Assembly (NCBI RefSeq): GCF_003429665.1
Contig: NZ_QUWK01000003.1
Coordinates: 186,001-250,000, forward strand
DNA from: Sphaerochaeta halotolerans
GTDB lineage: Bacteria; Spirochaetota; Spirochaetia; Sphaerochaetales; Sphaerochaetaceae
Length of the DNA stretch: 64,000 nt
Reading direction: 5' to 3'
The notes beneath the pieces were generated by a model. It saw nothing but the letters and a program-made list of their open reading frames with translations. It was not told where the DNA came from and did not search any database. Position numbers and translations under genes: made by a program. This document shows positions 1-64,000 of the stretch, piece by piece (the first letter of the stretch is position 1; every line of letters starts with the position of its first letter).

Positions 1-35
1 GTTCCCAGCTACGGTGACAGGTTTGGAGAGGTCTA

Positions 36-3000
36 TCATAGGGAGCTCCTCTTTTCATGGAAATATGTCTGGAGTATTTTATAACTTTGCTTCAATCGTT
101 GTTGGTACACCGGTTGATTCCAAGGATTCCAAGTGAATGAAATACTTGGGATGCTGTCGGTCATTATCCCACTATCTTTTTCTATGACCAAGGTGCTGAG
201 CCTCAAACTGTCGGTTGCTGATGTGGTTATGGTATCTCGGAGTGGATCGCTGTAATACTGTCTCTCATCATCCAATACTTGATGCGAAGAGGGGTCACTG
301 ACATTGATCCTTGTCCAAGGTATCCTCACTGTCAGTGTATTCGCTTCTTTGTACCAATGGTTCGTCGCACCAAGAAGTTCCCCATACCGCAAATGGCTTG
401 CGTCCTCATAGTGGGGCTCGATGATTGTACCGTCTCCAAGGGCCCGCTTCCTGTTGATCAACTTGATTAGTGGAGTGAATTGCCCTTTTCTGGTGAGCCC
501 AGGAGCGGTAGAGAAGTTGTAACGGGTATAGTTTGCTTCATCCAAGGCAAGAAGCTGAGCGTTCTGCTCTGCATTGATCAGTACTACGTATTCCATACCA
601 AATGATGCCTCATAAGGAATATCTGGTGTGTATTTCAGCTCACCTCTATCACGGTAGATGGTGTCGATTCCAATAATCAATTGTTCTTGTTCAAGTTCAA
701 GAGGTCTCGAGAATGTGAAGTCAAACCAGAGAAAGGAAGCGTCAGCACGCACTTCCATAGTTTCGATGAAATCTTGTGCACCATGGGCTACAGTACTCCG
801 TCTTGGCTTTACCGCCTCATTTGCCAAGATTCCATAGTTCTGTTCCGGGTCAACTGCATTGTGCCAGAGGATCTGGCGGTCATACGGAACCATGTAGGGT
901 TCAGTGGTCCAAGTCTTCTTAGCCCACTCATCCATCCATGCGAAGATGATACCACCGCTATACCCCTCCCTTTCCATGGTTTCAAACATGCGGATGATCA
1001 TCTTTCCCTGGTCCTGTTCGCTCAATCCCCCATGGTGGTACCCATCTGGGTTGTAGTGGGCATTCCCCATACCGGTTGCAATACCGAACTCTGCAACCAC
1101 TGCAGGATACCTCTGGTGTCCTTCCATGAATGCCCTAAGATACCCCCCATAGCGAAATCGGCCCTCGTCATCTTCATATGCATTGTATGAAGGGTCGTTG
1201 TTCATAAAATCTGGGTAGTTGGGATAGATGTGATAAGACCCAAAAAGCCCCGCCTTATTCTTTTCTCCCAACACCAGATGATTGATATCCACTGTAGTTC
1301 GATCATTGTACTCATCCTTTTTCACCCCAAACTCATCCCGCTCTGATTCATGGGTAAGATAGTCCAGGGTAGGCCAGTTGACGAGGGATACAGGATGTTG
1401 CCAGCCATAGGTTTCTTCCTCATAATCCAGTAGGTAGTCGCAACTCTGGGCAAGCCAGGACTCTGTGGGTGTTGCCTCTTCGGTAGTACTGATGTAGGAA
1501 CCGATGAATCGATACCCTTCATGTTGATGGTCAGTCTCTTCGACTTCATGAGGTTCCAACTCACGACCGACTAAATACCCGATGACATACGAGGAAATGT
1601 CGTTCTGATAGGACCCATATGCCCTCCCTTTGCGCTCACTGATGTCTGCATTTCCATGGATTGCATCAACTACATTTCGGATTTCCTCTTCGAAGGCCTG
1701 TTGATAGGCTTCCTTCAGGTAATCATGCCCGGGAGGTTCTTCTTCCGGCCACACTTCCTGCATAAGATAGATGGGCTTGTCAGGGTGAAGCCGATTGTAG
1801 AGGGAGAACGCGTCGTAGAACTCAGGGTCCAGCAAGGTATAAATCCGTAGCGTATTGATTCCCAGTTCCCCCATCTGCACAAGATACCGATAATACAGAC
1901 TCTTGTCCTTGGGGAATTCGGTAAACCATTTGCCCGGGGTAGCCGTTCCTAGGTTCATGCCATACACAAAGAAGGGCTGCCATGTTTCATTATTGTATAA
2001 CAATAACTCTCTGGAAGTTGCTCTTGCGACGACCTTGGTCTGTCCTATCATGGTTGTCGATTGTGTCAAATCTGGTATCTGGAACGCCTTTCGCTCTTCT
2101 GCCTCCTGGAAGATGGAGGATAGTAAGGGAAGGTAGAACTTCCAGTAGAATATCTCATTTTCATTGGCGGTTTTTTCCATGAACCATTGCATGCCCTTCA
2201 ACTTTGAGAAGCGGAGGTTCCGTCTGCTAAAGGCCCAGTTGCCACTTAGGTAATATGCCCGGTGATTCGCGGTCTTCTTCAGTTGGATGGCAGGGAACGT
2301 GTCCTCCAGCCCATAGGAGCGAAGCACGGCTTTCCCTTGTTCAGTGAGGTCGAGCGTATAGTTTGCCAGAACTTCAGTTCCTTCCAGCGGTTCGCTAATG
2401 TCAAAAATCATTTCATAAGCAACTGAACCTGAGATTCCCAGTGTCTTTGTTCCGCTTTCTGTGAACGAGAGCTGCATTTCATCAGGTCCCAACAACTGTT
2501 TACTGGGAAGCACAATCACTTCATCATGGATGTTGTAGAGGATGATCCCACTACCACTATACTCCCATGTTCCAGCATGCATCTCACGGATCCAAGAGGG
2601 GGTTTCGCCCTTACTGGAGAGGTCATGTACGTACATGCCGGTCCAGCCGGTCCAGCGGGTTCCCAGAAGCTCAAACATCTGGGCTTGTACATAGGATGGA
2701 GTGGGGGTGGCGAAGGTGTTGTACTCTGCAACGACGGTGCTGCTTTTTTCCCTGTTGAGGAATTTCCGGATTTCCAGAGCATCCTGGTCACTGGAGCCTC
2801 CCCAGATGAGGTTGTTTTCTTCCCCTGCAGCTCTACTGAATCCTTCTCCGGATTTATAGATGCCATAGGTATCGGCAATATAGAGAAGGTCGTTTGTTGG
2901 ATCCAATCCAGCAAGATCTACAACCGGTTTTTCGCGATCCGGATGATATCCCAAATAACTCTCTTCTGCATCGAAGACCATGCCCCCGCTGGTGGGGTAC

Positions 3001-3218
3001 TTATGATGATTGAGAAACCAGGAGAGCCATTCATGTTGTTGTGCCGGTTTTTCGGGTACCGTTTTATCATACACAGAGACAACCAGCGCTTTATTAGGTT
3101 GTATGAGGTGGAGGATATATGGGAGAGCAAGCAAGAGAAGCAGGAGGGCTAGTATGGTCGTAAAAACCCATGGGTTTGCTTTTCCTGGTTTTTTGCGCTT
3201 TTTTCTTGATTTCATCAC
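36..3218 (-). CDS. Large membrane-anchored glycoside-hydrolase-like protein
   Basis: A 1060-residue protein with a basic N-terminus and one hydrophobic helix at about residues 16-39, so probably an inner-membrane-anchored protein with its bulk outside the cytoplasm. Residues from about 415 to 810 look like a TIM-barrel glycosidase (stretches such as VYGMNLGT, GINTLRIYTLLDPEFYD, VVAEFGIATGMG and IIFAWMDEWAKKTW are typical of beta-galactosidase/GH2-like barrels). The N-terminal 400 residues and the C-terminal beta-rich part are not recognised. The reading frame opens with GTG followed at once by ATG; neither has a clear ribosome site, so the first residue is uncertain. It stops at a TGA near the window edge. 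Role inferred: cell-surface glycan processing. The substrate cannot be told from the sequence. Confidence 0.6.
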   Translation of the reverse strand: MMKSRKKRKKPGKANPWVFTTILALLLLLLALPYILHLIQPNKALVVSVYDKTVPEKPAQQHEWLSWFLNHHKYPTSGGMVFDAEESYLGYHPDREKPVVDLAGLDPTNDLLYIADTYGIYKSGEGFSRAAGEENNLIWGGSSDQDALEIRKFLNREKSSTVVAEYNTFATPTPSYVQAQMFELLGTRWTGWTGMYVHDLSSKGETPSWIREMHAGTWEYSGSGIILYNIHDEVIVLPSKQLLGPDEMQLSFTESGTKTLGISGSVAYEMIFDISEPLEGTEVLANYTLDLTEQGKAVLRSYGLEDTFPAIQLKKTANHRAYYLSGNWAFSRRNLRFSKLKGMQWFMEKTANENEIFYWKFYLPLLSSIFQEAEERKAFQIPDLTQSTTMIGQTKVVARATSRELLLYNNETWQPFFVYGMNLGTATPGKWFTEFPKDKSLYYRYLVQMGELGINTLRIYTLLDPEFYDAFSLYNRLHPDKPIYLMQEVWPEEEPPGHDYLKEAYQQAFEEEIRNVVDAIHGNADISERKGRAYGSYQNDISSYVIGYLVGRELEPHEVEETDHQHEGYRFIGSYISTTEEATPTESWLAQSCDYLLDYEEETYGWQHPVSLVNWPTLDYLTHESERDEFGVKKDEYNDRTTVDINHLVLGEKNKAGLFGSYHIYPNYPDFMNNDPSYNAYEDDEGRFRYGGYLRAFMEGHQRYPAVVAEFGIATGMGNAHYNPDGYHHGGLSEQDQGKMIIRMFETMEREGYSGGIIFAWMDEWAKKTWTTEPYMVPYDRQILWHNAVDPEQNYGILANEAVKPRRSTVAHGAQDFIETMEVRADASFLWFDFTFSRPLELEQEQLIIGIDTIYRDRGELKYTPDIPYEASFGMEYVVLINAEQNAQLLALDEANYTRYNFSTAPGLTRKGQFTPLIKLINRKRALGDGTIIEPHYEDASHLRYGELLGATNHWYKEANTLTVRIPWTRINVSDPSSHQVLDDERQYYSDPLRDTITTSATDSLRLSTLVIEKDSGIMTDSIPSISFTWNPWNQPVYQQRLKQSYKILQTYFHEKRSSL

Positions 3219-3332
3219 TAACAGTATACGCGTAGGTATGGGGTAAACGGAAGAAAAAGTTCCTGATTGTGCCTCCAGTAGTCGAATTTGTGTTCTCTGA
3301 GTATATTTGTTTTCAACTAAGAGGAGTCAATT

Positions 3333-3767
3333 ATGAGCGAAAGTCATACGTATACCACTCATGTTGAGTGGACCAAAGAGAGAAGGGCAGCTCTCTCATC
3401 CCCTTCACTGCCTACCATTGAGGTCGCAACCCCAGCTAATTTCCCTGGAGGGCATGAGGGGATCTGGTCACCTGAGCATCTCTACACTGCATCTGCAGAA
3501 ATCTGTCTGATGACTACCTTTCTTTCCCTCGCAGAAAAAACCAAGCTTGTATTCAAGAGCTATAAGAGCGAAGCTTCTGGGACCATGGAGAAGGCCGAGA
3601 AGGGTTTTCTCATGACACGTATCCATATCAAGCCAACGGTAGTGGTTGCAGAGGAAAGCCTCAAGGAAAAGACGGTAACCCTGCTTGAAAAAGCGGAAAA
3701 GTACTGCCTTATCTCCAATTCAATGAAAACTGAAGTAACCATTGAACCGAATGTCTTGGTAAAGTGA
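3333..3767 (+). CDS. OsmC/Ohr family peroxiredoxin-like protein
   Basis: A 144-residue protein of the normal OsmC-family size. The two family cysteines are visible, in AEICLMTTFL (about residue 50) and KYCLISNS (about residue 130), which in characterised members form the thiol pair that reduces organic hydroperoxides. The usual family sequence GGHEGIWSPEHLY precedes the first cysteine. The start is an ATG with AGAGGAG eight bases upstream. It stands alone between the large membrane protein on the other strand and the ABC transporter run, from which it is separated by about 70 bp with a small GTGAC/GTCAC inverted repeat. The substrate range is unknown. Confidence 0.85.
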   Translation: MSESHTYTTHVEWTKERRAALSSPSLPTIEVATPANFPGGHEGIWSPEHLYTASAEICLMTTFLSLAEKTKLVFKSYKSEASGTMEKAEKGFLMTRIHIKPTVVVAEESLKEKTVTLLEKAEKYCLISNSMKTEVTIEPNVLVK

Positions 3768-3839
3768 TACATATTGTGACATTTGTCACTGAACAGTAAG
3801 CGCCTCCTGCCTGTATACTCGAGCAAGAGGTATAAAATT

Positions 3840-4778
3840 ATGCTGTTACAGGTTGATGAAGTCATCAAACGGTTTGGGTCGACCCTTGCCCTGGATTGTT
3901 GCTCCATGCAGGTGGAAGAGGGAGAGGTCATTGGGCTGCTCGGTCCCAATGGAGCGGGGAAGACCACGTGTATTCGCTCCATCATCGGGCTGATTCCCAT
4001 TGATGAGGGATCTATTACGGTTTTCTCACAAAAGCAAGATGGGAAAAACCGGGAAATTCGACGCAATATTGGGTATGTTACCCAGGAGATCACCATCTAT
4101 GAGCAGATGAGCGGGAGGGATAACCTAGCCTTTTTTGCCTCTCTCTATGGGATGGATAAGCTGTCCATTGCAAATCGGATTGAAGAGGTTGCCCAGATCA
4201 TCGGCTTGGAAGGACGGCTTGATGACAAGCCCAAGCACTATAGTGGGGGAATGAAGCGGAGGCTGAATATCGGTTGCGCTTTGATACACAGCCCCAGATT
4301 GATCATCATGGATGAGCCCACCGTTGGTATCGATCCCCAATCACGTTCTTTTATCCTTAGGTTTGTCAAACAGCTTGCCAGGGACGGCAGTACCATCATC
4401 TATACCTCCCACTACATAGAGGAGGTTGAGGCGGTGGCCTCACGCATCTACATCATGGACAATGGCCATATGATCGCCCAAGGTACGCTCCCAGAGCTAA
4501 TCGCTCGGATCCAGGGTGATCATTTCATTGAGGTTGAGGTCCGCATTGCAAGTGAAGAGAAGAAGCTGCAACTACAACAACTTCCTGATGTGAAAGAAGT
4601 GGCTCTTGAGGGGAATCGTTACAGGATTGTAGTGCCTGGTGGAATTCCAGTGTTGGACAAGATTGTCCTGATTCTCAGTGAGCAAGGCTTGGTGACGATC
4701 AATACCAAGCAACCAAATCTTGAGGATGTGTTCTTGACCCTGACGGGCAAGCAACTGCGTGATGAGGTCCAGTCATGA
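3840..4778 (+). CDS. ABC transporter ATP-binding protein
   Basis: A 312-residue ATPase of the CcmA/DrrA (ABC-2 exporter) type. Walker A GPNGAGKTT, signature YSGGMKRR, Walker B LIIMDEPTVGID and the C-terminal extension typical of multidrug or polysaccharide exporters are all present. The frame is open 57 bases further upstream, but the ATG used here has an AGAGG ribosome site at the right distance, and the family sequence begins only after it. It overlaps the following permease gene by ATGA, the first link in a translationally coupled chain of ATPase, two permeases, kinase, regulator, small membrane protein and esterase. Cargo is not evident; antibiotic or lipid export is the usual role of such kinase-linked systems. 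Confidence 0.9.
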   Translation: MLLQVDEVIKRFGSTLALDCCSMQVEEGEVIGLLGPNGAGKTTCIRSIIGLIPIDEGSITVFSQKQDGKNREIRRNIGYVTQEITIYEQMSGRDNLAFFASLYGMDKLSIANRIEEVAQIIGLEGRLDDKPKHYSGGMKRRLNIGCALIHSPRLIIMDEPTVGIDPQSRSFILRFVKQLARDGSTIIYTSHYIEEVEAVASRIYIMDNGHMIAQGTLPELIARIQGDHFIEVEVRIASEEKKLQLQQLPDVKEVALEGNRYRIVVPGGIPVLDKIVLILSEQGLVTINTKQPNLEDVFLTLTGKQLRDEVQS

Positions 4779-5506
4779 TTGCCTTTCAATTGAAACGCAG
4801 CAGCAGGGACTTGGTAGGCCATACGGTCTTGATTCTTTTCCCCTTGGCATTGATATTCTTTTTCGACTACCTCTATAAGAATGTCAACATCGAGACCGGG
4901 ATGGGCATGGGGGGGCAATCACCTATTACGGCGTTGGTAATTGGATTCGCCTTGACCTTCCAGATCTATGGATCGGCTATTAGTTTTGAAACACTGGCTG
5001 AGGACCTCTATTCTCCTATGCATGATAGAATTTTCTCTTCGCCTGTTGAGATGCGTTCCATTATTCTCTCCATTCTTGTCAGTTCAACGCTGGTAAGTTT
5101 CCTACAGACAGCTATTTTGCTTGTCTTTTCCAGCATCATTTTGGGAGCTTCATTCCCTTCTCTCCCGTTTGTCTTGCTGGTTCTACTGGTCTCTGTTGTC
5201 TTCAATCAACTCTTTGGAACGGTACTTTTGTTGCTTACCGGAGGGGTTAAGACTGCGAATATGGTCACCACCATCTACGGCTCGATAGTACCCATGACTG
5301 TTGGACTCTATTTCCCACTGCCCAAGGGAGAGTTTTTCCGACTACTGAGAATGTATGGTTCTCCCATGAGTTTGGCCAATACCGCCAGCCTTGCGGTGAT
5401 GGAGGGACAAATTCGGCTCTTCATTATCTGCCTCGCTGTCTTGCTTCTCCTGATAGCAGTGTTGTTTTTCTGTTTGCAACCTTTGATAAGGAGGATCAGC
5501 ATATGA
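4775..5506 (+). CDS. ABC-2 type transporter permease (first)
   Basis: A 243-residue integral membrane protein with about six hydrophobic segments, matching the ABC-2 permease fold. The sequence SAISFETLAEDLYSPMHDRIFSSPVEMRSI between the second and third helices resembles the cytoplasmic coupling region of this family. It overlaps both neighbours by ATGA and so almost certainly forms a heterodimer with the next permease, driven by the ATPase just upstream. Confidence 0.85.
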   Translation: MIAFQLKRSSRDLVGHTVLILFPLALIFFFDYLYKNVNIETGMGMGGQSPITALVIGFALTFQIYGSAISFETLAEDLYSPMHDRIFSSPVEMRSIILSILVSSTLVSFLQTAILLVFSSIILGASFPSLPFVLLVLLVSVVFNQLFGTVLLLLTGGVKTANMVTTIYGSIVPMTVGLYFPLPKGEFFRLLRMYGSPMSLANTASLAVMEGQIRLFIICLAVLLLLIAVLFFCLQPLIRRISI

Positions 5507-6180
5507 GTATTTTTACCTTTGCTCTGAAGGAGAACCTCCGTCAAAAATTTACACTACCGTTACTCTTGCTCTTCCCTTTGGTCCTTCTGCTGGTTCCCAG
5601 CATGCCTGGATCCTTACCGATGGCGTTCAGTTTGTTTGGTTTGCTTAACTTCTACTCAGCGTTCTTGCTGGTACGCACAGTTGCTGAAGATCGGATGCAC
5701 GGGGTGCTTGTGAGAATTGCTTCCTCTCCCATCAGCCATGCGCACTATCTCACCAGTCACTTGGCGGCCGGTTCTCTGTTGCTAATTGCACAAAGCTTGG
5801 TCCTGATCATTGCTTCACTCATCGTGTATGGGAGTAATACAACCAATTACCTGTTGCTCTTTATCCTCTATAGTGCCTATAGCGTCATGACGCTTTCGTT
5901 CTCTTTGGCATGGAATTCCCTGTTTCGTTCCTACACTACCAGTTTTGCGCTCTTCAGCGGGGTAGGCTCAATACTCTGCCTGGTCAGTGGACTTACCTTT
6001 CCCCTCCGCTTTCTTCCCCCTGCCATGCAGCGTTTGGTCCGTGTGTTTCCTACATATTGGCTTGCCCATGGCCTTGCCTCCCTCTATGAGCAAGCGGGAG
6101 CTTCTCTGTTGCTCTCTGTTGTGATACTCTTGGTATTTGCAGGGATATTTCTCTTGGTAGGAAGTAGAAGGAGGCTGTAG
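5503..6180 (+). CDS. ABC-2 type transporter permease (second)
   Basis: A 225-residue protein with about six membrane helices and the sequence FLLVRTVAEDRMHGVLVRIASSPISHAHYL, again the coupling segment of ABC-2 permeases. It begins within the stop of the first permease (ATGA). The two permeases are clearly different from each other, which suits a heterodimeric membrane channel. An AGGAGG ribosome site for the following kinase lies inside its last codons. Confidence 0.85.
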   Translation: MSIFTFALKENLRQKFTLPLLLLFPLVLLLVPSMPGSLPMAFSLFGLLNFYSAFLLVRTVAEDRMHGVLVRIASSPISHAHYLTSHLAAGSLLLIAQSLVLIIASLIVYGSNTTNYLLLFILYSAYSVMTLSFSLAWNSLFRSYTTSFALFSGVGSILCLVSGLTFPLRFLPPAMQRLVRVFPTYWLAHGLASLYEQAGASLLLSVVILLVFAGIFLLVGSRRRL

Positions 6181-6186
6181 GGACTG

Positions 6187-7281
6187 GTGGACAGGAGAAT
6201 AACGATAGAGAGCAAGCACCTGTTTCGTTTTGTCCTCGTTGTGTTGTTGTTCCTCGTCTTCTCCTTGCGTTACGGTGAAATGGATCCTCCCTTGCTTTTG
6301 GTTTTCCTCCTGGTAGTGTTCTCCCTGATGCTTCGTTGGCGATTCTCGATTGGTACTGCGTGGATGCTCATTGATGCGTTCTTATTGGCGTTATGTTCCC
6401 TCTCGCTACCGGCAGCAATGATCCTGCTTTCTCTGTATCTTTTTTATTTCGCATCTCACAGGAATTTACTTTTTTGTATCCCCTTTGCCGTATACTTGGC
6501 TGTAGCACTACAGGGGCTTGAGTTACTTATTCCACTTTTTTCGCTACTCCTTGGAGCCCTCGTAGGCGTCTGGGAGCTTGAAAGGATGCAACTCAGAAAA
6601 GAAGCAGACGACTATCGGCTCCGCTCCCACCACCTTGAAGCAGAAACTGAGCACCTACTCCTGGATTATGCCGATGCCCAACACCTATCCCGTCTGCAGG
6701 AGCGGGAGCAAATTGCCCAGACCCTGCATGACAGCTTGGGGCATGAATTGACTGCAGCCCACTTGTGCGTAAAAGCACTCGATATGCTTCTTGAAAAAGA
6801 AGATATTGGGAAAGCAAAGGTGAGCCGAGAACAGATAGAACAACGGCTCTCCTCCGCATTGACGCAGCTCAAGCTTGCGGTCAGGCAACTGGAACCGGAT
6901 CAAAAGCAAGTAGAGCGGTCCATTGCCAGGCTCTTTGAGGAATTTGTCTATCCCGTGCAGTATACAATACGAGGGGATGTTGCCTTGGTGCCTCCTGCCC
7001 TGCAACAGGTACTGCACTCTGCGATCAAGGAGGCTTTGACGAATGTGGCCAAGCATGCCAAACCTACGAAGGTCAACGCCTCCCTTGATTGCAATAACAC
7101 CCTGCTGCAACTGGTTATGGAGAATGATGGGGTTATGGAACAGAAGACCATAGGAACAGGGAACGGCTTACGTTATTTGCGACGGAGAGTTGAACGCTTG
7201 GGAGGAAGTATGTCGATTCAAAAGGGATTACAGTTCAAGTTGCTTATTACCATTCCAGTGAGGGGAGAGATGGGGCTATGA
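6187..7281 (+). CDS. NarL-type sensor histidine kinase (HisKA_3)
   Basis: A 364-residue kinase with a short run of four or five N-terminal membrane helices (about residues 10-125), a coiled-coil linker, a HisKA_3 dimerisation box with the phospho-accepting histidine in QTLHDSLGHELTA, and an HATPase domain (IKEALTNVAKHA, TGNGLRYLRRRV). This is the DesK/LiaS/NarX class. The start is a GTG; an AGGAGG site lies about a dozen bases upstream within the end of the permease gene. No large extracytoplasmic sensor loop is present, so it may sense the membrane or the linked exporter itself. It overlaps the response regulator gene by ATGA. Confidence 0.88.
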   Translation: MDRRITIESKHLFRFVLVVLLFLVFSLRYGEMDPPLLLVFLLVVFSLMLRWRFSIGTAWMLIDAFLLALCSLSLPAAMILLSLYLFYFASHRNLLFCIPFAVYLAVALQGLELLIPLFSLLLGALVGVWELERMQLRKEADDYRLRSHHLEAETEHLLLDYADAQHLSRLQEREQIAQTLHDSLGHELTAAHLCVKALDMLLEKEDIGKAKVSREQIEQRLSSALTQLKLAVRQLEPDQKQVERSIARLFEEFVYPVQYTIRGDVALVPPALQQVLHSAIKEALTNVAKHAKPTKVNASLDCNNTLLQLVMENDGVMEQKTIGTGNGLRYLRRRVERLGGSMSIQKGLQFKLLITIPVRGEMGL

Positions 7282-7889
7282 AGATTCTGTTGGTTGATGA
7301 TGATGCATTGGTACTGGAAAGTTTGGAGATTCTGCTCTCCGGTGATGCACAACTGCAGATTGTTGGAGCCCTTTCTCATGGAGGAGAGGCTCTCTCCTTT
7401 CTCGAACATACCCAGGTTGATGTCATTCTTCTTGATATCCAGATGCCGGTGATGGATGGAATCGAGGCAGCCCAGCGTATCCGATCCAAGTACCCGAAGG
7501 TCAAGATTTTGATGCTTACTACATTCTCAGACTATCGAACGCTTCATCGCTGCCTAGAGGCCGGGGCTAGTGGATTCCTTCTCAAGAGTGATGAGACTGA
7601 AAAGCAGATCATGACGATTAAGGCAGTGTATCAGGGATTGCCTGTAATCAGTGAGCAAGCCTTGAAACAGTTTTCAGAACAGCAGGTTTTCTCCTCTCTC
7701 AGTAAGCGAGAGAATGAGGTGCTGTTGCAACTTGCTCAGGGGCTCAGCAACAAAGAGATTGCAGAACGGTTGTGTTTGAGTGAGGGGACAGTGAGAAACT
7801 GTATATCTATAACGTTGGAAAAGCTTGGGTTGCGTGACCGCACCCAACTTGCCATTTCGTACTGGCAACGAAAGAGTACCGGGAGGTAA
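7278..7889 (+). CDS. NarL/LuxR-family response regulator
   Basis: A 203-residue regulator with an N-terminal receiver domain (acidic DDD at residues 7-9, phosphorylation aspartate in VILLDIQMP near residue 53, conserved T and K in MLTTFSD and LLKSD) and a C-terminal LuxR helix-turn-helix (LSKRENEVLLQLAQGLSNKEIAERL). It is the partner of the kinase directly upstream and probably controls this exporter operon. Its last codons carry the GGGAGG ribosome site of the next small gene. Confidence 0.92.
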   Translation: MKILLVDDDALVLESLEILLSGDAQLQIVGALSHGGEALSFLEHTQVDVILLDIQMPVMDGIEAAQRIRSKYPKVKILMLTTFSDYRTLHRCLEAGASGFLLKSDETEKQIMTIKAVYQGLPVISEQALKQFSEQQVFSSLSKRENEVLLQLAQGLSNKEIAERLCLSEGTVRNCISITLEKLGLRDRTQLAISYWQRKSTGR

Positions 7890-7890
7890 G

Positions 7891-8064
7891 ATGCGCGATA
7901 TTATCATATTGGTTGCTGTCTACCTAGTGGCAGCAATCTTTGCAATTGTGGGAATTTTAGGGCTTCTCAATCAGCATTCTTCCGCTAAGAAACATACTGA
8001 GGACAAGATATCCACCGAAGATATGCTCTCTGGTTGGGGAAATGAGGAAGAGGAAAAGCAATGA
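7891..8064 (+). CDS. Small single-pass membrane protein
   Basis: A 57-residue protein: MRDIIILVAVYLVAAIFAIVG starts a single hydrophobic helix of about 25 residues, followed by a charged cytoplasmic or periplasmic tail ending in a run of glutamates. Start chosen because a GGGAGG site overlaps the stop of the response regulator one base upstream; the frame is open further 5' but without support. It is linked to the esterase gene by an ATGA overlap, so it is very likely translated. Unrecognised; its position suggests an accessory of the exporter or of the downstream esterase. Confidence 0.65.
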   Translation: MRDIIILVAVYLVAAIFAIVGILGLLNQHSSAKKHTEDKISTEDMLSGWGNEEEEKQ

Positions 8065-8729
8065 ATACAGTATTTCTCCTAGGAGACTCTACCTGTGCCC
8101 CCAAGGAGGATGATACACGTCCTGAGACTGGGTGGGGAATGTACTTTGAGAACTATATCAATTCCTCCTGGAGTGTGAGAAATCTTGCCATGAATGGCCG
8201 GAGTACTAAGTCCTTCCTTGAGGAAGGGGTGTTTGACCAATGTCTTGCCGAGCTGGAAGCAGGTGACTTTGTATTCATCCAGTTTGGTCATAATGACAGC
8301 AAGGAGGACAAGGAGCGATACATCGAGCCTTGGTCCACATTTCAGGGGAATCTTGCATGTATGGCTGAGTCGGTGCATTCAAAGAGCGCAACCCCGGTTT
8401 TCCTTACCCCAATTGCTCGAAGAAAATTCTTTTCCGATGGTACGCTCCTCCAAACCCATGGGGAGTACCCCCATGCGATGCTCTCCCTGTGCCAAGCGAG
8501 GGGCTATGCCTGTATTGATATGAACAAGACAACGTTCTCTCTACTGGAACAGATGGGGAGGGAAGGCTCCAAGGAACTGTTTCTTCATCTTAAGGCAGGC
8601 GAACACCCGAACTACCCAGAGGGAATCTCTGACGATACCCACCTGAATGAGAAAGGGGCAAGGGTAGTCTGTTCGTTGATCATCGCACTACTGAAAGAGA
8701 AGTATCGAGATTTTCCCTTTCTTGCTTAG
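8061..8729 (+). CDS. SGNH/GDSL esterase, rhamnogalacturonan acetylesterase type
   Basis: A 222-residue protein with the SGNH blocks in order: GDST (nucleophile serine near residue 10), the glycine block NLAMNGRST, GHND (asparagine of the oxyanion hole) and DDTHLN (catalytic aspartate and histidine). This arrangement and length fit carbohydrate esterase family 12 (RhgT/YesY-like), which deacetylates pectic glycans. There is no signal peptide, so it would act on imported oligosaccharides in the cytoplasm. It is the last gene of the ATGA-linked run. Its link to the exporter operon is unusual. Confidence 0.8.
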   Translation: MNTVFLLGDSTCAPKEDDTRPETGWGMYFENYINSSWSVRNLAMNGRSTKSFLEEGVFDQCLAELEAGDFVFIQFGHNDSKEDKERYIEPWSTFQGNLACMAESVHSKSATPVFLTPIARRKFFSDGTLLQTHGEYPHAMLSLCQARGYACIDMNKTTFSLLEQMGREGSKELFLHLKAGEHPNYPEGISDDTHLNEKGARVVCSLIIALLKEKYRDFPFLA

Positions 8730-8833
8730 TCAGGAACAATCTCTCATGAGTCTTGATGAGTTGTAACCATTGACCATACACCGCAAGGTACGGGTATGCC
8801 AAGAATCTTTTGTACGCAATGAATACTCTGGAT

Positions 8834-8863
8834 TTCAAAGGGGTCGAATTCGACCCCTTTGAA
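8834..8863. repeat. Perfect 30-bp palindrome
   Basis: A perfect inverted repeat with no loop, centred on GAATTC, whose right half is TTCGACCCCTTTGAA. It lies just past the esterase gene and exactly at the truncated end of the ATPase pseudogene, where similarity to the ATPase family ends. It could be a bidirectional terminator, a recombination scar or a protein-binding site. Confidence 0.9.
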
Positions 8864-9160
8864 CCTGTAAGCCAGAAAAGTCCGGGTTTGTTATTTTTGT
8901 CCACAATCATCTTGATATAGGGGGAAAAGTTCCGGGGCATATTGCACTTCGTCAATCATGAGAGGTGGTTTATGTAGCTGGAAGAAGGTGGATGGATCAT
9001 TCTTGGCCAAGGCTCGCAAAGTCAGGTCATCCGGGGGAATATACTCTCTTTTATCTTTTGACTCATTCATAAGTTTCTGAAGCACCGTAGTTTTCGTGCA
9101 CTGCTGCGGTCCGGTCAATAAAATGATAGGGTAATCTTTGAAATCAGTTTTTCCATTGTA
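8864..9160 (-). pseudogene. Remnant of an AAA (DUF4143-type) ATPase
   Basis: Read on the minus strand the fragment gives YPIILLTGPQQCTKTTVLQK (a Walker A region in which the usual GKTT has become TKTT), then PLMIDEVQYAPELF (Walker B). After a frameshift the next piece, YIKMIVDKNNKPGLFWLTGS, continues the same family sequence. The start codon region, the rest of the ATPase and the whole C-terminal DUF4143 part are missing. So the gene is truncated at both ends and frameshifted. A complete, different member of this ATPase class is present at 54067-55275. Confidence 0.8.
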
Positions 9161-9371
9161 CTATTGATGTAGTACATACAGCCCCCTAATATTTTCGGCG
9201 AATCGGGAATCTTTAACTATTTCTCAAAAAGGAATCGAATTCAGAAGGTTCCTAGCTTACATTTGCAAATATGGTTTTTATAGCTTCAGTTTAATTCCTT
9301 GCAGTAAATCAAAATCCATTGTATTATATGAAGGGAATTAAAATAATTCCCAACATGCCGGAGGATTTGCA

Positions 9372-9880
9372 ATGGCAGCTGGGTTCATTTCTTTTCAGAC
9401 CAAAAACGGAAACAAATCTGCACGTTTCTGTGTTGTCAAATACAAAAATGAAAGGAAATACAATGAAGAAAAAAGCCTCGGTCGTGTAATTGATGATGGG
9501 AAGGGCATTTTCAGAAACAGAGAACGCAGTTTGTTCTCTTTTCCTGTCGGCAACTGCTATGACCTGGCACTAAAAGAGATTGCTTGTACATCAGCAAAGA
9601 TTGCCTCCGGTACTATGAAAATGGTTCTTGATTTCGGAGATAGTTTCTTTCTTCATACATACCTGCAGACACCACCTTACTGGGATGTTTTTCAACGTGT
9701 TACGGAAAAAAAAAGACAGAGATACTGTTCTCTCTCTTTTGTCTGGTACTCCATTCTCAGCGGAGGAGCCGGATGTCATGCCAAGATCTGGTGTGAAGGC
9801 AACTATTCAGCATTGGAAAGTGCAAGAATCCAGCCAGAATACCTGGTGCAAGCTAGGAAAAGAGTTGGTGGGAATTACAG
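9372..9880 (+). pseudogene. Truncated, frameshifted IS4/IS1634-type transposase
   Basis: The N-terminus (MAAGFISFQTKNG, then KSLGRVIDDGKGIFRNRER) is that of IS1634-like DDE transposases. The frame leaves and re-enters: FFNVLRKKKDRDTVLSLLS is read in another frame around 9690-9755, then YSILSGGAGCHAKIWCEGNYS returns to the first frame. The catalytic core and C-terminus are absent. The original start keeps its GGAGG ribosome site. The remnant runs directly into the ribosome site of the glycosyltransferase gene, so the insertion sequence probably took part in bringing or rearranging the GC-richer genes that follow. Confidence 0.75.
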
Positions 9881-9916
9881 AAAATGGAATGAATCCTTTG
9901 ACGAAGGAGGACTGAC

Positions 9917-12223
9917 ATGTCGCAGAATATGCCATATCATGGACAAATTGGAAAAGTCGCGCTCGTGGGGAATTATATTCCGCGCCAGTGCGGAATCGCA
10001 GTGTTTACCGCAGATCTGCTAAATGCATTGACCCGCGAGCAGCCCGATATGGAGATTTGGGCCGCCGTAATAAATGATCAGATGGAAGGGTACGCGTATC
10101 CAGACCAGGTACGATTTGAAATCAATCAGCGTTCCATAACCGACTACCGGCTGGCCGCCGATTTCCTGAATATAAACAAAGTGGATATTGTTTGTCTCCA
10201 GCATGAGTTCGGGATTTTTGGCGGCACCGACGGGGCGCATATCATCGAACTTCTGGAAAATCTGCAGGCTGTGCGGGTGACCGTCCTTCACACGGTGCTG
10301 CTTGAGCCTTCTCCCGGGCAACTTGCCATCATAAAACGGATAGGACAGCTCTCGGACAAAATAGTGGTCATGAGTGCAAAGGCAAAGGACATCCTGCAGC
10401 AAGTTTATCACATACATCCCGACAAAATAACAATCATTCCCCATGGCGTTCCCGATGTTCCCTTTGTCGACCCCTATTTCTACAAGGATCGTTTCGGACT
10501 TGAGAATCGACAATTATTGCTTACCTTCGGTCTGCTTTCCCCCAACAAGGGCATCGAAACCATGATTGATGCTTTGCCCCGTATTGTAAAGGAACACCCC
10601 AATGTCATCTATATCGTGCTGGGAGCGACACATCCCCATGAAAAAAAACAACGGGGTGAGACCTACCGCCTCTCTCTGCAGCGCAAAGCGAGAGATCTCG
10701 GGGTTAGCAATAACATTCTGTTCGATGACCGGTTTGTCAGTCTGCCAGAGCTTCTCGAATTTATGGGAGCGGCGGATGTGTACATCAGTCCCTACCTGAA
10801 TAAAGAACAAATCACCTCTGGGACCCTGGCATACGCTTTGGGTTGCGGGAAAGCAACTGTCTCCACCCCGTACTGGTATGCCGAAGAGTTGCTTGGAGAA
10901 GGCCGCGGAATGCTGGTTCCTTTTAACGATACGCCTGCAATGGCCGATGCGGTTAACGAGTTGCTTGCCAACGAGCCAAAACGACAGGCTATGCGAAAAA
11001 AAGCATATACGTACGGCAGAACGATGATTTGGAAGGAAGCGGCGAGAAATTACGTGTCGCTGTTCCAAGATATAAAACAACATCAGGAATATCGGCCGAA
11101 ATCGGCCGTGATTTCGAAGATTCTGGGTTCCCAGCCGAGGGAACTGCCGCAGCCAAAACTGGATCATATCATGAGACTCACCGATGATACCGGTATACTT
11201 CAGCATGCGAATTACATCGTACCGGACAGGAATTACGGGTATTGCACCGATGACAATGCACGGGCGTTGATCGCGGTGCTTATGTATCAGGAGGTGTTTT
11301 CCGAGAGCAAGGAGATCACCCGACTCACATATGTGTACCTCAGCTTCCTTCAAGATGCCTTCAATGAAGAGACTGGACGATTTCGGAATTTCATGGACTA
11401 CACGAGAGTCTGGACCGAAAAAACCGGGTCGGAGGACAGTCACGGTCGGGCGGTGTGGGCGTTGGGTGAAGCCGCATCGATGTGTGATCAGGAAGAAATC
11501 CGTGCCTTTGCGGTCAGTCTGTTCAAGAAAGCTCTTCCTGCGGTGGGTGAACTCACTTCTTCCCGGGCGTGGGCGTTTTCCCTGAAGGGACTCTATGCCT
11601 ATCAGAAACGATACAAGGGAGACAGCGATGTGCGGCGAATGATGGAGTTGCTTTCGGAAAAGCTTTTTGCCCTTTATAGGCAGAACAGTCAGGAGGATTG
11701 GCCGTGGGTAGCCGACACCGTGACATATGCGAACGCGATTATTCCCCAGGCGATGATCATATCGGGCCAGGCTCTCCATCAAGAAGAGATGCTTCACGTT
11801 GGGCTTGAAAGTCTCGCATGGCTGGTGCGAATCCAACGTGATCCGCGTGGCTGGTTCGTCCCCGTGGGTAATGCCGGTTGGTTTCAGCGGGGTGGGGAAC
11901 AGGCGCGGTTCGATCAGCAGCCCATTGAAGCGTATCATATGATTGAAGCATGCCACGAGGCGTATCTGGCTACGATGGACACTGCATGGCTCGATCATGG
12001 CGTGCTATGCATGGAATGGTTTTTTGGACGGAATGATCTGAATCTCAGTCTTTACAACCATACCACCGGAGGCTGTTGCGACGGGTTGCGGCCTGATGGT
12101 GTGAATGGAAACCAGGGGGCGGAATCGACTTTGGCGGGAATCATGTCGCTTTTGAACATGCATCGAATGAGAAGTCGCCGGATTTCGGCGGAGGTTGCCG
12201 TTTCGGACACGAATGGCAGGTAA
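9917..12223 (+). CDS. Two-domain glycosyltransferase (GT4 fused to a helical glycan-associated domain)
   Basis: A 768-residue protein. Residues 1 to about 385 form a GT-B, family 4 glycosyltransferase: NYIPRQCGIAVFT near the N-terminus, IIPHGVPDVPF, LLTFGLLSPNKGIETMI, and the acidic nucleotide-sugar region near SGTLAYALGCGKATVSTPYW. From about residue 405 onward a separate, largely helical domain (HIMRLTDDTGILQHA, YCTDDNARALI, DSHGRAVWALGEA) looks like an (alpha/alpha)6 barrel. An AAGGAGGA ribosome site precedes the ATG. The following GH130 gene begins 19 bp downstream. Codons are clearly richer in G+C (CGC, GCG, CCG) than in the neighbours, which suggests transfer. Acceptor and donor unknown; the GH130 and nearby manC suggest a mannose-containing glycan. 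Confidence 0.85.
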   Translation: MSQNMPYHGQIGKVALVGNYIPRQCGIAVFTADLLNALTREQPDMEIWAAVINDQMEGYAYPDQVRFEINQRSITDYRLAADFLNINKVDIVCLQHEFGIFGGTDGAHIIELLENLQAVRVTVLHTVLLEPSPGQLAIIKRIGQLSDKIVVMSAKAKDILQQVYHIHPDKITIIPHGVPDVPFVDPYFYKDRFGLENRQLLLTFGLLSPNKGIETMIDALPRIVKEHPNVIYIVLGATHPHEKKQRGETYRLSLQRKARDLGVSNNILFDDRFVSLPELLEFMGAADVYISPYLNKEQITSGTLAYALGCGKATVSTPYWYAEELLGEGRGMLVPFNDTPAMADAVNELLANEPKRQAMRKKAYTYGRTMIWKEAARNYVSLFQDIKQHQEYRPKSAVISKILGSQPRELPQPKLDHIMRLTDDTGILQHANYIVPDRNYGYCTDDNARALIAVLMYQEVFSESKEITRLTYVYLSFLQDAFNEETGRFRNFMDYTRVWTEKTGSEDSHGRAVWALGEAASMCDQEEIRAFAVSLFKKALPAVGELTSSRAWAFSLKGLYAYQKRYKGDSDVRRMMELLSEKLFALYRQNSQEDWPWVADTVTYANAIIPQAMIISGQALHQEEMLHVGLESLAWLVRIQRDPRGWFVPVGNAGWFQRGGEQARFDQQPIEAYHMIEACHEAYLATMDTAWLDHGVLCMEWFFGRNDLNLSLYNHTTGGCCDGLRPDGVNGNQGAESTLAGIMSLLNMHRMRSRRISAEVAVSDTNGR

Positions 12224-12242
12224 AAATCCATGGAGGCACCAT

Positions 12243-13208
12243 ATGGGAAAAAATGAATTGTTCACGAGATTCGAAGGGAATCCAATCATCACTGTACAGG
12301 ATCTTCCGTATCAGGCGAATGCGGTTTTTAATCCGGCTGCAGTACGGATCGGCGAAGAAACACTGTTGCTGATGCGAGTGGAGGACCGCCGCGGTCTTTC
12401 ACATTTGACCGTTGCGAGAAGCAAGGACGGAATTACCGACTGGCATATCGATGCCGTTCCCACGATGGCACCACAAGCCGTGTCGCATCCCGAGGAATTG
12501 TGGGGGATCGAAGATCCGAGGATTACGTATTTGGAGCCAATCCTGACATGGGCTGTGGTCTACACTTCCTATTCGAAAGGCGGACCGCTAGTATCGATGG
12601 CTCTAACCGATGATTTCAAGCATTTTGAACGGAAAGGGAGCATTCTCCCGCCTGAAGACAAGGACGCGGCTTTCTTCCCCGTGCAATTCGGCCGGCGGTG
12701 GGCGATGATACACCGGCCATATTCTTCCGGAGAAGGGACTGGGTCCCACATTTGGATATCGTTCAGTCCCGATATGCAGCATTGGGGTGATCACCAAATT
12801 CTTATACCGGCGCGGAAAGGAGGATGGTGGGATGCAAATAAGGTGGGACTTTGCCCGCCTCCACTTCGCACCGACAAGGGATGGTTGATTATGTATCACG
12901 GAGTGCAGGATAATGCGAGCGGTAGCATATACCGTCTTGGCCTTGCGCTTGCCGATCTCGAGGATCCCACCATTTTGCTGGCCAGATCCGATGAATGGGT
13001 CTTTGCCCCACAGATGCCGTATGAGATGGTGGGCAATGTGGATAAAGTAGTTTTTCCCTGCGGATGGATTCTGGATGGGGAGAGCGTGCGCATCTACTAT
13101 GGATGTGCCGATACATGCATTGGTTGCGCAACGGCGAGCCTTACGGAATTGTTCGACTGGTTGGAAACTCACAACATGACGGCAAAGCAAAGTCTGGGAC
13201 TCGAATAG
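12243..13208 (+). CDS. GH130 family mannoside phosphorylase or hydrolase
   Basis: A 321-residue five-bladed propeller protein of glycoside hydrolase family 130. Family hallmarks are visible: NAVFNPAAV near the N-terminus, MRVEDRRGLSHL, EELWGIEDPRI (the acidic residue of the active site) and MYHGV. Known members phosphorolyse or hydrolyse beta-mannosides. The ATG used has GGAGG nine bases upstream; the frame is open further upstream, inside the glycosyltransferase gene, but without support. It has no signal peptide, so acts in the cytoplasm. It shares the GC-rich codon use of the glycosyltransferase upstream and is probably cotranscribed with it. Whether it is a phosphorylase or a hydrolase cannot be decided here. 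Confidence 0.88.
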   Translation: MGKNELFTRFEGNPIITVQDLPYQANAVFNPAAVRIGEETLLLMRVEDRRGLSHLTVARSKDGITDWHIDAVPTMAPQAVSHPEELWGIEDPRITYLEPILTWAVVYTSYSKGGPLVSMALTDDFKHFERKGSILPPEDKDAAFFPVQFGRRWAMIHRPYSSGEGTGSHIWISFSPDMQHWGDHQILIPARKGGWWDANKVGLCPPPLRTDKGWLIMYHGVQDNASGSIYRLGLALADLEDPTILLARSDEWVFAPQMPYEMVGNVDKVVFPCGWILDGESVRIYYGCADTCIGCATASLTELFDWLETHNMTAKQSLGLE

Positions 13209-13547
13209 GAGGAGACGCTGCGGGATGCCGGTAATTCGGAGTGAGGGGAGGTTTCTTGCACGTGTATATAATGGTGGTCCTGGTCGTCGACCGTATAACG
13301 TCCGGTACGGATTTGCCGCGGGAACGAAGGGGGAGTCGGTTTTCCCCACGTGTTTGCCTGTCGGAAGACCCTGCGCGCAAGATGAAGCATATTCGGAAAC
13401 AATTGGTAATGCCCCATTGCACCTCCTCCTGTCTCCTAAAGGCCCCCACTCAGAAAGTGTCAATTAAATTGTATTCAGATGAAGCACAGGGGTCTAAGGT
13501 AGGGTGGAAAAAGAAGAACTATTGGTTGTATAGGCTGTTCGGGCCTT
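13209..13547. other. Gap between convergent genes, no gene recognised
   Basis: About 340 bp between the GH130 gene and the convergent manC gene. The first 230 bases keep the high G+C of the GH130 region, then composition falls to that of the host. Several short open frames exist but none resembles a known protein or has a ribosome site. It probably marks the edge of the transferred segment. Confidence 0.5.
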
Positions 13548-14861
13548 CTAAGGAAGTGGGAACTTTTGCTTATCCTCTACTGTGATGTCCTTTCCGTGTT
13601 GCACCTCGATTAAGGTGAGTTCCGTCTCAGCAATGATGGTATGCTTGGTCCCTCTCTTGATGGATATTACCTCAGGCGCGGCCACTGTTTGGCGCACCCC
13701 GTCCAGCACTACAATCCCTTTTCCGTTGATTACTGTCCAAACCTCATCACGCCGCTCATGATTGTGATAGTGCATCTGTTTTCCAGCCTGGAGTATTGCC
13801 TTGATGGTAAGACTCTCATTCCCAACATCGAGAATCCGGTAGCTTCCCCAGGATTTCTCTGCAAACATAATCGGCTGCTTGAACGATTCCACATACTCTT
13901 TGATATGGCTCGATTGCTCCCTATCAGAGACAAGGATGCCTTCAGCACTGGCACAGATGATAACATCATGCAAGCCCATTGCTAGAATGGGGATTTCCAG
14001 CTCATTGATGATATGCACATCTTCACAAGATTCATCCATCTCTCCAAGACCGACAATAGGCTCGCTCATGGATTCACTGAGTGTGTTCCATGTACCAAGG
14101 TCCTTCCAAATCCCTTTATACCGCATCACCAGAATTTCTGATTCCTTCTCGACTACTGCATAGTCAAAACTGATCTTATTAAGTGTTTCATACTTCTCGA
14201 ACAAATCATGGTAATCAGTGAAATCGATGAGCCGGTGTGCTGTATCCAACAGATACCCCAACCGAAATGCAAAGACTCCTGCGTTCCAGAGCGCCCCTGA
14301 AGCGATATAAGTCTCGGCAGTTGCCATATCTGGTTTTTCTGTAAAGGTGGAGACCTTGCTCACCCTACTCTCATCAATAGGAATGATGTAGCCATATTTT
14401 TCACTTGGATAGGTAGGTTCGATACCCAGTAGAACCAGGTTTGCTCCACCTGTCTCTGCCTGCTTTCCCACTTTCTCGAGCATGGTGAAATATTCATCAT
14501 CCACGTACGGATCTACTGGGCAGACAACAACTATTTCTTTCTCATCTACGCCCTGCACGTCGTGCATATAGGCAGCAGCAAGTGCAATGGCAGGGAAGGT
14601 GTCACGACGGCAGGGTTCGACTGAGATACCTACGTCCTTTCCCAGTTGATTATAGATTGCAGAAACTTGTGTCTTGGAGGTTGCAAGGGTAATGGTTGCA
14701 TCCGGATCAACCTTCTTGATTTGTCGATGAACCCGCTGAAGCATTGATTCATAGCTCCCATTCTCCTGCTTGAAGAATTTGATGAACTGTTTCGACCGTA
14801 CCTCATTTGATAATGGCCAAAGGCGTTTCCCCGACCCGCCTGATAATAGCACGATATGCAT
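13548..14861 (-). CDS. manC: Mannose-1-phosphate guanylyltransferase / mannose-6-phosphate isomerase
   Basis: A 437-residue bifunctional-type enzyme. The pyrophosphorylase signature SGGSGKRLWPLS is at residues 7-18, the family lysine motif FTEKP lies near residue 175, and the C-terminal cupin part contains QMHYHNHERRDEVWTVINGKG, the type II phosphomannose isomerase domain. It makes GDP-mannose from mannose-1-phosphate and GTP, with interconversion of fructose-6- and mannose-6-phosphate. The length is slightly below the usual 470-480 residues. It points toward the GC-richer glycosyltransferase/GH130 pair but on the opposite strand, so it is convergent rather than in one operon with them. ATG start, no strong ribosome site seen. 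Confidence 0.9.
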   Translation of the reverse strand: MHIVLLSGGSGKRLWPLSNEVRSKQFIKFFKQENGSYESMLQRVHRQIKKVDPDATITLATSKTQVSAIYNQLGKDVGISVEPCRRDTFPAIALAAAYMHDVQGVDEKEIVVVCPVDPYVDDEYFTMLEKVGKQAETGGANLVLLGIEPTYPSEKYGYIIPIDESRVSKVSTFTEKPDMATAETYIASGALWNAGVFAFRLGYLLDTAHRLIDFTDYHDLFEKYETLNKISFDYAVVEKESEILVMRYKGIWKDLGTWNTLSESMSEPIVGLGEMDESCEDVHIINELEIPILAMGLHDVIICASAEGILVSDREQSSHIKEYVESFKQPIMFAEKSWGSYRILDVGNESLTIKAILQAGKQMHYHNHERRDEVWTVINGKGIVVLDGVRQTVAAPEVISIKRGTKHTIIAETELTLIEVQHGKDITVEDKQKFPLP

Positions 14862-14994
14862 CCAAGTCTCTCCTAACTAACATTTATTTCTTTTGGCTCT
14901 ATGTAGCACCCAAAGTGTATGATGTCTTCATGATAGGACAGCTTACGCATAATGGAAAGAAAACAAACGATAAATTTTCTGTACTCTATAACCA

Positions 14995-15106
14995 AACAAC
15001 GATAGGATTTGAGGAGCCCTACAATACATCATGTTTTTGTACGTATTTTAAAAAGATCAAGGGCATGTCCCCTTCAGAATACAGAAGAAAACAACGGATT
15101 GATTAG
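14995..15106 (+). pseudogene. C-terminal tail of an AraC-family regulator
   Basis: The last 35 or so codons, GFEEPYNTSCFCTYFKKIKG then MSPSEYRRKQRID, match the second helix-turn-helix and end of AraC-family regulators (usual form [25 protein letters not shown]). Nothing upstream in any frame resembles the rest of such a protein. The remnant sits just before the outer-membrane protein gene and the manC promoter region. Confidence 0.6.
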
Positions 15107-15187
15107 CGAGTTTCTTTGGAAGAAAGTATTTTGGTTACTTCTTCCTCTATGGTATGCTGTACCTACGCTATGTTTGGAGGATTTACT

Positions 15188-16039
15188 GTGAAACAGAATA
15201 AACGATTACTCTCACTCTTGGTGATACTCATGACCGGTGGGCTCTTGTTCGCCCAGACAACCACCAGTGGCACGTTGAAGCTTACCGGTGCATATGGGAG
15301 TGACCTTGAAGCAAAACTCGATGCTGCCTATCAGGTAAGGATTCCGGTACTGGCAGGGGAAGGCCCCTTGTTCAGTGGTAACAATGTAAAGGTAAAAGCT
15401 AACCTTGGGCTTTCTCCCATTGCAGGGACAGTGACCCTTGATGCGGTCCTTACTCCCATCGCTGTAGCTGAGATCAGCTTGGGTGGTGGCGTTGGTACCG
15501 GTTGGGACTTTGACTTGATGGACCTCAACGGGTTGAGACTTGGCGCTGCAGTAGGAGCTCCTCTTGCTTCTGACAGTTTGAATGGATTGTATTATATGGG
15601 TAGGGCAGGGGCTGCCTTTCAGTTTGACACGGGTGCTATCTTCTCTGGAGACTGGATGAGCGTAGTAATTCGCACCTACCATGAGTTGAACTACAAAGGG
15701 TACAGCAATGCTTCAGCTGACCAAGCCTGGGAGTATGAGAATGGAGGGGCCATGGTCAATGGATTCAACTACAAAGGCGAATATATCCTTGGCTACCAGA
15801 TGCCCTTGATGGTCAATTTGGTTGGTTTGCAGCTGGAAACCTACACCTACAATATTCTCGATGATGCAACAGATATGGTTGGGGATTTGAGCGTCATTGC
15901 CAATACCCAATTTACTGAAGATCTTTCTCTCTTGACTGCCGTACAGTTCACCAACTACTCCAAGGATGACAACCGAGTTATCAAAAAAGGAGATGCAGCT
16001 TTTAAACGGATAGTGCTTATTCTTACCTATGCTTTGTAG
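15188..16039 (+). CDS. Outer-membrane beta-barrel protein
   Basis: A 283-residue protein with a clear signal peptide (basic KQNKR, hydrophobic LLSLLVILMTGGLLFAQ, cleavage after FAQ) followed by alternating hydrophobic/polar strands rich in glycine and aromatic residues, with a strand-like end ...RIVLILTYAL. This suits an outer-membrane barrel of the type common in spirochaetes. The start is a GTG, chosen because GGAGG lies seven bases upstream and the signal peptide begins right there; the frame is open 24 codons further 5' but would place the signal sequence internally. A weak CCCCG/CGGGG hairpin follows the gene. No specific function can be assigned. Confidence 0.7.
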   Translation: MKQNKRLLSLLVILMTGGLLFAQTTTSGTLKLTGAYGSDLEAKLDAAYQVRIPVLAGEGPLFSGNNVKVKANLGLSPIAGTVTLDAVLTPIAVAEISLGGGVGTGWDFDLMDLNGLRLGAAVGAPLASDSLNGLYYMGRAGAAFQFDTGAIFSGDWMSVVIRTYHELNYKGYSNASADQAWEYENGGAMVNGFNYKGEYILGYQMPLMVNLVGLQLETYTYNILDDATDMVGDLSVIANTQFTEDLSLLTAVQFTNYSKDDNRVIKKGDAAFKRIVLILTYAL

Positions 16040-16164
16040 GGAACGATGACGGTTTTGACTATTTGTCAAGAACACTGTATCTTTAGTGTCAGGATTACAT
16101 CCCCGGCTTCTTTCAGATTCGGGGTGTTTCATATATGAGTGTTAGAGATTTTTTGGAGGGATGG

Positions 16165-18159
16165 ATGAAAACGAATAAACTTGCTGATGCAATCCGCATA
16201 TTGAGCATGGATGGCGTGCAGAAGGCCAACTCTGGACACCCCGGTGCCCCGATGGGCATGGCAGATATTGCTGAAGTCTTGTGGCGCAAGACCATGGCGC
16301 ATAATCCTAAGAATCCACAATGGGTCAATCGTGATCGTTTTGTGCTTTCTAACGGTCATGCTTCAATGTTGCTCTACTCACTGTTGCACCTTAGCGGCTA
16401 TGACCTGAGTATTGAAGATCTGAAGCAGTTTAGACAGCTTCACTCCCGTACCGCTGGACACCCAGAGTATAACCTTACCCCAGGAGTTGAGACTACCACT
16501 GGACCGCTTGGTCAGGGTCTTGCAAACGCAGTCGGAATGGCGCTTGCAGAGAAAAACCTCGCTGCCAAATTCAATAAAGATGGATTTCCGGTAGTCGATC
16601 ACTACACCTATGCCTTCCTTGGCGACGGTTGTATGATGGAAGGCATCAGCCATGAAGTAGCTTCTTTGGCTGGGACCTGGAAACTGGGTAAACTTGTTGT
16701 GTTCTATGACAACAATGGCATTTCCATCGATGGTAAAGTGGGTGGTTGGTTTACTGATGATACTGCTAAGCGCTTCGAGTCCTATGGGTGGCAGGTCTTC
16801 AGAGATATTGACGGCCACGATTCTGATGCAATTCAGAAGGCTCTTTCAGCTGCAAGGTATGATACCTCCAGACCTTCCTTGATTATATGTAAGACTACCA
16901 TCGGATATGGTTCTCCCAATAAGCAAGGTACAGCGTCTTGTCATGGAGCAGCCCTTGGAGAGGACGAGGTAGCACTCGTTCGTAAGCAACTGGGCTGGGA
17001 GTATGACGAGCGGTTCTTTGTTCCTCAGGATATCTATGAAGCATGGGATCAGAGTGAACGGGGTGCAAAACTTGAAGGTAAGTGGAATAATCTCTTTGCC
17101 TCATATAAGAAGGAATATCCATCCGAAGCTGCTGAGCTTGAAAGAAGACTCTCCGGCCAGTTCCCTACTGACTGGGAAGCAGAATTCGACAAGGTCATCA
17201 AGAGCTGGCAGGGTGATAAGGCCAAGGTAGCAAGTCGAAAGGCAAGCCAGATGGCACTTGATGTATTGGGTTCCTTGTTCCCTGAGCTTTTGGGTGGATC
17301 AGCAGACCTTGCTCCTTCCAACTTGACTGAGTGGAAGGGGTCAGAGGCTTTTGATCCCAAGACTGGAAAGGGCAATTACCTCCATTTTGGAGTTCGTGAG
17401 TTCGGCATGGCTGCAATCCTCAATGGTGTTGCTCTCCATGGTGGGTTCCTCTCTTTTGGTGCTACATTCCTCATGTTCATGGAGTATGCACGCAATGCAC
17501 TACGCATGTCCGCCTTGATGGGAATCCGGAACATCTTTGTCTTTACTCATGACTCTATTGGCCTCGGTGAAGACGGGCCTACCCATCAGCCGGTTGAGCA
17601 GATTGCAAACCTCAGAATGACTCCCAACATGGTTACTTGGAGACCTTGTGATGCTGTTGAGACTGGTATTGCTTGGAAGAGTGCAATTAAGAGAACTGAT
17701 GGTCCCTCTGCACTCCTGCTTAGTCGTCAGGGACTTGCCCCACAGGATCGTAGCGATGAGCAGCTCTCCCAGATTGCACGGGGGGCCTATGTACTCTATG
17801 AGTCAGGGGATAAGCCAGAGGTTATCCTCATTGGTACCGGTAGTGAAGTCGAGCTTGCAATCAGTGCTGCCAAGAAACTTGCTGAGGAAAAGGTTGCCGT
17901 CCGTGTGGTCTCAATGCCTTCTCCAGAGGTATTTGACAAGCAGGATGTTGCGTACAAGGAAGCTGTACTTCCATCTTCAGTGAAAGCCAGGGTTGCTGTT
18001 GAAGCTGCCTGGGCAGACTACTGGTACAAGTACGTTGGACTGAATGGAAGGATCATAGGTATGCGCTCCTTTGGTGAGTCAGCACCTGCAAGTGACCTGT
18101 ACAAGTTCTTCGGCATTACTTCTGAAGCAGTATATGAGGCAGCCAAAGAACTGCTCTAG
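16165..18159 (+). CDS. tkt: Transketolase
   Basis: A 664-residue enzyme of full family length. Motifs: [12 protein letters not shown] near the N-terminus, the thiamine-diphosphate fold [12 protein letters not shown] with the downstream [11 protein letters not shown], the substrate histidines in TAGHPEY and GTASCHGA, and the C-terminal [17 protein letters not shown]. It moves two-carbon ketol units between pentose and hexose phosphates in the non-oxidative pentose phosphate pathway. The ATG chosen has GGAGGG five to six bases upstream and gives the standard N-terminus; the longer frame adds ten residues without support. A hairpin follows about 20 bp after the stop. Monocistronic as far as can be seen. 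Confidence 0.95.
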
Positions 18160-18181
18160 TACAATTGCATGAAAATATCCT

Positions 18182-18212
18182 ACTGCCCGCTTCCTTCTCG
18201 GAGGCGGGCAGT
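18182..18212 (+). terminator. Hairpin after tkt
   Basis: A nine-base-pair stem ACTGCCCGC/GCGGGCAGT with a 13-base loop that can pair further (TTCC...GGAG). It begins 23 bases after the transketolase stop. No good T-run follows, so it may be a weak terminator or an RNA-stabilising hairpin. Confidence 0.6.
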
Positions 18213-18289
18213 GTTGTCTCGGAAGGATTTGCACGATATCGTAGAACTGGTGTATTCCCATCTACTAGGACATGGGGATTGGTCCATAA

Positions 18290-18921
18290 TAGACTCATCA
18301 GAAAACTATTACCTGCATACAGAGCAGTACCTTAGTCCCTGCCACTTTGCATTGTCCCTTCCCTGCATCGCCTCTGGTGGCCTCATTCTTGATGCAGGCT
18401 GTGGTATCAGGTAGAAGCTTTTTATTTGAGTGAAGCGATGGTTCAAGCTACCTGTGAACTGACATGACAAGCATGTCTGTACGACTTGATTCCCCAACAG
18501 AGCGAGAGGAAAGGAATCAACATGATGGTTCCTCTCTGGAGCGAGTGCCGGGAAAGCAAGGTGAGATACCCCGTCCCTTGGGGCGGAAAAGGAGGCAACG
18601 CCTCCTGAGTCCAGGGCTTGCCCTGAGGTATTGATACCTTTCATTATGAGAATACATTCGATGGTATCTGGGTATGTGCATCATTGTTGCATGTTCCTCA
18701 TGAGCACAAGGCTCTTGTGTTTCAGAGCATTAAAAGATCATGGTGTTGCCTACTGCCCTTCACGTGTTTTACCGAAGAACAATTCAAACAGTTTGTTGAT
18801 GAACTACCTTGGTGCTCACTCAAGGAACTCGTGCAAACAAAGGACCTCCGCCCAGGGAGGGCAGAAGGAGTATTGGATCAATGCAATACTTACGAAAGTT
18901 GCTGTACCACTGGTAGATTGA
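18290..18921 (+). pseudogene. SAM-dependent methyltransferase, decayed and split by a 154-bp repeat
   Basis: Pieces in order: ENYYLHTEQYLSPCHFALSL then GGLILDAGCGI (motif I of class I methyltransferases), VEAFYLSEAMVQATCEL (after a small deletion), VRLD, then, past the repeat, YENTFDGIWVCASLLHVPHE (the acidic loop and motif IV region) and, at the end, FTEEQFKQFVDELPWCSLKE with DLRPGRA and, in another frame, EYWINAILTK, the normal end of this family. Removing bases 18491-18644 exactly rejoins CTT GAT to TAT GAG in frame, giving VRLDYENTFDGIWVCASLL. Further frameshifts mean that the gene is dead even without the insert. Its end overlaps the 3' end of the ADP-ribosylglycohydrolase gene on the other strand. 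Confidence 0.75.
18491..18644 (+). mobile_element. 154-bp dispersed repeat, copy 1
   Basis: Begins TCCCCAACAGAGCGAG directly after TTGAT and ends GTATTGATACCTTTCAT. It contains several potential hairpins: CCCCGTCCCTTGGGG, GGAGGCAACGCCTCC, CAGGGCTTGCCCTG and GTATTGATAC. It differs from copy 2 at seven positions and from copy 3 at eight. It splits a methyltransferase reading frame with no duplication of target bases. No transposase is encoded. Class inferred: IS200/IS605-like non-autonomous element. Confidence 0.85.
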
Positions 18922-19855
18922 TCAATGCTTCGACCCACTTTTCAGCTAACCGTTCCAACCGTGTATGTGGGTAGTCGATCAAACTTTGCAGGCAGTTGGA
19001 GATTTTCAAGGCAGAAATCCAGCGCTCAGGCATGTTTTCTCTTGTTGCAATTGCTCCTGCTAAGGCCCCATAAATAACTGCATTAGTATCAGCATCGCCA
19101 GCACGCATGATGACATCCACCATTCCTTGTTCGAATGACTCCTGGTGCAACAAGGTATAAAAGGCAAGTTGGAAAGCTACCAATACCCAGCCCTTGTTGG
19201 GGCCATCGATATCTTTGGGTGGTTCATGTTCTGCTCGGCAGAGTGCTTCAAGAACCGACGGTTCTTTGGTTAAAGAAGGGGCTGACTTTACCAGATAGGT
19301 ATAAATCTCTTGGGCATCCCATCCCTTGCTGATAGCGAGTGAGAGTGCAAAAGCATAGAGACGGTTACAGTCTCTGCAAACCGGATGGGTGTGGGTAATG
19401 GAACAATCCTCGTCTGCAAGGTGCATCAATGATGTTGTTGAGTAATTACTCCCCAGGATTCCTATTGGAGTAATACGCATCAGGGCTCCATTTGCCTGGC
19501 TCTGAGGATTGTAAGTACCATCCAGTGCTCCATAAATGGTAACTCCGATATCCAAGGGGCCTGCATCTCTCCAGCGGAGGTACGCTCTTCGAACAGATTC
19601 CTTCTGATAGCAACCCTTTTCTAGAATGCTTTGTATCATCATAATGGCCATTTCACTATCGTCGGTAACCTGCCCAGCTAGGCCAACATACCGGGAACAT
19701 ACACCCATATCCCAGATACCATCAGGATAAGCTTGGCGAACTATTTTTTCACGCTTGAACTCTGTCTGTGCTCCCAGAGCATCTCCTATAAAACTCCCAA
19801 GCAGGGATCCCAATGCTCGCTCATATCGTGTTGTCACTGCATTGCTCCTTGCCAT
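18890..19855 (-). CDS. ADP-ribosylglycohydrolase family protein
   Basis: A 321-residue DraG/ARH-like enzyme. The metal-binding motifs are visible: GSFIGDALGA near the N-terminus, VTDDSEMA at about residue 65, and RAGDADTNAVIYGALAGA at about residue 255, along with the ITHTHPVCRDC block. Such enzymes remove ADP-ribose from arginine or other acceptors, or cleave related N-glycosidic bonds, using two magnesium ions. There is no DraT partner next to it. Its 3' end overlaps the end of the methyltransferase pseudogene on the opposite strand. The true substrate is not known. Confidence 0.88.
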   Translation of the reverse strand: MARSNAVTTRYERALGSLLGSFIGDALGAQTEFKREKIVRQAYPDGIWDMGVCSRYVGLAGQVTDDSEMAIMMIQSILEKGCYQKESVRRAYLRWRDAGPLDIGVTIYGALDGTYNPQSQANGALMRITPIGILGSNYSTTSLMHLADEDCSITHTHPVCRDCNRLYAFALSLAISKGWDAQEIYTYLVKSAPSLTKEPSVLEALCRAEHEPPKDIDGPNKGWVLVAFQLAFYTLLHQESFEQGMVDVIMRAGDADTNAVIYGALAGAIATRENMPERWISALKISNCLQSLIDYPHTRLERLAEKWVEALINLPVVQQLS

Positions 19856-20089
19856 GATTGTAGCACATGAAGTAATAAAATATGTATAGAATCATCGCTT
19901 ATTGTAATTATTTTATGTGTTCTATAGAACCTCTATGTAGAGATTATGAAAGAGATTGCATACTTGGGGGCCATACAGCTGAAGACCAGTAAAAGTCAGA
20001 TCTCACTTATTGGGAAATCTGGGATGAGACATCCTTTACAAACAGTGCCAGATCAGTGCTAACTACTGCATATACTGGAGGCAAGTCAA

Positions 20090-20551
20090 TTGAGAAATAG
20101 GTTATTTGTAGCGGAGCACAGGGGAGGCTTACTCTCTACGGAAGACCATCGTTCTCTTATGAAGTGGGCACTTCTCTGTACAGAGCATCTTGGGGAGTAC
20201 CATGAATTTCCACAGGAAGCAGTAATCTCCTCAGCATTGGAAATAGGGCATAGGTGGAGTGAAGGAAATGCAAAGACTGGAGAGGCAATGAAAGCGAGCC
20301 GAGAAGTGCATGTCTTTGCCCGTACTGTAGGTGACAAACCTACTCAAATCTATTGCCGGGCAGTCGCTCAGGCAGTAGCCACCGCCCACATGGCGGACCA
20401 CTGTCTTGGCCCGGTGTGGTATGGGAAAAAGCTACTGGTTCTGCTCAATATGGATGCAGATAAGGAGCTTTCCTGGCAACTTGAAAGATTGGCTGATCTC
20501 AATCCTTATCTCCTGCCTCGTGTACAGCAGGAACTGCTTAGGAAGCTATAG
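20090..20551 (+). CDS. Imm5-like putative immunity protein
   Basis: A 153-residue, mostly helical protein. The blocks LSTEDHRSLMKWALLCTEHL, AMKASREVHVFAR and AVAQAVATAHMADHCLGPVWYG resemble the Imm5-type immunity domain found beside polymorphic toxins but also in many stand-alone genes. The start is a TTG with GGAGG nine bases upstream; no ATG gives a better start. No toxin gene is next to it, although a mazEF pair follows about 200 bp downstream. Family assignment is from memory of the conserved pattern, so moderate. Confidence 0.6.
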   Translation: MRNRLFVAEHRGGLLSTEDHRSLMKWALLCTEHLGEYHEFPQEAVISSALEIGHRWSEGNAKTGEAMKASREVHVFARTVGDKPTQIYCRAVAQAVATAHMADHCLGPVWYGKKLLVLLNMDADKELSWQLERLADLNPYLLPRVQQELLRKL

Positions 20552-20608
20552 CCTATATAGTTCTACTGAAGTACATACCTATATAAACCTTCTTCTTAGA
20601 GTAGTTAA

Positions 20609-20677
20609 GTATATACAGAGTTCGAACAGTTGTATTGGAGTTTTCACATTCAATATATATTAATCATGTATATACAT
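20609..20677. promoter_or_regulatory. Possible mazEF operator region (two GTATATAC sites)
   Basis: The AT-rich gap before mazE has GTATATAC twice, 59 bp apart, the second extended to the 12-base palindrome ATGTATATACAT. MazE/AbrB antitoxins usually bind palindromes in their own promoters, so these are candidate autoregulatory sites. This is inference from symmetry only. Confidence 0.35.
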
Positions 20678-20752
20678 AAGTATAAACTCATGCAGGAGGG
20701 AAAGGCATTGAACTATCAATATCAATGAGACATCTTTTATATGGAGAAGTAT

Positions 20753-20995
20753 ATGAAGACAACCATCCAGAAATGGGGGAACAGTTCAGGTATCCGACTT
20801 CCGAAACTACTATTGCAGGAATTGCATCTGGATAATGGTACTGTGGTAGAACTGGAAAGAGTTGGGGATGGAATAATGATGTATCCTAGGAGGCCAACAC
20901 GTGAAGAAACATTGGATCTCCTTTTGGAAAGAATAAGCCCAGAGAATATGTATGGTCCTGAACTCTTTGGAGACGAGGCAGGGGGCGAAGTATGA
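20753..20995 (+). CDS. mazE: MazE-like AbrB-fold antitoxin
   Basis: An 80-residue protein with the AbrB/MazE swapped-hairpin DNA-binding fold: MKTTIQKWGNSSGIRLPKLL is the classic N-terminus (KWGNSxGIRIPK). The acidic C-terminus normally binds and blocks the toxin. The second ATG is preferred because GGAGA lies just upstream and it gives the family N-terminus; a start four codons earlier is possible. It overlaps the toxin gene by ATGA. Confidence 0.88.
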   Translation: MKTTIQKWGNSSGIRLPKLLLQELHLDNGTVVELERVGDGIMMYPRRPTREETLDLLLERISPENMYGPELFGDEAGGEV

Positions 20996-21336
20996 TAAGT
21001 GATGCTTACGTCCCTGAGGAAGGGGACATTGTGTGGCTGGACTTCACTCCTCCGCCTGGTGGTGGGCAAGCCGAAAGAAGACCTGGATTGGTAGTAAGCC
21101 CCAAGAAATACAACAAGATAGGGTTGGCGTTAATTTGTCCGATTGCAAGTAAGCAAAAAGGGTATCAGTCCGAAATAACTCTATCCAGCAGTGACGGCTT
21201 TACCTTTGGTGTTGTCCTAGCTGACCAGATACGAAGCCTCGATTGACGAGCAAGAAATGCTGCTTACAAGGAGACCGCCAGTGTTGCTGTCGTGGATGGC
21301 GTCAAGGATTTGCTGATGTTGTTGATAGGGAAATAA
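20992..21336 (+). pseudogene. mazF: MazF toxin gene with an in-frame TGA
   Basis: The first 84 codons encode a MazF/PemK endoribonuclease (EGDIVWLDFTPPPGGGQAERRPGLVVSP, CPIASKQKGY, GVVLADQIRSLD). A TGA at 21244-21246 then stops translation, but the same frame goes straight on as RARNAAYKETASVAVVDGVK and DLLMLLIGK to a TAA, which is the normal MazF end. The TGA sits where most MazF proteins have tryptophan in the pattern LDWRARNA, so a single TGG to TGA change explains it. The product as annotated would lack the last beta strand and helix and is probably inactive, unless the stop is read through. Coupled to mazE by ATGA. Confidence 0.85.
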
Positions 21337-21482
21337 GCCCATCTCACTTAGGAGGGCAGGCTTGTTGACAACCATGTCTTCATCATAACACTTTTCTTAA
21401 GACTTTCTCATGGTTTTTGCATCGTTTGCTTACAAGCATTCCCCATAGTTGAGCCATCTCAATATTCCTTATGGAGGAAGTC

Positions 21483-22973
21483 ATGAAGAAACGATTGATT
21501 CTGGTAATGTTGCTTTTGGCAGCAGTCACCTTGGGTCTTGTAGCTCAGCCTGCAGGAGAGAGTGCAACTACTTGGAAAGTCTCAGAACAGAGTACAGAAA
21601 AAACACCCAAGTATGTCTTTATGTTCATCGGCGATGGAATGAGTCATGTGCAGATCAACGCTGCCCAGGTTTTAAAAGGGAACAACACCAAAGGCTCTAT
21701 TTCCTTGGCGAACCTTACCTTCACTGAATTTCCAGTAGTTGGATTGCAGACAACCTATGATGCCACCTCCTTCTGTCCTGATTCTGCCTCAACAGCAACC
21801 AGCCTATCCTCGGGCTACAAAACTCACAGTGGAGTCCTTGGATTAGGTGTAGACAAACAGTTTGTTGGAAAAACCATCACAGAAAGTCTTAAAGAACAGA
21901 AAGATTGGAAAGTAGGGGTGGTATCAACTGTAACCCTCAACCATGCAACTCCCGCTGCCTACTATGCCCATGTTCCCTCACGGAACAACTACTATGACAT
22001 CGGAGTACAGATGGCAAATAGTGGTTTTGACTACTTTGCGGGTGGTTCGGTCAACAAGGCTGAGGATGGTGGAAAGAAGAGCATCTACACCTTACTGGAA
22101 GAACAAGGGTATTTGGTTACAGATGACAAGAACGAAATACTTTCACTTTCAAGCGATAGCGGAAAGGTCTATGCACAGAGTCCACGATTGCAGGATGGGG
22201 GGGCAATGCCGTATGCAATTGACATGGATGCAAGTGATGTTACCTTGGCTCAGTTCGTAAAGAAGGGGATTGATGTCCTGGACAATGAGAAGGGCTTCTT
22301 CATGATGGTTGAGTCGGGAAAGATCGACTGGGCTTGTCATGCCAATGATGCTGCCTCAGAAATCAGGGATTTGCTTGCATTCGATGAGGCAATTCAGGAA
22401 GCAGTCAGATTTGCTAAAGCCCATCCTGAAGAGACTTTGATTGTAGTAACCGGTGACCACGAAACAGGTGGAATGACCATTGGGTTTGCCTCAACTGGAT
22501 ACAATACAGCATTCAACATCCTTGAAAACCAGAAAGCCTCTTACATTGCTTTCGATGAGATCATGAGTGATATAATTGCTCAGAACCCCAATCTGAGTTT
22601 TAGACAAGCAATGGTGCTGGTAGAAGAGTACTTTGGGTTGGCTTCTCCTGGAAGCAAGGCTTCCGATGATGCGCTGGTGTTGAGCGAATTCGAGTATTCA
22701 CGATTGGAGAAAGCCTTCAAGCAGGCAATGATGCCTGAAAGCAGCAGGGAAAGTGACCAGTTGAGCTATCAATTGTACGGAAGCTATAACCCGTTCTCGG
22801 TCACCTTGACTCACATATTGAACAATAAAGCAGGAATCGGTTGGACGAGCTATGCGCATACTGGTACTCCGGTAGGTGTATATGCATATGGTGTTGGAGC
22901 CGAGTTGTTTGCAGGTTCCTACGACAATACCGATGTATATACCAAACTGAAAACGCTGGTCGGCATTGTCTGA
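21483..22973 (+). CDS. phoA: Secreted alkaline phosphatase
   Basis: A 496-residue exported enzyme. Signal peptide MKKRLILVMLLLAAVTLGLVAQ, then FMFIGDGMSHVQINAA (first metal aspartate), CPDSASTATSLSSGYKTH with the nucleophile serine, SGKIDWACHANDAA, and VTGDHETGGMTIG (metal-binding aspartate and histidine). Zinc/magnesium alkaline phosphatases release phosphate from monoesters outside the cytoplasm. The ATG chosen has GGAGG seven bases upstream; a start four codons earlier lies within that site. A strong GC hairpin follows. No Pho box was recognised. Confidence 0.92.
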   Translation: MKKRLILVMLLLAAVTLGLVAQPAGESATTWKVSEQSTEKTPKYVFMFIGDGMSHVQINAAQVLKGNNTKGSISLANLTFTEFPVVGLQTTYDATSFCPDSASTATSLSSGYKTHSGVLGLGVDKQFVGKTITESLKEQKDWKVGVVSTVTLNHATPAAYYAHVPSRNNYYDIGVQMANSGFDYFAGGSVNKAEDGGKKSIYTLLEEQGYLVTDDKNEILSLSSDSGKVYAQSPRLQDGGAMPYAIDMDASDVTLAQFVKKGIDVLDNEKGFFMMVESGKIDWACHANDAASEIRDLLAFDEAIQEAVRFAKAHPEETLIVVTGDHETGGMTIGFASTGYNTAFNILENQKASYIAFDEIMSDIIAQNPNLSFRQAMVLVEEYFGLASPGSKASDDALVLSEFEYSRLEKAFKQAMMPESSRESDQLSYQLYGSYNPFSVTLTHILNNKAGIGWTSYAHTGTPVGVYAYGVGAELFAGSYDNTDVYTKLKTLVGIV

Positions 22974-22993
22974 TACAGTCTTGAACCTTGTTT

Positions 22994-23021
22994 GCTTCCC
23001 CCTCCTCAGAGAGGGGGAAGC
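22994..23021 (+). terminator. Hairpin between phoA and the YibE/F gene
   Basis: An 11-base-pair perfect stem GCTTCCCCCTC/GAGGGGGAAGC with a six-base loop, 20 bp after the phosphatase stop and 20 bp before the next start. No T-run follows, so it may be a terminator or a processing hairpin. Confidence 0.65.
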
Positions 23022-23041
23022 TGTCTCGGAAGGGAGTGGTT

Positions 23042-24223
23042 ATGAAGAAAACAATACATAGGTATAAAGAGTGGTGGTTGCTGGTAATCTTGCTTACAGT
23101 GGTTCTTCTTCTCGTGATGATTCCAACTGGGTTTGAGCGAGAGATCTATGTCAATGCGGTTGGAAGCAAGGCAAGAGTTGTATCCTTGGACAACTCCAAT
23201 ATGTACCAGACTGGGGTGGTTCGGATGGGTGAACAAATCTGCACGATAGAGATACTTACAGGGCCTCATGCAGGCAAACAGACTGAGGCTATAAACCTCC
23301 TCAACGGAAAGCTCGAATTTGACTCGGTATATGAAGAAGGGGATATTGCCTGGGTATTGGTAGAACAGGACACGGACAAAGAGATTTTATTTACCAACAT
23401 GGTCAGCCACTACCGCTTCTCCAAGGAGCTACTGCTCCTGGCACTCTTTGCTATAGGACTCATCGTCTTCTCTGGAAGGACTGGAATCAGAACCATAGTC
23501 TCGTTTGCTCTGGCCTTTTTGCTTATCTGGAAAGTACTCATTCCCGCTACCCTCAAGGGGTATGAGCCCATGCTTGTTTCCCTGCTGGTGGGAACCTTTC
23601 TTGCTGTTTCTTGCTTGCTGTTGGTAGCCGGGCTGACGAAAAAAGCCTATGCAGCAATCATTGGGACTATCATATGCTCTGTTCTTACCGTGCTCTTTTC
23701 CATGTGGGGAACATGGTATTTAAAATTACATGGGGCTGTGATGCCTTGGTCGGAATCATTGCTGTTTGCCGGCTATGAGGGTATGCAGTTGACCAAGGTA
23801 TTTCAAGCTGCAATCTACCTCTCCTGTCTGGGAGCCTTGCTCGATTTGGCCATTGATATCAGTTCTGCACTAGATGAAGTACAATACCACCATCCTACCA
23901 TCAGTCGTACTGAGTTGATACGAAGCGGAATGAATATTGGCAAATCAGTGGTGGGGAGCCAGACCACGACACTCTTGCTCGCGTATATCGGGAGTTATCT
24001 TACCATTATGATGGTGTACATGGCACAGGGAACACCGGTGATGAGCATTCTTAACTCTCCTAGTGTTGCAGCAGAAATCCTCCATACCATGGTTGGATGT
24101 ATAGCCTTGGTACTGGTTGCTCCCATTACCTCTGTTACCTGTGGATATCTTTATACAAGCAGAAATACAGAGCTAAAGGTGCTTGTACAGAATCACTCTG
24201 ATGCCAGTATTACCAGAAAATAG
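23042..24223 (+). CDS. YibE/F family membrane protein
   Basis: A 393-residue protein with an N-terminal anchor (WWLLVILLTVVLLLVMI), a short extracytoplasmic beta domain (residues about 45-130, EIYVNAVGSKARVVSL onward) and seven or eight membrane helices. The segment ALLDLAIDISSALDEV is characteristic of the YibE/F family, whose function is not established. The ATG used has a GGGAG ribosome site; an upstream TTG in frame is inside the hairpin after phoA and is not credible. Confidence 0.85.
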   Translation: MKKTIHRYKEWWLLVILLTVVLLLVMIPTGFEREIYVNAVGSKARVVSLDNSNMYQTGVVRMGEQICTIEILTGPHAGKQTEAINLLNGKLEFDSVYEEGDIAWVLVEQDTDKEILFTNMVSHYRFSKELLLLALFAIGLIVFSGRTGIRTIVSFALAFLLIWKVLIPATLKGYEPMLVSLLVGTFLAVSCLLLVAGLTKKAYAAIIGTIICSVLTVLFSMWGTWYLKLHGAVMPWSESLLFAGYEGMQLTKVFQAAIYLSCLGALLDLAIDISSALDEVQYHHPTISRTELIRSGMNIGKSVVGSQTTTLLLAYIGSYLTIMMVYMAQGTPVMSILNSPSVAAEILHTMVGCIALVLVAPITSVTCGYLYTSRNTELKVLVQNHSDASITRK

Positions 24224-24334
24224 TTTGCTACAAGCAATAACAACGTTGATTTCAAGATGCACTACCTATGCTGTTTGCTAGAGGTGTGGTACCTTTTAGG
24301 TGAACCGAGCCAGATATGCTGAAGGACGGAACGT

Positions 24335-24967
24335 ATGATGCATGAGGATACAATACCAAGCGAAGTACTCAAGAGAGAGGCATACAAGCGAAAATTTACC
24401 GTCCGAGACTTGTATCGTGGAATCTTGTTGGTCCCTGAAGCAGTCTCAGGATTGAAATATAATCGGAAAAATAAGGTTGTTTCCTTCGAATTGCTCGAGC
24501 GCATGCAACTAGCAGTGACCGAGGTAAACGGGTGTGCAGCATGCTCATATGCTCATACTCAAATGGCATTGAAACAAGGTATAAGCAGTGAGGAAATCTA
24601 TAGCCTCCTCAGTGGGGATGGCTCTCTCATCAGACCAGAGGAAGGAAAAGCAATCATGTTTGCACAACACTTTGCAGATACCGGAGGGTCTCCTGACATG
24701 GAAACCTATCGAATGATTGAAGAAACCTACGGCATCAATGAAGCCAGGGTTATGCTATCAGCAATTAGGATGATGCAGGTAGGAAATATCTATGGTATTC
24801 CGTTCAGTGCATTTATCTCGAGACTGAAAGGGCATCCATATCATGGCAGTTCTCTTTTCTATGAGTTGGGCATGCAAGTGCTCAGTGTCGTGTTGCTCCC
24901 TATCGCCCTTTTACATGGGGTTGGGCGATTGCTCATAATGCGCCGTATCGGTCTCCCCACACTGTAA
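24335..24967 (+). CDS. Carboxymuconolactone decarboxylase / AhpD-like protein
   Basis: A 210-residue helical protein. The core EVNGCAACSYAHTQMALKQG carries the CxxC-x3-H active site of AhpD-like members of the carboxymuconolactone decarboxylase family, which act as thiol-based peroxidase reductases. A C-terminal extension with a hydrophobic stretch (LGMQVLSVVLLPIALLHGVG) suggests membrane association. Two ATG codons in tandem are possible starts. It converges on the DUF1801 gene with 17 bp between stops. Confidence 0.82.
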   Translation: MMHEDTIPSEVLKREAYKRKFTVRDLYRGILLVPEAVSGLKYNRKNKVVSFELLERMQLAVTEVNGCAACSYAHTQMALKQGISSEEIYSLLSGDGSLIRPEEGKAIMFAQHFADTGGSPDMETYRMIEETYGINEARVMLSAIRMMQVGNIYGIPFSAFISRLKGHPYHGSSLFYELGMQVLSVVLLPIALLHGVGRLLIMRRIGLPTL

Positions 24968-24984
24968 AATTCCAGCAAGGGTCT

Positions 24985-25356
24985 TTACTTCCTCCAGAAT
25001 ATTGAACACTCCTTCTTATCCTCAATATTGAAGCGAATGATTCTCTCAAGAATGGAGTAGGGGATTTCCTGCTCCCAAGTGATCCTGAACAACTCCTTGG
25101 TAGCTGACAGTTTTGCCTTTGAAAGATCATCTGAGAATTTCTCGATTGATTTGCTTTCAGGCGCAACACTGATGTGTGCTTTTGCCCTGCTGAAACCGAT
25201 TATGAATGTTTCATGGTCAGTGAACATGGGTTGATTCCAGGCAATTTTCATTCCGAGTGTTGGAAATGTCTCATGTACCCAAGTAAGCAACGCATCCATC
25301 TTCTTTCGGTGGTTCTCATCAGCAATTTCCTCAAGATAAGATTGAAATATATGCAT
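24985..25356 (-). CDS. DUF1801 (YdhG-like) protein
   Basis: A 123-residue protein with the DUF1801 pattern: an N-terminal helix YLEEIADENHRKKMDALLTW, then KIAWNQPMFTDHETFIIGFS and KAHISVAPES. Members are sometimes called iron-chaperone-like, but the function is uncertain. The ATG inside the longer frame is preferred because the family sequence begins there; the upstream part of that frame runs antisense through the 3' part of the amidohydrolase pseudogene. Confidence 0.78.
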   Translation of the reverse strand: MHIFQSYLEEIADENHRKKMDALLTWVHETFPTLGMKIAWNQPMFTDHETFIIGFSRAKAHISVAPESKSIEKFSDDLSKAKLSATKELFRITWEQEIPYSILERIIRFNIEDKKECSIFWRK

Positions 25357-25462
25357 GAATATTTCGTTATACCTAGTAAAGTAGTAGGCATTAAGTATAC
25401 CCCTGAATATATTCCTTCGTAAAGAGAAGCAGTAAAGAGCAATGAAAGTTTGGGTACCTGTA

Positions 25463-25963
25463 TTATTTTGGAAAATAGATTCTTTCAGCTGTATCGTGAA
25501 AGACCAGCTTACGCTCTTCCTCTGTAAACAGCTCCCACTGGTAGTCCAAAAGCCCCTGGTAGCTATATTGCACCAAGGTGGAAGGTACATCGGTGCCCCA
25601 CATCAAGTGGTCCGCTCCTACGAAGGTTTGAGCAATATGAAATCCTTCGCGGTTGGGAACGGATACGCTTCAGGCCGTACCTTGTGATGAAGGGCGGCAA
25701 GGTCAAAGTAAATATTCTCCCGTTTCATCACTGTTAAGCCCTCTTAGAGATCCCTTTTGTGGTGTGGTGACCTCGGGGACTCATGAGAAGGCAGATGACT
25801 ATTAGCATCAGAGCAAGGTATCCCCATAGCTTTGGGGTATGAGATCAATCACTACCCCAATAGCCCAACAGACCTTCCCGCCACCGATGGAGCGAAGCTC
25901 TCCGTCGGCTCCAAAACCACAGAGCTCAGTGAATACATGTGCATGGGAATCAATGATAGGCAT
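25463..25963 (-). pseudogene. Amidohydrolase with internal deletion
   Basis: On the minus strand the gene starts normally: a GGAGA site and MPIIDSHAHVFTELCGFGAD, with the metal-binding HxH of TIM-barrel amidohydrolases. After about 50 codons it stops. The end of the same family is found further on: RENIYFDLAALHHKVRPEAY, then (frameshifted) TFVGADHLMWGTDVPSTLVQ with the conserved aspartate, and the tail FTEEERKLVFHDTAERIYF. The central half is missing and at least one frameshift is present, so the gene is inactive. It lies just upstream of the sugar transporter locus. Confidence 0.8.
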
Positions 25964-26036
25964 GGTGATTTCTCCATGTTTCCTGTACCCTACTTGGGTT
26001 TGATCCACTCGTCAACGTAGAAAAGGTTTTCTCTGA

Positions 26037-26066
26037 ATGTCAAAAGATGATACAACTTTGTCAAAA
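26037..26066. promoter_or_regulatory. Direct-repeat operator upstream of the sugar-binding protein gene
   Basis: ATGTCAAAA and TTGTCAAAA occur with TGTCAA starts 21 bp apart, with GATAC in the middle. Nearly the same arrangement is found before the GH4 gene at 31641-31667. The spacing of two helical turns is typical of AraC-type activators, so the YesN-like regulator of this locus is the likely binder. Confidence 0.55.
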
Positions 26067-26137
26067 CTCTCTTGCTGGCAACTGGGAGAAAACCCCTACA
26101 GAATAGAGCTATCAAAAACACAAATGGAGGCTTGTTA

Positions 26138-27412
26138 ATGAAAAGAATGCTTATTTTACTGCTCATTGCTTTTTTGGCTATGGGAACAGTATTCGCAACT
26201 GGTTCAAAAGAAGTTGCAAAGGAAGACGGCCCTGTAACCCTGCGTCTCTCCTGGTGGGGTGGCGATTCTCGTCATACCCCGACTCTTGCAGCAATGGATG
26301 CCTACATGGCAAAGAATCCCAATGTCAAGTTGGAAGGAGAGTATGGTGGTTGGGATGGTTACTACCAGAAGCTAGTGACCCAGATTGCTGGTGGCACTGC
26401 TGCTGACATCATCCAGATTGACCAGCCTTGGCTCGCAGAGCTTTCCTCGAAAGGCGATGTGTTCACTGTCATCGATGATTCCATGGTTGATCTTTCTCAG
26501 TTTGATGCTGCTTTCCTGAAGAACTACTGCTCCTATGATGGTAAGTTGATGGGGCTTCCCACTGGAACCAACGTCAATACCTTTGTGGTAGACACCAAAA
26601 TGCTTGCTGATTTCGGAATTGATCCCAACACCAAGTGGACTTGGGAAAACATAATCAGTGAAGGTAAGAAGATCAATGAACAGGATCCCAGCAGCTACTT
26701 CAGTGGGGCTACTCCTGACAATCTTCGCGCCTGGTTAGAAATCTATATTGCCCAGCTTGCCGGTGCAGTGGTCGATGATAACAAGCAGGTTGCTTTCACT
26801 GAAGCGCAGGGAACCGAAGCGTTCACCTACTTCAAGCGTTGGTTCGACGAAGGCATCATTGCTCCCTTCAGACAGACATCCCTCTTCTATCAGAAGTTCC
26901 AGGAAAATCCTGATTGGATCAACGGCAAGATGGCAGCTGCAAGGATTTTTGTAAGCTCCATGGAGAAGGACTTTGCTGGAAGACCTAACTTTGAAACCCG
27001 TCAATTCCCCGTTATGGATGGCGCTGTAAACACCGGTATCTTGATGCGCCCTTCCCAGATCTTTGTAGTCAACAACAACTCCAAGAACAAGGATGAAGCT
27101 ATCAAGCTTCTGGCCTACTTGTTCACCGATGCTGAGGCTATCGAGAAGTTGGGTCTTGCGCGTGGTATCCCTTCTACAGCAATCGGAAGAAGTGTCCTCG
27201 CTGAAAAAGGCATGATTTCCGAAATGGTGGAGAAGGCAACCAATGAAGGCATTGCTCAGGCTGGTGACCCACAGAGCGTCTACCAGATGAACAGTGAAGT
27301 CATACAGGTAATGCAGGATGTCATCGATGAATTTGGATTTGGAAGACTTACTCCTGAAGAAGCTTCTGCCAAACTGATCAAGAATCTGGAAGCAACACTT
27401 GCTTCCCTGTAA
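26138..27412 (+). CDS. Sugar ABC transporter substrate-binding protein
   Basis: A 424-residue family 1 extracellular solute-binding protein (MalE/UgpB-like). Signal peptide MKRMLILLLIAFLAMGTVFA, mature start TGSKEVAKED; the family blocks LRLSWWGGDSRHTPTLAAMD, GTAADIIQIDQPWL and KLMGLPTGTNVNTFVVDTK are clear. The start has GGAGG upstream and lies just before the signal peptide. It is followed by a strong hairpin and then the two permease genes, so it is probably made in excess over them. Presumed substrate: a di- or oligosaccharide hydrolysed by the nearby GH4 enzyme. No ATPase gene is in the locus; a shared MsiK-type ATPase elsewhere is likely. Confidence 0.92.
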   Translation: MKRMLILLLIAFLAMGTVFATGSKEVAKEDGPVTLRLSWWGGDSRHTPTLAAMDAYMAKNPNVKLEGEYGGWDGYYQKLVTQIAGGTAADIIQIDQPWLAELSSKGDVFTVIDDSMVDLSQFDAAFLKNYCSYDGKLMGLPTGTNVNTFVVDTKMLADFGIDPNTKWTWENIISEGKKINEQDPSSYFSGATPDNLRAWLEIYIAQLAGAVVDDNKQVAFTEAQGTEAFTYFKRWFDEGIIAPFRQTSLFYQKFQENPDWINGKMAAARIFVSSMEKDFAGRPNFETRQFPVMDGAVNTGILMRPSQIFVVNNNSKNKDEAIKLLAYLFTDAEAIEKLGLARGIPSTAIGRSVLAEKGMISEMVEKATNEGIAQAGDPQSVYQMNSEVIQVMQDVIDEFGFGRLTPEEASAKLIKNLEATLASL

Positions 27413-27423
27413 ATCGCACAATT

Positions 27424-27451
27424 CTACCATCCGCCACTTGGCGGGTGGTAG
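27424..27451 (+). promoter_or_regulatory. Intercistronic hairpin after the binding-protein gene
   Basis: A 12-base-pair stem CTACCATCCGCC/GGCGGGTGGTAG (one G-T pair) with the loop ACTT, between the binding protein and the first permease. Such hairpins are known to protect the upstream mRNA or lower transcription into permease genes; here that role is inferred from position. Confidence 0.7.
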
Positions 27452-27469
27452 GTCTTAAAGGGTATTGAG

Positions 27470-28360
27470 ATGCTAAAACGCTCATATAAGAACTACACAT
27501 ATATAGGATATCTCTATATCCTGCCTTGGATCATTGGGTTTCTGCTTCTCCAGCTTGTTCCCTTGGTCAACTCCCTCTGGTACTCATTTACACAGTTCCA
27601 GTTGCTGGGTGATCCGAAGTTTCTTGGACTTGCCAACTACAAGAAAATCTTTACTGCCGATGCTACTTTCCTGCAGTCCTTGAAGGTGACGTTTTACTAT
27701 GTACTGATTGCCGTTCCTCTTAAGATTGGCTTTGCTCTCTTGGTCGCAATCATTCTCAATCAGAAAATCAAGGGTATCAACTTGTTTCGTACCCTGTACT
27801 ATATTCCTTCCATATTGGGTGGAAGTGTGGCCATCAGCGTACTATGGAAGTACCTGTTCATGAACCAGGGAGTGGTGAACAACATCATTGGTGTAATAGG
27901 AATCCCTGCCATCGATTGGCTTGGGAGTCCTGAACTTGCCTTAGGGACCATCAGTTTGGTCACTGTCTGGCAGTTTGGTTCTTCCATGTTGCTCTTCTTG
28001 GCTGGACTTAAGCAGATTCCTGTCAGCCTCTATGAGGCTGCACGAATTGACGGGGCAGGAAGGATGCGCATTTTCTTCCAGATTACCATCCCTGCTCTTT
28101 CACCCATTGTATTGTTCAACCTCATCATGCAGATGATCAATGCATTCCAGGACTTTACCGGTGCCTTTGTCATCACACAAGGAGGACCACTGAAGTCTAC
28201 CTACCTCTATGGACTGATGCTCTACGATCAGGGCTTTAAGTTCTTCAAGATGGGCTATGCATCCGCACTCTCTTGGATACTGTTTGCCATCATCCTATTT
28301 TTCACCAGTTTGACGTTCCGTAGTTCTGAGAGCTGGGTACACTATGGAGATTCGATATGA
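27470..28360 (+). CDS. Sugar ABC transporter permease (MalF/UgpA type)
   Basis: A 296-residue protein with six membrane helices. The cytoplasmic EAA loop is visible as LYEAARIDGAGRMRIFFQITIPAL, the contact point for the ATPase. It overlaps the next permease gene by ATGA. It pairs with the following MalG-type permease to form the membrane channel. Confidence 0.93.
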   Translation: MLKRSYKNYTYIGYLYILPWIIGFLLLQLVPLVNSLWYSFTQFQLLGDPKFLGLANYKKIFTADATFLQSLKVTFYYVLIAVPLKIGFALLVAIILNQKIKGINLFRTLYYIPSILGGSVAISVLWKYLFMNQGVVNNIIGVIGIPAIDWLGSPELALGTISLVTVWQFGSSMLLFLAGLKQIPVSLYEAARIDGAGRMRIFFQITIPALSPIVLFNLIMQMINAFQDFTGAFVITQGGPLKSTYLYGLMLYDQGFKFFKMGYASALSWILFAIILFFTSLTFRSSESWVHYGDSI

Positions 28361-29202
28361 TCAAGAAAACAACTCCTGTATCAAAAATTATCTCATACAT
28401 CTTCTTGATCGTTTTAGCGTACATCATGATCTACCCGTTGCTCTGGATGATCGGGGCAGCGTTCAAGACCAATGAGGAGATGTTTGGAACCATTGGATTG
28501 CTTCCCAAGAACCCTGTCTTTGGTGCATTTGCAGCTGGCTGGACAGGCACGGGTCAGTATGGGTTCTCAACATTCCTGTACAATACCTTCTTGATGGTAA
28601 TTCCTACGGTAATTTTCACCGTTATCAGTGCAACCTTGGTTGGTTATGGGTTTGCCAGGTTCAACTTTCCGTTGAAGAAGCTCTTGTTCTTCATCATGAT
28701 TGCCACCCTGATGCTACCGGCGACGGTTATCATTATCCCTCGCTATATCTTCTTCAAGAAGCTGGGATGGCTTGATACCTATCTCCCATTCATTGTACCT
28801 GCAATGCTCGGAAGCTTTCCCTTCTTCAATTTCATGATGGTCCAGTTCTTCAGAGGCTTGCCCATAGAGATTGATGAGTCAGGCAAATTGGACGGATGCA
28901 ACAGCTTTGTCATCCTCAAGGATTTGCTGTTGCCGCTCTGCAAGTCAGCCATTTTCTCAGTCATCGTATTTCAGTTTGTCTGGACGTGGAACGACTTTTT
29001 CAATGTATTGATCTATATCAGTAGTGTGGCCAAGTATCCTGTGGCGTTGGGACTGCGAATGACGATGGACATCTCAACTGAATTTGATTGGAACCAGATT
29101 ATGGCGATGAGCCTAATCTCCATCCTCCCTCCTGTGATTCTCTTCTTCGCTGCACAGAAGTACTTTGTAGAGGGAATTGCTACAACTGGAATGAAGACCT
29201 GA
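28357..29202 (+). CDS. Sugar ABC transporter permease (MalG/UgpE type)
   Basis: A 281-residue protein with six membrane helices and the EAA loop in IEIDESGKLDGCNSFVILKD (ESGKLDGC in place of EAAxIDGA). Its TGA stop is directly followed by the stop of the convergent kinase gene; the two stop codons form the sequence TGATCA with no gap between genes. Substrate not determined. Confidence 0.93.
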   Translation: MIKKTTPVSKIISYIFLIVLAYIMIYPLLWMIGAAFKTNEEMFGTIGLLPKNPVFGAFAAGWTGTGQYGFSTFLYNTFLMVIPTVIFTVISATLVGYGFARFNFPLKKLLFFIMIATLMLPATVIIIPRYIFFKKLGWLDTYLPFIVPAMLGSFPFFNFMMVQFFRGLPIEIDESGKLDGCNSFVILKDLLLPLCKSAIFSVIVFQFVWTWNDFFNVLIYISSVAKYPVALGLRMTMDISTEFDWNQIMAMSLISILPPVILFFAAQKYFVEGIATTGMKT

Positions 29203-30876
29203 TCATTCCTCTCTTTTGAGTGGAAGATGCAGGGTGACTGTAACCCCGGCTTCCTCCTTCCTCGCAACGACAATCGAGGATTTCCCTTGGGTGAAGAGCA
29301 TCAGCCGTTTATTGATGTTCAACAGCCCTAGGGAACTTTTTTTCTGCAGTACATCTGCTCTGCTCTGGTTGATTGCATCAACGTCTTCTTGGCTCATGCT
29401 TTTTCCGTCATTGGCAACCACAATCTGCATCCTGTTATCCACTTGTGTTGCGCTGATGGTGATATGCAGGGGCTCGTCCTCCTTGAAGCCGTGGTTGAAT
29501 GCATTCTCCAGGATGGGTTGCAACAGCATTGCAGGCACGCGGACGTCAAGGAGTGAAGGATCAATATTCTTTTCACAGGTGAAAGCCTGCTTGAAACGGA
29601 TGTGTTGCAATTGGATGTAGTACTCAGTCTGTTCAAGTTCCTTGGAAAGAGGGACACCTGAGAAGTCGTCTACCTGTAATGAGTACTTGAGCAGTTTCGA
29701 GAGGAGCTGGATCATAGTAGAAACATCGTTTTCCCCGGAAGCAAGTTTTACTGCCTTCCAGTTGATGGTATCCAAGGTATTGAATAGAAAGTGGGGATTG
29801 ACCTGCATCTGCAGGGCACGGTACTCCATTGCCTCAGTCTGCCACCTGAGGTAGTCCTGTTCAAGGAAGGTCTTGATGACATGATGGTTGAGGTAGTCAA
29901 AGATGTTTCGATACTTTTCTGAATTTTCCTCGGTGAAGTCTGCTTCTCCTACTTGGCTCAGCTGTTGCATTACATTGGCAAGGAACTTTCGTTCCTGCCG
30001 ATTGGTACGGTGTGTGAGGAAGAGGCCAAGTAGCAGGGCGATGACTGTCAGGGCAATGGTATAGTAGAGCAGGGTTGTGGAGAGACGGTAGAGAATTGGT
30101 TCATACATTCCGAGGGTGTATTTCCACCCATACTTCCCAGAGAATGCTTGGAAGTAGTACATGTCCTCTTCATTATATACCACATGGTCTTCTGGATTTG
30201 AAAAGAGCAACTGTCCGTCACGGTTGTGGACCGTGAGAATCTCGCCCTCTTGGAAATGGTAGGCCCCTGAAAGCGATTGTTCCTTGATATCCAGCACAAT
30301 TACCCCGATACGTTCGTTGACTGGGTTGGTGATTGGCCTCAAGATGCGAATAATATGTTGTTCTACCGGTGTTCCTTCCTTGAGTGTGACCCTCTGTGAG
30401 TAGCTTTGGTTTTCTGGAGGAAGCTTTTTGTAGGTCTCATACCAAGAGGAATCCTCCATATAGGCAATGGCAGTGAAAGCAAGATCGCTGGAGAGTACCA
30501 GGTGCTGCGGGTTGTCCAAGTAGACGTAGATGTCATGGATATAGGGTCTTGCATTGGCAGGGGCTGCAAGGAAGGAGCGGATCAGGCGGAACTCGCGATA
30601 GTTGTCCAAGTTGACGACTTCTCCTCCACTGAGGACCCGTTGCAGACGATTCATCATTTCGGGGTTGGTGCTGAACATCAAGGAGAGACTGTCCATCTCA
30701 TCCAAGATAACATCATAATAGGCCTGTACCTCATCAAGTTTCTGGCTTGCCTGCCTGATCGAGTTGCTTCTGATGAAGTTCTGGGTCAGCAAGGTTGCCC
30801 CTCCTCCTAAGAGAATGGCTACAATAACCAAAGGGAGGCTGTGCCGGAAGAAGATACGGATGATTCGTTTATTCAT
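29203..30876 (-). CDS. YesM-type sensor histidine kinase
   Basis: A 557-residue kinase with two membrane helices flanking an extracytoplasmic sensing domain (about residues 35-285), then a linker and the His_kinase box QVNPHFLFNTLDTINWKAV with the phosphorylated histidine, and an HATPase domain (PILENAFNHGF, LGLLNINKRLML). This is the YesM/LytS class that controls sugar uptake. The start shown overlaps the stop of the response regulator gene by ATGA, which decides it over a start 21 codons upstream. Probable signal: the transported sugar or its binding protein. Confidence 0.9.
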   Translation of the reverse strand: MNKRIIRIFFRHSLPLVIVAILLGGGATLLTQNFIRSNSIRQASQKLDEVQAYYDVILDEMDSLSLMFSTNPEMMNRLQRVLSGGEVVNLDNYREFRLIRSFLAAPANARPYIHDIYVYLDNPQHLVLSSDLAFTAIAYMEDSSWYETYKKLPPENQSYSQRVTLKEGTPVEQHIIRILRPITNPVNERIGVIVLDIKEQSLSGAYHFQEGEILTVHNRDGQLLFSNPEDHVVYNEEDMYYFQAFSGKYGWKYTLGMYEPILYRLSTTLLYYTIALTVIALLLGLFLTHRTNRQERKFLANVMQQLSQVGEADFTEENSEKYRNIFDYLNHHVIKTFLEQDYLRWQTEAMEYRALQMQVNPHFLFNTLDTINWKAVKLASGENDVSTMIQLLSKLLKYSLQVDDFSGVPLSKELEQTEYYIQLQHIRFKQAFTCEKNIDPSLLDVRVPAMLLQPILENAFNHGFKEDEPLHITISATQVDNRMQIVVANDGKSMSQEDVDAINQSRADVLQKKSSLGLLNINKRLMLFTQGKSSIVVARKEEAGVTVTLHLPLKREE

Positions 30877-31610
30877 AAACCTTGTTCCTTCTTCAGCTGT
30901 TGGGGACTGGTGCCCCAATACTTGCGGAAGGTTCTGCAAAAGTTCTGGGTATCCTGATACCCTAGGGCTTGTGCAATTTCCTTGTTCTTATAGCCTACTT
31001 TGCTGGTAAGCATCTGTTTTGCAACTTCCATCTTATGTCCAAGCAGATACACCTGGAAATTCTGGGTGGTCTCTTCCTTGAACAGTCTACTCAGGTAACT
31101 CGTAGTTACACCAAGCTCTGAAGCAATATTCTGCAAGGTACAACTGCTGAGTTTCTTTTCAATGATGGCCAAGGTTTTTGTGACCAAAGGGTTGGAAGAA
31201 GCAAATGAGGATGTATTCACTACTGCAGGGGTGGATCCATCCAACACGTACCGAATTTTCTCAAAGGTGTGTTTGATTTCCTCGAACGAGGAAGGTTTTA
31301 CTAAATACTCCAGGACTCCGTACCCAATTGCCTCTTTTGCATAGCCGAAGTCATCGTATGCACTCATGATGCAAAACTGGGGTGGAGAAGGGAATTGCTT
31401 CAGCTCCTTGATCAACTGCAACCCACTCATGAAAGGCATTCGTATGTCGGTAAGGAGTACATCAGCGTGATGGTCTTTACAGAATGCGAGTGCGCTTCGC
31501 GCATCACGGAAGGATCCAATAACGGAGAATCCAATGGATTCCCAGGGGAAGTAGTGGGTAAGTCCTTCCAGAAGTTCTGTCTCGTCGTCAACGATAACCA
31601 AGCTATACAT
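30873..31610 (-). CDS. YesN-type response regulator with AraC DNA-binding domain
   Basis: A 245-residue regulator. Receiver domain: IVDDETELLEGL at the N-terminus, phosphorylation aspartate in VLLTDIRMPFMSG near residue 55, K in LEYLVKPSS. C-terminal AraC-type double helix-turn-helix: LQNIASELGVTTSYLSRLFK and KNKEIAQALGYQDTQNFCRT. Coupled to the kinase by an ATGA overlap. It is divergent from the GH4 gene, with a direct-repeat site like that before the binding-protein gene in the intergenic space. It is expected to activate the transporter and GH4 genes. Confidence 0.92.
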   Translation of the reverse strand: MYSLVIVDDETELLEGLTHYFPWESIGFSVIGSFRDARSALAFCKDHHADVLLTDIRMPFMSGLQLIKELKQFPSPPQFCIMSAYDDFGYAKEAIGYGVLEYLVKPSSFEEIKHTFEKIRYVLDGSTPAVVNTSSFASSNPLVTKTLAIIEKKLSSCTLQNIASELGVTTSYLSRLFKEETTQNFQVYLLGHKMEVAKQMLTSKVGYKNKEIAQALGYQDTQNFCRTFRKYWGTSPQQLKKEQGL

Positions 31611-31640
31611 GCTCTAAGGTAATACACCATTTAGGGAGAA

Positions 31641-31667
31641 ATGTCAAAAAAAGATACCCAATGTCAA
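31641..31667. promoter_or_regulatory. Direct-repeat operator upstream of the GH4 gene
   Basis: ATGTCAAAAAAAGATACCCA then ATGTCAA: two TGTCAA units starting 20 bp apart, as in the site at 26037-26066. It ends just upstream of where the -35 would lie for a TATGAT -10 at 31693-31698, the place where an AraC-type activator normally sits. It may serve both the GH4 gene and the divergent regulator gene. Confidence 0.55.
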
Positions 31668-31731
31668 GGTACATGGGCTGTTTATCTGTTACTATGATAG
31701 GGAGAATGAGAGTACTGGGAGGAAGAAGCGG

Positions 31732-33075
31732 ATGAAGGAAACTCGTATCTGTATTATTGGAGGTGGTGGCCGGCTTTGGGCCATCCAGTTCATGAAGGAT
31801 CTTGCGTATAACACCATGACTCACGGTACTTTGGTTCTGTACGATATTGATAAACAAGCAGCACACAACAACGTGGCAGTTGCAGAACGTGTATTCAAGG
31901 TAAACAACAGTGAAGGGCGATTCCGTGTTATTGCAGAGGATGTAATCGGGAAAGCACTGGCTGGTTGTGACCTAGTAATCATTTCCATAGAACCCGGAAA
32001 GACAGCGTGTCGCTATGGCGACTTGGTGCTTCCTGAGGAGTACGGAATTCTCCAGTCAGTAGGGGATACCACTGGCCCTGGTGGCATTATGAGAGCTCGA
32101 CGTGCTGTCCCTTTGTTCTTCGAGATTGCCGAGCAAGTAAAGCAATACTGTCCTGATGCCTGGGTTATCAACTACACCAATCCCATGACGCTCTGTACCG
32201 CAGCGCTCTATAAGGCGTTCCCCGGTATCAAGGCACTGGGATGCTGCCATGAAGTGTTCCATACCCAGAACTTCCTTGCTGAGAAAGTGGCTAAGTGGTT
32301 TGATGTGCCGGTTCCCGATAGAAGGGAGATTAAGATCGATCTTACCGGTGTGAATCACTTCACCTTCGTGACCAAGGCATACTGGAAGACCCATGACCTG
32401 ATGCCAAAGCTCATTGAGCTTGCTCAGGATAGTGCTACCTTCAGTGATGGAACTGCTGTTGCAAAGCAGCGATTGGAGGAAGAGAATTGGTTCGACTGTG
32501 ACCAGAAGATTGCACTCAGCTTCCTGAGGGATTTCGGTGCTCTTGGGGCGGCTGGTGACCGTCACCTGGCTGAATTTGTTCCTTGGTTCCTTACCAGCGA
32601 TGAGAACCTGCACACCTATGGGGTGATCAGGACTCCGTACTCATGGCGAGAAAGAACTGCCAAGGAGAAGAGGGAGCGTGTCTTTAAGGACGAGGATCTG
32701 AAGGCAGAGCTCTCTGACGAGGAAGGCGTGGATATCATGCGTTGTCTGATGGGCGACAAGAGCATGGTCACCAATATCAACCGACCCAATGAAGGACAGA
32801 TTAGTTACCTGCCCAAGGGCAGGATTGTCGAGAGCAATGGTGTGTTGAGTGAAGATTCAATCAGACCGATTGTCGCTAGTGATCCACCACTTGCAATCCA
32901 GAATTTAATCAAGCAGGTCAGTGATGTGCAAGAGATGACCCTGGAGGCAATCTGGAACAAGGACGATGAGTTGCTCTTTGCCGCATTTCTGAGTGATCCC
33001 TTGATGAACTTGAGCAGGGACAAGGCCAGGGAACTGTTTGAGAAGATGCTTGTGGCTTCCGATCTCAAATACTAA
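31732..33075 (+). CDS. GH4 family alpha-glycosidase
   Basis: A 447-residue NAD- and metal-dependent glycosidase. The nucleotide fold begins ICIIGGGGRLW; VINYTNPM, GCCHEVFHTQ (metal-binding Cys-His) and LTGVNHFTFV are the family motifs. GH4 enzymes use oxidation-elimination chemistry on alpha- or beta-glucosides, galactosides or glucuronides, some of them phosphorylated. With an ABC rather than a PTS transporter next to it, an unphosphorylated substrate is more likely. A GGGAGG site precedes the ATG, and an isomerase gene follows 24 bp on, presumably in the same operon. Confidence 0.9.
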   Translation: MKETRICIIGGGGRLWAIQFMKDLAYNTMTHGTLVLYDIDKQAAHNNVAVAERVFKVNNSEGRFRVIAEDVIGKALAGCDLVIISIEPGKTACRYGDLVLPEEYGILQSVGDTTGPGGIMRARRAVPLFFEIAEQVKQYCPDAWVINYTNPMTLCTAALYKAFPGIKALGCCHEVFHTQNFLAEKVAKWFDVPVPDRREIKIDLTGVNHFTFVTKAYWKTHDLMPKLIELAQDSATFSDGTAVAKQRLEEENWFDCDQKIALSFLRDFGALGAAGDRHLAEFVPWFLTSDENLHTYGVIRTPYSWRERTAKEKRERVFKDEDLKAELSDEEGVDIMRCLMGDKSMVTNINRPNEGQISYLPKGRIVESNGVLSEDSIRPIVASDPPLAIQNLIKQVSDVQEMTLEAIWNKDDELLFAAFLSDPLMNLSRDKARELFEKMLVASDLKY

Positions 33076-33099
33076 GAGTAGAACCTAGGGAGGTATAGG

Positions 33100-33633
33100 A
33101 TGATCAGCAGAGAGCTATATAAAGAGGCAGTGAAACGGACGCTTTCGTTCTTTGAGAAGGCTGGAATCGTTCTTACCGATGAAGAGAAGGGGAACGTTGA
33201 GGTCGCTGATTTCGGCCTCAACGACCTTTATAACACGGGTCTTGAGTTGGTCACCTACCTCAATACTGACCGCGTGTGTGCGAAGGAGCTGGTACTGTTT
33301 CCCCACCAGAGGTGCCCTGAACATCGCCATCCGGCATTTGGGTCATACATTGGCAAGGAAGAGACCTTTCGTTGCCGGTGGGGGGAAGTTTACCTGTATG
33401 TGGACGGAAAACCCACAGAGAACCGTAATGCCAAGGAAAAGGAAGGTGTTTATACTGTCTTCCATGAGATTGTACTCCGCCCCGGTGAGCAATATACCCT
33501 GAGCCCCAATACCAAACATTGGTTCGAGGCAGGGAGTGAAGGGGCTGTGGTCTCTGAGTTCTCCACCCCCAGTTTTGATGAGAAGGATATCTTCACCGAC
33601 CCTGCTATAGAGCGGGCACCCCGGGTAGAGTAG
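33100..33633 (+). CDS. D-lyxose/D-mannose family sugar isomerase
   Basis: A 177-residue cupin resembling D-lyxose ketol-isomerases (YdaE-like). Metal ligands are visible in CPEHRHPAFGSYIGKEETF (two histidines and a glutamate) and in NTKHWFEAG (third histidine). Such enzymes interconvert D-lyxose and D-xylulose or D-mannose and D-fructose. A strong GGGAGG site precedes the ATG. Placed after the GH4 gene it would act on a sugar released from the transported glycoside. Confidence 0.85.
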   Translation: MISRELYKEAVKRTLSFFEKAGIVLTDEEKGNVEVADFGLNDLYNTGLELVTYLNTDRVCAKELVLFPHQRCPEHRHPAFGSYIGKEETFRCRWGEVYLYVDGKPTENRNAKEKEGVYTVFHEIVLRPGEQYTLSPNTKHWFEAGSEGAVVSEFSTPSFDEKDIFTDPAIERAPRVE

Positions 33634-34067
33634 GTTGAAGGGGGTTCCCTATTCTGAACTGTAAAGCAAAGCAAACATCATGGTAGAAGCAACTGCAATA
33701 AAACAAAAATTTGCCAGTGTTGATTTTTGCCACCATATATGCGCCCATGTTCCTTCTCCAGCACCCTAAGGGTGAAATATAACCACCTTAATTACCAGAA
33801 AAACTTTCGTTCTTACCAATAATATTCGGTGGTTATTACAATAGGAGAATATACTTATCTACCGTTTCTGGGTTGCCATAGGGCTATTCTGATCTGGGTT
33901 GGTGTTTTTTGCTGATTTTTTCTGTTTCAGCTTTGCACTCCTCGATTACTTTTCCTATCATGAACCGCTACAGGTAGTTAAGTGAGTAATCATGGTAGCA
34001 GACTGGGCTAAGCCCGGTCTGCTCAACTCATTGTCACCCCGACCATCACGTTCTCTTCCCATATAGC
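33634..34067. other. Gap between convergent genes, with a hairpin
   Basis: About 430 bp of AT-rich sequence without a credible gene. At its distal part, 33997-34023, a 12-base-pair stem AGCAGACTGGGC/GCCCGGTCTGCT with a TAA loop (one G-T pair) could end transcription from either side. Nothing else was recognised. Confidence 0.6.
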
Positions 34068-35303
34068 CTAATTTGCCTCACGAATGGTCTTAAGATACTC
34101 TTTTCTTTCAAGAAGTATACAGATGAGCGTTCCACCCAAAATTGCCCAGAGAGTAGATCCAATATTGAATATTTTTATCTGGCTCATAGTGATAAGCAAG
34201 GAGAACAATGCGCCCATCTTCAGGTTAGAGCTGAATGCCTTCGAGAAATTGTTGGCTATTACAGTTAGCATGGCAATACCTGCAAGGACATCTATGAACG
34301 GCGTAGGAACTGCCCGCGTAAATGATATAGCCAGCGGCGCAATGGCGGCTACAACCAACATTAAGATACCTGCAAGTACGGCAGCAGAATACCTTTCTTC
34401 TTCTTGTCCTACATCTGGACTCGCCATCATCGCAATCGTTGGGCCACCAACCACGGTATTGTGGCCTCCAAAAAACGCGTTTACAATGGTCCCTATTCCG
34501 CTGAGTACAACAAAGGCGTTGATAGGAGGATTGTAACCTAGAGTCTTTAATATTCCAATCGCTTGGATATTGCCGAATCCCACCGATAGCAGCGCGAGTG
34601 GAATAGTCAACTCGATAATGGCAGCTATGTTAAACGTCGGCGCAATAAATGTTAGTGACGAAAATTGGAAGTTAATGTCGCTTATGTTTACTTTTCCAAC
34701 AAGCAGTGTGATAACAAAACCAAGTATCATTGCGCTCAGGATGGGTGGAAATCTACGCGAAACCGCAGGAAAAAGACTAAAAATAATGAAGACGAGGAAT
34801 GTACCTCCAGCCACAACAGGTTCAACTTCTATTGCTTTTATAATCGCAATCCCAAAAGTTACAAGGGCTCCCGCAATCATTCCCTGGATAACAGGTATCG
34901 GAATGTATCGCAGAAAGGCTTTGAATAGACCTGTTACACCTAGCAACAGGACCAAAAGACCGGACAAAACAATTGCACCCAGGATGTCACTAAAAGCGTA
35001 TCTCTGCAAGGCACCGGCGATAATCGCCATAGCTGGTATCGAGAATGCGAATTGTATTGGCTGTCTGTAGTACAAGGAAAAAATAATCGTTAGAACCCCG
35101 CCAACGGCAAAAATAATTGTCAACCACGAAATCGCCACATTATTGGCGAGGTTAGCATCGTTCATAAGCTTCAGAAGCAGGAAAACAGGACCCATTCCGA
35201 ACAATGTAACGGCGATGGACACACCTATACCTGCAGGTGTCAGACTTTTCCTGAAATCCTTTGCAGATTTCCCTATCGATGCCCCTTTCTCCATATTAAG
35301 CAT
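34068..35303 (-). CDS. BenE/NCS2-like membrane transporter
   Basis: A 411-residue protein with about twelve membrane helices. The sequence IPIPVIQGMIAGALVTFGIA and FGGHNTVVGGPTIAMMASPD resemble the benzoate:H+ symporter (BenE) family and the related NCS2 carriers. GGAGG lies seven bases before the ATG. It is 75 bp downstream of the aldolase gene on the same strand, with a strong hairpin between them, and the GntR gene lies further upstream; the three are likely one unit. The substrate is probably an aromatic or other weak acid, by analogy only. Codons are AT-richer than in neighbouring operons. Confidence 0.75.
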   Translation of the reverse strand: MLNMEKGASIGKSAKDFRKSLTPAGIGVSIAVTLFGMGPVFLLLKLMNDANLANNVAISWLTIIFAVGGVLTIIFSLYYRQPIQFAFSIPAMAIIAGALQRYAFSDILGAIVLSGLLVLLLGVTGLFKAFLRYIPIPVIQGMIAGALVTFGIAIIKAIEVEPVVAGGTFLVFIIFSLFPAVSRRFPPILSAMILGFVITLLVGKVNISDINFQFSSLTFIAPTFNIAAIIELTIPLALLSVGFGNIQAIGILKTLGYNPPINAFVVLSGIGTIVNAFFGGHNTVVGGPTIAMMASPDVGQEEERYSAAVLAGILMLVVAAIAPLAISFTRAVPTPFIDVLAGIAMLTVIANNFSKAFSSNLKMGALFSLLITMSQIKIFNIGSTLWAILGGTLICILLERKEYLKTIREAN

Positions 35304-35327
35304 TGTTGCCTCCTATTATAGTGTATG

Positions 35328-35356
35328 CCGTCGCGTTTTTGATTAAAACGCGACGG
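35328..35356 (-). promoter_or_regulatory. Intercistronic hairpin between aldolase and transporter genes
   Basis: A perfect 12-base-pair stem CCGTCGCGTTTT/AAAACGCGACGG with a five-base loop. On the coding strand it follows the aldolase stop by about 20 bases and ends 25 bases before the transporter start. It could be a partial terminator or an mRNA-stabilising element that lowers transporter expression. Confidence 0.75.
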
Positions 35357-35378
35357 TATCTTGTCAACTCACCGATCA

Positions 35379-36353
35379 TCAGTTACTCGCATATTTCTCT
35401 TGAAGTGCTGCGTACTTCTGCCCAGTTGTAACCGCACCTTTGGTGATTTCCTCTGGTACCCGATTATAGGGAGGCCTGCAGGGTCCTGCCTTGACTAAAC
35501 CCGCTGCGTTGAAACGAGCCTTCTCAATCTGAACGTTGTAAATAGAGAATTCGTGAAAACTGCCTCGCGGGAAAAGTGTTTTATATGCATCTCGGAGTTC
35601 AAGCGTTATGGTTCTTGCAAGCGTGTCGTCCCCTGTTTCAATAGCATGCTTTAGAGCAAGGAGCGGTGCCATGCCACAATTGCCACTTCCGGTCCATGTT
35701 GCTTTAGCCTTTTCCGGTGCCCATTTCCATGCGAAATACCAGTCGCTATCCAATGGCATAATCACAATATTGTCACCGGCCGCTGCTACATCTGCGAGAT
35801 ATTGAGGGCCCACAGATATGTATTTTGATGCGACTATATTGGGAATTTTTGCCAACCTTCCATATGTCTTGGGTGTCAGCTTGCCCTTGAATGCCTCAGG
35901 GTTGTCGTACACGATAATGGGTGCATCGGGAAGAGCCTCCGCTATATCGCTGTAGTAACCTACAATTGCATCTTCATCCATTTCCTGCCACATGGGTCGT
36001 CCAAGAAATAGACCGGTTGCTCCCATGTCCATCATTTCTCTGGAACGACTGATTGTGTCCCTTGTGTTGAGAGTTGTTGCGCCCGAGAATACGGGTACCC
36101 TTCCATTAGCCGTGGTGATTACCGTTTGGTTAAATTTTCTCCATTCAGATTCGGTTAGGGAGGCACACTCTCCGAAAGTACCATTAGTCAAGATTGCATC
36201 CACATGGTTGTCAATGAGCATATTGACTATTCTTGCAGACTCCTCATAATCCACCGAATCGACGCAATCCCATCGCGTCGCATCCGCGGTGGCTGGCGTG
36301 GGCATGATATTGAAAATTCCACGGACATCTTTTGCTTTGAACTTTAGACTCAT
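35379..36353 (-). CDS. Dihydrodipicolinate-synthase-family hydratase-aldolase, NahE/PhdJ-like
   Basis: A 324-residue class I aldolase. Beyond the general DapA fold (TNGTFGECASLT, IIVYDNPEAFKG, Schiff-base lysine in NIVASKYISVG) it carries the blocks LFPRGSFHEFSIYNVQIEKA and LVKAGPCRPPYNRVPEEI, which distinguish trans-o-hydroxybenzylidenepyruvate hydratase-aldolases (NahE, PhdJ) from DapA and NanA. Those enzymes split aromatic pyruvylidene compounds into an aldehyde and pyruvate. No other naphthalene-degradation gene is present, so the natural substrate is probably different. GGAGG precedes the ATG, and a 20-bp palindrome lies 30 bp upstream. Confidence 0.85.
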   Translation of the reverse strand: MSLKFKAKDVRGIFNIMPTPATADATRWDCVDSVDYEESARIVNMLIDNHVDAILTNGTFGECASLTESEWRKFNQTVITTANGRVPVFSGATTLNTRDTISRSREMMDMGATGLFLGRPMWQEMDEDAIVGYYSDIAEALPDAPIIVYDNPEAFKGKLTPKTYGRLAKIPNIVASKYISVGPQYLADVAAAGDNIVIMPLDSDWYFAWKWAPEKAKATWTGSGNCGMAPLLALKHAIETGDDTLARTITLELRDAYKTLFPRGSFHEFSIYNVQIEKARFNAAGLVKAGPCRPPYNRVPEEITKGAVTTGQKYAALQEKYASN

Positions 36354-36382
36354 AAAAAACCTCCTACACAGTTTGATATAGA

Positions 36383-36402
36383 AATGCTAGCATGCTAGCA
36401 TT
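36383..36402. promoter_or_regulatory. 20-bp palindromic operator candidate
   Basis: AATGCTAGCATGCTAGCATT is a perfect palindrome made of two tandem TGCTAGCA units. It lies 30 bp upstream of the hydratase-aldolase start, where a repressor would cover the promoter. The FCD-type GntR regulator encoded upstream is the likely ligand-responsive binder; this is inferred from position and symmetry. Confidence 0.6.
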
Positions 36403-36980
36403 CTAATGTCAAATTATTTTTGGTGTTATTTGTTCTTAGGGTCTCCTGTGAAGCAGAGCTCATGCACGAGCTCTGCTTGGAGTACCATCCTTGGGGTCAT
36501 TCCCTTGCAGATAGGAGTTCTGCCAAGAAGTCGCAGGCCTAAAAGATATGTACGGTTTCTTTGCTATACTCGTTATAGTGCGTGTGGGACAGCTCTCTCC
36601 TCAAAACCTTCATGGTGGATCTTCTTCAAGGATATACACTGACGGGCTATATTTTTCCGTGAACTATCATCGATAATCCGTACGCTGTTATCTATACTGA
36701 AGCCCGAGTGTCACCAAAAGAGCAAATGCTCAATAAGGGACTTTGTTTCGTTGAAGAATCATACCACAGTGGACCTGACGTACCGGGTCATTTTCTACGG
36801 TATGAGGATGATATGTCTTATAAGAAAGAGCACGAGAAGACCCCCGACTCCAGGCGGGAGAGTTGCCACGGGTACTGAATTCTCCAGCACAGTCAAGCCA
36901 CCTGTTGGTTTAAAGATTGCATATTGCTTGTCTATGACCCTATCTTCTGGCCACAGAAAATTATCTTTCCGGATTGCTTT
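36403..36980. other. Non-coding gap with one hairpin
   Basis: Nearly 600 bp between the aldolase promoter region and the end of the GntR gene. At 36451-36478 an 11-base-pair stem AAGCAGAGCTC/GAGCTCTGCTT with a six-base loop is present. No frame resembles a known protein. Because the GntR gene is read on the same strand toward the aldolase gene, the hairpin may end its transcript. Confidence 0.55.
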
Positions 36981-37622
36981 TTATAGTGTTTTGCAGAAAT
37001 CGTCGGTGCACTCCCGTAAATGGGCTTCCACAAGCGTGCGGGCCAAAACCCCGTTCTTTTTCTCGATGGCATTGAGAATTTTTTCATGTTGCTTAATTGA
37101 AACGTCATGCCTCTCCAGGAGAAATTCGACGCTCGCTGCTTGGTAGCTTACGTTTTCCCAGAACTGTTTGTCGAGGGAGATGAGCCGTTCCATTCTTGAA
37201 AGACCGGTAATCTCCAAATGGAAAAGCCGATTACATTTCGCGTATTCGATGAGGTCGTTCTTTTCCGCGGCTGCGATACTGTCGGCATAAATTTTTTTTA
37301 GTTTTTGAATATCCTCTTCAGTACATTCTTTAGCAGCTATCTCCGCTGCAAGGCCTTCTAAAACCGCCCGTATAAGGAAGGTTTCCTGCACTTCGGCAGG
37401 GTCTGGGTACCGTATCATACAGCCAACCTGGGGAATGATTTCGATGAACCCTTCATGTTCGAGTTGCTTGAGTGCTGCAGTCACGGGCGTTCTGCTCAAA
37501 TTGAGTGTTTCCGATATTTTATACGACGAAAAGACTTCCTGAGGTCTTGCTGATCCGCTCAGTAACCACTCTTTAATCTGGTTGTATGCTATTTCGCTTC
37601 TCTTTGTCGACGGTATTCCCAA
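36981..37622 (-). CDS. GntR-family regulator (FadR/FCD subfamily)
   Basis: A 213-residue regulator: winged helix at residues about 8-75 ([37 protein letters not shown]) and an all-helical FCD ligand domain with the metal-binding pattern [11 protein letters not shown] (aspartate replaced here by asparagine), [11 protein letters not shown] and EAHLREC. The only start compatible with the family N-terminus is TTG, with AGGAAG eight bases upstream. It probably represses the aldolase/BenE genes and is relieved by their substrate or by a pathway intermediate. Confidence 0.85.
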
Positions 37623-37809
37623 AACATTACTTCCTATTTCACTCGTATTGCCATAATACCTAAAAATTGTGGTTCGGTCAAACTATCATGATGCACGTCC
37701 AGGGCAAAGCATGGCAAAAGCACCTACCATTCAAGGTTGTAGGTTTGATTTGCCTCAATTATAAATAGGATATGTAATTTTTTTGCTGTCCGCAACCACG
37801 GAGGCTAGA

Positions 37810-38801
37810 ATGCTTAGGCAGTGTGCTATAGATAATTTTAAGCTTTTCTTCAGCAAAGAATAAAGATTTCTTGCCTTGTAGGAACCAATGGGGCAGGTAA
37901 GTCCACCATACTCCAAGCGATGGATTTTGTGCATCATCTCGCATTAGGTGATATTGAAGTATGGCTTAAGACAAGAGGATGGAAGCTAAACGAGTTGACA
38001 AGTAGATTGTCTAAGAAAAAAATGTTGCTTTTGACCTGATGATATCTGCAGGCACTTCTTCCTATCAGTGGAAAGGGGTATTCAATCCAATGGTCTCTAG
38101 ATGTACAGTTGAGTCAATAGTTGTTGGGTCGGATACTGTAATGCAGTTGTCAGATGGCATTCTTAGGTATAGAAGAGGTCATGATAGAATTACTGCTAGT
38201 GCAAAAGACTACAACTATACTGGCTCTATTCTCTCCTTCTTGATCAATGATCCAGAGACCATGCCCGAGGTAACCGCAATTAAAACTTTTGTGGAAGGAT
38301 TGAAGTCTTTAGAGTTGTTAAATCCTCAAATTATCAGGTCTCGATCTCGGGAGGCTGAAGATGTAGGTTCGGGTGGGGAGCGACTTGCTGGATATTTATC
38401 CCACCTTCCGAAAGACCAATTTGATTCCCCAACGGAGCGAGAGGAAAGGAATCAGCATGATGGTTCCTCTCCCGAGCGAGTGCCGGGAAAGCAAGGTAAG
38501 ATACCCCGTCCCTTGGGGCGGAAAAGGAGGCAACGCCTCCTGAGTCCAGGGCTTGCCCTGGAGTATTGATACCTTTCATCGGCAAGGAGAGTCCCATGAT
38601 AATTTTGAATACACTGTACGAGGAAGACACTCTGAACAGTCGTACAAGAAGCAATTGCAGGGACGGCTTGGGGAAACAAGTCAATCCTCTTTAATTGAAC
38701 GGGTACTCGATGGGACGCTGAATCATAGTCGAATTACTTATCAAAGTTTTCTGCAGTTTAAAAATCGACTTTCCCAAGTTCTGGACTTTGTTTTCGAATA
38801 A
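37810..38801 (+). pseudogene. AAA ATPase gene with frameshifts, split by a 154-bp repeat
   Basis: Begins with GGAGG and MLRQCAIDNFKLFFSK, frameshifts, then ISCLVGTNGAGKSTILQAMD with a RecF/ABC-like Walker A. A run of seven As near 38016 shifts the frame again; with six As the reading SKKNVAFDLMISAGTSSYQ is continuous. The next piece ends ...SREAEDVGSGGERLAGYLSH and LPKDQFD, where the repeat interrupts. Removing 38426-38579 exactly joins TTT GAT to CGG CAA in frame, giving LPKDQFDRQGESHDNFEYTV and a further 70 codons to a TAA. No Walker B is seen, so a segment may also be missing. Such ATPases often belong to phage-defence or nuclease systems. Confidence 0.75.
38426..38579 (+). mobile_element. 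154-bp dispersed repeat, copy 2
   Basis: Begins TCCCCAACGGAGCGAG after TTGAT and ends GTATTGATACCTTTCAT. It has the most perfect stems of the three copies: AGGAGGC-AAC-GCCTCCT and CCAGGGC-TT-GCCCTGG. It differs from copy 3 at five positions. It interrupts an ATPase reading frame that becomes continuous once the 154 bases are taken out; no flanking duplication. Confidence 0.88.
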
Positions 38802-38853
38802 ATGAAGATGGATAGCTTGCTAAAAAAAAGCTATCAGGTAAAATAAGAAAGAC

Positions 38854-38882
38854 TTGACAGGTATGCTAGCCATATATATCAT
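38854..38882 (+). promoter_or_regulatory. Sigma-70-type promoter of the symporter gene
   Basis: TTGACA and TATCAT are separated by 17 bases, about 45 bp before the symporter start. The spacer holds ATGCTAGC, the same octamer as in the palindrome before the aldolase gene. Confidence 0.6.
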
Positions 38883-38926
38883 ACTAAAACTATAGAATTA
38901 GTAGTAGATTAGAAAAGGGGGTTCTT

Positions 38927-40276
38927 ATGGGAATGGTACTTTGGTTGTTGATATTCGTCGCTTTGCTTGCTGCATTGGTGGCAATGAAGAGGGTCTGGCA
39001 TCTCTCCTTCTCAATTAGGGTGTCGGTCTCATTACTCCTAGGAGCTGCTCTGGGGTTATCCTTATTCTTTTTTGTAGAAGAATCAATTTCATCCCAGGTA
39101 AGAAGATGGGTGGCTTTGGTTGGCAATGGGTATGTTGATTTGCTTCGTATGCTCATCATTCCCTTGGTCCCAACGAGCATCATTGCTGGTTTGATGCGGC
39201 TTGGGAATACTCATGAGCTTAGGAGAATGGGAGTAAGAACCATCTCCCTTTTCTTATTCACTGCTACCATTGCCGGTACCATTGGTCTCCTGGTGGGGAG
39301 TCTGTTTGCAGTTGGACAGGGGATGGTGGTAGGTGACCTTGCTGAGCGTACTCCTAATACTCTTGGCAATATCTTTGCACAGTTCAGGGCTTTTATTCCG
39401 TCCAACCCCGTCCAATCCGCTGCTGAAATGCAGATGATACCTCTGGTCGTATTTTCCGTCTTCATTGGTGTTGCTGCAATTGCAGTGAAGACAAAGAAGC
39501 CAGATGCAATCAAGCCTCTCGAGCAGTTGTTGGAGAGCTTTCTTCAGGTAGTGATTGAGTTGACCAAGATTGTGCTTCGCTTGACTCCCTATGGAGTACT
39601 AGCGCTTACCACCTACTGGCTGTCGAGCACAGGACTGGCGGCGTTGGGCCAGCTAGGTTTGTTTGTGCTGGCAGTGATATTCGCCTGCTTGCTGCAGATT
39701 AGTCTGGTGTATGGCGGGTTGCTTGCTTTCTTAGTAAAAATCAATCCAATACGGTTTTTCAAGGCAGCAAGTCCAGCAATGTTGCTAGCATTCTCCAGTC
39801 GTTCGAGCCTGGGTTCCTTGACAATGACCATCAATACAATGACAGATAGGCTGAAAGTGAATTCCAGAGTGGCAAACTTTGTAGGACCGCTTGGTGCAGT
39901 AATGAACATGGATGCATGCGGAGGTATTTTCCCTGCAATGGTAGCGGTGTTTGCCGCTAATGCCTTTGGGATTGAACTTGCTCTCTCCCAGTACATTCTC
40001 ATCGTGGTAGTTTCTATTTTTGCAAGTTTGGGAAGTGCTGCTGTCCCGATGGGTGCAACCGCCTTCACCATTATCACGCTTACGACTGTGGGGCTTCCGG
40101 TTGAAGCAGTCGGGATGGTTGCTGGTGTCGATTTCTTGGTGGATATGTTCAGGACCATGACAAATGTTACCGGTGATCTGACGACATCTGTTGTTGTTGC
40201 AAATGCGCTTGGTGAGTTTGACCGGGATGCATTCAATTCACAGGATCTCAAGGTCGCAACTGCTCAGGCGACATAA
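38927..40276 (+). CDS. Dicarboxylate/amino acid:cation symporter
   Basis: A 449-residue membrane protein of the DAACS family (GltP/TcyP). The re-entrant loop signature is AFSSRSSLGSLTMTINTM (serine-rich HP1), followed by NMDACGGIFPAMVAVFAANAFG and HP2-like SLGSAAVPMGATAFTII. The MDACGG version is closer to L-cystine (TcyP) than to glutamate carriers, which usually have NMDGT. A GGGGG ribosome site and a good promoter precede it. Monocistronic. Confidence 0.88.
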   Translation: MGMVLWLLIFVALLAALVAMKRVWHLSFSIRVSVSLLLGAALGLSLFFFVEESISSQVRRWVALVGNGYVDLLRMLIIPLVPTSIIAGLMRLGNTHELRRMGVRTISLFLFTATIAGTIGLLVGSLFAVGQGMVVGDLAERTPNTLGNIFAQFRAFIPSNPVQSAAEMQMIPLVVFSVFIGVAAIAVKTKKPDAIKPLEQLLESFLQVVIELTKIVLRLTPYGVLALTTYWLSSTGLAALGQLGLFVLAVIFACLLQISLVYGGLLAFLVKINPIRFFKAASPAMLLAFSSRSSLGSLTMTINTMTDRLKVNSRVANFVGPLGAVMNMDACGGIFPAMVAVFAANAFGIELALSQYILIVVVSIFASLGSAAVPMGATAFTIITLTTVGLPVEAVGMVAGVDFLVDMFRTMTNVTGDLTTSVVVANALGEFDRDAFNSQDLKVATAQAT

Positions 40277-40408
40277 AGAGAGATAATAATAGCGGAATCG
40301 TCGGAATTTGTTTTGTTTTTCACATTGTGTGGACTCCTATGCTCCTGTATACTAACTCGAAAATAGTGGAATGATTGCATTATTATTTATTTTGTATGCG
40401 GGAGCGTA

Positions 40409-42841
40409 ATGGTGCAGGGTGGTGTGCTCGTTGTTGGTGTTTCTGGGGAAGAAGCTGCAACAATAGAGAAGAGTCTTGACTCAGCTGAACTTTGGGTTGT
40501 CTCAACGGAGGCAGAAGCTGTTGCGTGCATACAAGAACATCCCTCAATTCGCATAGCTCTCCTCAATCTTCCTCCTGCTCTCCCAATGTTGCAAACAATC
40601 GCCAGATACCCCATCCGAACCATAGTTCTCAGCAGCTCAGAGACTATGGATGAAGAGATGGAAGCTATAAGAATGGGAGCAACAGACTGTCTGCGCAGAC
40701 CTTATTCCCCCGAGATGTTGAAACTGCGGGTAGCTTTGCATACCAAAGCGAAAGATCCCATCATGCAGGACGAAGACCATGTCTTGTTTGACAGTCTGCT
40801 TTGGCAAGCTCCTGTAGGTATTGCTGTATATAGCGGTATCGATGCTGCTCATTTGGAAATGGTTCATACCAATTCAATCCTTCTCGAAATCATGGGGCGT
40901 ACAAAAGAAGAACTTAAGACTCTCGATTGGAGAATACTTACCCATCCTGACGATCTTAAGGAGGAGCTGGTCAAATACGAGCGTTTCGCTCGCCATGAAC
41001 TCTCTGCATATGAGATTGAGAAACGGTTCATCAAACCTGATGGGTCTTTTGTTTGGGTGAATATGACCGTTTCATGGTTATATGCTGACCGGCCTAACTC
41101 AGCAGACTATCTTGTTATCGTCAAGGATATCACTGAGCAGAAAGAGCTTGCGGCTTCACTTCAGGAGCGGGAGCGGGTAATCCAATCCTATTTTTCTCAG
41201 TTGCCGGGAATGGCCTATCGTTGTTTATTTGATGAGAAATGGACAATGCAGTTTGTCTCTTCGGGGTGTAAAAGTCTTACAGGCTACTTGCCTGAAGAAT
41301 TGATAGGAAACACGGTTATTTCTTTCAATGAAGTAATTGCCCCGAGTCATCGCAAGAAGGTGCAAGAAGAGTGGAATTCAATCGTCCATAATGACACCCC
41401 TTTTAGTCAGGAATATGAGATTATCACCAAGGGAGGTGATACGAAATGGGTGTACGACACGGGGCGAGGTATTTTCGATGATGATGGCACGATTATCGCA
41501 ACTGAGGGAATGCTTTTTGACATCTCTAAGAGAAAAAGGCAAGAGTTGACCCTCGCATACTATCATGATCATGACGAATGGACTGAACTTCCTAACAGAA
41601 GGTCGTTGGTTTCCATATTGGAAGCAGAACACAAGAAGGCAGGGCACGCTTTGCTTGCGGTCAATTTGACTGCACTACATGCGCTGAGTACTGTTCATGG
41701 GTTCCTCTATAGTAGGAATTTGGTGAAACGTGTAGCAATTGCACTCCAGTCGCTCAGCGATTCAAAGCATGTATTGTTCAGTTCCTATGAGTATCAATTG
41801 ATATTCTTCATCAAAGAGCCTACTGATTCTGCTATGTCACTTGCTTTTGGAAGAAAGGTCTCCAAGAAGGTCGCTTCCTTGCTCCGCGAGGAGCGGGTGG
41901 GTTGGGGCATCGGGCTGATAGAACTTTCTGATGCCCCTGTTGAGGAGAGTCTGACCAATCTTTTGATTGCTTCTGAGCAAGGGTTGTCAGATTTTGATGC
42001 AGGTCAGGAGGTTTGTATCTTTGATGAGAAGATGCAGGAGGCGATGAGAAGGCGTACAGCAATCGAGAGAGAGCTTGCTGAGTTGCTCAAGCACCCTGCC
42101 TCTTCTTCTTCTTCTTTCTTTCTTCAGTTCCAACCGATTTGGGATGTAAAGACACAGGAAATTTCTGGTTTTGAAGCGCTAGCAAGGATGACGAGTCCTG
42201 TTTTGGGCAGTGTCTCTCCTACTGAGTTCATTGAGGTTGCAGAGAAGGCCAAGCTCATTGTCCCGCTTGGCAAGATTATAATAACCAAGGCATTGCAGTT
42301 TCTTTCATTGGTGGAAAAGGATGGCTTTTCAGATGTTGGTGTTTCGATCAACATATCTGCAATTCAGTTGATGAATAAGGACTTTTTTCCGTCACTGATG
42401 GAGGCTGTTGAACAGACCAAGGTGAATACTATGAATATCACCCTGGAGGTGACTGAGTCAGTGTTTATTTCCAAGTTCCAGGAAGTGAATGACTTGTTTT
42501 CCCATCTCCAACAACAAGGGATGTCCATAGCAATCGATGATTTTGGCACAGGGTATTCAACACTTTCTCGAGAGCGTGAGCTGAATGTCAATTGCTTGAA
42601 GATTGATAAGGCGTTTATCGACAAGCTTGAAGTGCTTCAAGAGAAGGAAGCTATCACAGCCGAAATTATTTCATTGGCCCATAAACTAGGGCATATCGTT
42701 ATTGCTGAGGGCGTTGAATATGAGAATCAGTATAACTACTTGAAGAAGTATCGATGTGATAAAATCCAGGGGTTCCTTTTCAGTAAACCCCTGAACGTTC
42801 AAGATGCATTGGCATTGCTCAAGCAAACAAATTGTACTTAG
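40409..42841 (+). CDS. PAS-PAS-degenerate GGDEF-EAL signalling protein
   Basis: An 810-residue cytoplasmic protein. Residues 1-115 form a receiver-like domain without the phosphorylation aspartate (IALLNLPPALP in its place). Two PAS domains follow (about 130-250 and 255-375), then a GGDEF-like domain in which the signature is SYEYQL, so it is not a cyclase. The EAL domain has all key residues: GFEALARM, SVNISAIQL, LEVTES, AIDDFGTGYS, LKIDKAFID and VIAEGVE. Expected activity: hydrolysis of c-di-GMP, tuned by PAS ligands. The start has GGAG five bases upstream. Its stop codon overlaps that of the convergent rubrerythrin-like gene. Confidence 0.9.
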   Translation: MVQGGVLVVGVSGEEAATIEKSLDSAELWVVSTEAEAVACIQEHPSIRIALLNLPPALPMLQTIARYPIRTIVLSSSETMDEEMEAIRMGATDCLRRPYSPEMLKLRVALHTKAKDPIMQDEDHVLFDSLLWQAPVGIAVYSGIDAAHLEMVHTNSILLEIMGRTKEELKTLDWRILTHPDDLKEELVKYERFARHELSAYEIEKRFIKPDGSFVWVNMTVSWLYADRPNSADYLVIVKDITEQKELAASLQERERVIQSYFSQLPGMAYRCLFDEKWTMQFVSSGCKSLTGYLPEELIGNTVISFNEVIAPSHRKKVQEEWNSIVHNDTPFSQEYEIITKGGDTKWVYDTGRGIFDDDGTIIATEGMLFDISKRKRQELTLAYYHDHDEWTELPNRRSLVSILEAEHKKAGHALLAVNLTALHALSTVHGFLYSRNLVKRVAIALQSLSDSKHVLFSSYEYQLIFFIKEPTDSAMSLAFGRKVSKKVASLLREERVGWGIGLIELSDAPVEESLTNLLIASEQGLSDFDAGQEVCIFDEKMQEAMRRRTAIERELAELLKHPASSSSSFFLQFQPIWDVKTQEISGFEALARMTSPVLGSVSPTEFIEVAEKAKLIVPLGKIIITKALQFLSLVEKDGFSDVGVSINISAIQLMNKDFFPSLMEAVEQTKVNTMNITLEVTESVFISKFQEVNDLFSHLQQQGMSIAIDDFGTGYSTLSRERELNVNCLKIDKAFIDKLEVLQEKEAITAEIISLAHKLGHIVIAEGVEYENQYNYLKKYRCDKIQGFLFSKPLNVQDALALLKQTNCT

Positions 42842-43317
42842 TAGTCTTCACGTACGCCAAACTCAGCGTCCTCAACCCAACGATGGGGACGAGTGATGAG
42901 TTTGAGCATTTCTGACAGTACCTCATAGTGGCGTTTTTCTTCTGAGAGAATGAGTGAGAGAGCTTTCTTCGCTTCTTCATCAGTTACGAGTGGAAGTTGT
43001 TCCTTATAGAAATCTATACTTTTCTTCTCTATGGCCAGAGCTTCTTCATAGGCAGGAATCTGATCAGTTGAAGGGGGGAAGGAGTCTGGATCGAATGCTT
43101 TGAAGACTTTCTTTGCTGCTTCTACTACCGTGGTGTTCACACTTACCGGTGCACTCTTCTTCTGTAGGGCACGGAAATAACTTTCATGTTTCTTCTCATC
43201 ATCAGCGAGCATCTTGAAGATGTTTGCAAAGCCCTCACTTGGTGCCTTTTTTACAAGATCAGTATAGAACTGAATTCCTTCTTGTTCCAATTTGATTGCT
43301 ACTTCGAATAAGTCCAT
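42838..43317 (-). CDS. Rubrerythrin-like ferritin-fold protein
   Basis: A 159-residue four-helix protein with two ExxH-type metal motifs: KLEQEGIQFY / DDEKKHESYF in the first half and AIEKKSIDFY / SEEKRHYEVL in the second, a di-iron site. The C-terminal rubredoxin domain of true rubrerythrins is absent. Such proteins help remove peroxide in anaerobes or act in iron handling. GGAGG lies seven bases before the ATG used; an ATG seven codons earlier would lie upstream of that site. Confidence 0.85.
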   Translation of the reverse strand: MDLFEVAIKLEQEGIQFYTDLVKKAPSEGFANIFKMLADDEKKHESYFRALQKKSAPVSVNTTVVEAAKKVFKAFDPDSFPPSTDQIPAYEEALAIEKKSIDFYKEQLPLVTDEEAKKALSLILSEEKRHYEVLSEMLKLITRPHRWVEDAEFGVREDY

Positions 43318-43377
43318 GGATGTCCTCCTAATGTCCATAGTATAGGTAGGACATGGTGGGAAGGCAAGGGTGAAGAG

Positions 43378-44397
43378 TTAATAGGTAAGTAATTCTATTT
43401 CTGTTTCCAATAGGGGAGAGAAGTTATACACATACGTATTGTGATAGCTTAGATATTTCTCAGTTCCATCAGGAATCATGCTTAAGTGCTTGGTATCGTC
43501 AATTCCGAGGCGGTCATAATCGTTCTCATCAAGTTGGTCTGAGAGTCTGATAGTTCCTTTGGAAGGGTCGAATGATATCATGCCAAGGTCGAAGAGTTTG
43601 TCATAGAGAGGTGAGAGTATGAGTGCATTCTTAGGGTCAATGCGTTCATGGTCGTCTGCGACTCTCCATGGTTTGATATGGCTTGCAACCAGGATCTTCG
43701 GTTTGTCTACTCCTAATACTGCGCAGCTGTTATTCCAGAGTTCAAGCGCTTGTTTTCGATACGTCTGCTGGGCAGTTCTTTGGATGGTTGTTCCGATGCG
43801 TGTGGTGGGTATAACTCCTTGCTCAATGCCATAGGTATGTTCCTGATCTAATGATTGTTCCTTATCTTGGTAATTGAATGTCGGAGCATATTCATACAGG
43901 CTGAATTTTGTTTTGCAAGGGATGCCGGGAGCAAAGTACTGGCTAGCAATAGGGATAGCACGACCATAGTAGGTGTAGGGGGTCTTTACCCGGTCTCTGA
44001 CAAATACAAATAGTTCGTATTCCCCGGTATTCATCCGTTTCTCAACAAATCGATTTTTAAGCTGTCCTTCCCAATAGAGAACGTCGTTGTCGATGTGATC
44101 GACATACGGGGTGGCATAGCTCTCTTTCTTCAGATTGATCAGCAGTATAATGGCGTTCTCATCACGTTTTGTGAGTACTCCTTTACGCATTGTTGCCGCA
44201 ATGTTCATCTCCATCAGATCAGCAATGTCTTGCAGTACATAATGACTTCCAATCATAAGATGGGAAGATAGTTTCTGTGATAATCGAGTTGAAAGCTGCT
44301 GCGCCATGTGCCCAGGATACGTCCAAGGTGGATATTCGTCAATGTTTATAAAACTCTGAAGTCCTAGAAACGAGGAATATTGGGGAATTGATTCCAA
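43378..44397 (-). CDS. HNH endonuclease
   Basis: A 339-residue protein. The C-terminal part QQTYRKQALELWNNSCAVLG ... ILVASHIKPWRVADDHERID and PKNALILSPLYDKLFDLGMI is an HNH_2-type nuclease fold (SHIKPW, N, and LxxxxDxLFD pattern) typical of McrA-like restriction enzymes. The N-terminal 190 residues (LLINLKKESYATPYVDHIDN, VLYWEGQLKNRFVEKRM) occur with such nucleases and may recognise modified DNA. The only upstream start is TTG; an internal ATG is at residue 31, so the N-terminus is uncertain. A 154-bp repeat begins about 20 bp upstream and may have displaced the original promoter and start. Confidence 0.75.
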   Translation of the reverse strand: MESIPQYSSFLGLQSFINIDEYPPWTYPGHMAQQLSTRLSQKLSSHLMIGSHYVLQDIADLMEMNIAATMRKGVLTKRDENAIILLINLKKESYATPYVDHIDNDVLYWEGQLKNRFVEKRMNTGEYELFVFVRDRVKTPYTYYGRAIPIASQYFAPGIPCKTKFSLYEYAPTFNYQDKEQSLDQEHTYGIEQGVIPTTRIGTTIQRTAQQTYRKQALELWNNSCAVLGVDKPKILVASHIKPWRVADDHERIDPKNALILSPLYDKLFDLGMISFDPSKGTIRLSDQLDENDYDRLGIDDTKHLSMIPDGTEKYLSYHNTYVYNFSPLLETEIELLTY

Positions 44398-44420
44398 TAC
44401 TCAGTAAACAGACATTTCAT

Positions 44421-44574
44421 TCCCCAACGGAGCGAGAGGAAAGGAATCAGCATGATGGTTCCTCTCCCGAGCGAGTGCCGGGAAAGCAAGGTGAGATACC
44501 CCGTCCCTTGGGGCGGAAAAGGATGCAACGCCTCCTGAGTCCATGGCTTGCCCTAGGGTATTGATACCTTTCAT
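44421..44574 (+). mobile_element. 154-bp dispersed repeat, copy 3
   Basis: Begins TCCCCAACGGAGCGAG directly after TTCAT and ends GTATTGATACCTTTCAT. Stem changes relative to copy 2 (GGATGC for GGAGGC, CCATGG for CCAGGG) weaken two hairpins. It lies between the HNH nuclease gene and the unknown gene upstream of it, both on the other strand. It is in the same orientation as the other two copies. Confidence 0.88.
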
Positions 44575-44606
44575 TGAAATGCTTAGCCTCAAAAAGTATT
44601 CCAAGG

Positions 44607-45443
44607 TTATTTGCCGGGAGTAGTGAAATCAAATTCTGGTTGAATTTCGATAGGAGGATAAAATACGCCAATTATGGAAAATGGGTTTTTCCATCTACGT
44701 ATATGTGCTTTTCTACGAGTTCCAAGAAAGAAATAGATATCCCTCTTTCGAAAGTCTTCAAGGTATTTCTTTTTAATATCATGTAAGGCTTTCTCTTTTC
44801 CATGCTTGATACAATTGCGATAAAGCATCATAACTTCCCAATCTTCAATCATTAATTTGTAGATCTCCCCCGAGTCATCTTTGAATTTATAATAGAAGGT
44901 AAATGGAATAGATTGAGCCATCTCCCAATATTCGGGAATATCCTGATTGATCAGATCACCTTGCATTCTGAGGTTGTTTAGGATTTCTTCTTTCTTGCTT
45001 TCTTCCTTCTGGCAATCTTTAGGTTCTGCAATAAAATCAACAAGTTCTTTAGGCTTGAATGTTGCAAGCGATATGAAATCTTTCCGTTGAGTGTCTGAGG
45101 CGGTTTCCAAATTTTTAAAATTATAGAAAACGTTCTTAAGACATATTTCTTTTCGCGCTTTCCAATTGTTGTCTGGACCAATATGTTCAATACATTCTTC
45201 CGGAGGGCTAATACAATAATAGGATTCTTTCCGATTGTCTTTATTCCTGTCTCTCGGTTCAATATCGAGGATGTACCAACCATATTTCTGAATTCTTGTA
45301 TCAAGCATTCTTAGCTTTATTGGATAGACACGAATCCAATCTCCAGATTCTGTTAACCCTGCTGTACATACAGTCTCAATATATTTATGGGAGGGGTTTG
45401 GGTATGTAAGGACTGTAATGAATAGTTTCTTTTTCAAATGCAT
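44607..45443 (-). CDS. Unrecognised protein coupled to a DUF488 gene
   Basis: A 278-residue cytoplasmic protein, charged and without membrane segments or a known motif. N-terminal strand-like KKLFITVLTYPNPSHKYIET and GDWIRVYPIKLRML, a middle charged region (KEESKKEEIL) and C-terminal YFFLGTRRKAHIRRWKNPFS and IIGVFYPP are its most conserved-looking parts. The gene starts inside the 3' end of the DUF488 gene (59-base overlap, different frame), so the two are surely expressed together. The ATG abuts a GAGGAG site; a TTG two codons later is better spaced. Similar overlapping pairs with DUF488 occur in accessory regions of other bacteria as far as I recall, but no function is known to me. Confidence 0.75.
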   Translation of the reverse strand: MHLKKKLFITVLTYPNPSHKYIETVCTAGLTESGDWIRVYPIKLRMLDTRIQKYGWYILDIEPRDRNKDNRKESYYCISPPEECIEHIGPDNNWKARKEICLKNVFYNFKNLETASDTQRKDFISLATFKPKELVDFIAEPKDCQKEESKKEEILNNLRMQGDLINQDIPEYWEMAQSIPFTFYYKFKDDSGEIYKLMIEDWEVMMLYRNCIKHGKEKALHDIKKKYLEDFRKRDIYFFLGTRRKAHIRRWKNPFSIIGVFYPPIEIQPEFDFTTPGK

Positions 45444-46362
45444 CTCCTCTGATATGAATTATCCTAGGGATAGATGGTTGTTTTTTCTTGCAATACTCTG
45501 CAAACAACATTCTATGGCAGTCTCTAGGATTTTTTTCATAACACATTAGGGCTACATTTACTTTAGCAATAAGTCCCGCTATTGCTTCAGCGTGCTCTTC
45601 ACAATGAGGTAGTGTATGTTTGGAGTACAGTTCAAATAATTGCGCTTTTTGCTCAAAAGGAGGAAATTCTTTTCTCAATGTAGAAGAAATTCCAACCTCG
45701 GGTATATGCAGATAGCTGATATCAGCCTCCTGTAAAGCAGTCAGTAATCTCGCTTTTCTATACTCGGGCCTCATCGAGAAGGGGTTCTTTCTTACATCAA
45801 CTAAGTATTTGACATTCTGAAGTATAAGCAACTGTATAAAACGATCTATGGACAACCCCTCATACCCAATGGTAAAGAGAGCTCTTGGTGATCTCTCTAT
45901 CTTATTTCTTATTTGAGCCAGTTTTTCAAGAAATACTGGGTCAGTATGAAAATTATCAAGCAGAGCACTGCGAATGCTATAAAAAGGGAATCCTTTGTAG
46001 ACCTTTGTAATCAATTCATTATCACTTAGGTGTTCATTCTCTCTTAGTGTCGTTTCTAGTGCAACTTCATCATCTTTCTTCAATTTGATATTGCACAAGT
46101 CAGCTTGTTTTTCATCAATGGTTACATATGAAGAAAACGGCGATTTTCCCTTCTCTTCAATGATGATATGTTTTTGTTGAAGTGCTATCTGATCATCATG
46201 AAGGCTGATTGAATAACATCCGTATGAATTTGGGATAAAGTGGTAATAGTCATTTTTTGACTCTTTCACAAAAAGAAACATCAGTTTTTGGAGTCTGATC
46301 AGCGAAATAGGTTCCTTATGTCTTTGAACTAACCATATAAGAACTTTTCTCCTATTTAGCAT
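45385..46362 (-). CDS. Panacea-like/DUF488 fusion protein
   Basis: A 325-residue protein in two parts. The N-terminal 150 residues (VLIWLVQRHKEPISLIRLQK, LMFLFVKES, FIPNSYGCYSISLHDDQIAL) resemble the SocA/Panacea domain, which is found in many antitoxins. Residues from about 158 are a DUF488 domain: ALFTIGYEGLSIDRFIQLL, VDVRKNPFSMRPEYRKARL, IPEVGISS, and CYEKNPRDCHRMLFAEYC with the conserved cysteine, arginine and histidine. DUF488 proteins are of unknown function, perhaps nucleic-acid enzymes. AAGGTG precedes the ATG. It overlaps its partner gene downstream. Confidence 0.75.
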   Translation of the reverse strand: MLNRRKVLIWLVQRHKEPISLIRLQKLMFLFVKESKNDYYHFIPNSYGCYSISLHDDQIALQQKHIIIEEKGKSPFSSYVTIDEKQADLCNIKLKKDDEVALETTLRENEHLSDNELITKVYKGFPFYSIRSALLDNFHTDPVFLEKLAQIRNKIERSPRALFTIGYEGLSIDRFIQLLILQNVKYLVDVRKNPFSMRPEYRKARLLTALQEADISYLHIPEVGISSTLRKEFPPFEQKAQLFELYSKHTLPHCEEHAEAIAGLIAKVNVALMCYEKNPRDCHRMLFAEYCKKKQPSIPRIIHIRGDAFEKETIHYSPYIPKPLP

Positions 46363-46517
46363 ACAATCACCTTATGTTTTTGTACCATATTTCCATTCGA
46401 TGCACAATTGGAGTATGAAAGAACTAAAAATGCTGCGCATGCAAGGCAAGTTCTCATGTATCTTTGCTTTCCAAAGCAATCCCATTCCATGCTACTATAC
46501 CCCAGAAGGACAAACCG

Positions 46518-47054
46518 ATGAAAACACTACAGGAACGCATACACCATATTCAGAACCTACTTCACTTTGATGATGCTCAGATGGCTGAGAAGCTTGGATT
46601 GGAAGAAGAGGCATACCAGAGAATAATTGGAGCTCCTTCTTCTGAATTTCTGGAACAGCTTTGTACTACCTTCGGGGTTTCCCGAACGTATCTGGAAGAA
46701 GGGAGTGGCCATCTTTTCACTGAAAGGCCGCTTCCCATTGCCAATATTCTTGCTTTCCGGGATGCACGCAACTGGAAACAGTTCCACACTCCCAAGGATT
46801 TGGCAATATCTCTCTGCCTTGAATCTTCTGAATTACTGGAATGTTTCCAGTGGTCTGGAGAAGATGTGCATGTGGGGGAGAAGCAAAAGCAGATGGAAGA
46901 GGAACTGGCAGATATTCTCATCTACTCAGTGCTGTTTGCAGATTCCATTGGAGTAGATATCCCAACGATTATCGAGAAGAAGTTACGTAAGAACGCCGAG
47001 AAGTATGATGTGAAGAAAGCGTATGGTTCAGCAAAGAAGTATACAGAGCTCTGA
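46518..47054 (+). CDS. HTH-MazG-like nucleotide pyrophosphohydrolase
   Basis: A 178-residue fusion. Residues 1-75 form a Cro/Xre-like helix-turn-helix (FDDAQMAEKLGLEEEAYQRI, EFLEQLCTTFGVSRTYLEEG). The rest is a MazG-type all-alpha pyrophosphohydrolase: TPKDLAISLCLESSELLECF and EEELADILIYSVLFADSI carry the ExxE and ExxD metal-binding residues. It would hydrolyse nucleoside triphosphates to monophosphates. An AGAAGGA site precedes the ATG shown. The nuclease-helicase gene begins about 60 bp downstream on the same strand, so the two are probably one module. Confidence 0.82.
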   Translation: MKTLQERIHHIQNLLHFDDAQMAEKLGLEEEAYQRIIGAPSSEFLEQLCTTFGVSRTYLEEGSGHLFTERPLPIANILAFRDARNWKQFHTPKDLAISLCLESSELLECFQWSGEDVHVGEKQKQMEEELADILIYSVLFADSIGVDIPTIIEKKLRKNAEKYDVKKAYGSAKKYTEL

Positions 47055-47115
47055 CAATTCCTAACGCGGCAATTCTTGGAGTGTGGTACACTGGAAATAA
47101 GCTACGGAGGGTGTG

Positions 47116-49056
47116 ATGCTCGTATACGAAGGTGATAAGCAGCAATTCTTGTCCGATGTCCAGGATAATTCAATTGACCAGAAGATTGAAATGAATATGT
47201 GGAGCAGGCTTCATAAACGAGTAAGCCAGAGCGAAGAGCAATCCTGGCGCAACTCATTGAATTACATGCAGAATGTATTACTCGACTCCGAGATTCCTAA
47301 CTCCTCCGGCGTCGCGATTGAGTTTGGAATACCCAATACCAATAAACGAGTCGATTTTATCCTTACAGGATTGGATAGAGCGAACCAGCACAATGCGGTG
47401 ATTGTCGAGTTGAAACAGTGGAGTAAAGTTGAGCCTGTTCCCTATATCGACCAACTCCTGGAAGCTGAGATCATCGATGTGCAGACCCGTTTTTCCCACG
47501 GACAACAAGTAGTACACCATCCATCCTACCAGGCATGGTCGTATCGATCCCTTATTTCCAACTTCAATGCAAATGTACACGAAATTCCAATTCATTTGGA
47601 AAGCTGTGCATATCTACATAACTATGTACCTCCCAAAGATGACCCACTGAAGCAACACTACTTTCAAAGCCTTCTTGAAGAAGCACCGGTATTCTATAGG
47701 AGTGATGTCAAGAAGCTCAGGGAGTTCATCAAGAAGTACATACACACAGGGGACGCAAAACAAACCTTGTACTACATCGATAATGGTGAAATCCGTCCAT
47801 CCAAGAGCCTGCAGGACTCCCTTACAGCAATGCTGAGAGGGAATCAGGAGTTTATCCTTATCGATGAGCAGAAGATTGTCTATGAGCAGATCCTCTCCTT
47901 TGCTCGAAGAAGCAAAGAGGATGGAAAGAAACGGGTTTTCATTGTACAGGGAGGACCAGGAACTGGTAAGACGGTAGTTGCAATCAACCTTCTGGTGCAG
48001 TTGATCAATGATGACCAGGTGTGCGCCTATGTTACAAAGAATAGTGCACCCCGTAATGTGTTTGATGCCAAACTCCGATCAGGTGCATTCAAGCGAAAGA
48101 ACATCAGCAGCTTATTCAAGAGTTCATCGGCATTCATCGAAGCAGACGCCAATAATTTTGGGACACTCATTGTTGATGAAGCTCACCGGCTCAACAAACG
48201 GTCTCAGTTGGGGCCAAGAATTACCGGTGAAGATCAAATCAAGGAAATCATCAATGCAAGCAGATGCAGCGTGTTCTTTATTGATGAAGACCAGAAAGTA
48301 ACAGCACAAGATTATGGTGATCGTGAGCAAATCTTGTACTGGGCAAGCTATTTCAATGCAGAGGTGCAGGAGGGGATGCTTCTCTCCCAATTCAGGTGCA
48401 ATGGATCTGACGGATACCTTTCATGGCTTGATGGTGTACTAGGGATCCAGGAAGAGACAGCCAATCCTACCTTGGAAGGCATCGACTATGATTTCCAGAT
48501 AGTGGATGATCCCAATGAACTACGTAGGCTCATCGAAGAGAGAAACAAAGCAGATGATAAAGCCAGGATTGTAGCGGGGTATTGTTGGGATTGGGTAAGC
48601 AAAAATGATGCTCAGTCAGTTCCAGATATTACCATTGATGACTTTTCCATGTACTGGAACCTACGGGGTGATGGTACCTATGCCATTACCAAGGAATCAA
48701 TCAACCAAGTTGGCTGCATCCATACCACCCAAGGTCTCGAATTCAGTTATGTTGGGGTAATCATAGGTAATGACCTGCGCTATGAGAAGGGGAAAGTCAT
48801 CACTGATTATACTAAAAGAGCAAAGACCGACCAGTCACTTAAGGGATTGAAAGGGCGTATCAAGAAAGGTGATCAGGAGGCAATGAAAACTGCTGACATC
48901 ATCATACGCAATACCTACCGTACACTCTTGAGCAGGGGGATGAAAGGCTGTTATGTCTATTGTACTGATGCTGGGCTTGCTCAATTTCTGAAAACCAGAA
49001 TTGCTGGGTATGTAGATGAAGAGGAAAGTCCCTTGTTGGCAGCTGAGAAGGAATGA
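47116..49056 (+). CDS. Nuclease-helicase with SLFN-type (DUF2075) motor
   Basis: A 646-residue protein. The N-terminal region has a PD-(D/E)xK nuclease pattern: NKRVDFILTGLD, then AVIVELKQW. From about residue 250 a DUF2075 (Schlafen group 3 helicase) domain follows: Walker A FIVQGGPGTGKTVVAINLL near 278, Walker B GTLIVDEAHRL, SVFFIDEDQKV, and the C-terminal GCIHTTQGLEFSYVGVIIGN. GGAGG precedes both a GTG and the ATG one codon later; the ATG is better spaced. Nuclease-helicases of this type are common in defence islands. The adjacent nucleotide pyrophosphohydrolase may supply a nucleotide-depleting effector. Confidence 0.85.
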   Translation: MLVYEGDKQQFLSDVQDNSIDQKIEMNMWSRLHKRVSQSEEQSWRNSLNYMQNVLLDSEIPNSSGVAIEFGIPNTNKRVDFILTGLDRANQHNAVIVELKQWSKVEPVPYIDQLLEAEIIDVQTRFSHGQQVVHHPSYQAWSYRSLISNFNANVHEIPIHLESCAYLHNYVPPKDDPLKQHYFQSLLEEAPVFYRSDVKKLREFIKKYIHTGDAKQTLYYIDNGEIRPSKSLQDSLTAMLRGNQEFILIDEQKIVYEQILSFARRSKEDGKKRVFIVQGGPGTGKTVVAINLLVQLINDDQVCAYVTKNSAPRNVFDAKLRSGAFKRKNISSLFKSSSAFIEADANNFGTLIVDEAHRLNKRSQLGPRITGEDQIKEIINASRCSVFFIDEDQKVTAQDYGDREQILYWASYFNAEVQEGMLLSQFRCNGSDGYLSWLDGVLGIQEETANPTLEGIDYDFQIVDDPNELRRLIEERNKADDKARIVAGYCWDWVSKNDAQSVPDITIDDFSMYWNLRGDGTYAITKESINQVGCIHTTQGLEFSYVGVIIGNDLRYEKGKVITDYTKRAKTDQSLKGLKGRIKKGDQEAMKTADIIIRNTYRTLLSRGMKGCYVYCTDAGLAQFLKTRIAGYVDEEESPLLAAEKE

Positions 49057-49131
49057 AGGTGTATACTGACAGTGAATTGCAGGAGGATTCAGTTATTCGA
49101 AAATTTCGAATACCTGCCACCGACAGAAAAC

Positions 49132-49386
49132 CTATTCAACTTCAGACATGTGTACTGTTACCGGAAATACGTCATAACCTGATTTTTTCTCAATGCAATC
49201 ATTGGTAAGGTTGTAGGTGACAGCTGCATAGGGCTTCTCAGTTGAGATCAGTGCCTTTCCCCTGTGCTGTAGTGTCCTTTGTGACAAGCTTGTCCATCAA
49301 GTAGAAGTTGGTCTTGTTCAGCTCTGAATACATCTGGTTCTCAGAGTTCTCAAGGAAGTTGTTTGAGTCGGAGTCCTCATATGTTA
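49132..49386 (-). pseudogene. Broken small gene of unknown family
   Basis: On the minus strand two frames join into one plausible protein: YEDSDSNNFLENSENQMYSE, then LNKTNFYLMDKLVTKDTTAQ, then after loss of one G, GKALISTEKPYAAVTYNLTN and DCIEKKSGYDVFPVTVHMSE to a TAG. No start codon is found upstream. The family is not recognised. The rest of the 580-bp gap between the helicase gene and hipB has no gene that I can support. Confidence 0.45.
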
Positions 49387-49605
49387 ACTTCTTGAAAATT
49401 AAACCTCACTCCAAAAGTCGGACACCAAGTTACCTGATTCTTTTCAATAATTCTTTACAAAATCATAGATTGCCTGCGGAAATGCCTTGCACTCATTGTT
49501 ATTTGCTTCCCAGTTCACCAATGACCATCACTGAAATCTATAGTATTTTCTTGATCGTTACTGACGTTCGAATGATTGCTTATCATAACAATTACTATTA
49601 TACTA

Positions 49606-49619
49606 TTACTAAATGGTAA
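49606..49619. promoter_or_regulatory. Candidate hipBA operator
   Basis: TTAC-N6-GTAA inverted repeat about 20 bp before the hipB start in an AT-rich promoter region. HipB proteins bind short inverted repeats in their own promoter; the match is to the principle, not to a known sequence. Confidence 0.3.
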
Positions 49620-49640
49620 AAATAGGTAACAGCTAATACT

Positions 49641-49949
49641 ATGATAACACTTATAAGTCCATCAATAGCCCAGAAGAAGATAGCACAGAACCTGAAGGAA
49701 CGCAGATTGCAAATGAACTTGACCCAAGAAGGGGTATCAGCTCGCTCGGGAGTTCCCCTGGCAACCCTACGCAAGTTTGAACAACAGGGCGTCATATCTC
49801 TGGAATCGCTCTTGAAGATCATGATGGTGCTGGGGATGTTGGAGGCTATGGTTGCAGCCACTAAGGTTTCACATACTTCATTCTCCTCAATAGATGAAGT
49901 CATAGCATTGGAGACTTCCCCAAAGCGAAAGCGGGGAAGGAAAGCATGA
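49641..49949 (+). CDS. hipB: HipB-like antitoxin (Xre family)
   Basis: A 102-residue helix-turn-helix protein: IAQNLKERRLQMNLTQEGVS, ARSGVPLATLRKFEQQGVIS is a typical Xre domain, followed by a short acidic linker and a basic tail PKRKRGRKA. It overlaps the hipA gene by ATGA. As antitoxin it would bind HipA and the operator. No clear ribosome site is seen before the first ATG, so the start is tentative. Confidence 0.82.
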   Translation: MITLISPSIAQKKIAQNLKERRLQMNLTQEGVSARSGVPLATLRKFEQQGVISLESLLKIMMVLGMLEAMVAATKVSHTSFSSIDEVIALETSPKRKRGRKA

Positions 49950-51178
49950 AACCTTACGCAACGGTGAAGGCCATTCAGGTAATGATCAATTTTGGTAATG
50001 GAACCATTCCCGTTGGTCGTCTAGCATTACGTGAGCATCGCATCTACTTTTCCTATGAGTCTACCTTCATAGAACAACGTCTTGAAATCTCTCCATTCTC
50101 TCTTCCCTTGCAAGTAGGTGTGAAGACTTTCGACCATAGTTTGTTTGAAGGATTGCCTGGTGTATTCAATGACAGTCTTCCTGATGGGTGGGGTAGGCTT
50201 CTCCTAGATCGTTTCGTTCGCTCTCAAGGTGTCTCACCATCAGAGCTTTCTCCCTTGGATCGGTTGGCTATGGTAGGTACACAGGGCCTTGGTGCGCTGG
50301 TATATGAACCTGAGCACAATTTTCCTATTGATGGTGGACCTGTTGACCTGGACGTTGTTGCATACCAAACACAAGAAGTACTTGAGGGATCCTCCTCAGA
50401 GGTTGTAAGCCGCCTCCTCGCGTTGAATGGATCCTCTTCTGGTGCACGACCAAAGGCATTAATTGGTGTTTCTGAGAACAAAGAGCGAATTCTTCATGGA
50501 AAAGAATCATTTACCGCGGGGTATGAGCCTTGGTTGGTGAAATTTCCAAACACACAAGATGGTATCGATGCTGGTGCTATTGAGTATGTGTATGCCTTGA
50601 TGGCAAAGCAGTCGGGCATACTAATGCCCGAAGTTCACTTGTTCTCCGCCCATGAAGGGCCGGGGTATTTTACTGCCAAGCGGTTTGATCGAAATGGGGA
50701 TAAGCGCTTGCATATGCATACTGCTAGTGGGTTGTTACATGCTGATTTTCGCTTTCCCTCACTTGATTACCAAGACTTGTTGAATCTTACATTCATGTTG
50801 ACTCGGGATATCCGGGAGGTTGAAAAAATGTACCGACTTGCAGTATTCAACGTCCTTGCGCATAATCGTGATGACCACGCTAAAAACTTTAGCTTCCTCA
50901 TGGATGCACACGGGAAGTGGGCACTCTCTCCGGCCTATGACCTTACCTTCTCCTCCGGCCCAGGAGGGGAGCAGAGTACCATGGTAATGGGTGAGGGAAG
51001 AAATCCTGATGTGGAGCATCTGGTTACGTTAGGTGTTGATGCCAAGCTTTCGAAGCATCAGATTGCCTCGATCATTGACCAGACTCGTACAGCGCTTTCA
51101 GCTTGGAGTAGTCTCGCGAAACAGCACGGGGTGAGCAATGAGAATATCTCTCACATTGCAAAACAGATTTGTCGCTGA
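49946..51178 (+). CDS. hipA: HipA-like serine/threonine kinase toxin
   Basis: A 410-residue HipA family protein. Couple_hipA N-terminal part (VGRLALREHRIYFSYESTFI, FDHSLFEGLPGVFNDSLPDG), the glycine-serine loop GSSSGARPKALIGV, and the kinase core LAHNRDDHAKNFSFL (catalytic aspartate) with LSPAYDLTFSSG (metal-binding aspartate). Known HipA kinases phosphorylate aminoacyl-tRNA synthetases and cause growth arrest. All key residues look intact, so the toxin may be active. It ends 3 bp from the stop of the convergent nuclease gene. Confidence 0.9.
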   Translation: MKPYATVKAIQVMINFGNGTIPVGRLALREHRIYFSYESTFIEQRLEISPFSLPLQVGVKTFDHSLFEGLPGVFNDSLPDGWGRLLLDRFVRSQGVSPSELSPLDRLAMVGTQGLGALVYEPEHNFPIDGGPVDLDVVAYQTQEVLEGSSSEVVSRLLALNGSSSGARPKALIGVSENKERILHGKESFTAGYEPWLVKFPNTQDGIDAGAIEYVYALMAKQSGILMPEVHLFSAHEGPGYFTAKRFDRNGDKRLHMHTASGLLHADFRFPSLDYQDLLNLTFMLTRDIREVEKMYRLAVFNVLAHNRDDHAKNFSFLMDAHGKWALSPAYDLTFSSGPGGEQSTMVMGEGRNPDVEHLVTLGVDAKLSKHQIASIIDQTRTALSAWSSLAKQHGVSNENISHIAKQICR

Positions 51179-51181
51179 AAC

Positions 51182-53158
51182 CTAGCGGCAGAGATCTTTC
51201 AATCCTTCCCAAATCATCACCATCGCCATCGTATCCAATTCGCAATATTTGAGAAGGGCCTTCTGTATTTCGCTGCGTTCATAGTCCGACATCTCCTCAA
51301 ACTGCATCCTTGCATATGCGGTGAGTGCCGCACCTCCTTCCCTGAGTTCATCATCACTGCTCAAAATTTCAAGGTCCTTATCCGAGATGTCCTGAAACAT
51401 CTTTGGCAACAGCTTGTAGGGGTCAGTCACCTTTCCATCCTTGATCTTGACCCATTGCCAGTCCTTGAAATTTGTACTCTTGATTCCCCCCTTCGCCCCA
51501 TAGATTGGCTTTGAGTATTTCTCTTGCAACAACGTTGAACTGTTCAGAATTGCCGGGAGTACCTGTTTGATGGAATTGGACCCCTTTGTGGCTGGATCAT
51601 AATAGTAACGCTTCACAACTTCCCACAGGTCCACCATGTCTCTCTTTCCTCTCCACTGTTCAGATGATTTGGTTGTTGAGTGGGTGATGGTCTTGATGAA
51701 GCTCTGGAGTTGCGCTCTGTCTGGGATGTCTCCTGTATCAGCATTGAGTTGCTGATAGATCAAATTAAGGAATGTGTTTTCATGATTGGAGTAGCGAAAA
51801 ACACTTCCCTGGTCATGTTCCAACTGTTCTTTCAGTGCCCGTATGAACCCGTAGTTGGGGAATACCCCACGTTCTGTGTTCAGATACTCTCCAGCGTGCT
51901 CCACACTACCATCACAGCGAACGATATGATGTGAAAATTGAAACGCCACTCCTTCATAGGGGTGGAGCCCAGCATTGAATGGGATAGCTGCCATGGTAGT
52001 CTCGAAGTCAATGAAGTGAAGGGGGAAAACCCAGCTGTTCATTTCCTTCATAAGGTTCTTATGATCAATCCAGGGAGAATCGTCTCTTGTTTTGTATTTC
52101 TGAATCTGCATCCATTGTCGTTCACTCGCCGAGATTCCTGGGCTTGTATCGGGTTTCGGATGTACCGCATGTTCAGGGATGTCATCCATCTTGATGATAC
52201 CATTTTCAATCAGTTTGTCCTTTCCCCTGAAGCTCCAGACATCCAAAACGGTTTGGCATGCAAGATCTTCATCGCTCCATCCCAGAACCTCTTTCCAACA
52301 TTCTCGCTTCCCGCTCTTGAGTCCCGATTGCTCCTTGTTATCAGTTGTGTAGAACTCACATGCAGCGCATTTCGAGGCAATGGGAGAGGGAATTCTTGTA
52401 TCGGTTTTATAGGAGTCTGCCAAGAACGCAACATAATGGGAGAACTGCAGGGAGGTGTTGTTGACCGTATGAAGCGTCTGAAAGATCCTCCCGCATTCGC
52501 TGTCAACATTTACCGTGCAGAGAATTGGGGGTGTTAGGTCATTCATGGTAAGGGTTTCTGCTATTGAGACACCCTTTCGTCCTGTTGCATCATGGGTCAG
52601 CCGGAATTTCTGATTCAATCCATCAGTTGGACAAACAGCAGATTTGTCAGCCATCATAAGATGTGCTGATATCTTATAGTGCGGGAGTGATCTGGAAAGT
52701 ACATACTTCTGAAATGCCACATCATAGAGATACGGCTTCCATTTTGCACTGATTGTTCCGTCTCGATTGGTAAAAGGATGTGATTCCCCTGGATTGAAAG
52801 ATTTTGCCTTCACCTCGAATAGCTTGATTTGATCGTCCTCTTTGACCAAGATGTCGGCGCGGATAAACAGGTTTCCTGATGCAATGGCTGCTTCATAGAG
52901 TATGATACTATCCAGCTGTAGCAGATCATTGGTTTCATTGAGCGCTTCCTCATAGTCAAGTGTCTTGATCTCATGACCATCTGGGAAATAGCATTTTGCT
53001 AGCTCCCCAACCTGAAATCCCCCATCTGCGAGAGCAAGCAGAAAACTATCATCAAGGTTCTGGTTTGCATAGCACTCTTTCCCTGTATAGAAGAGTTTTG
53101 TTGGACATTCAGTTGCCAGCTTGAATCGGGATTTCGTCAGATACCTTTCTCTTACCAT
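51182..53158 (-). CDS. DUF2779 nuclease (Cas4-like plus DEDD exonuclease-like)
   Basis: A 658-residue protein. N-terminal part resembles Cas4/RecB nucleases: LTKSRFKLATECPTKLFYTG (first cysteine), FIRADILVKEDD, IKLFEVKAKSF (ExK), and a distal cysteine group SKCAACEFY ... KRECW, as for an iron-sulfur cluster. The C-terminal DUF2779 part begins PLHFIDFETTMAAIPF (DxE of a DEDD exonuclease), with FRYSNHENTFL and LKYCELDTMAMV as later motifs. Both cores look intact. The ATG shown follows GGAGAG; an ATG five codons earlier is possible. Its neighbours make a role in foreign-DNA processing plausible. Confidence 0.8.
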   Translation of the reverse strand: MVRERYLTKSRFKLATECPTKLFYTGKECYANQNLDDSFLLALADGGFQVGELAKCYFPDGHEIKTLDYEEALNETNDLLQLDSIILYEAAIASGNLFIRADILVKEDDQIKLFEVKAKSFNPGESHPFTNRDGTISAKWKPYLYDVAFQKYVLSRSLPHYKISAHLMMADKSAVCPTDGLNQKFRLTHDATGRKGVSIAETLTMNDLTPPILCTVNVDSECGRIFQTLHTVNNTSLQFSHYVAFLADSYKTDTRIPSPIASKCAACEFYTTDNKEQSGLKSGKRECWKEVLGWSDEDLACQTVLDVWSFRGKDKLIENGIIKMDDIPEHAVHPKPDTSPGISASERQWMQIQKYKTRDDSPWIDHKNLMKEMNSWVFPLHFIDFETTMAAIPFNAGLHPYEGVAFQFSHHIVRCDGSVEHAGEYLNTERGVFPNYGFIRALKEQLEHDQGSVFRYSNHENTFLNLIYQQLNADTGDIPDRAQLQSFIKTITHSTTKSSEQWRGKRDMVDLWEVVKRYYYDPATKGSNSIKQVLPAILNSSTLLQEKYSKPIYGAKGGIKSTNFKDWQWVKIKDGKVTDPYKLLPKMFQDISDKDLEILSSDDELREGGAALTAYARMQFEEMSDYERSEIQKALLKYCELDTMAMVMIWEGLKDLCR

Positions 53159-53330
53159 TCTGGTTCTCTCCAAATAATTGTCACTACATAGTATACAGCA
53201 GTCGAGTCACAGGTGGATAGAAATCCTATGTAATGGTATAAACTGGTTTTCCCCAGACTCAAATATTGACAAGGCGGTAGTTCTGTCTCATGCTCTTGCC
53301 AGAAACTTGATGAAAAAAGGAGTCGAGAGA

Positions 53331-53927
53331 ATGGAAGAGCCCACCAAGCAGAAAGCAGCAAAAGGAAATGAGGTTCCTCGTCTTTACCCTCTCAATGGTG
53401 CTCAGGCACTCCAAGTCCTCAGTATCTTGGCTGAGAAAGATGCCGAGATTGCCAAGGAGATAGAGAGACTCTCCGCCATGGTTTTTTGTGATGTGTCGGT
53501 GGAAGATGTTGCTTTCTTGGTGTTCAATGCACTTGATGGGATTGACGTTGAAGATTGTTGGAATGCATCAGGCAGACAAAGGGAGGGAGGGTATCGCGAT
53601 GAGTATGATGTTGCTGATGAGATGGTCTCTGAAGCGTTCTACCCCTTCACCAATCAAATTGATATGTTTTACCAAACAGGTGAGTATGCTGCAGAACAAA
53701 CATACATGCATGGAGTACTCTTGGGGCTTTATCAATGCCTGAATGAATCGACTTCTGATTTCTTTGAGCAGTATATGGAGGATTACCCTGAAATGCTTAA
53801 GCAGGAACTCATTGATGGTTGGAAGAAGCGTCATCCAGATGATGCCTCTGCTTTACAGATGCTCAATACCTTCATTGAAGAGTATTGTCCAGATTGGAGT
53901 ACAGAGGAGACTGAGTTAGGAGAGTAG
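53331..53927 (+). CDS. Conserved-looking protein of unknown function
   Basis: A 198-residue acidic, mostly helical cytoplasmic protein. Visible parts: ALQVLSILAEKDAEIAKEIE, VEDVAFLVFNALDGIDVEDC, YDVADEMVSEAFYPFTNQID and a tail of predicted helices ending in acidic residues. No motif is recognised. The ATG used is the one after AAAGGAG; the frame is open upstream to the divergent nuclease gene but without support. After it, near 53967, the inverted repeat GTACG-CTTTAA-CGTAC may end its transcript. Confidence 0.6.
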   Translation: MEEPTKQKAAKGNEVPRLYPLNGAQALQVLSILAEKDAEIAKEIERLSAMVFCDVSVEDVAFLVFNALDGIDVEDCWNASGRQREGGYRDEYDVADEMVSEAFYPFTNQIDMFYQTGEYAAEQTYMHGVLLGLYQCLNESTSDFFEQYMEDYPEMLKQELIDGWKKRHPDDASALQMLNTFIEEYCPDWSTEETELGE

Positions 53928-54066
53928 TACAGGGTCTTCTTTTCTCTCGTAACTAAAGGCAAAAAAGTACGCTTTAACGTACAAATTTGCTCACCTTGAA
54001 GAAAAAGTACGCTAAGAAAGACAAGTATGGTTTCTTGTAAGCCCAACTGCAAGAGATGGAGAGGAC

Positions 54067-55275
54067 CTACCAGTCTCGTAAGAGAAAGTCCTCCAGATGC
54101 ATGATCTGAATCCCGTTTTCATTACCTTCCGCTAAGTCATCAAACGTTACTACCCACTTGGGGTAGTGATCCTTTATTTCCATAAGGTTACCAATCTCTC
54201 TGTTTGATGGCTCAGGAAGATTTCTGCAGACTTGGATATAAATCCTCTCTTCTGGCCTCTCAGCGACAAAATCAATTTCCTTGGTACCATTCTTTCCAAT
54301 GTAAACAGTAAACCCGCGTCGTCTGAGCTCTAGATAGACGATATTCTCCATCATGGAAGCAAGGGATGTAGCGTTATATCCCATTAGACAGTACTTGAGA
54401 GAAGCGTCTGCAAGGTAAAATTTTTCTTGGGTTTTCAAAACCATTTTTCCCTGTAAGTCATATCGTTTGCACCGGTAAATAATGAAAGCCTTTTCCAACC
54501 AGTCCAGATAATCATAGATGCTCTCCACACTCAGTTTCCTCCCTTCATTCTTAAGGAACCTAATAATTGCGTGAGCAGAAAATGTTTTTCCTACATTTTC
54601 GATCACATAGAGGACTGTACGATTGAAAAGGTCTTGGTTTTTGATCTGATGACGACGAGCAATATCATTCGTTACTACCGAATTGTAGATCCCTTCAACA
54701 ATCTGATAGATTGTTTCTTGAGAAAAATCTGATAGTGCAGTAACAGGAAAACCGCCGCCCTTGATGTATGCAACCAGCAACTCTCTCGGGGTGAGTGTGC
54801 TATTCGACTTAAAGCGAAGATATTCTTGGAAAGACAAGGTATATACAGGGATTTCAACATACCGCCCAGAGAGATAGGAAGAAATTTCTGAAGACATCAA
54901 CCTGGAATTTGATCCAGTTATATAGATATCCACTGGATACTTCTCAAATACATCGTTGACTGCCTTCTCCCAACCTTCGATCTCTTGGACTTCATCTAGC
55001 AAGAGATACCTCGTTTTCTCTGCATGTATCTGATGTATCAATTCTTTATACATATGTACTGCAGTGAATCCTTCATCGATTTCCATACTTGTATATCGTC
55101 GATGTATGATGGAGTCAGAAGGAACACCTTTTTGTCTCAACAACTCGCTAAACATGGAAAAGATAGTAGATTTTCCAGACCGTCTGATACCTGCCAAAAT
55201 CTTTACTACAGGTACGTTGATATAAGATTCCAAGGTAAGCAAATATGCTGGTCGTGGCACAGTGGTATCTTTCAT
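54067..55275 (-). CDS. AAA ATPase with DUF4143 domain
   Basis: A 402-residue protein. N-terminal ATPase: VVKILAGIRRSGKSTIFSMF (Walker A), RYLLLDEVQEIEGWEKAVND (Walker B), DIYITGSNSRLMSSEISSYL (sensor). C-terminal DUF4143 with a PD-(D/E)xK-like end KNGTKEIDFVAERPEERIYI and QVCRNL. This is the large archaeal/bacterial AAA_14 class, of uncertain function and often near mobile or toxin-antitoxin loci. Full length and apparently intact, unlike the remnant at 8864-9160. Confidence 0.88.
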   Translation of the reverse strand: MKDTTVPRPAYLLTLESYINVPVVKILAGIRRSGKSTIFSMFSELLRQKGVPSDSIIHRRYTSMEIDEGFTAVHMYKELIHQIHAEKTRYLLLDEVQEIEGWEKAVNDVFEKYPVDIYITGSNSRLMSSEISSYLSGRYVEIPVYTLSFQEYLRFKSNSTLTPRELLVAYIKGGGFPVTALSDFSQETIYQIVEGIYNSVVTNDIARRHQIKNQDLFNRTVLYVIENVGKTFSAHAIIRFLKNEGRKLSVESIYDYLDWLEKAFIIYRCKRYDLQGKMVLKTQEKFYLADASLKYCLMGYNATSLASMMENIVYLELRRRGFTVYIGKNGTKEIDFVAERPEERIYIQVCRNLPEPSNREIGNLMEIKDHYPKWVVTFDDLAEGNENGIQIMHLEDFLLRDW

Positions 55276-55408
55276 ACACCTATCATACTCGACAAGAAAC
55301 TAAATAGCTATAGTTTATATCAAATATAGGTAAAAACTATGGGAAAATAACAAGTTTTTATCTATTTTGAATAAAAAGCATGATGCTTGATATGCTAGTA
55401 CCATACGC

Positions 55409-55439
55409 ATCTCCCAAAAATTGTGAATCTTTGGGAGAT
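55409..55439. terminator. Hairpin after the VWA gene
   Basis: A ten-base-pair perfect stem ATCTCCCAAA/TTTGGGAGAT with an 11-base loop, just past the stop of the VWA gene. No T-run on either strand, so termination is a guess. Confidence 0.5.
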
Positions 55440-55449
55440 ACCTACTTCT

Positions 55450-56100
55450 CTACCGCTCTTTCCGATCCTTGAAATCCTTCTTGATTCGCTTGTTCCAATC
55501 ATCTGGAATGGAAGAAGCGGAGCGGTAGTAGGAAACTGCCTCACTCATCACTTCGAAGTTTAATTGGATGCCTTCTTTATCGGCATGAAAATCCTGTGCG
55601 CGCTCTCTTGGGATCCCAACTGCCTCTGCTGCTACCTCTGCATCGATGTTTGCACCAAGGTAGATAAACTCCCATCCATAGTTCTCCCGCTCTCTCTTGA
55701 TCATCTCTCGAACCATCTGAGCAGAGTACTCCCTGCTTGCGTTCTCCATCCCATCGGTAATAATCAGGAAGATTACATGCCCAGCTTGGTATTCTGGTGC
55801 TGTGGTCCTCTGAACCTGCACAATCTTGGAAATAGTCCGCCCAATTGCATCGTACAGTGCAGTAGAGCCTCCCACAACATACTCTTTCTCGGTCATTGGA
55901 CTCACTGCCTCGATGGCAATACGGTCATGGAGCAACGCATAGTCGTTGTCAAACAACACGGTCGTGATAGTGCACGGAGTATCCAACGCCTGCTGCCCAG
56001 CAAGCATTGCATTGAATCCTCCAATGGTGTCGCTCTCCAATCCATGCATCGAACCACTGCGGTCAAGAATACATACCAATTCAGTCACACTTTTTTCCAT
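55450..56100 (-). CDS. von Willebrand factor A domain protein
   Basis: A 216-residue cytoplasmic VWA protein with an intact metal-ion-dependent adhesion site: CILDRSGSMHG at residues about 10-20, VGGSTALYDAIG near 80 and the aspartate in LIITDGMENASRE. It resembles TerY-like VWA proteins. GGAGG lies five bases before the ATG used; 22 codons upstream of it are open but belong to the gap. It follows the macro-domain gene by 74 bp on the same strand, so the two may form an operon. Confidence 0.82.
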   Translation of the reverse strand: MEKSVTELVCILDRSGSMHGLESDTIGGFNAMLAGQQALDTPCTITTVLFDNDYALLHDRIAIEAVSPMTEKEYVVGGSTALYDAIGRTISKIVQVQRTTAPEYQAGHVIFLIITDGMENASREYSAQMVREMIKRERENYGWEFIYLGANIDAEVAAEAVGIPRERAQDFHADKEGIQLNFEVMSEAVSYYRSASSIPDDWNKRIKKDFKDRKER

Positions 56101-56174
56101 TGTGTCCTCCAATACTGATGTATATGTATTGGTACCCTGAAAGAGGACTGGGATGGTCGCCTCCAAGGCGACAA

Positions 56175-57161
56175 TTAACAGCTTCCAAGTAGTGGTTGGT
56201 CGTATGAGAAAAGTACTTCGTTTACCTCAAGGACCTTGTAGTGCTTATGCACAATGCAATACTCGATGATGATATCGAAGATGTTGTTGTGAGAGAGTGC
56301 ATAGCCGGCTTTTCTCAAGAGCTTTTCAGTCTCTTCAAGACTAAGTTCCAGCGCGATTGCCAAAGCAAGGACCGTGCGCTTGCTGGGAGTGTACCCGTTT
56401 CCACTCCGGATCTTTGAGAATAATTTTCGGTCGATGTTTGCCTTTTTGTAGACATCAACTTCTGTTTTGCCTTTTGCCTGTATTAGGGCTCTTAGAGAGT
56501 CTGAGAACGGCTCATCAAGATTGGAGAGAGCTTCAGCAAGATTAGGTTCATAGAAGGGGGACCGGATTTCTTCCACTGATTCCAATTCCATCGCTTCAAT
56601 CTCGAGCATGTCCCGCTTCAGGGCGTGTTTCTGAACATACTGTTCCTCAATATACTGTTCAATTGAGGTATGAAGCTTTGTTCCTGCAAGGAAAGACTCC
56701 TTGTTGAACAGTACCAGGTAGACGGTAAGCTCATGCTTTGCTAGAAATTGTTCAATGGTAGTCCTGGCGACTTCCAAAGCTTCTTGTTTCGGGTAACCGA
56801 AGATACCACTGCTGATCAAAGGAAATGATAGAGAGGAGATCTTGTGCTGCACTGCGAGCTGGAGACTGTTACTGTAGCACTGCTGAAGTAGCTCCCGCTC
56901 TCCGCTTTTCCCATCATGATAAACAGGACCTGCTGTGTGAATGACATAACGAGCAGGAAGCGAAAACCCTGGGGTGATGACAGCCTCCCCGGTCTTGATC
57001 GGGGAGAGGGGAGCACAGGCCTTCGTCATCTCTTGTATTCCGGCTGCTCGAAAGATTGCACCACACACTCCTCCGCCCATCAGCAAGGCAGTATTGGCTG
57101 CGTTGACGATAGCCTCACTCTGCATCTTCGTAATATCATTTTGCACCAAGAAGAAAGGCAT
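56175..57161 (-). CDS. Macro domain fused to a helix-turn-helix domain
   Basis: A 328-residue protein. Residues 1 to about 165 are a macro domain that binds ADP-ribose: NDITKMQSEAIVNAANTALL, GGGVCGAIFRAAG, YVIHTAGPVYHDG and FPLISSGIFGYPKQEAL. After a charged linker, residues about 225-300 carry a helical, Xre-like region (GKTEVDVYKKANIDRKLFSK, IRSGNGYTPSKRTVLALAIA, LSLEETEKLLRKAGYALS). GAGGAGG precedes the ATG. Fusion to DNA- or partner-binding helices suggests regulation by ADP-ribose or its derivatives. Confidence 0.85.
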   Translation of the reverse strand: MPFFLVQNDITKMQSEAIVNAANTALLMGGGVCGAIFRAAGIQEMTKACAPLSPIKTGEAVITPGFSLPARYVIHTAGPVYHDGKSGERELLQQCYSNSLQLAVQHKISSLSFPLISSGIFGYPKQEALEVARTTIEQFLAKHELTVYLVLFNKESFLAGTKLHTSIEQYIEEQYVQKHALKRDMLEIEAMELESVEEIRSPFYEPNLAEALSNLDEPFSDSLRALIQAKGKTEVDVYKKANIDRKLFSKIRSGNGYTPSKRTVLALAIALELSLEETEKLLRKAGYALSHNNIFDIIIEYCIVHKHYKVLEVNEVLFSYDQPLLGSC

Positions 57162-57188
57162 GGATACCTCCTCATGCCTCTCATTATA

Positions 57189-58214
57189 TCATAACAAATA
57201 CAGCTCGTGTTCTATGAACACATGCACCAAATCAGCATCGAACTGGGTTCCTGCATTGAGTTTGATCTCTTCCACTGCAAGTTCGGTGGGAAGTGCAGAG
57301 CGATACGCACGACTGCTGGTCATGGCATCAAAGGCATCAGCAAGGCTTACAATCTTGACATCCAGAGGAATATCCTCTCCCTTCATATTGTCAGGATATC
57401 CCCGTCCATCGATTCTCTCATGATGGGAGCGTATGATTGGAATGTACTGCTTGAATGAAGGTATATGGGTAATAATACGCACCCCGGCTTCGGGGTGCGT
57501 CTTTATCAGGGAATACTCTTCTCCTGTAAGTGATCCATTTTTGTTCAAGATTTCCTCAGGGATGCTGATCTTCCCGATGTCATGCAACAAAGCGCCCCCT
57601 TCAATGATCTGGAGCGTCTTTTCATCTAGGTTCAGCGTCTTCGCCAAGGCAACAGCAAGCGTTCTGACCCTGTTGCAATGTCCTTTTGTGTAGGGATCCT
57701 TCTGTTCAATAGTTTCGCTGAAGGCTTCTAGCGTAGAAATGGTTGAACGCTGCAAGGTGCTTTTTGTTTTTCTTAGCTCTGCCTCAAGTTTCTTTCTGAT
57801 GGCAAGGTGCTCTTCATCAATTTCCTTTTTTCTCTGCTCTTCACTTGCTTTTTCCAGTGCTCGGTGTATACAGGAGTAGAGTTCTTCCTGGCGAATTGGT
57901 TTTGTGAGGTAGTCGAAAGCACCCAACCTAATGGCTTTCATGCCTGTATCGAGGTCATTGAATGCAGTGAGCATCACCACTGGGATAGATGGGTATTTCC
58001 TTGCAATTCTCTCAAGAATTTCGAACCCTGTGGGCCCAGGCATCTTGATGTCCAAGAGTATGAGGTCGATTGAGGTGGTAGTGTTTTCTAGCAAATGGAG
58101 TAATTCATTCCCGTTCTCACAGGGAGTTACTTCATACCCAGCCTTTTTTAGCATAATCCGTAGAATCTTTCGGATAGCAGGATCGTCATCAGTTGTTACA
58201 ATATGTCTAGTCAT
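57189..58214 (-). CDS. Response regulator with HD-GYP domain
   Basis: A 341-residue protein. Receiver domain with the acidic TDDDPAIRK start, phosphorylation aspartate in LILLDIKMPGP and K in FDYLTKPIR; a coiled-coil linker; then an HD-GYP domain (EGGALLHDIGKISIPEEIL, RSHHERIDGRGYPDN), a c-di-GMP phosphodiesterase type. The second ATG is used because the first abuts the GGAG site. The gene lies 24 bp downstream of the methyltransferase-like gene. The large histidine kinase encoded divergently nearby may be its partner. Confidence 0.9.
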   Translation of the reverse strand: MTRHIVTTDDDPAIRKILRIMLKKAGYEVTPCENGNELLHLLENTTTSIDLILLDIKMPGPTGFEILERIARKYPSIPVVMLTAFNDLDTGMKAIRLGAFDYLTKPIRQEELYSCIHRALEKASEEQRKKEIDEEHLAIRKKLEAELRKTKSTLQRSTISTLEAFSETIEQKDPYTKGHCNRVRTLAVALAKTLNLDEKTLQIIEGGALLHDIGKISIPEEILNKNGSLTGEEYSLIKTHPEAGVRIITHIPSFKQYIPIIRSHHERIDGRGYPDNMKGEDIPLDVKIVSLADAFDAMTSSRAYRSALPTELAVEEIKLNAGTQFDADLVHVFIEHELYLL

Positions 58215-58238
58215 CTCGAGCATCTCCGTGGTGTAGTG

Positions 58239-58751
58239 TTAGCAGGGATTCAAGAAAGGAGTGGTTTTCTTATATTCCCCATACTGGGGGAACATTTTAG
58301 GAAACAATACTCGATCCTCTAGCGTTACAAGCGCCAGATTGCAGAGCGTGTATCCCACAAGAATCAAGGTAATTGGAGTATACCAGAAGAAGAGAGATGC
58401 GGAAACATTGAAAAAGGAAAACCAGAGGAACCCTGGATGACGACAAATCTTATAGGTTCCACCAGTATAAAGGCTTCCATCTTTGCTGTTCTTCAAAGGG
58501 ATCTCCAACAAAACTGAATAGATGAGTAGGACAGCATTGGCTGCCATGAAAAGAATTAGGAGTAAACCAAAGGCAGGGTGGTGAGGACTTCCAAACCTTG
58601 AAAATAAAAAAAAGAAAGGCAGAGCTGTAACAAAAAATCCTAGGTATAATAGCTTGCTGATTCGGTAGTAGCCCTTCAACAATGCGATATCATACAAGGC
58701 TGCAAGCAAATATCCAGTGGCTCCTAGTAAAAATAGTTTGAAAAATTCCAT
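58239..58751 (-). CDS. Isoprenylcysteine carboxyl methyltransferase-like membrane protein
   Basis: A 170-residue protein with four or five membrane helices and the C-terminal signature YKICRHPGFLWFSFFN and EDRVLFPKMFPQYGEYKKTT, the SAM-binding part of the ICMT/PEMT superfamily (compare RHPxY and E...F...Y.EY). The bacterial substrate is unknown; lipid or small-molecule methylation is usual. Likely cotranscribed with the HD-GYP regulator downstream. Confidence 0.78.
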   Translation of the reverse strand: MEFFKLFLLGATGYLLAALYDIALLKGYYRISKLLYLGFFVTALPFFFLFSRFGSPHHPAFGLLLILFMAANAVLLIYSVLLEIPLKNSKDGSLYTGGTYKICRHPGFLWFSFFNVSASLFFWYTPITLILVGYTLCNLALVTLEDRVLFPKMFPQYGEYKKTTPFLNPC

Positions 58752-58810
58752 AAATTACCCTTATACTAATACAAATTGTTTCCAAATGAAAGTTAAATTG
58801 AGGAATCCCC

Positions 58811-61800
58811 ATGATTATTGATGTTTCCACTATTATTCCCGCTGTGGCGTTTGTCCTTTACGTTTCCTTTGTCATCTTTGGATTTCTCCAGTATAAGAAA
58901 GATCGTTTCTATTGGTCATTCCAACTCTATATGATTTTCGTAGCCATATGGAGTTTTGGTTCCTTGATGATGCACCTCAATAGCCATATACTTACGCCGA
59001 TTTTCTGGAACCGTATCATGCTCATCGGCTTGTTGAGTGTTCCCTATGCGCTGTGCAACTTCATCGTGGATATTCTAGAAATCAGGAATAAGTCCATCAG
59101 GTTGTTCCTCAAGCTGAGTTACCTTCTCTTGATTCCCCTCATGTACCTTAATTTCACTGGAAACATTGTAAGTGCTGCTGGCTTCACGAGTGACAATATC
59201 TTTTATTATGAACTGGCAGGTGGATCATTAAGCGCCTATTCGCTGAGTTATGTATACCTCATTCTCACGCTGGTCATGCTCTTGGTTGCAAGTAAGAATC
59301 GGGGTCTCCATAATTTCCAGAAGAATCTCCTGCTTCCCTTGGTTGGTGTGGTGATCATGTTGGTAGGGATTTTCATAAACGTTTTCCCCGAGCTTGGCCG
59401 GTACCCGATCGATATTTTCGCTGCAACCATCAATGCAGTGCTTCTCTTCTACACCATTTACAAGTATAAGTTGATAAACTACTCTCGTCTTGGGCTATCC
59501 ATCATTTACTCAACCTTGCTCGCTTTTGCTGCTTCAGTCATCTATTACGCAATTATCAGCTTCATCAAACTGTTCAATAGTGACTTCGCCCCAGGGAATA
59601 TTTTCCAACTTTCATTCATCCTTGGTGTTGCCACTGTTCTTATTGTTCATCCGCTGAGAAATTTCATTGCCTATTGGGTGGACAATGTGCTTATCCCCAA
59701 ACGTCATCCCTATCAGACAACCATCAGAAATCTCAGTAAACGACTCACCACCATCGTTAATCTGCACCAGCTGGGTAATGAGGTGGTGGAAAATCTCCGC
59801 TCTGGGCTGAAGGCTGAATGGGTCATCTTCATCGCACGACGCCTTGATGATGAGAGCCGGTTCTTCCTCGTAGCAAACAACAACTGTCCCACCGAAAGGG
59901 CGGTGGGGCAGGATATCCTTTTCTCCTTTTCTGAAAATATTGAACAAAAACTTGATGTCTGCAGGCAGGAGAATTTATCTTCAGTCATCAGTGTAAGCCC
60001 TGATGAGGAACGCCTGTCAGTCAGTGAATTCTTGCCAGTCAGTGATGTCATGATTCCCTTGGTGTTCCGCCATCAAATAGCTGGCTATATCCTTATCGGG
60101 TATGGACAGTCCAATGTCCTGATAAGTGAGATCGAGCGTGAAGCCCTAGAGATTCTTGCTTCCCAGAGCAGTCTCTCATTGGAGAATGCGCTTTCCTTTG
60201 AAAAGCTCAGAATCCAGGGGGAAGAACTGACGATGAGCAAGAACAAGCTTGAAGCCATCTTCAATGGTATCGCCTCGCCTGTCTGCTTGATCGACATCGA
60301 CTACACCATTCAGGAAGTGAATACTGCTGCAGTAAGCTTTGTGGGGCAGAACCGGGAACGGCTCATTGGGAGCAAGTGTTATCGAGCTTTGTTTGGGAGA
60401 AGCCGTCCCTGCCCATTCTGTCAGGGACTCGAATGTTTGCACACCGGGGTGATGCATGAAACTGAGGCTGAGGAGAAGGAGCGAATTTTCTCCTTCCAGT
60501 TCCACTCCGTTCGCTCTGCAGATAAATCCAAGAGTGTATTCATAGAGATTCTCAACGACATAACTGAACAGAAACACATGCAGGAAGAGCTGGTTCGCAC
60601 AGAGAAGATGGCCGGTATCGGCACGTTGGCAACCGGTATCGCCCATGAGTTGAACAATCCTCTTGCGGGAATCGTAGGTACTGCAGAGATTATGTTGGAT
60701 GAACTGGAGGAGAGCAATCCACACTATGAGTATGTGAATGACATTCTCAGTTACTCCAAGACTGCAAGCGACGTAATCAAGGAGCTCTCGATCTATAGCA
60801 GAAGGGAGGAGGTGAAAGAAACCCAGGAAGTGGAACTGATCAGGGTCCTGGAATTCTCTCTCCGCCTAGCGCAGCGAGGTATCGACTCGCAAAATATTGA
60901 GATTAAACGCAACTACCACGCCCTTCCATTCATCCAGGCAAATGAAGGGGAGTTGCAACAGCTCTTCCTCAACCTTATAGTCAATGCCTTCCAGGCAATG
61001 GAGGGGAAAGGCACCTTGACACTCAGCTGTGTAGAACAGGATGATTTTGTGCAGATAAAGATTGTTGATACCGGTTGCGGTATCCCAGAGAAACATATGA
61101 GCCAGATTTTCACACCATTTTTTACGACAAAGGCTCCAGGAAAGGGCACAGGGCTTGGCCTGTCCAACTGTTACAGTATTGTGGACAAGATGCGTGGGCG
61201 TATCAGGGTCCGTAGTGAGGTAGGAAAGGGAACAGAGTTCACGACCATTTTTCCTCTTAATGAAGAGAGCAAGGAAATCATAAAATTTTCTTTGGTTGAG
61301 GACCACCATGGAATGAGTGATGTATTCTTTATTCAGCGAAAGGTGTTGGTAGGAGAAAAAGGATATATTGAGGAGTCAATTCATCGAAAAGTAGATGAAA
61401 AAGCAATGCATATTCTAGCGTTCAAGGGGTTGCAACCCGTTGGAACGGTTTCCTTGATGACCAGTGAACACTTCTGGCCACTGCCAATTTCCAAGTACTT
61501 TGAAATTGAACCGCTCCTGAAGACCAAGAAGTGTGCTGAGATTATTCGTCTTGCAGTACTCCCTGAGATGCGAAACACCTCTGCTTCCATTGGACTGATC
61601 ATCCTTGTCTTCCTGCTTGCACGAGCTGTCGGGGTGGAGGAGCTAATCATCGATGTGTTTGCCGATGACACCAAGACCAAGAAACTCTACAAGAAATTCG
61701 GTTTTGTGGAAGTTGGGTCATACAATTCCCCTTCCGAGGTGACAGTACTGGTTTTGCAGAGCAAGTCTACCTTGGAGAAGGACAAGTCCCAGCTCAGGCA

Positions 61801-61933
61801 CTTTGTCCGTCCACTGTTTGAGCGCTTGAGACCCATGTTCAATCTCGGCCCTTATACCCAGGCAGTGCATGAGGAGATGGATAGGATTCTCAGTGCCGAT
61901 GATGAAGAAGAATCTGAGGAACACATTGGCTGA
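58811..61933 (+). CDS. Membrane histidine kinase fused to a GNAT-like acetyltransferase domain
   Basis: A 1040-residue protein. Seven or eight membrane helices (residues 1 to about 245, 7TM sensor type), a GAF domain (about 300-460), a PAS domain with a cysteine cluster [14 protein letters not shown]-like segment (about 480-590), HisKA with [15 protein letters not shown] (phospho-histidine near 613) and HATPase ([27 protein letters not shown]). After the kinase, residues about 825-985 resemble an N-acyl/N-acetyltransferase fold: [56 protein letters not shown]. No receiver domain. Its TGA stop abuts the stop of the convergent LacI gene (TGATCA). Confidence 0.88.
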
Positions 61934-62893
61934 TCAAGTACTGGAACGCTGAACCAGATGGACCGGGAGTATGGTACGGCTTTGCTTTTCTGTGTCCTCC
62001 CAGCGTACAATAGTTTGGATTGCGTGGGCACAGAGTTCTTCGATCGGTTGGTGGATGGTAGAGAGTGCCGGGCTGAGAAGTCGGGCAAGATCGACATCAT
62101 CAAATCCAATAACCTTGACATCCTCTGGGACGCACAGGCCTCTTTTATGACAAATCTGGATGACTTGAGCGGCGATGACATCACTGGAGGCAAATACTCC
62201 ATCGATAGCGGGGCTGTCCGTGAAGAGCGTATTGATCAAGTCCGCATAGTCGAGCTGGTGGAATTGCCGTTTGCTAGCGTGCACCACATGAAAGGAAACA
62301 GAATCCTCTTCGCATGTTCGTGTGAACCCTTGGACACGTTCTTCGCTGGATCTTCCTCCCTGGATCATGACGAGGTTCTTACACCCACGAGAGAGCAGAT
62401 GTTCAGCTGCTATGCGGCCACCCATTTCGTTGTCACAGAGCACGGCCGGGACTGACGGGCTGATGGAACGTTCAAGGGTGACCACCGGAAGATTGATAAG
62501 TGAACGCACTGAATTACGGCTTTGGGTGCAGAGAATGATTCCTGCAACCTTGTTTGCCTTGAGCATGTCGATGTACTCGGCTTCTTTCTGGGCATTGCGT
62601 TGAGCATTGCAGACAAGGAGCTTCAAACCAAGAAGAGATGCATGGTTTTCCAAAGCGTTGATTACTTCATTGTAGTAGGGATGCAGTAGCGAAGGGACGA
62701 TAACCCCCAGTAGGGTTGTCTGCTTCTGGGCAAGCGAGCGGGCTACCTCGCTGGGGTGGTAGTCCAACGCTTCCATCGCCTGGTGCACTTTTTCTTTTGT
62801 CTTCTCACTCAAATAGCCCCGGTTGTTCATGACCCTGGAAACGGTGGTGACGGTGACGCCGGCTTTGAGGGCAACATCCTTGATTGTAGCCAT
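61934..62893 (-). CDS. LacI-family transcriptional repressor
   Basis: A 319-residue regulator: helix-turn-helix and hinge at residues 1-60 (TIKDVALKAGVTVTTVSRVM, YHPSEVARSLAQKQT), then a periplasmic-binding-protein-like sugar domain (LGVIVPSLLHPYYNEVINAL, GVFASSDVIAAQVIQ, VIGFDDVDLARLLSPALSTI). GAGG precedes the ATG, which lies one base past the stop of the sucrose phosphorylase-like gene. So the two form an operon, and the regulator probably controls it in response to a related sugar. Confidence 0.93.
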   Translation of the reverse strand: MATIKDVALKAGVTVTTVSRVMNNRGYLSEKTKEKVHQAMEALDYHPSEVARSLAQKQTTLLGVIVPSLLHPYYNEVINALENHASLLGLKLLVCNAQRNAQKEAEYIDMLKANKVAGIILCTQSRNSVRSLINLPVVTLERSISPSVPAVLCDNEMGGRIAAEHLLSRGCKNLVMIQGGRSSEERVQGFTRTCEEDSVSFHVVHASKRQFHQLDYADLINTLFTDSPAIDGVFASSDVIAAQVIQICHKRGLCVPEDVKVIGFDDVDLARLLSPALSTIHQPIEELCAHAIQTIVRWEDTEKQSRTILPVHLVQRSST

Positions 62894-62894
62894 A

Positions 62895-64000
62895 TCACAA
62901 CCTCATGAGGGTGTGCTCACCCTCATGGATGGTGAAGGAATAGGTTTTGAAATCTGCTGTAAGGGTGATTGTTCTCCCTCTGTGTTCCCAGGTAATGATC
63001 AAGTGCTCTTCATCCGTGGGTTCCTCCATCTCGAAGATCCCATCGAAGGCGGGGTGGGAGGAGCGAAGTTCCATCAGCAATCGGAGGGCGACCACCACTG
63101 GTCGTTGCACAGCCTCATCAACCTCTTCCTTGGTGTAGTAGTGCCGGTTGATGTTTCTTCCTTCCTTCGTCTCTTCGAGCAGTTCCAGGTCATTGCTCCC
63201 TGCAAGCATCCCTACGTAATAGATCTGGGGTATGCCTGGGCTGAAGAACTGAACTGCTCTGGCAAGCAGGTATGCCCGGTCATTTTCTCCCAGGGCGGAA
63301 TAATAGGTGCAATTGATCTGATAGATATCCAGGTTGTTGTACGTTTCACTGTTGTAGATTCTTTTGACATTCGCCCCATATGCGTAGAGATGCTCCTTGG
63401 TTGCTTCAATCTCTTCGTCAGGCAGCAAACCGTAGACATCCACAATCCCGATTCCATCGTGGGTATCCAGGGTGGTATGTTGGTTTCTGGGACAAATGGC
63501 AAACCAGTTCTTCAGGTACTGAGTCTGGTGGAAATAAAGTGCGTTGAGCATCAGCATTGGCAAGGCGAAGTCATAGACTGGGTAACTGTTGCTGCTGAGC
63601 TTGAGCTGGATGGAGTAGTGTTCATGGATTTCTGGAAGCACATCTGCTCCATACTCCCTTACGGCTCTACGACATCTTGCCAAGAGATACCACGTCTCCG
63701 GTTCCACGAAGAAACAATCACTTTCCTTCTTCTTGATTGCATAGGCAAAAGCGTCCAAACGGATGAACTTTGCACCATGCTTGGCAAGGTTTACAAGGTT
63801 TGACTCTAGGAAGGTTACGCCAAGTTCTGTTTGGACGTTCAAGTCGATCTGTTCTTCACTGAAGGTGCACCACAGTTTTTTTTGCTCACCATTGGAGAAG
63901 GTGACAGTGGTATAGGGGTCCTTTGGCTTACGCTTGTAGATTTTCAAGATTTGCTCTTCTGTGGGTTCTCCTCCCCAGAAAGCTTCATAGTCAATGAAGT
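62895..64000 (-). CDS. Sucrose phosphorylase-like GH13 enzyme (partial)
   Basis: The 3' end of a gene that runs out of the window (368 codons visible). GH13 subfamily 18 traits: GAKFIRLDAFAYAIKKKESD (nucleophile aspartate), VLPEIHEHYS (acid/base glutamate), HTTLDTHDGIGIVDVYGLLP (stabilising aspartate), and SPGIPQIYYVGMLAGSNDLE. The upstream edge reads FIDYEAFWGGEPTEEQILKI. Members phosphorolyse sucrose, sucrose-6-phosphate or glucosylglycerate; which one cannot be told from the part present. Operon with the LacI regulator. Confidence 0.88.
   Translation of the reverse strand, partial: FIDYEAFWGGEPTEEQILKIYKRKPKDPYTTVTFSNGEQKKLWCTFSEEQIDLNVQTELGVTFLESNLVNLAKHGAKFIRLDAFAYAIKKKESDCFFVEPETWYLLARCRRAVREYGADVLPEIHEHYSIQLKLSSNSYPVYDFALPMLMLNALYFHQTQYLKNWFAICPRNQHTTLDTHDGIGIVDVYGLLPDEEIEATKEHLYAYGANVKRIYNSETYNNLDIYQINCTYYSALGENDRAYLLARAVQFFSPGIPQIYYVGMLAGSNDLELLEETKEGRNINRHYYTKEEVDEAVQRPVVVALRLLMELRSSHPAFDGIFEMEEPTDEEHLIITWEHRGRTITLTADFKTYSFTIHEGEHTLMRL

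Follow-up and report, generated by a model that had tools for sequence, protein, structure and literature searches.

Histidine kinases normally act by phosphotransfer only. AtoS/NtrB-like PAS histidine kinases and HisKA_7TM kinases have a HisKA-HATPase_c core with a HELNNP box, a PAS domain and a 7TM sensor in common with the protein described here, but they stop at HATPase_c whereas this protein runs on into an acyltransferase-like domain. For acyltransferases of the kind that this domain resembles, a review places Glu94/Gln97 of FeeM and Glu101/Arg104 of LasI in the active site (PMC9654057), and Nas354 lost its phenotypes when the corresponding Glu was replaced (PMC4897644). Nas343 and Nas354 are a FeeM-type pair carrying a PilZ-like c-di-GMP-binding domain (PMC4897644).

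Domain layout and predicted fold

The window, that is, the whole stretch of 64,000 nucleotides of Sphaerochaeta halotolerans DNA that was analysed, contains an ORF of 1040 aa on the plus strand at 58811-61933, the limits that a preliminary description of this DNA had given it. The features of the ORF and of its two divergent neighbours are as follows.

57189..58223, minus strand: REC-HD-GYP response regulator of the c-di-GMP phosphodiesterase type, predicted partner of the kinase (Pfam, invariant residues, 26/26 loci)
58239..58751, minus strand: ICMT-like membrane protein, 170 aa (Pfam ICMT below cut-off, profile match to 4a2n, fold)
58811..61933, plus strand: sensor histidine kinase with a fused FeeM/LuxI-like acyltransferase domain (ORF, Pfam, orthologs)
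58853..59479, plus strand: HisKA_7TM, N-terminal 7TM sensor region, residues 15-223 (Pfam PF16927, 41.8 bits, cut-off 28.6)
59708..60205, plus strand: GAF-like segment, about residues 300-465 (position between 7TM and PAS only)
60245..60496, plus strand: PAS domain, residues 479-562 (Pfam)
60623..60811, plus strand: HisKA dimerisation/phosphoacceptor domain, residues 605-667 (Pfam, over cut-off)
60944..61261, plus strand: HATPase_c, residues 712-817, with DTGCGI and GTGLGL boxes intact (Pfam, over cut-off)
61280..61765, plus strand: predicted GNAT-fold acyltransferase-like domain, FeeM/LuxI side, residues 824-985 (Pfam, AlphaFold2 model, structure and profile matches)
61475..61537, plus strand: core of the beta3-beta4 insert, about residues 889-909 (constant 30-residue length, 20/20 members)
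61538..61549, plus strand: E910-I-I-R913, invariant ExxR with the candidate catalytic Glu (20/20 members)
61769..61921, plus strand: C-terminal helical tail, residues 987-1037 (helices in the AlphaFold2 model)

The fusion protein is a histidine kinase, with a HisKA domain that contains the phosphoacceptor His and a HATPase_c domain that contains the nucleotide-binding boxes. The phosphoacceptor is His612 (codon 60644-60646), the motif of which is present in all complete orthologs checked, and GIAHE[LI]NNPL, DTG.GI and GTGLGL are kept in all orthologs with complete sequence. The preliminary description had read this part as 7TM-GAF-PAS-HisKA-HATPase, and Pfam bears out the 7TM, PAS, HisKA and HATPase_c components. 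The GAF component was not confirmed, as no Pfam match to a GAF domain was obtained at E<=0.1 in the 1040-aa protein; the segment at about residues 300-465 is GAF-like by position.

About 7 residues separate the end of the Pfam HATPase_c match from the start of the GNAT fold. The AlphaFold2 model of residues 815-1040, generated with 16 homologs, has a mean pLDDT of 87.7 and a pTM of 0.84, and as modelled the C-terminal domain has GNAT fold topology: the order of its strands and helices is that of a GNAT fold, after which come helices at about 987-1037, a tail that is among the least conserved parts of the protein. A GNAT or AHL-synthase-like fold had been proposed for residues 825-985, and structure prediction upholds both the fold and the limits, giving a confident GNAT fold at about residues 824-985 and not the absence of one. 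Foldseek returned 591 PDB matches to the domain model at E<=0.001, the AHL synthase BjaI among them. With VIA-align, SACOL1063 scored Z 19.7 (140 residues, rmsd 1.8), YjcF Z 18.5 (137 residues, rmsd 1.8) and FeeM 2g0b Z 18.5 (166 residues, rmsd 2.5), the last being the longest alignment among the matches listed.

Family placement and candidate active site

The best Pfam match of the domain is to FeeM (PF21926, N-acyl amino acid synthase; residues 850-974, 37.9 bits against a cut-off of 27), with Acetyltransf_1 scoring below it (residues 860-965, 26.8 bits against a cut-off of 20.7). Both models were matched by 20/20 family members, PF21926 at E<=1e-3. The LuxI model Autoind_synth (PF00765) gave no match at E<=0.1 for the window protein and none at E<=1e-3 for the 20 members, and as such we do not call the domain an AHL synthase. 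When profiles were compared with HHalign, the family matched FeeM-like proteins from another phylum and from other spirochaetes at E 2.3e-17 over 146 columns, as against 6.8e-8 over 88 columns, with the insert mostly a gap, for the ordinary GNATs of its own genome.

All 20 members share a spacing of 30 residues from PVGT to ExxRLA, a stretch that in most of them contains P[IL]xxxF; FeeM-like proteins have a comparable beta3-beta4 insert, most of which is gapped in the ordinary GNAT profile. The acetyl-CoA pyrophosphate-binding P-loop Q/RxxGxG/A was found in 0/20 relatives and, searched as a simple pattern, in 10/15 other GNATs of the same genome. At its position the Sphaerochaeta relatives have RNTSAS and distant relatives RRGIIP or RGSIIP. 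Judged from sequence features, the beta3-beta4 insert and the invariant ExxR together place the domain on the FeeM/LuxI side of the superfamily, ExxR alone not being decisive because it also occurs in some ordinary GNATs. A standard ACETYLTRANSFERASE was considered as well and is disfavoured by the absent P-loop (0/20) and the better fit to FeeM.

The closest protein of the PDB by sequence is the CoA-binding GNAT SACOL1063 (5JPH; 5.5e-9), with a match that covers the N-terminal half. Despite their Z-scores of 19.7 and 18.5, however, SACOL1063 and YjcF (1Q2Y) align over 137-140 residues only, and SACOL1063 keeps the P-loop (RGQGMG) and has no 30-residue insert, whereas the fusion domain shows the opposite.

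Nine polar residues are invariant in 20/20 members: Q842, R843, K844, E849, Y852, R859, D862, E910 and R913. E910 and R913 are the probable equivalent of Glu94/Gln97 of FeeM and Glu101/Arg104 of LasI, as matched by sequence pattern rather than by superposed coordinates. Two Arg residues that are conserved in LuxI, one N-terminal and one after beta3, appear to be replaced by Q842 and S881, a correspondence that we assume here. Between close relatives the dN/dS of the domain is 0.009-0.018, among the lowest of all segments of the protein and a sign of strong purifying selection, and within the relatives of family f1 the identity to the window protein is 72-97% in the domain as against 51-96% in the GAF-like segment.

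Distribution and gene neighbourhood

Searching about 85,000 species genomes with the domain of the window protein retrieved 15 spirochaete loci at 73-97% identity, and all of those on long enough contigs carry the whole kinase. Run on 393 spirochaete genomes, a domain profile (A1) scored above 256 bits in 15, the next match being at 35 bits, and the profile of the N-terminal kinase module (A4), run on the same number of genomes of the phylum, scored above 828 bits in 15, the next being at 176. The same 15 genomes are on both lists, with module and tail in one ORF, and no ortholog of the kinase in them is without the C-terminal tail. Of the families that they represent, f1, f8, f12 and f56 lie within the class and f19 and f37 do not, and the orthologs retain the fusion down to about 38-41% identity in the domain. 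Since no genome sampled has the domain without the sensor or the reverse, the fusion either predates the split of the spirochaete classes or moved as a unit. A frameshift, an assembly join and a chance resemblance were rejected as explanations, given that the fusion recurs in one frame in orthologs of many assemblies. In genome G387 the ortholog (L129:4849-7998) is divided by one in-frame TAG into frames of 226 and 822 aa, which may reflect a pseudogene or a sequencing error.

Within the genome of the window nothing else comes near the domain in score (next E 7e-4), and the kinase module is not duplicated, its generic PAS/kinase part being all that finds matches. No viral relatives were found. 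That such fusions are unusual, as the preliminary description had remarked, agrees with a search of three other phyla (596 sampled genomes), of limited sensitivity and without a positive control, in which no match to the domain reached E<=1e-9. The survey across spirochaetes that the same description had called for is the one that gave 15/393 genomes. No kinase-GNAT or kinase-LuxI/FeeM fusion was found in the open-access papers searched. In this respect a classical two-component system has been extended by an enzymatic domain, on the input or the output side, and we found no precedent for it in the open-access papers searched.

The HD-GYP gene is divergent to the fusion in 26/26 distinct loci with a complete neighbourhood (not counting L091 and L133, duplicates of L007 and L014 respectively, or L010, which is truncated), so that the link to this regulator, already proposed from the window, is conserved throughout. 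Across 12 sequences its REC and HD-GYP residues D13, D58, T86, K108, H214, D215, H243, H267, H268, E269, G275, Y276 and P277 are invariant, and with a REC phospho-Asp pocket (Asp58 intact) and the HD and HHExxxGxGYP residues the neighbour is, by sequence, an HD-GYP phosphodiesterase regulator. The earlier suggestion that it lacks its own kinase does not hold: the fusion, with its intact HisKA-HATPase_c, is the obvious cognate kinase, and phosphotransfer is therefore the expected link between the two. On the simplest reading, given the gene pairing and the intact receiver Asp58, they would form a cognate kinase-regulator pair that lowers c-di-GMP. A promoter scan of the 59-bp divergent gap gave matches at chance level only. 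Behind the HD-GYP gene, VWA-like and macro-domain-like proteins are encoded in tandem (55450-57161, minus strand), and these are near the fusion in some relatives only.

Between the HD-GYP gene and the fusion lies the ICMT-like gene, 15 bp from the former and on its strand. Its product scores 20.0 bits with Pfam ICMT (PF04140), under the cut-off of 24, and 7/18 members match at E<=0.01. The family has the conserved motif GxYxxxRHP ... FPxxF, the product of this gene carries RHPGF ... EDxxxFPxxFxxYxxY, and the family profile matches the solved ICMT 4a2n at E 0.0037. The predicted structure (pLDDT 92.4) is near both ICMT (Z 9.3-9.5) and sterol reductase (Z 10.4), so that methyl transfer is plausible, not established. 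The gene is present in 23/26 neighbourhoods and missing only in L085-L087, which come from other classes; there the fusion adjoins conserved nitroreductase-like, CbiZ-like and aminotransferase-like genes. The fusion has neither an acyl carrier gene nor an export gene next to it.

FeeM-like proteins were also observed in other settings. Related ARRANGEMENTS were seen in L088 and L093, where HTH-REC, a FeeM-like enzyme with a PYEISRS motif, a histidine kinase and a REC-kinase hybrid are separate genes in same-strand runs (L088:1284-7302 and L093:2103-7000), resembling a split kinase and acyl-synthase circuit; in L088 a FeeM-like protein that matches V4R weakly comes after the run. In two spirochaetes (L060 and L064, longest minus-strand frames) a FeeM-like domain is followed by cyclic-nucleotide-binding and methyltransferase domains, as found by Pfam for L060 and judged alike by eye for L064, and a wider view of the former (L089) shows an adjoining adenylate-cyclase-like gene. 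In another phylum, L135, L137, L139, L141 and L143 encode fusions of about 540-566 aa with a class-V aminotransferase (Pfam on L135, the others judged alike by eye). Kinases were not among the partners of these other FeeM fusions, which were cNMP-binding, methyltransferase and class-V aminotransferase domains. Finally, in L094:1-5775 the gene for a 452-aa membrane protein, the FeeM-like match of which is weak, is flanked by ketosynthase-like and malonyl-transferase-like genes. Taken with the PilZ pair, the split runs and other fusions suggest that FeeM-class enzymes have been tied to signalling repeatedly, with c-di-GMP involved in at least one earlier case.

Possible functions and comparison with known systems

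We put first, at about even chances, the reading that the domain is an active N-acyltransferase within a c-di-GMP two-component circuit. What is observed is the fusion, its predicted fold, its family placement, its conserved residues and an HD-GYP gene that is always paired with it; we infer catalysis, donor, acceptor, phosphotransfer and direction of control. After autophosphorylation on His612, the membrane kinase would phosphorylate the REC-HD-GYP protein encoded divergently from it, and this protein would hydrolyse c-di-GMP. The C-terminal domain would acylate a small amine or amino acid with acyl-ACP or acyl-CoA as donor, Glu910 serving as general base; the N-acyl product, possibly modified further by the neighbouring ICMT-like membrane enzyme, may feed back on the 7TM sensor, or its synthesis may follow the state of the kinase. 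The preliminary description had left it between a partner protein and a small signal, and acylation of a small signal is the version that we favour.

This reading draws on the FeeM model as best Pfam match, the HHalign match to FeeM-like proteins, the fold match, the invariant ExxR, the constant insert, the P-loop count of 0/20, the low dN/dS, the shared 15/393 genomes, the HD-GYP gene at 26/26 loci with its invariant catalytic residues and the split runs of L088 and L093. Against it stand the best PDB sequence match, SACOL1063, with a Z slightly above that of FeeM, the lack of a match to Autoind_synth, the limited weight of ExxR alone, the lack of an adjoining acyl carrier or export gene and the loci without the ICMT-like gene, and a ligand-sensing domain without catalysis would also show conserved residues.

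It is possible, if somewhat unlikely, that the domain instead senses acyl supply: it would bind acyl-ACP or acyl-CoA with no or slow turnover and set kinase activity, so that c-di-GMP follows acyl status. Its position directly behind HATPase_c, its never being found apart from the kinase and a P-loop region that varies by lineage while acceptor-side residues are kept would all suit such a sensor, but the invariance of a Glu equivalent to the catalytic residue of FeeM goes beyond what a pure binding domain needs. We consider it unlikely, too, that the active acyltransferase serves as a one-protein communication device, with signal synthase and receptor, both product and sensing being putative, in one polypeptide, a reading that fits all the data. 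The acyltransferase domain would make an N-acyl amino acid or amine signal that the ICMT-like enzyme would then complete, a methyl ester being one conceivable end product. The 7TM part, on the polypeptide that also carries the synthase, would sense this signal and set c-di-GMP via the HD-GYP partner.

More improbable is that the domain uses acetyl-CoA to acetylate a protein, be it the kinase itself, the HD-GYP regulator or some other. The GNAT fold, the CoA-bound SACOL1063 as closest PDB sequence and an Acetyltransf_1 score over cut-off speak for it, but Q/RxxGxG/A is found in none of the 20 members, the FeeM model and profile fit better and the insert is common to the FeeM-like group; the earlier idea of an acetylated partner, with the HD-GYP regulator as target, is accordingly unlikely, the P-loop missing in 20/20 and the domain lying on the FeeM/LuxI side. 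A catalytically dead appendage kept for dimerisation or folding is very improbable, for although the catalytic roles of the conserved residues are predicted ones, few parts of the protein are as well conserved as the domain, which has nine invariant polar residues including E910 and R913.

In this fusion a domain of the class to which the makers of fatty-acyl amino acids and AHL signals belong has become a permanent part of a kinase, in several families and more than one spirochaete class, always beside a c-di-GMP phosphodiesterase regulator. Acyl metabolism, possible small-molecule signalling and c-di-GMP are thereby linked in a way that can be tested, in a phylum about whose cell-to-cell signalling little is known, and the single residues H612, E910 and R913 separate the hypotheses.

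Among known systems, LuxI-type synthases (BjaI 5W8A, LasI) have the ExxR motif in common with the fusion domain, and BjaI is a Foldseek match over 225 columns; they differ in that their Pfam model, Autoind_synth, does not match it. FeeM/Nas enzymes (PF21926, PDB 2G0B) share the GNAT fold, the best Pfam model, the alignment at Z 18.5 over 166 residues and the conserved Glu, and their FeeM-like relatives have a beta3-beta4 insert as in the fusion domain; the known forms are stand-alone or joined to a PilZ-like domain (PMC4897644), and a fusion to a histidine kinase was not found in the papers searched. In the NAS-PilZ pair Nas343/Nas354 (PMC4897644), a FeeM-type enzyme is tied to c-di-GMP signalling, and likewise in the fusion. 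The tie in that pair, however, is a c-di-GMP-binding-like domain on the enzyme, whereas here the putative enzyme is carried on a kinase, the predicted partner of which degrades c-di-GMP.
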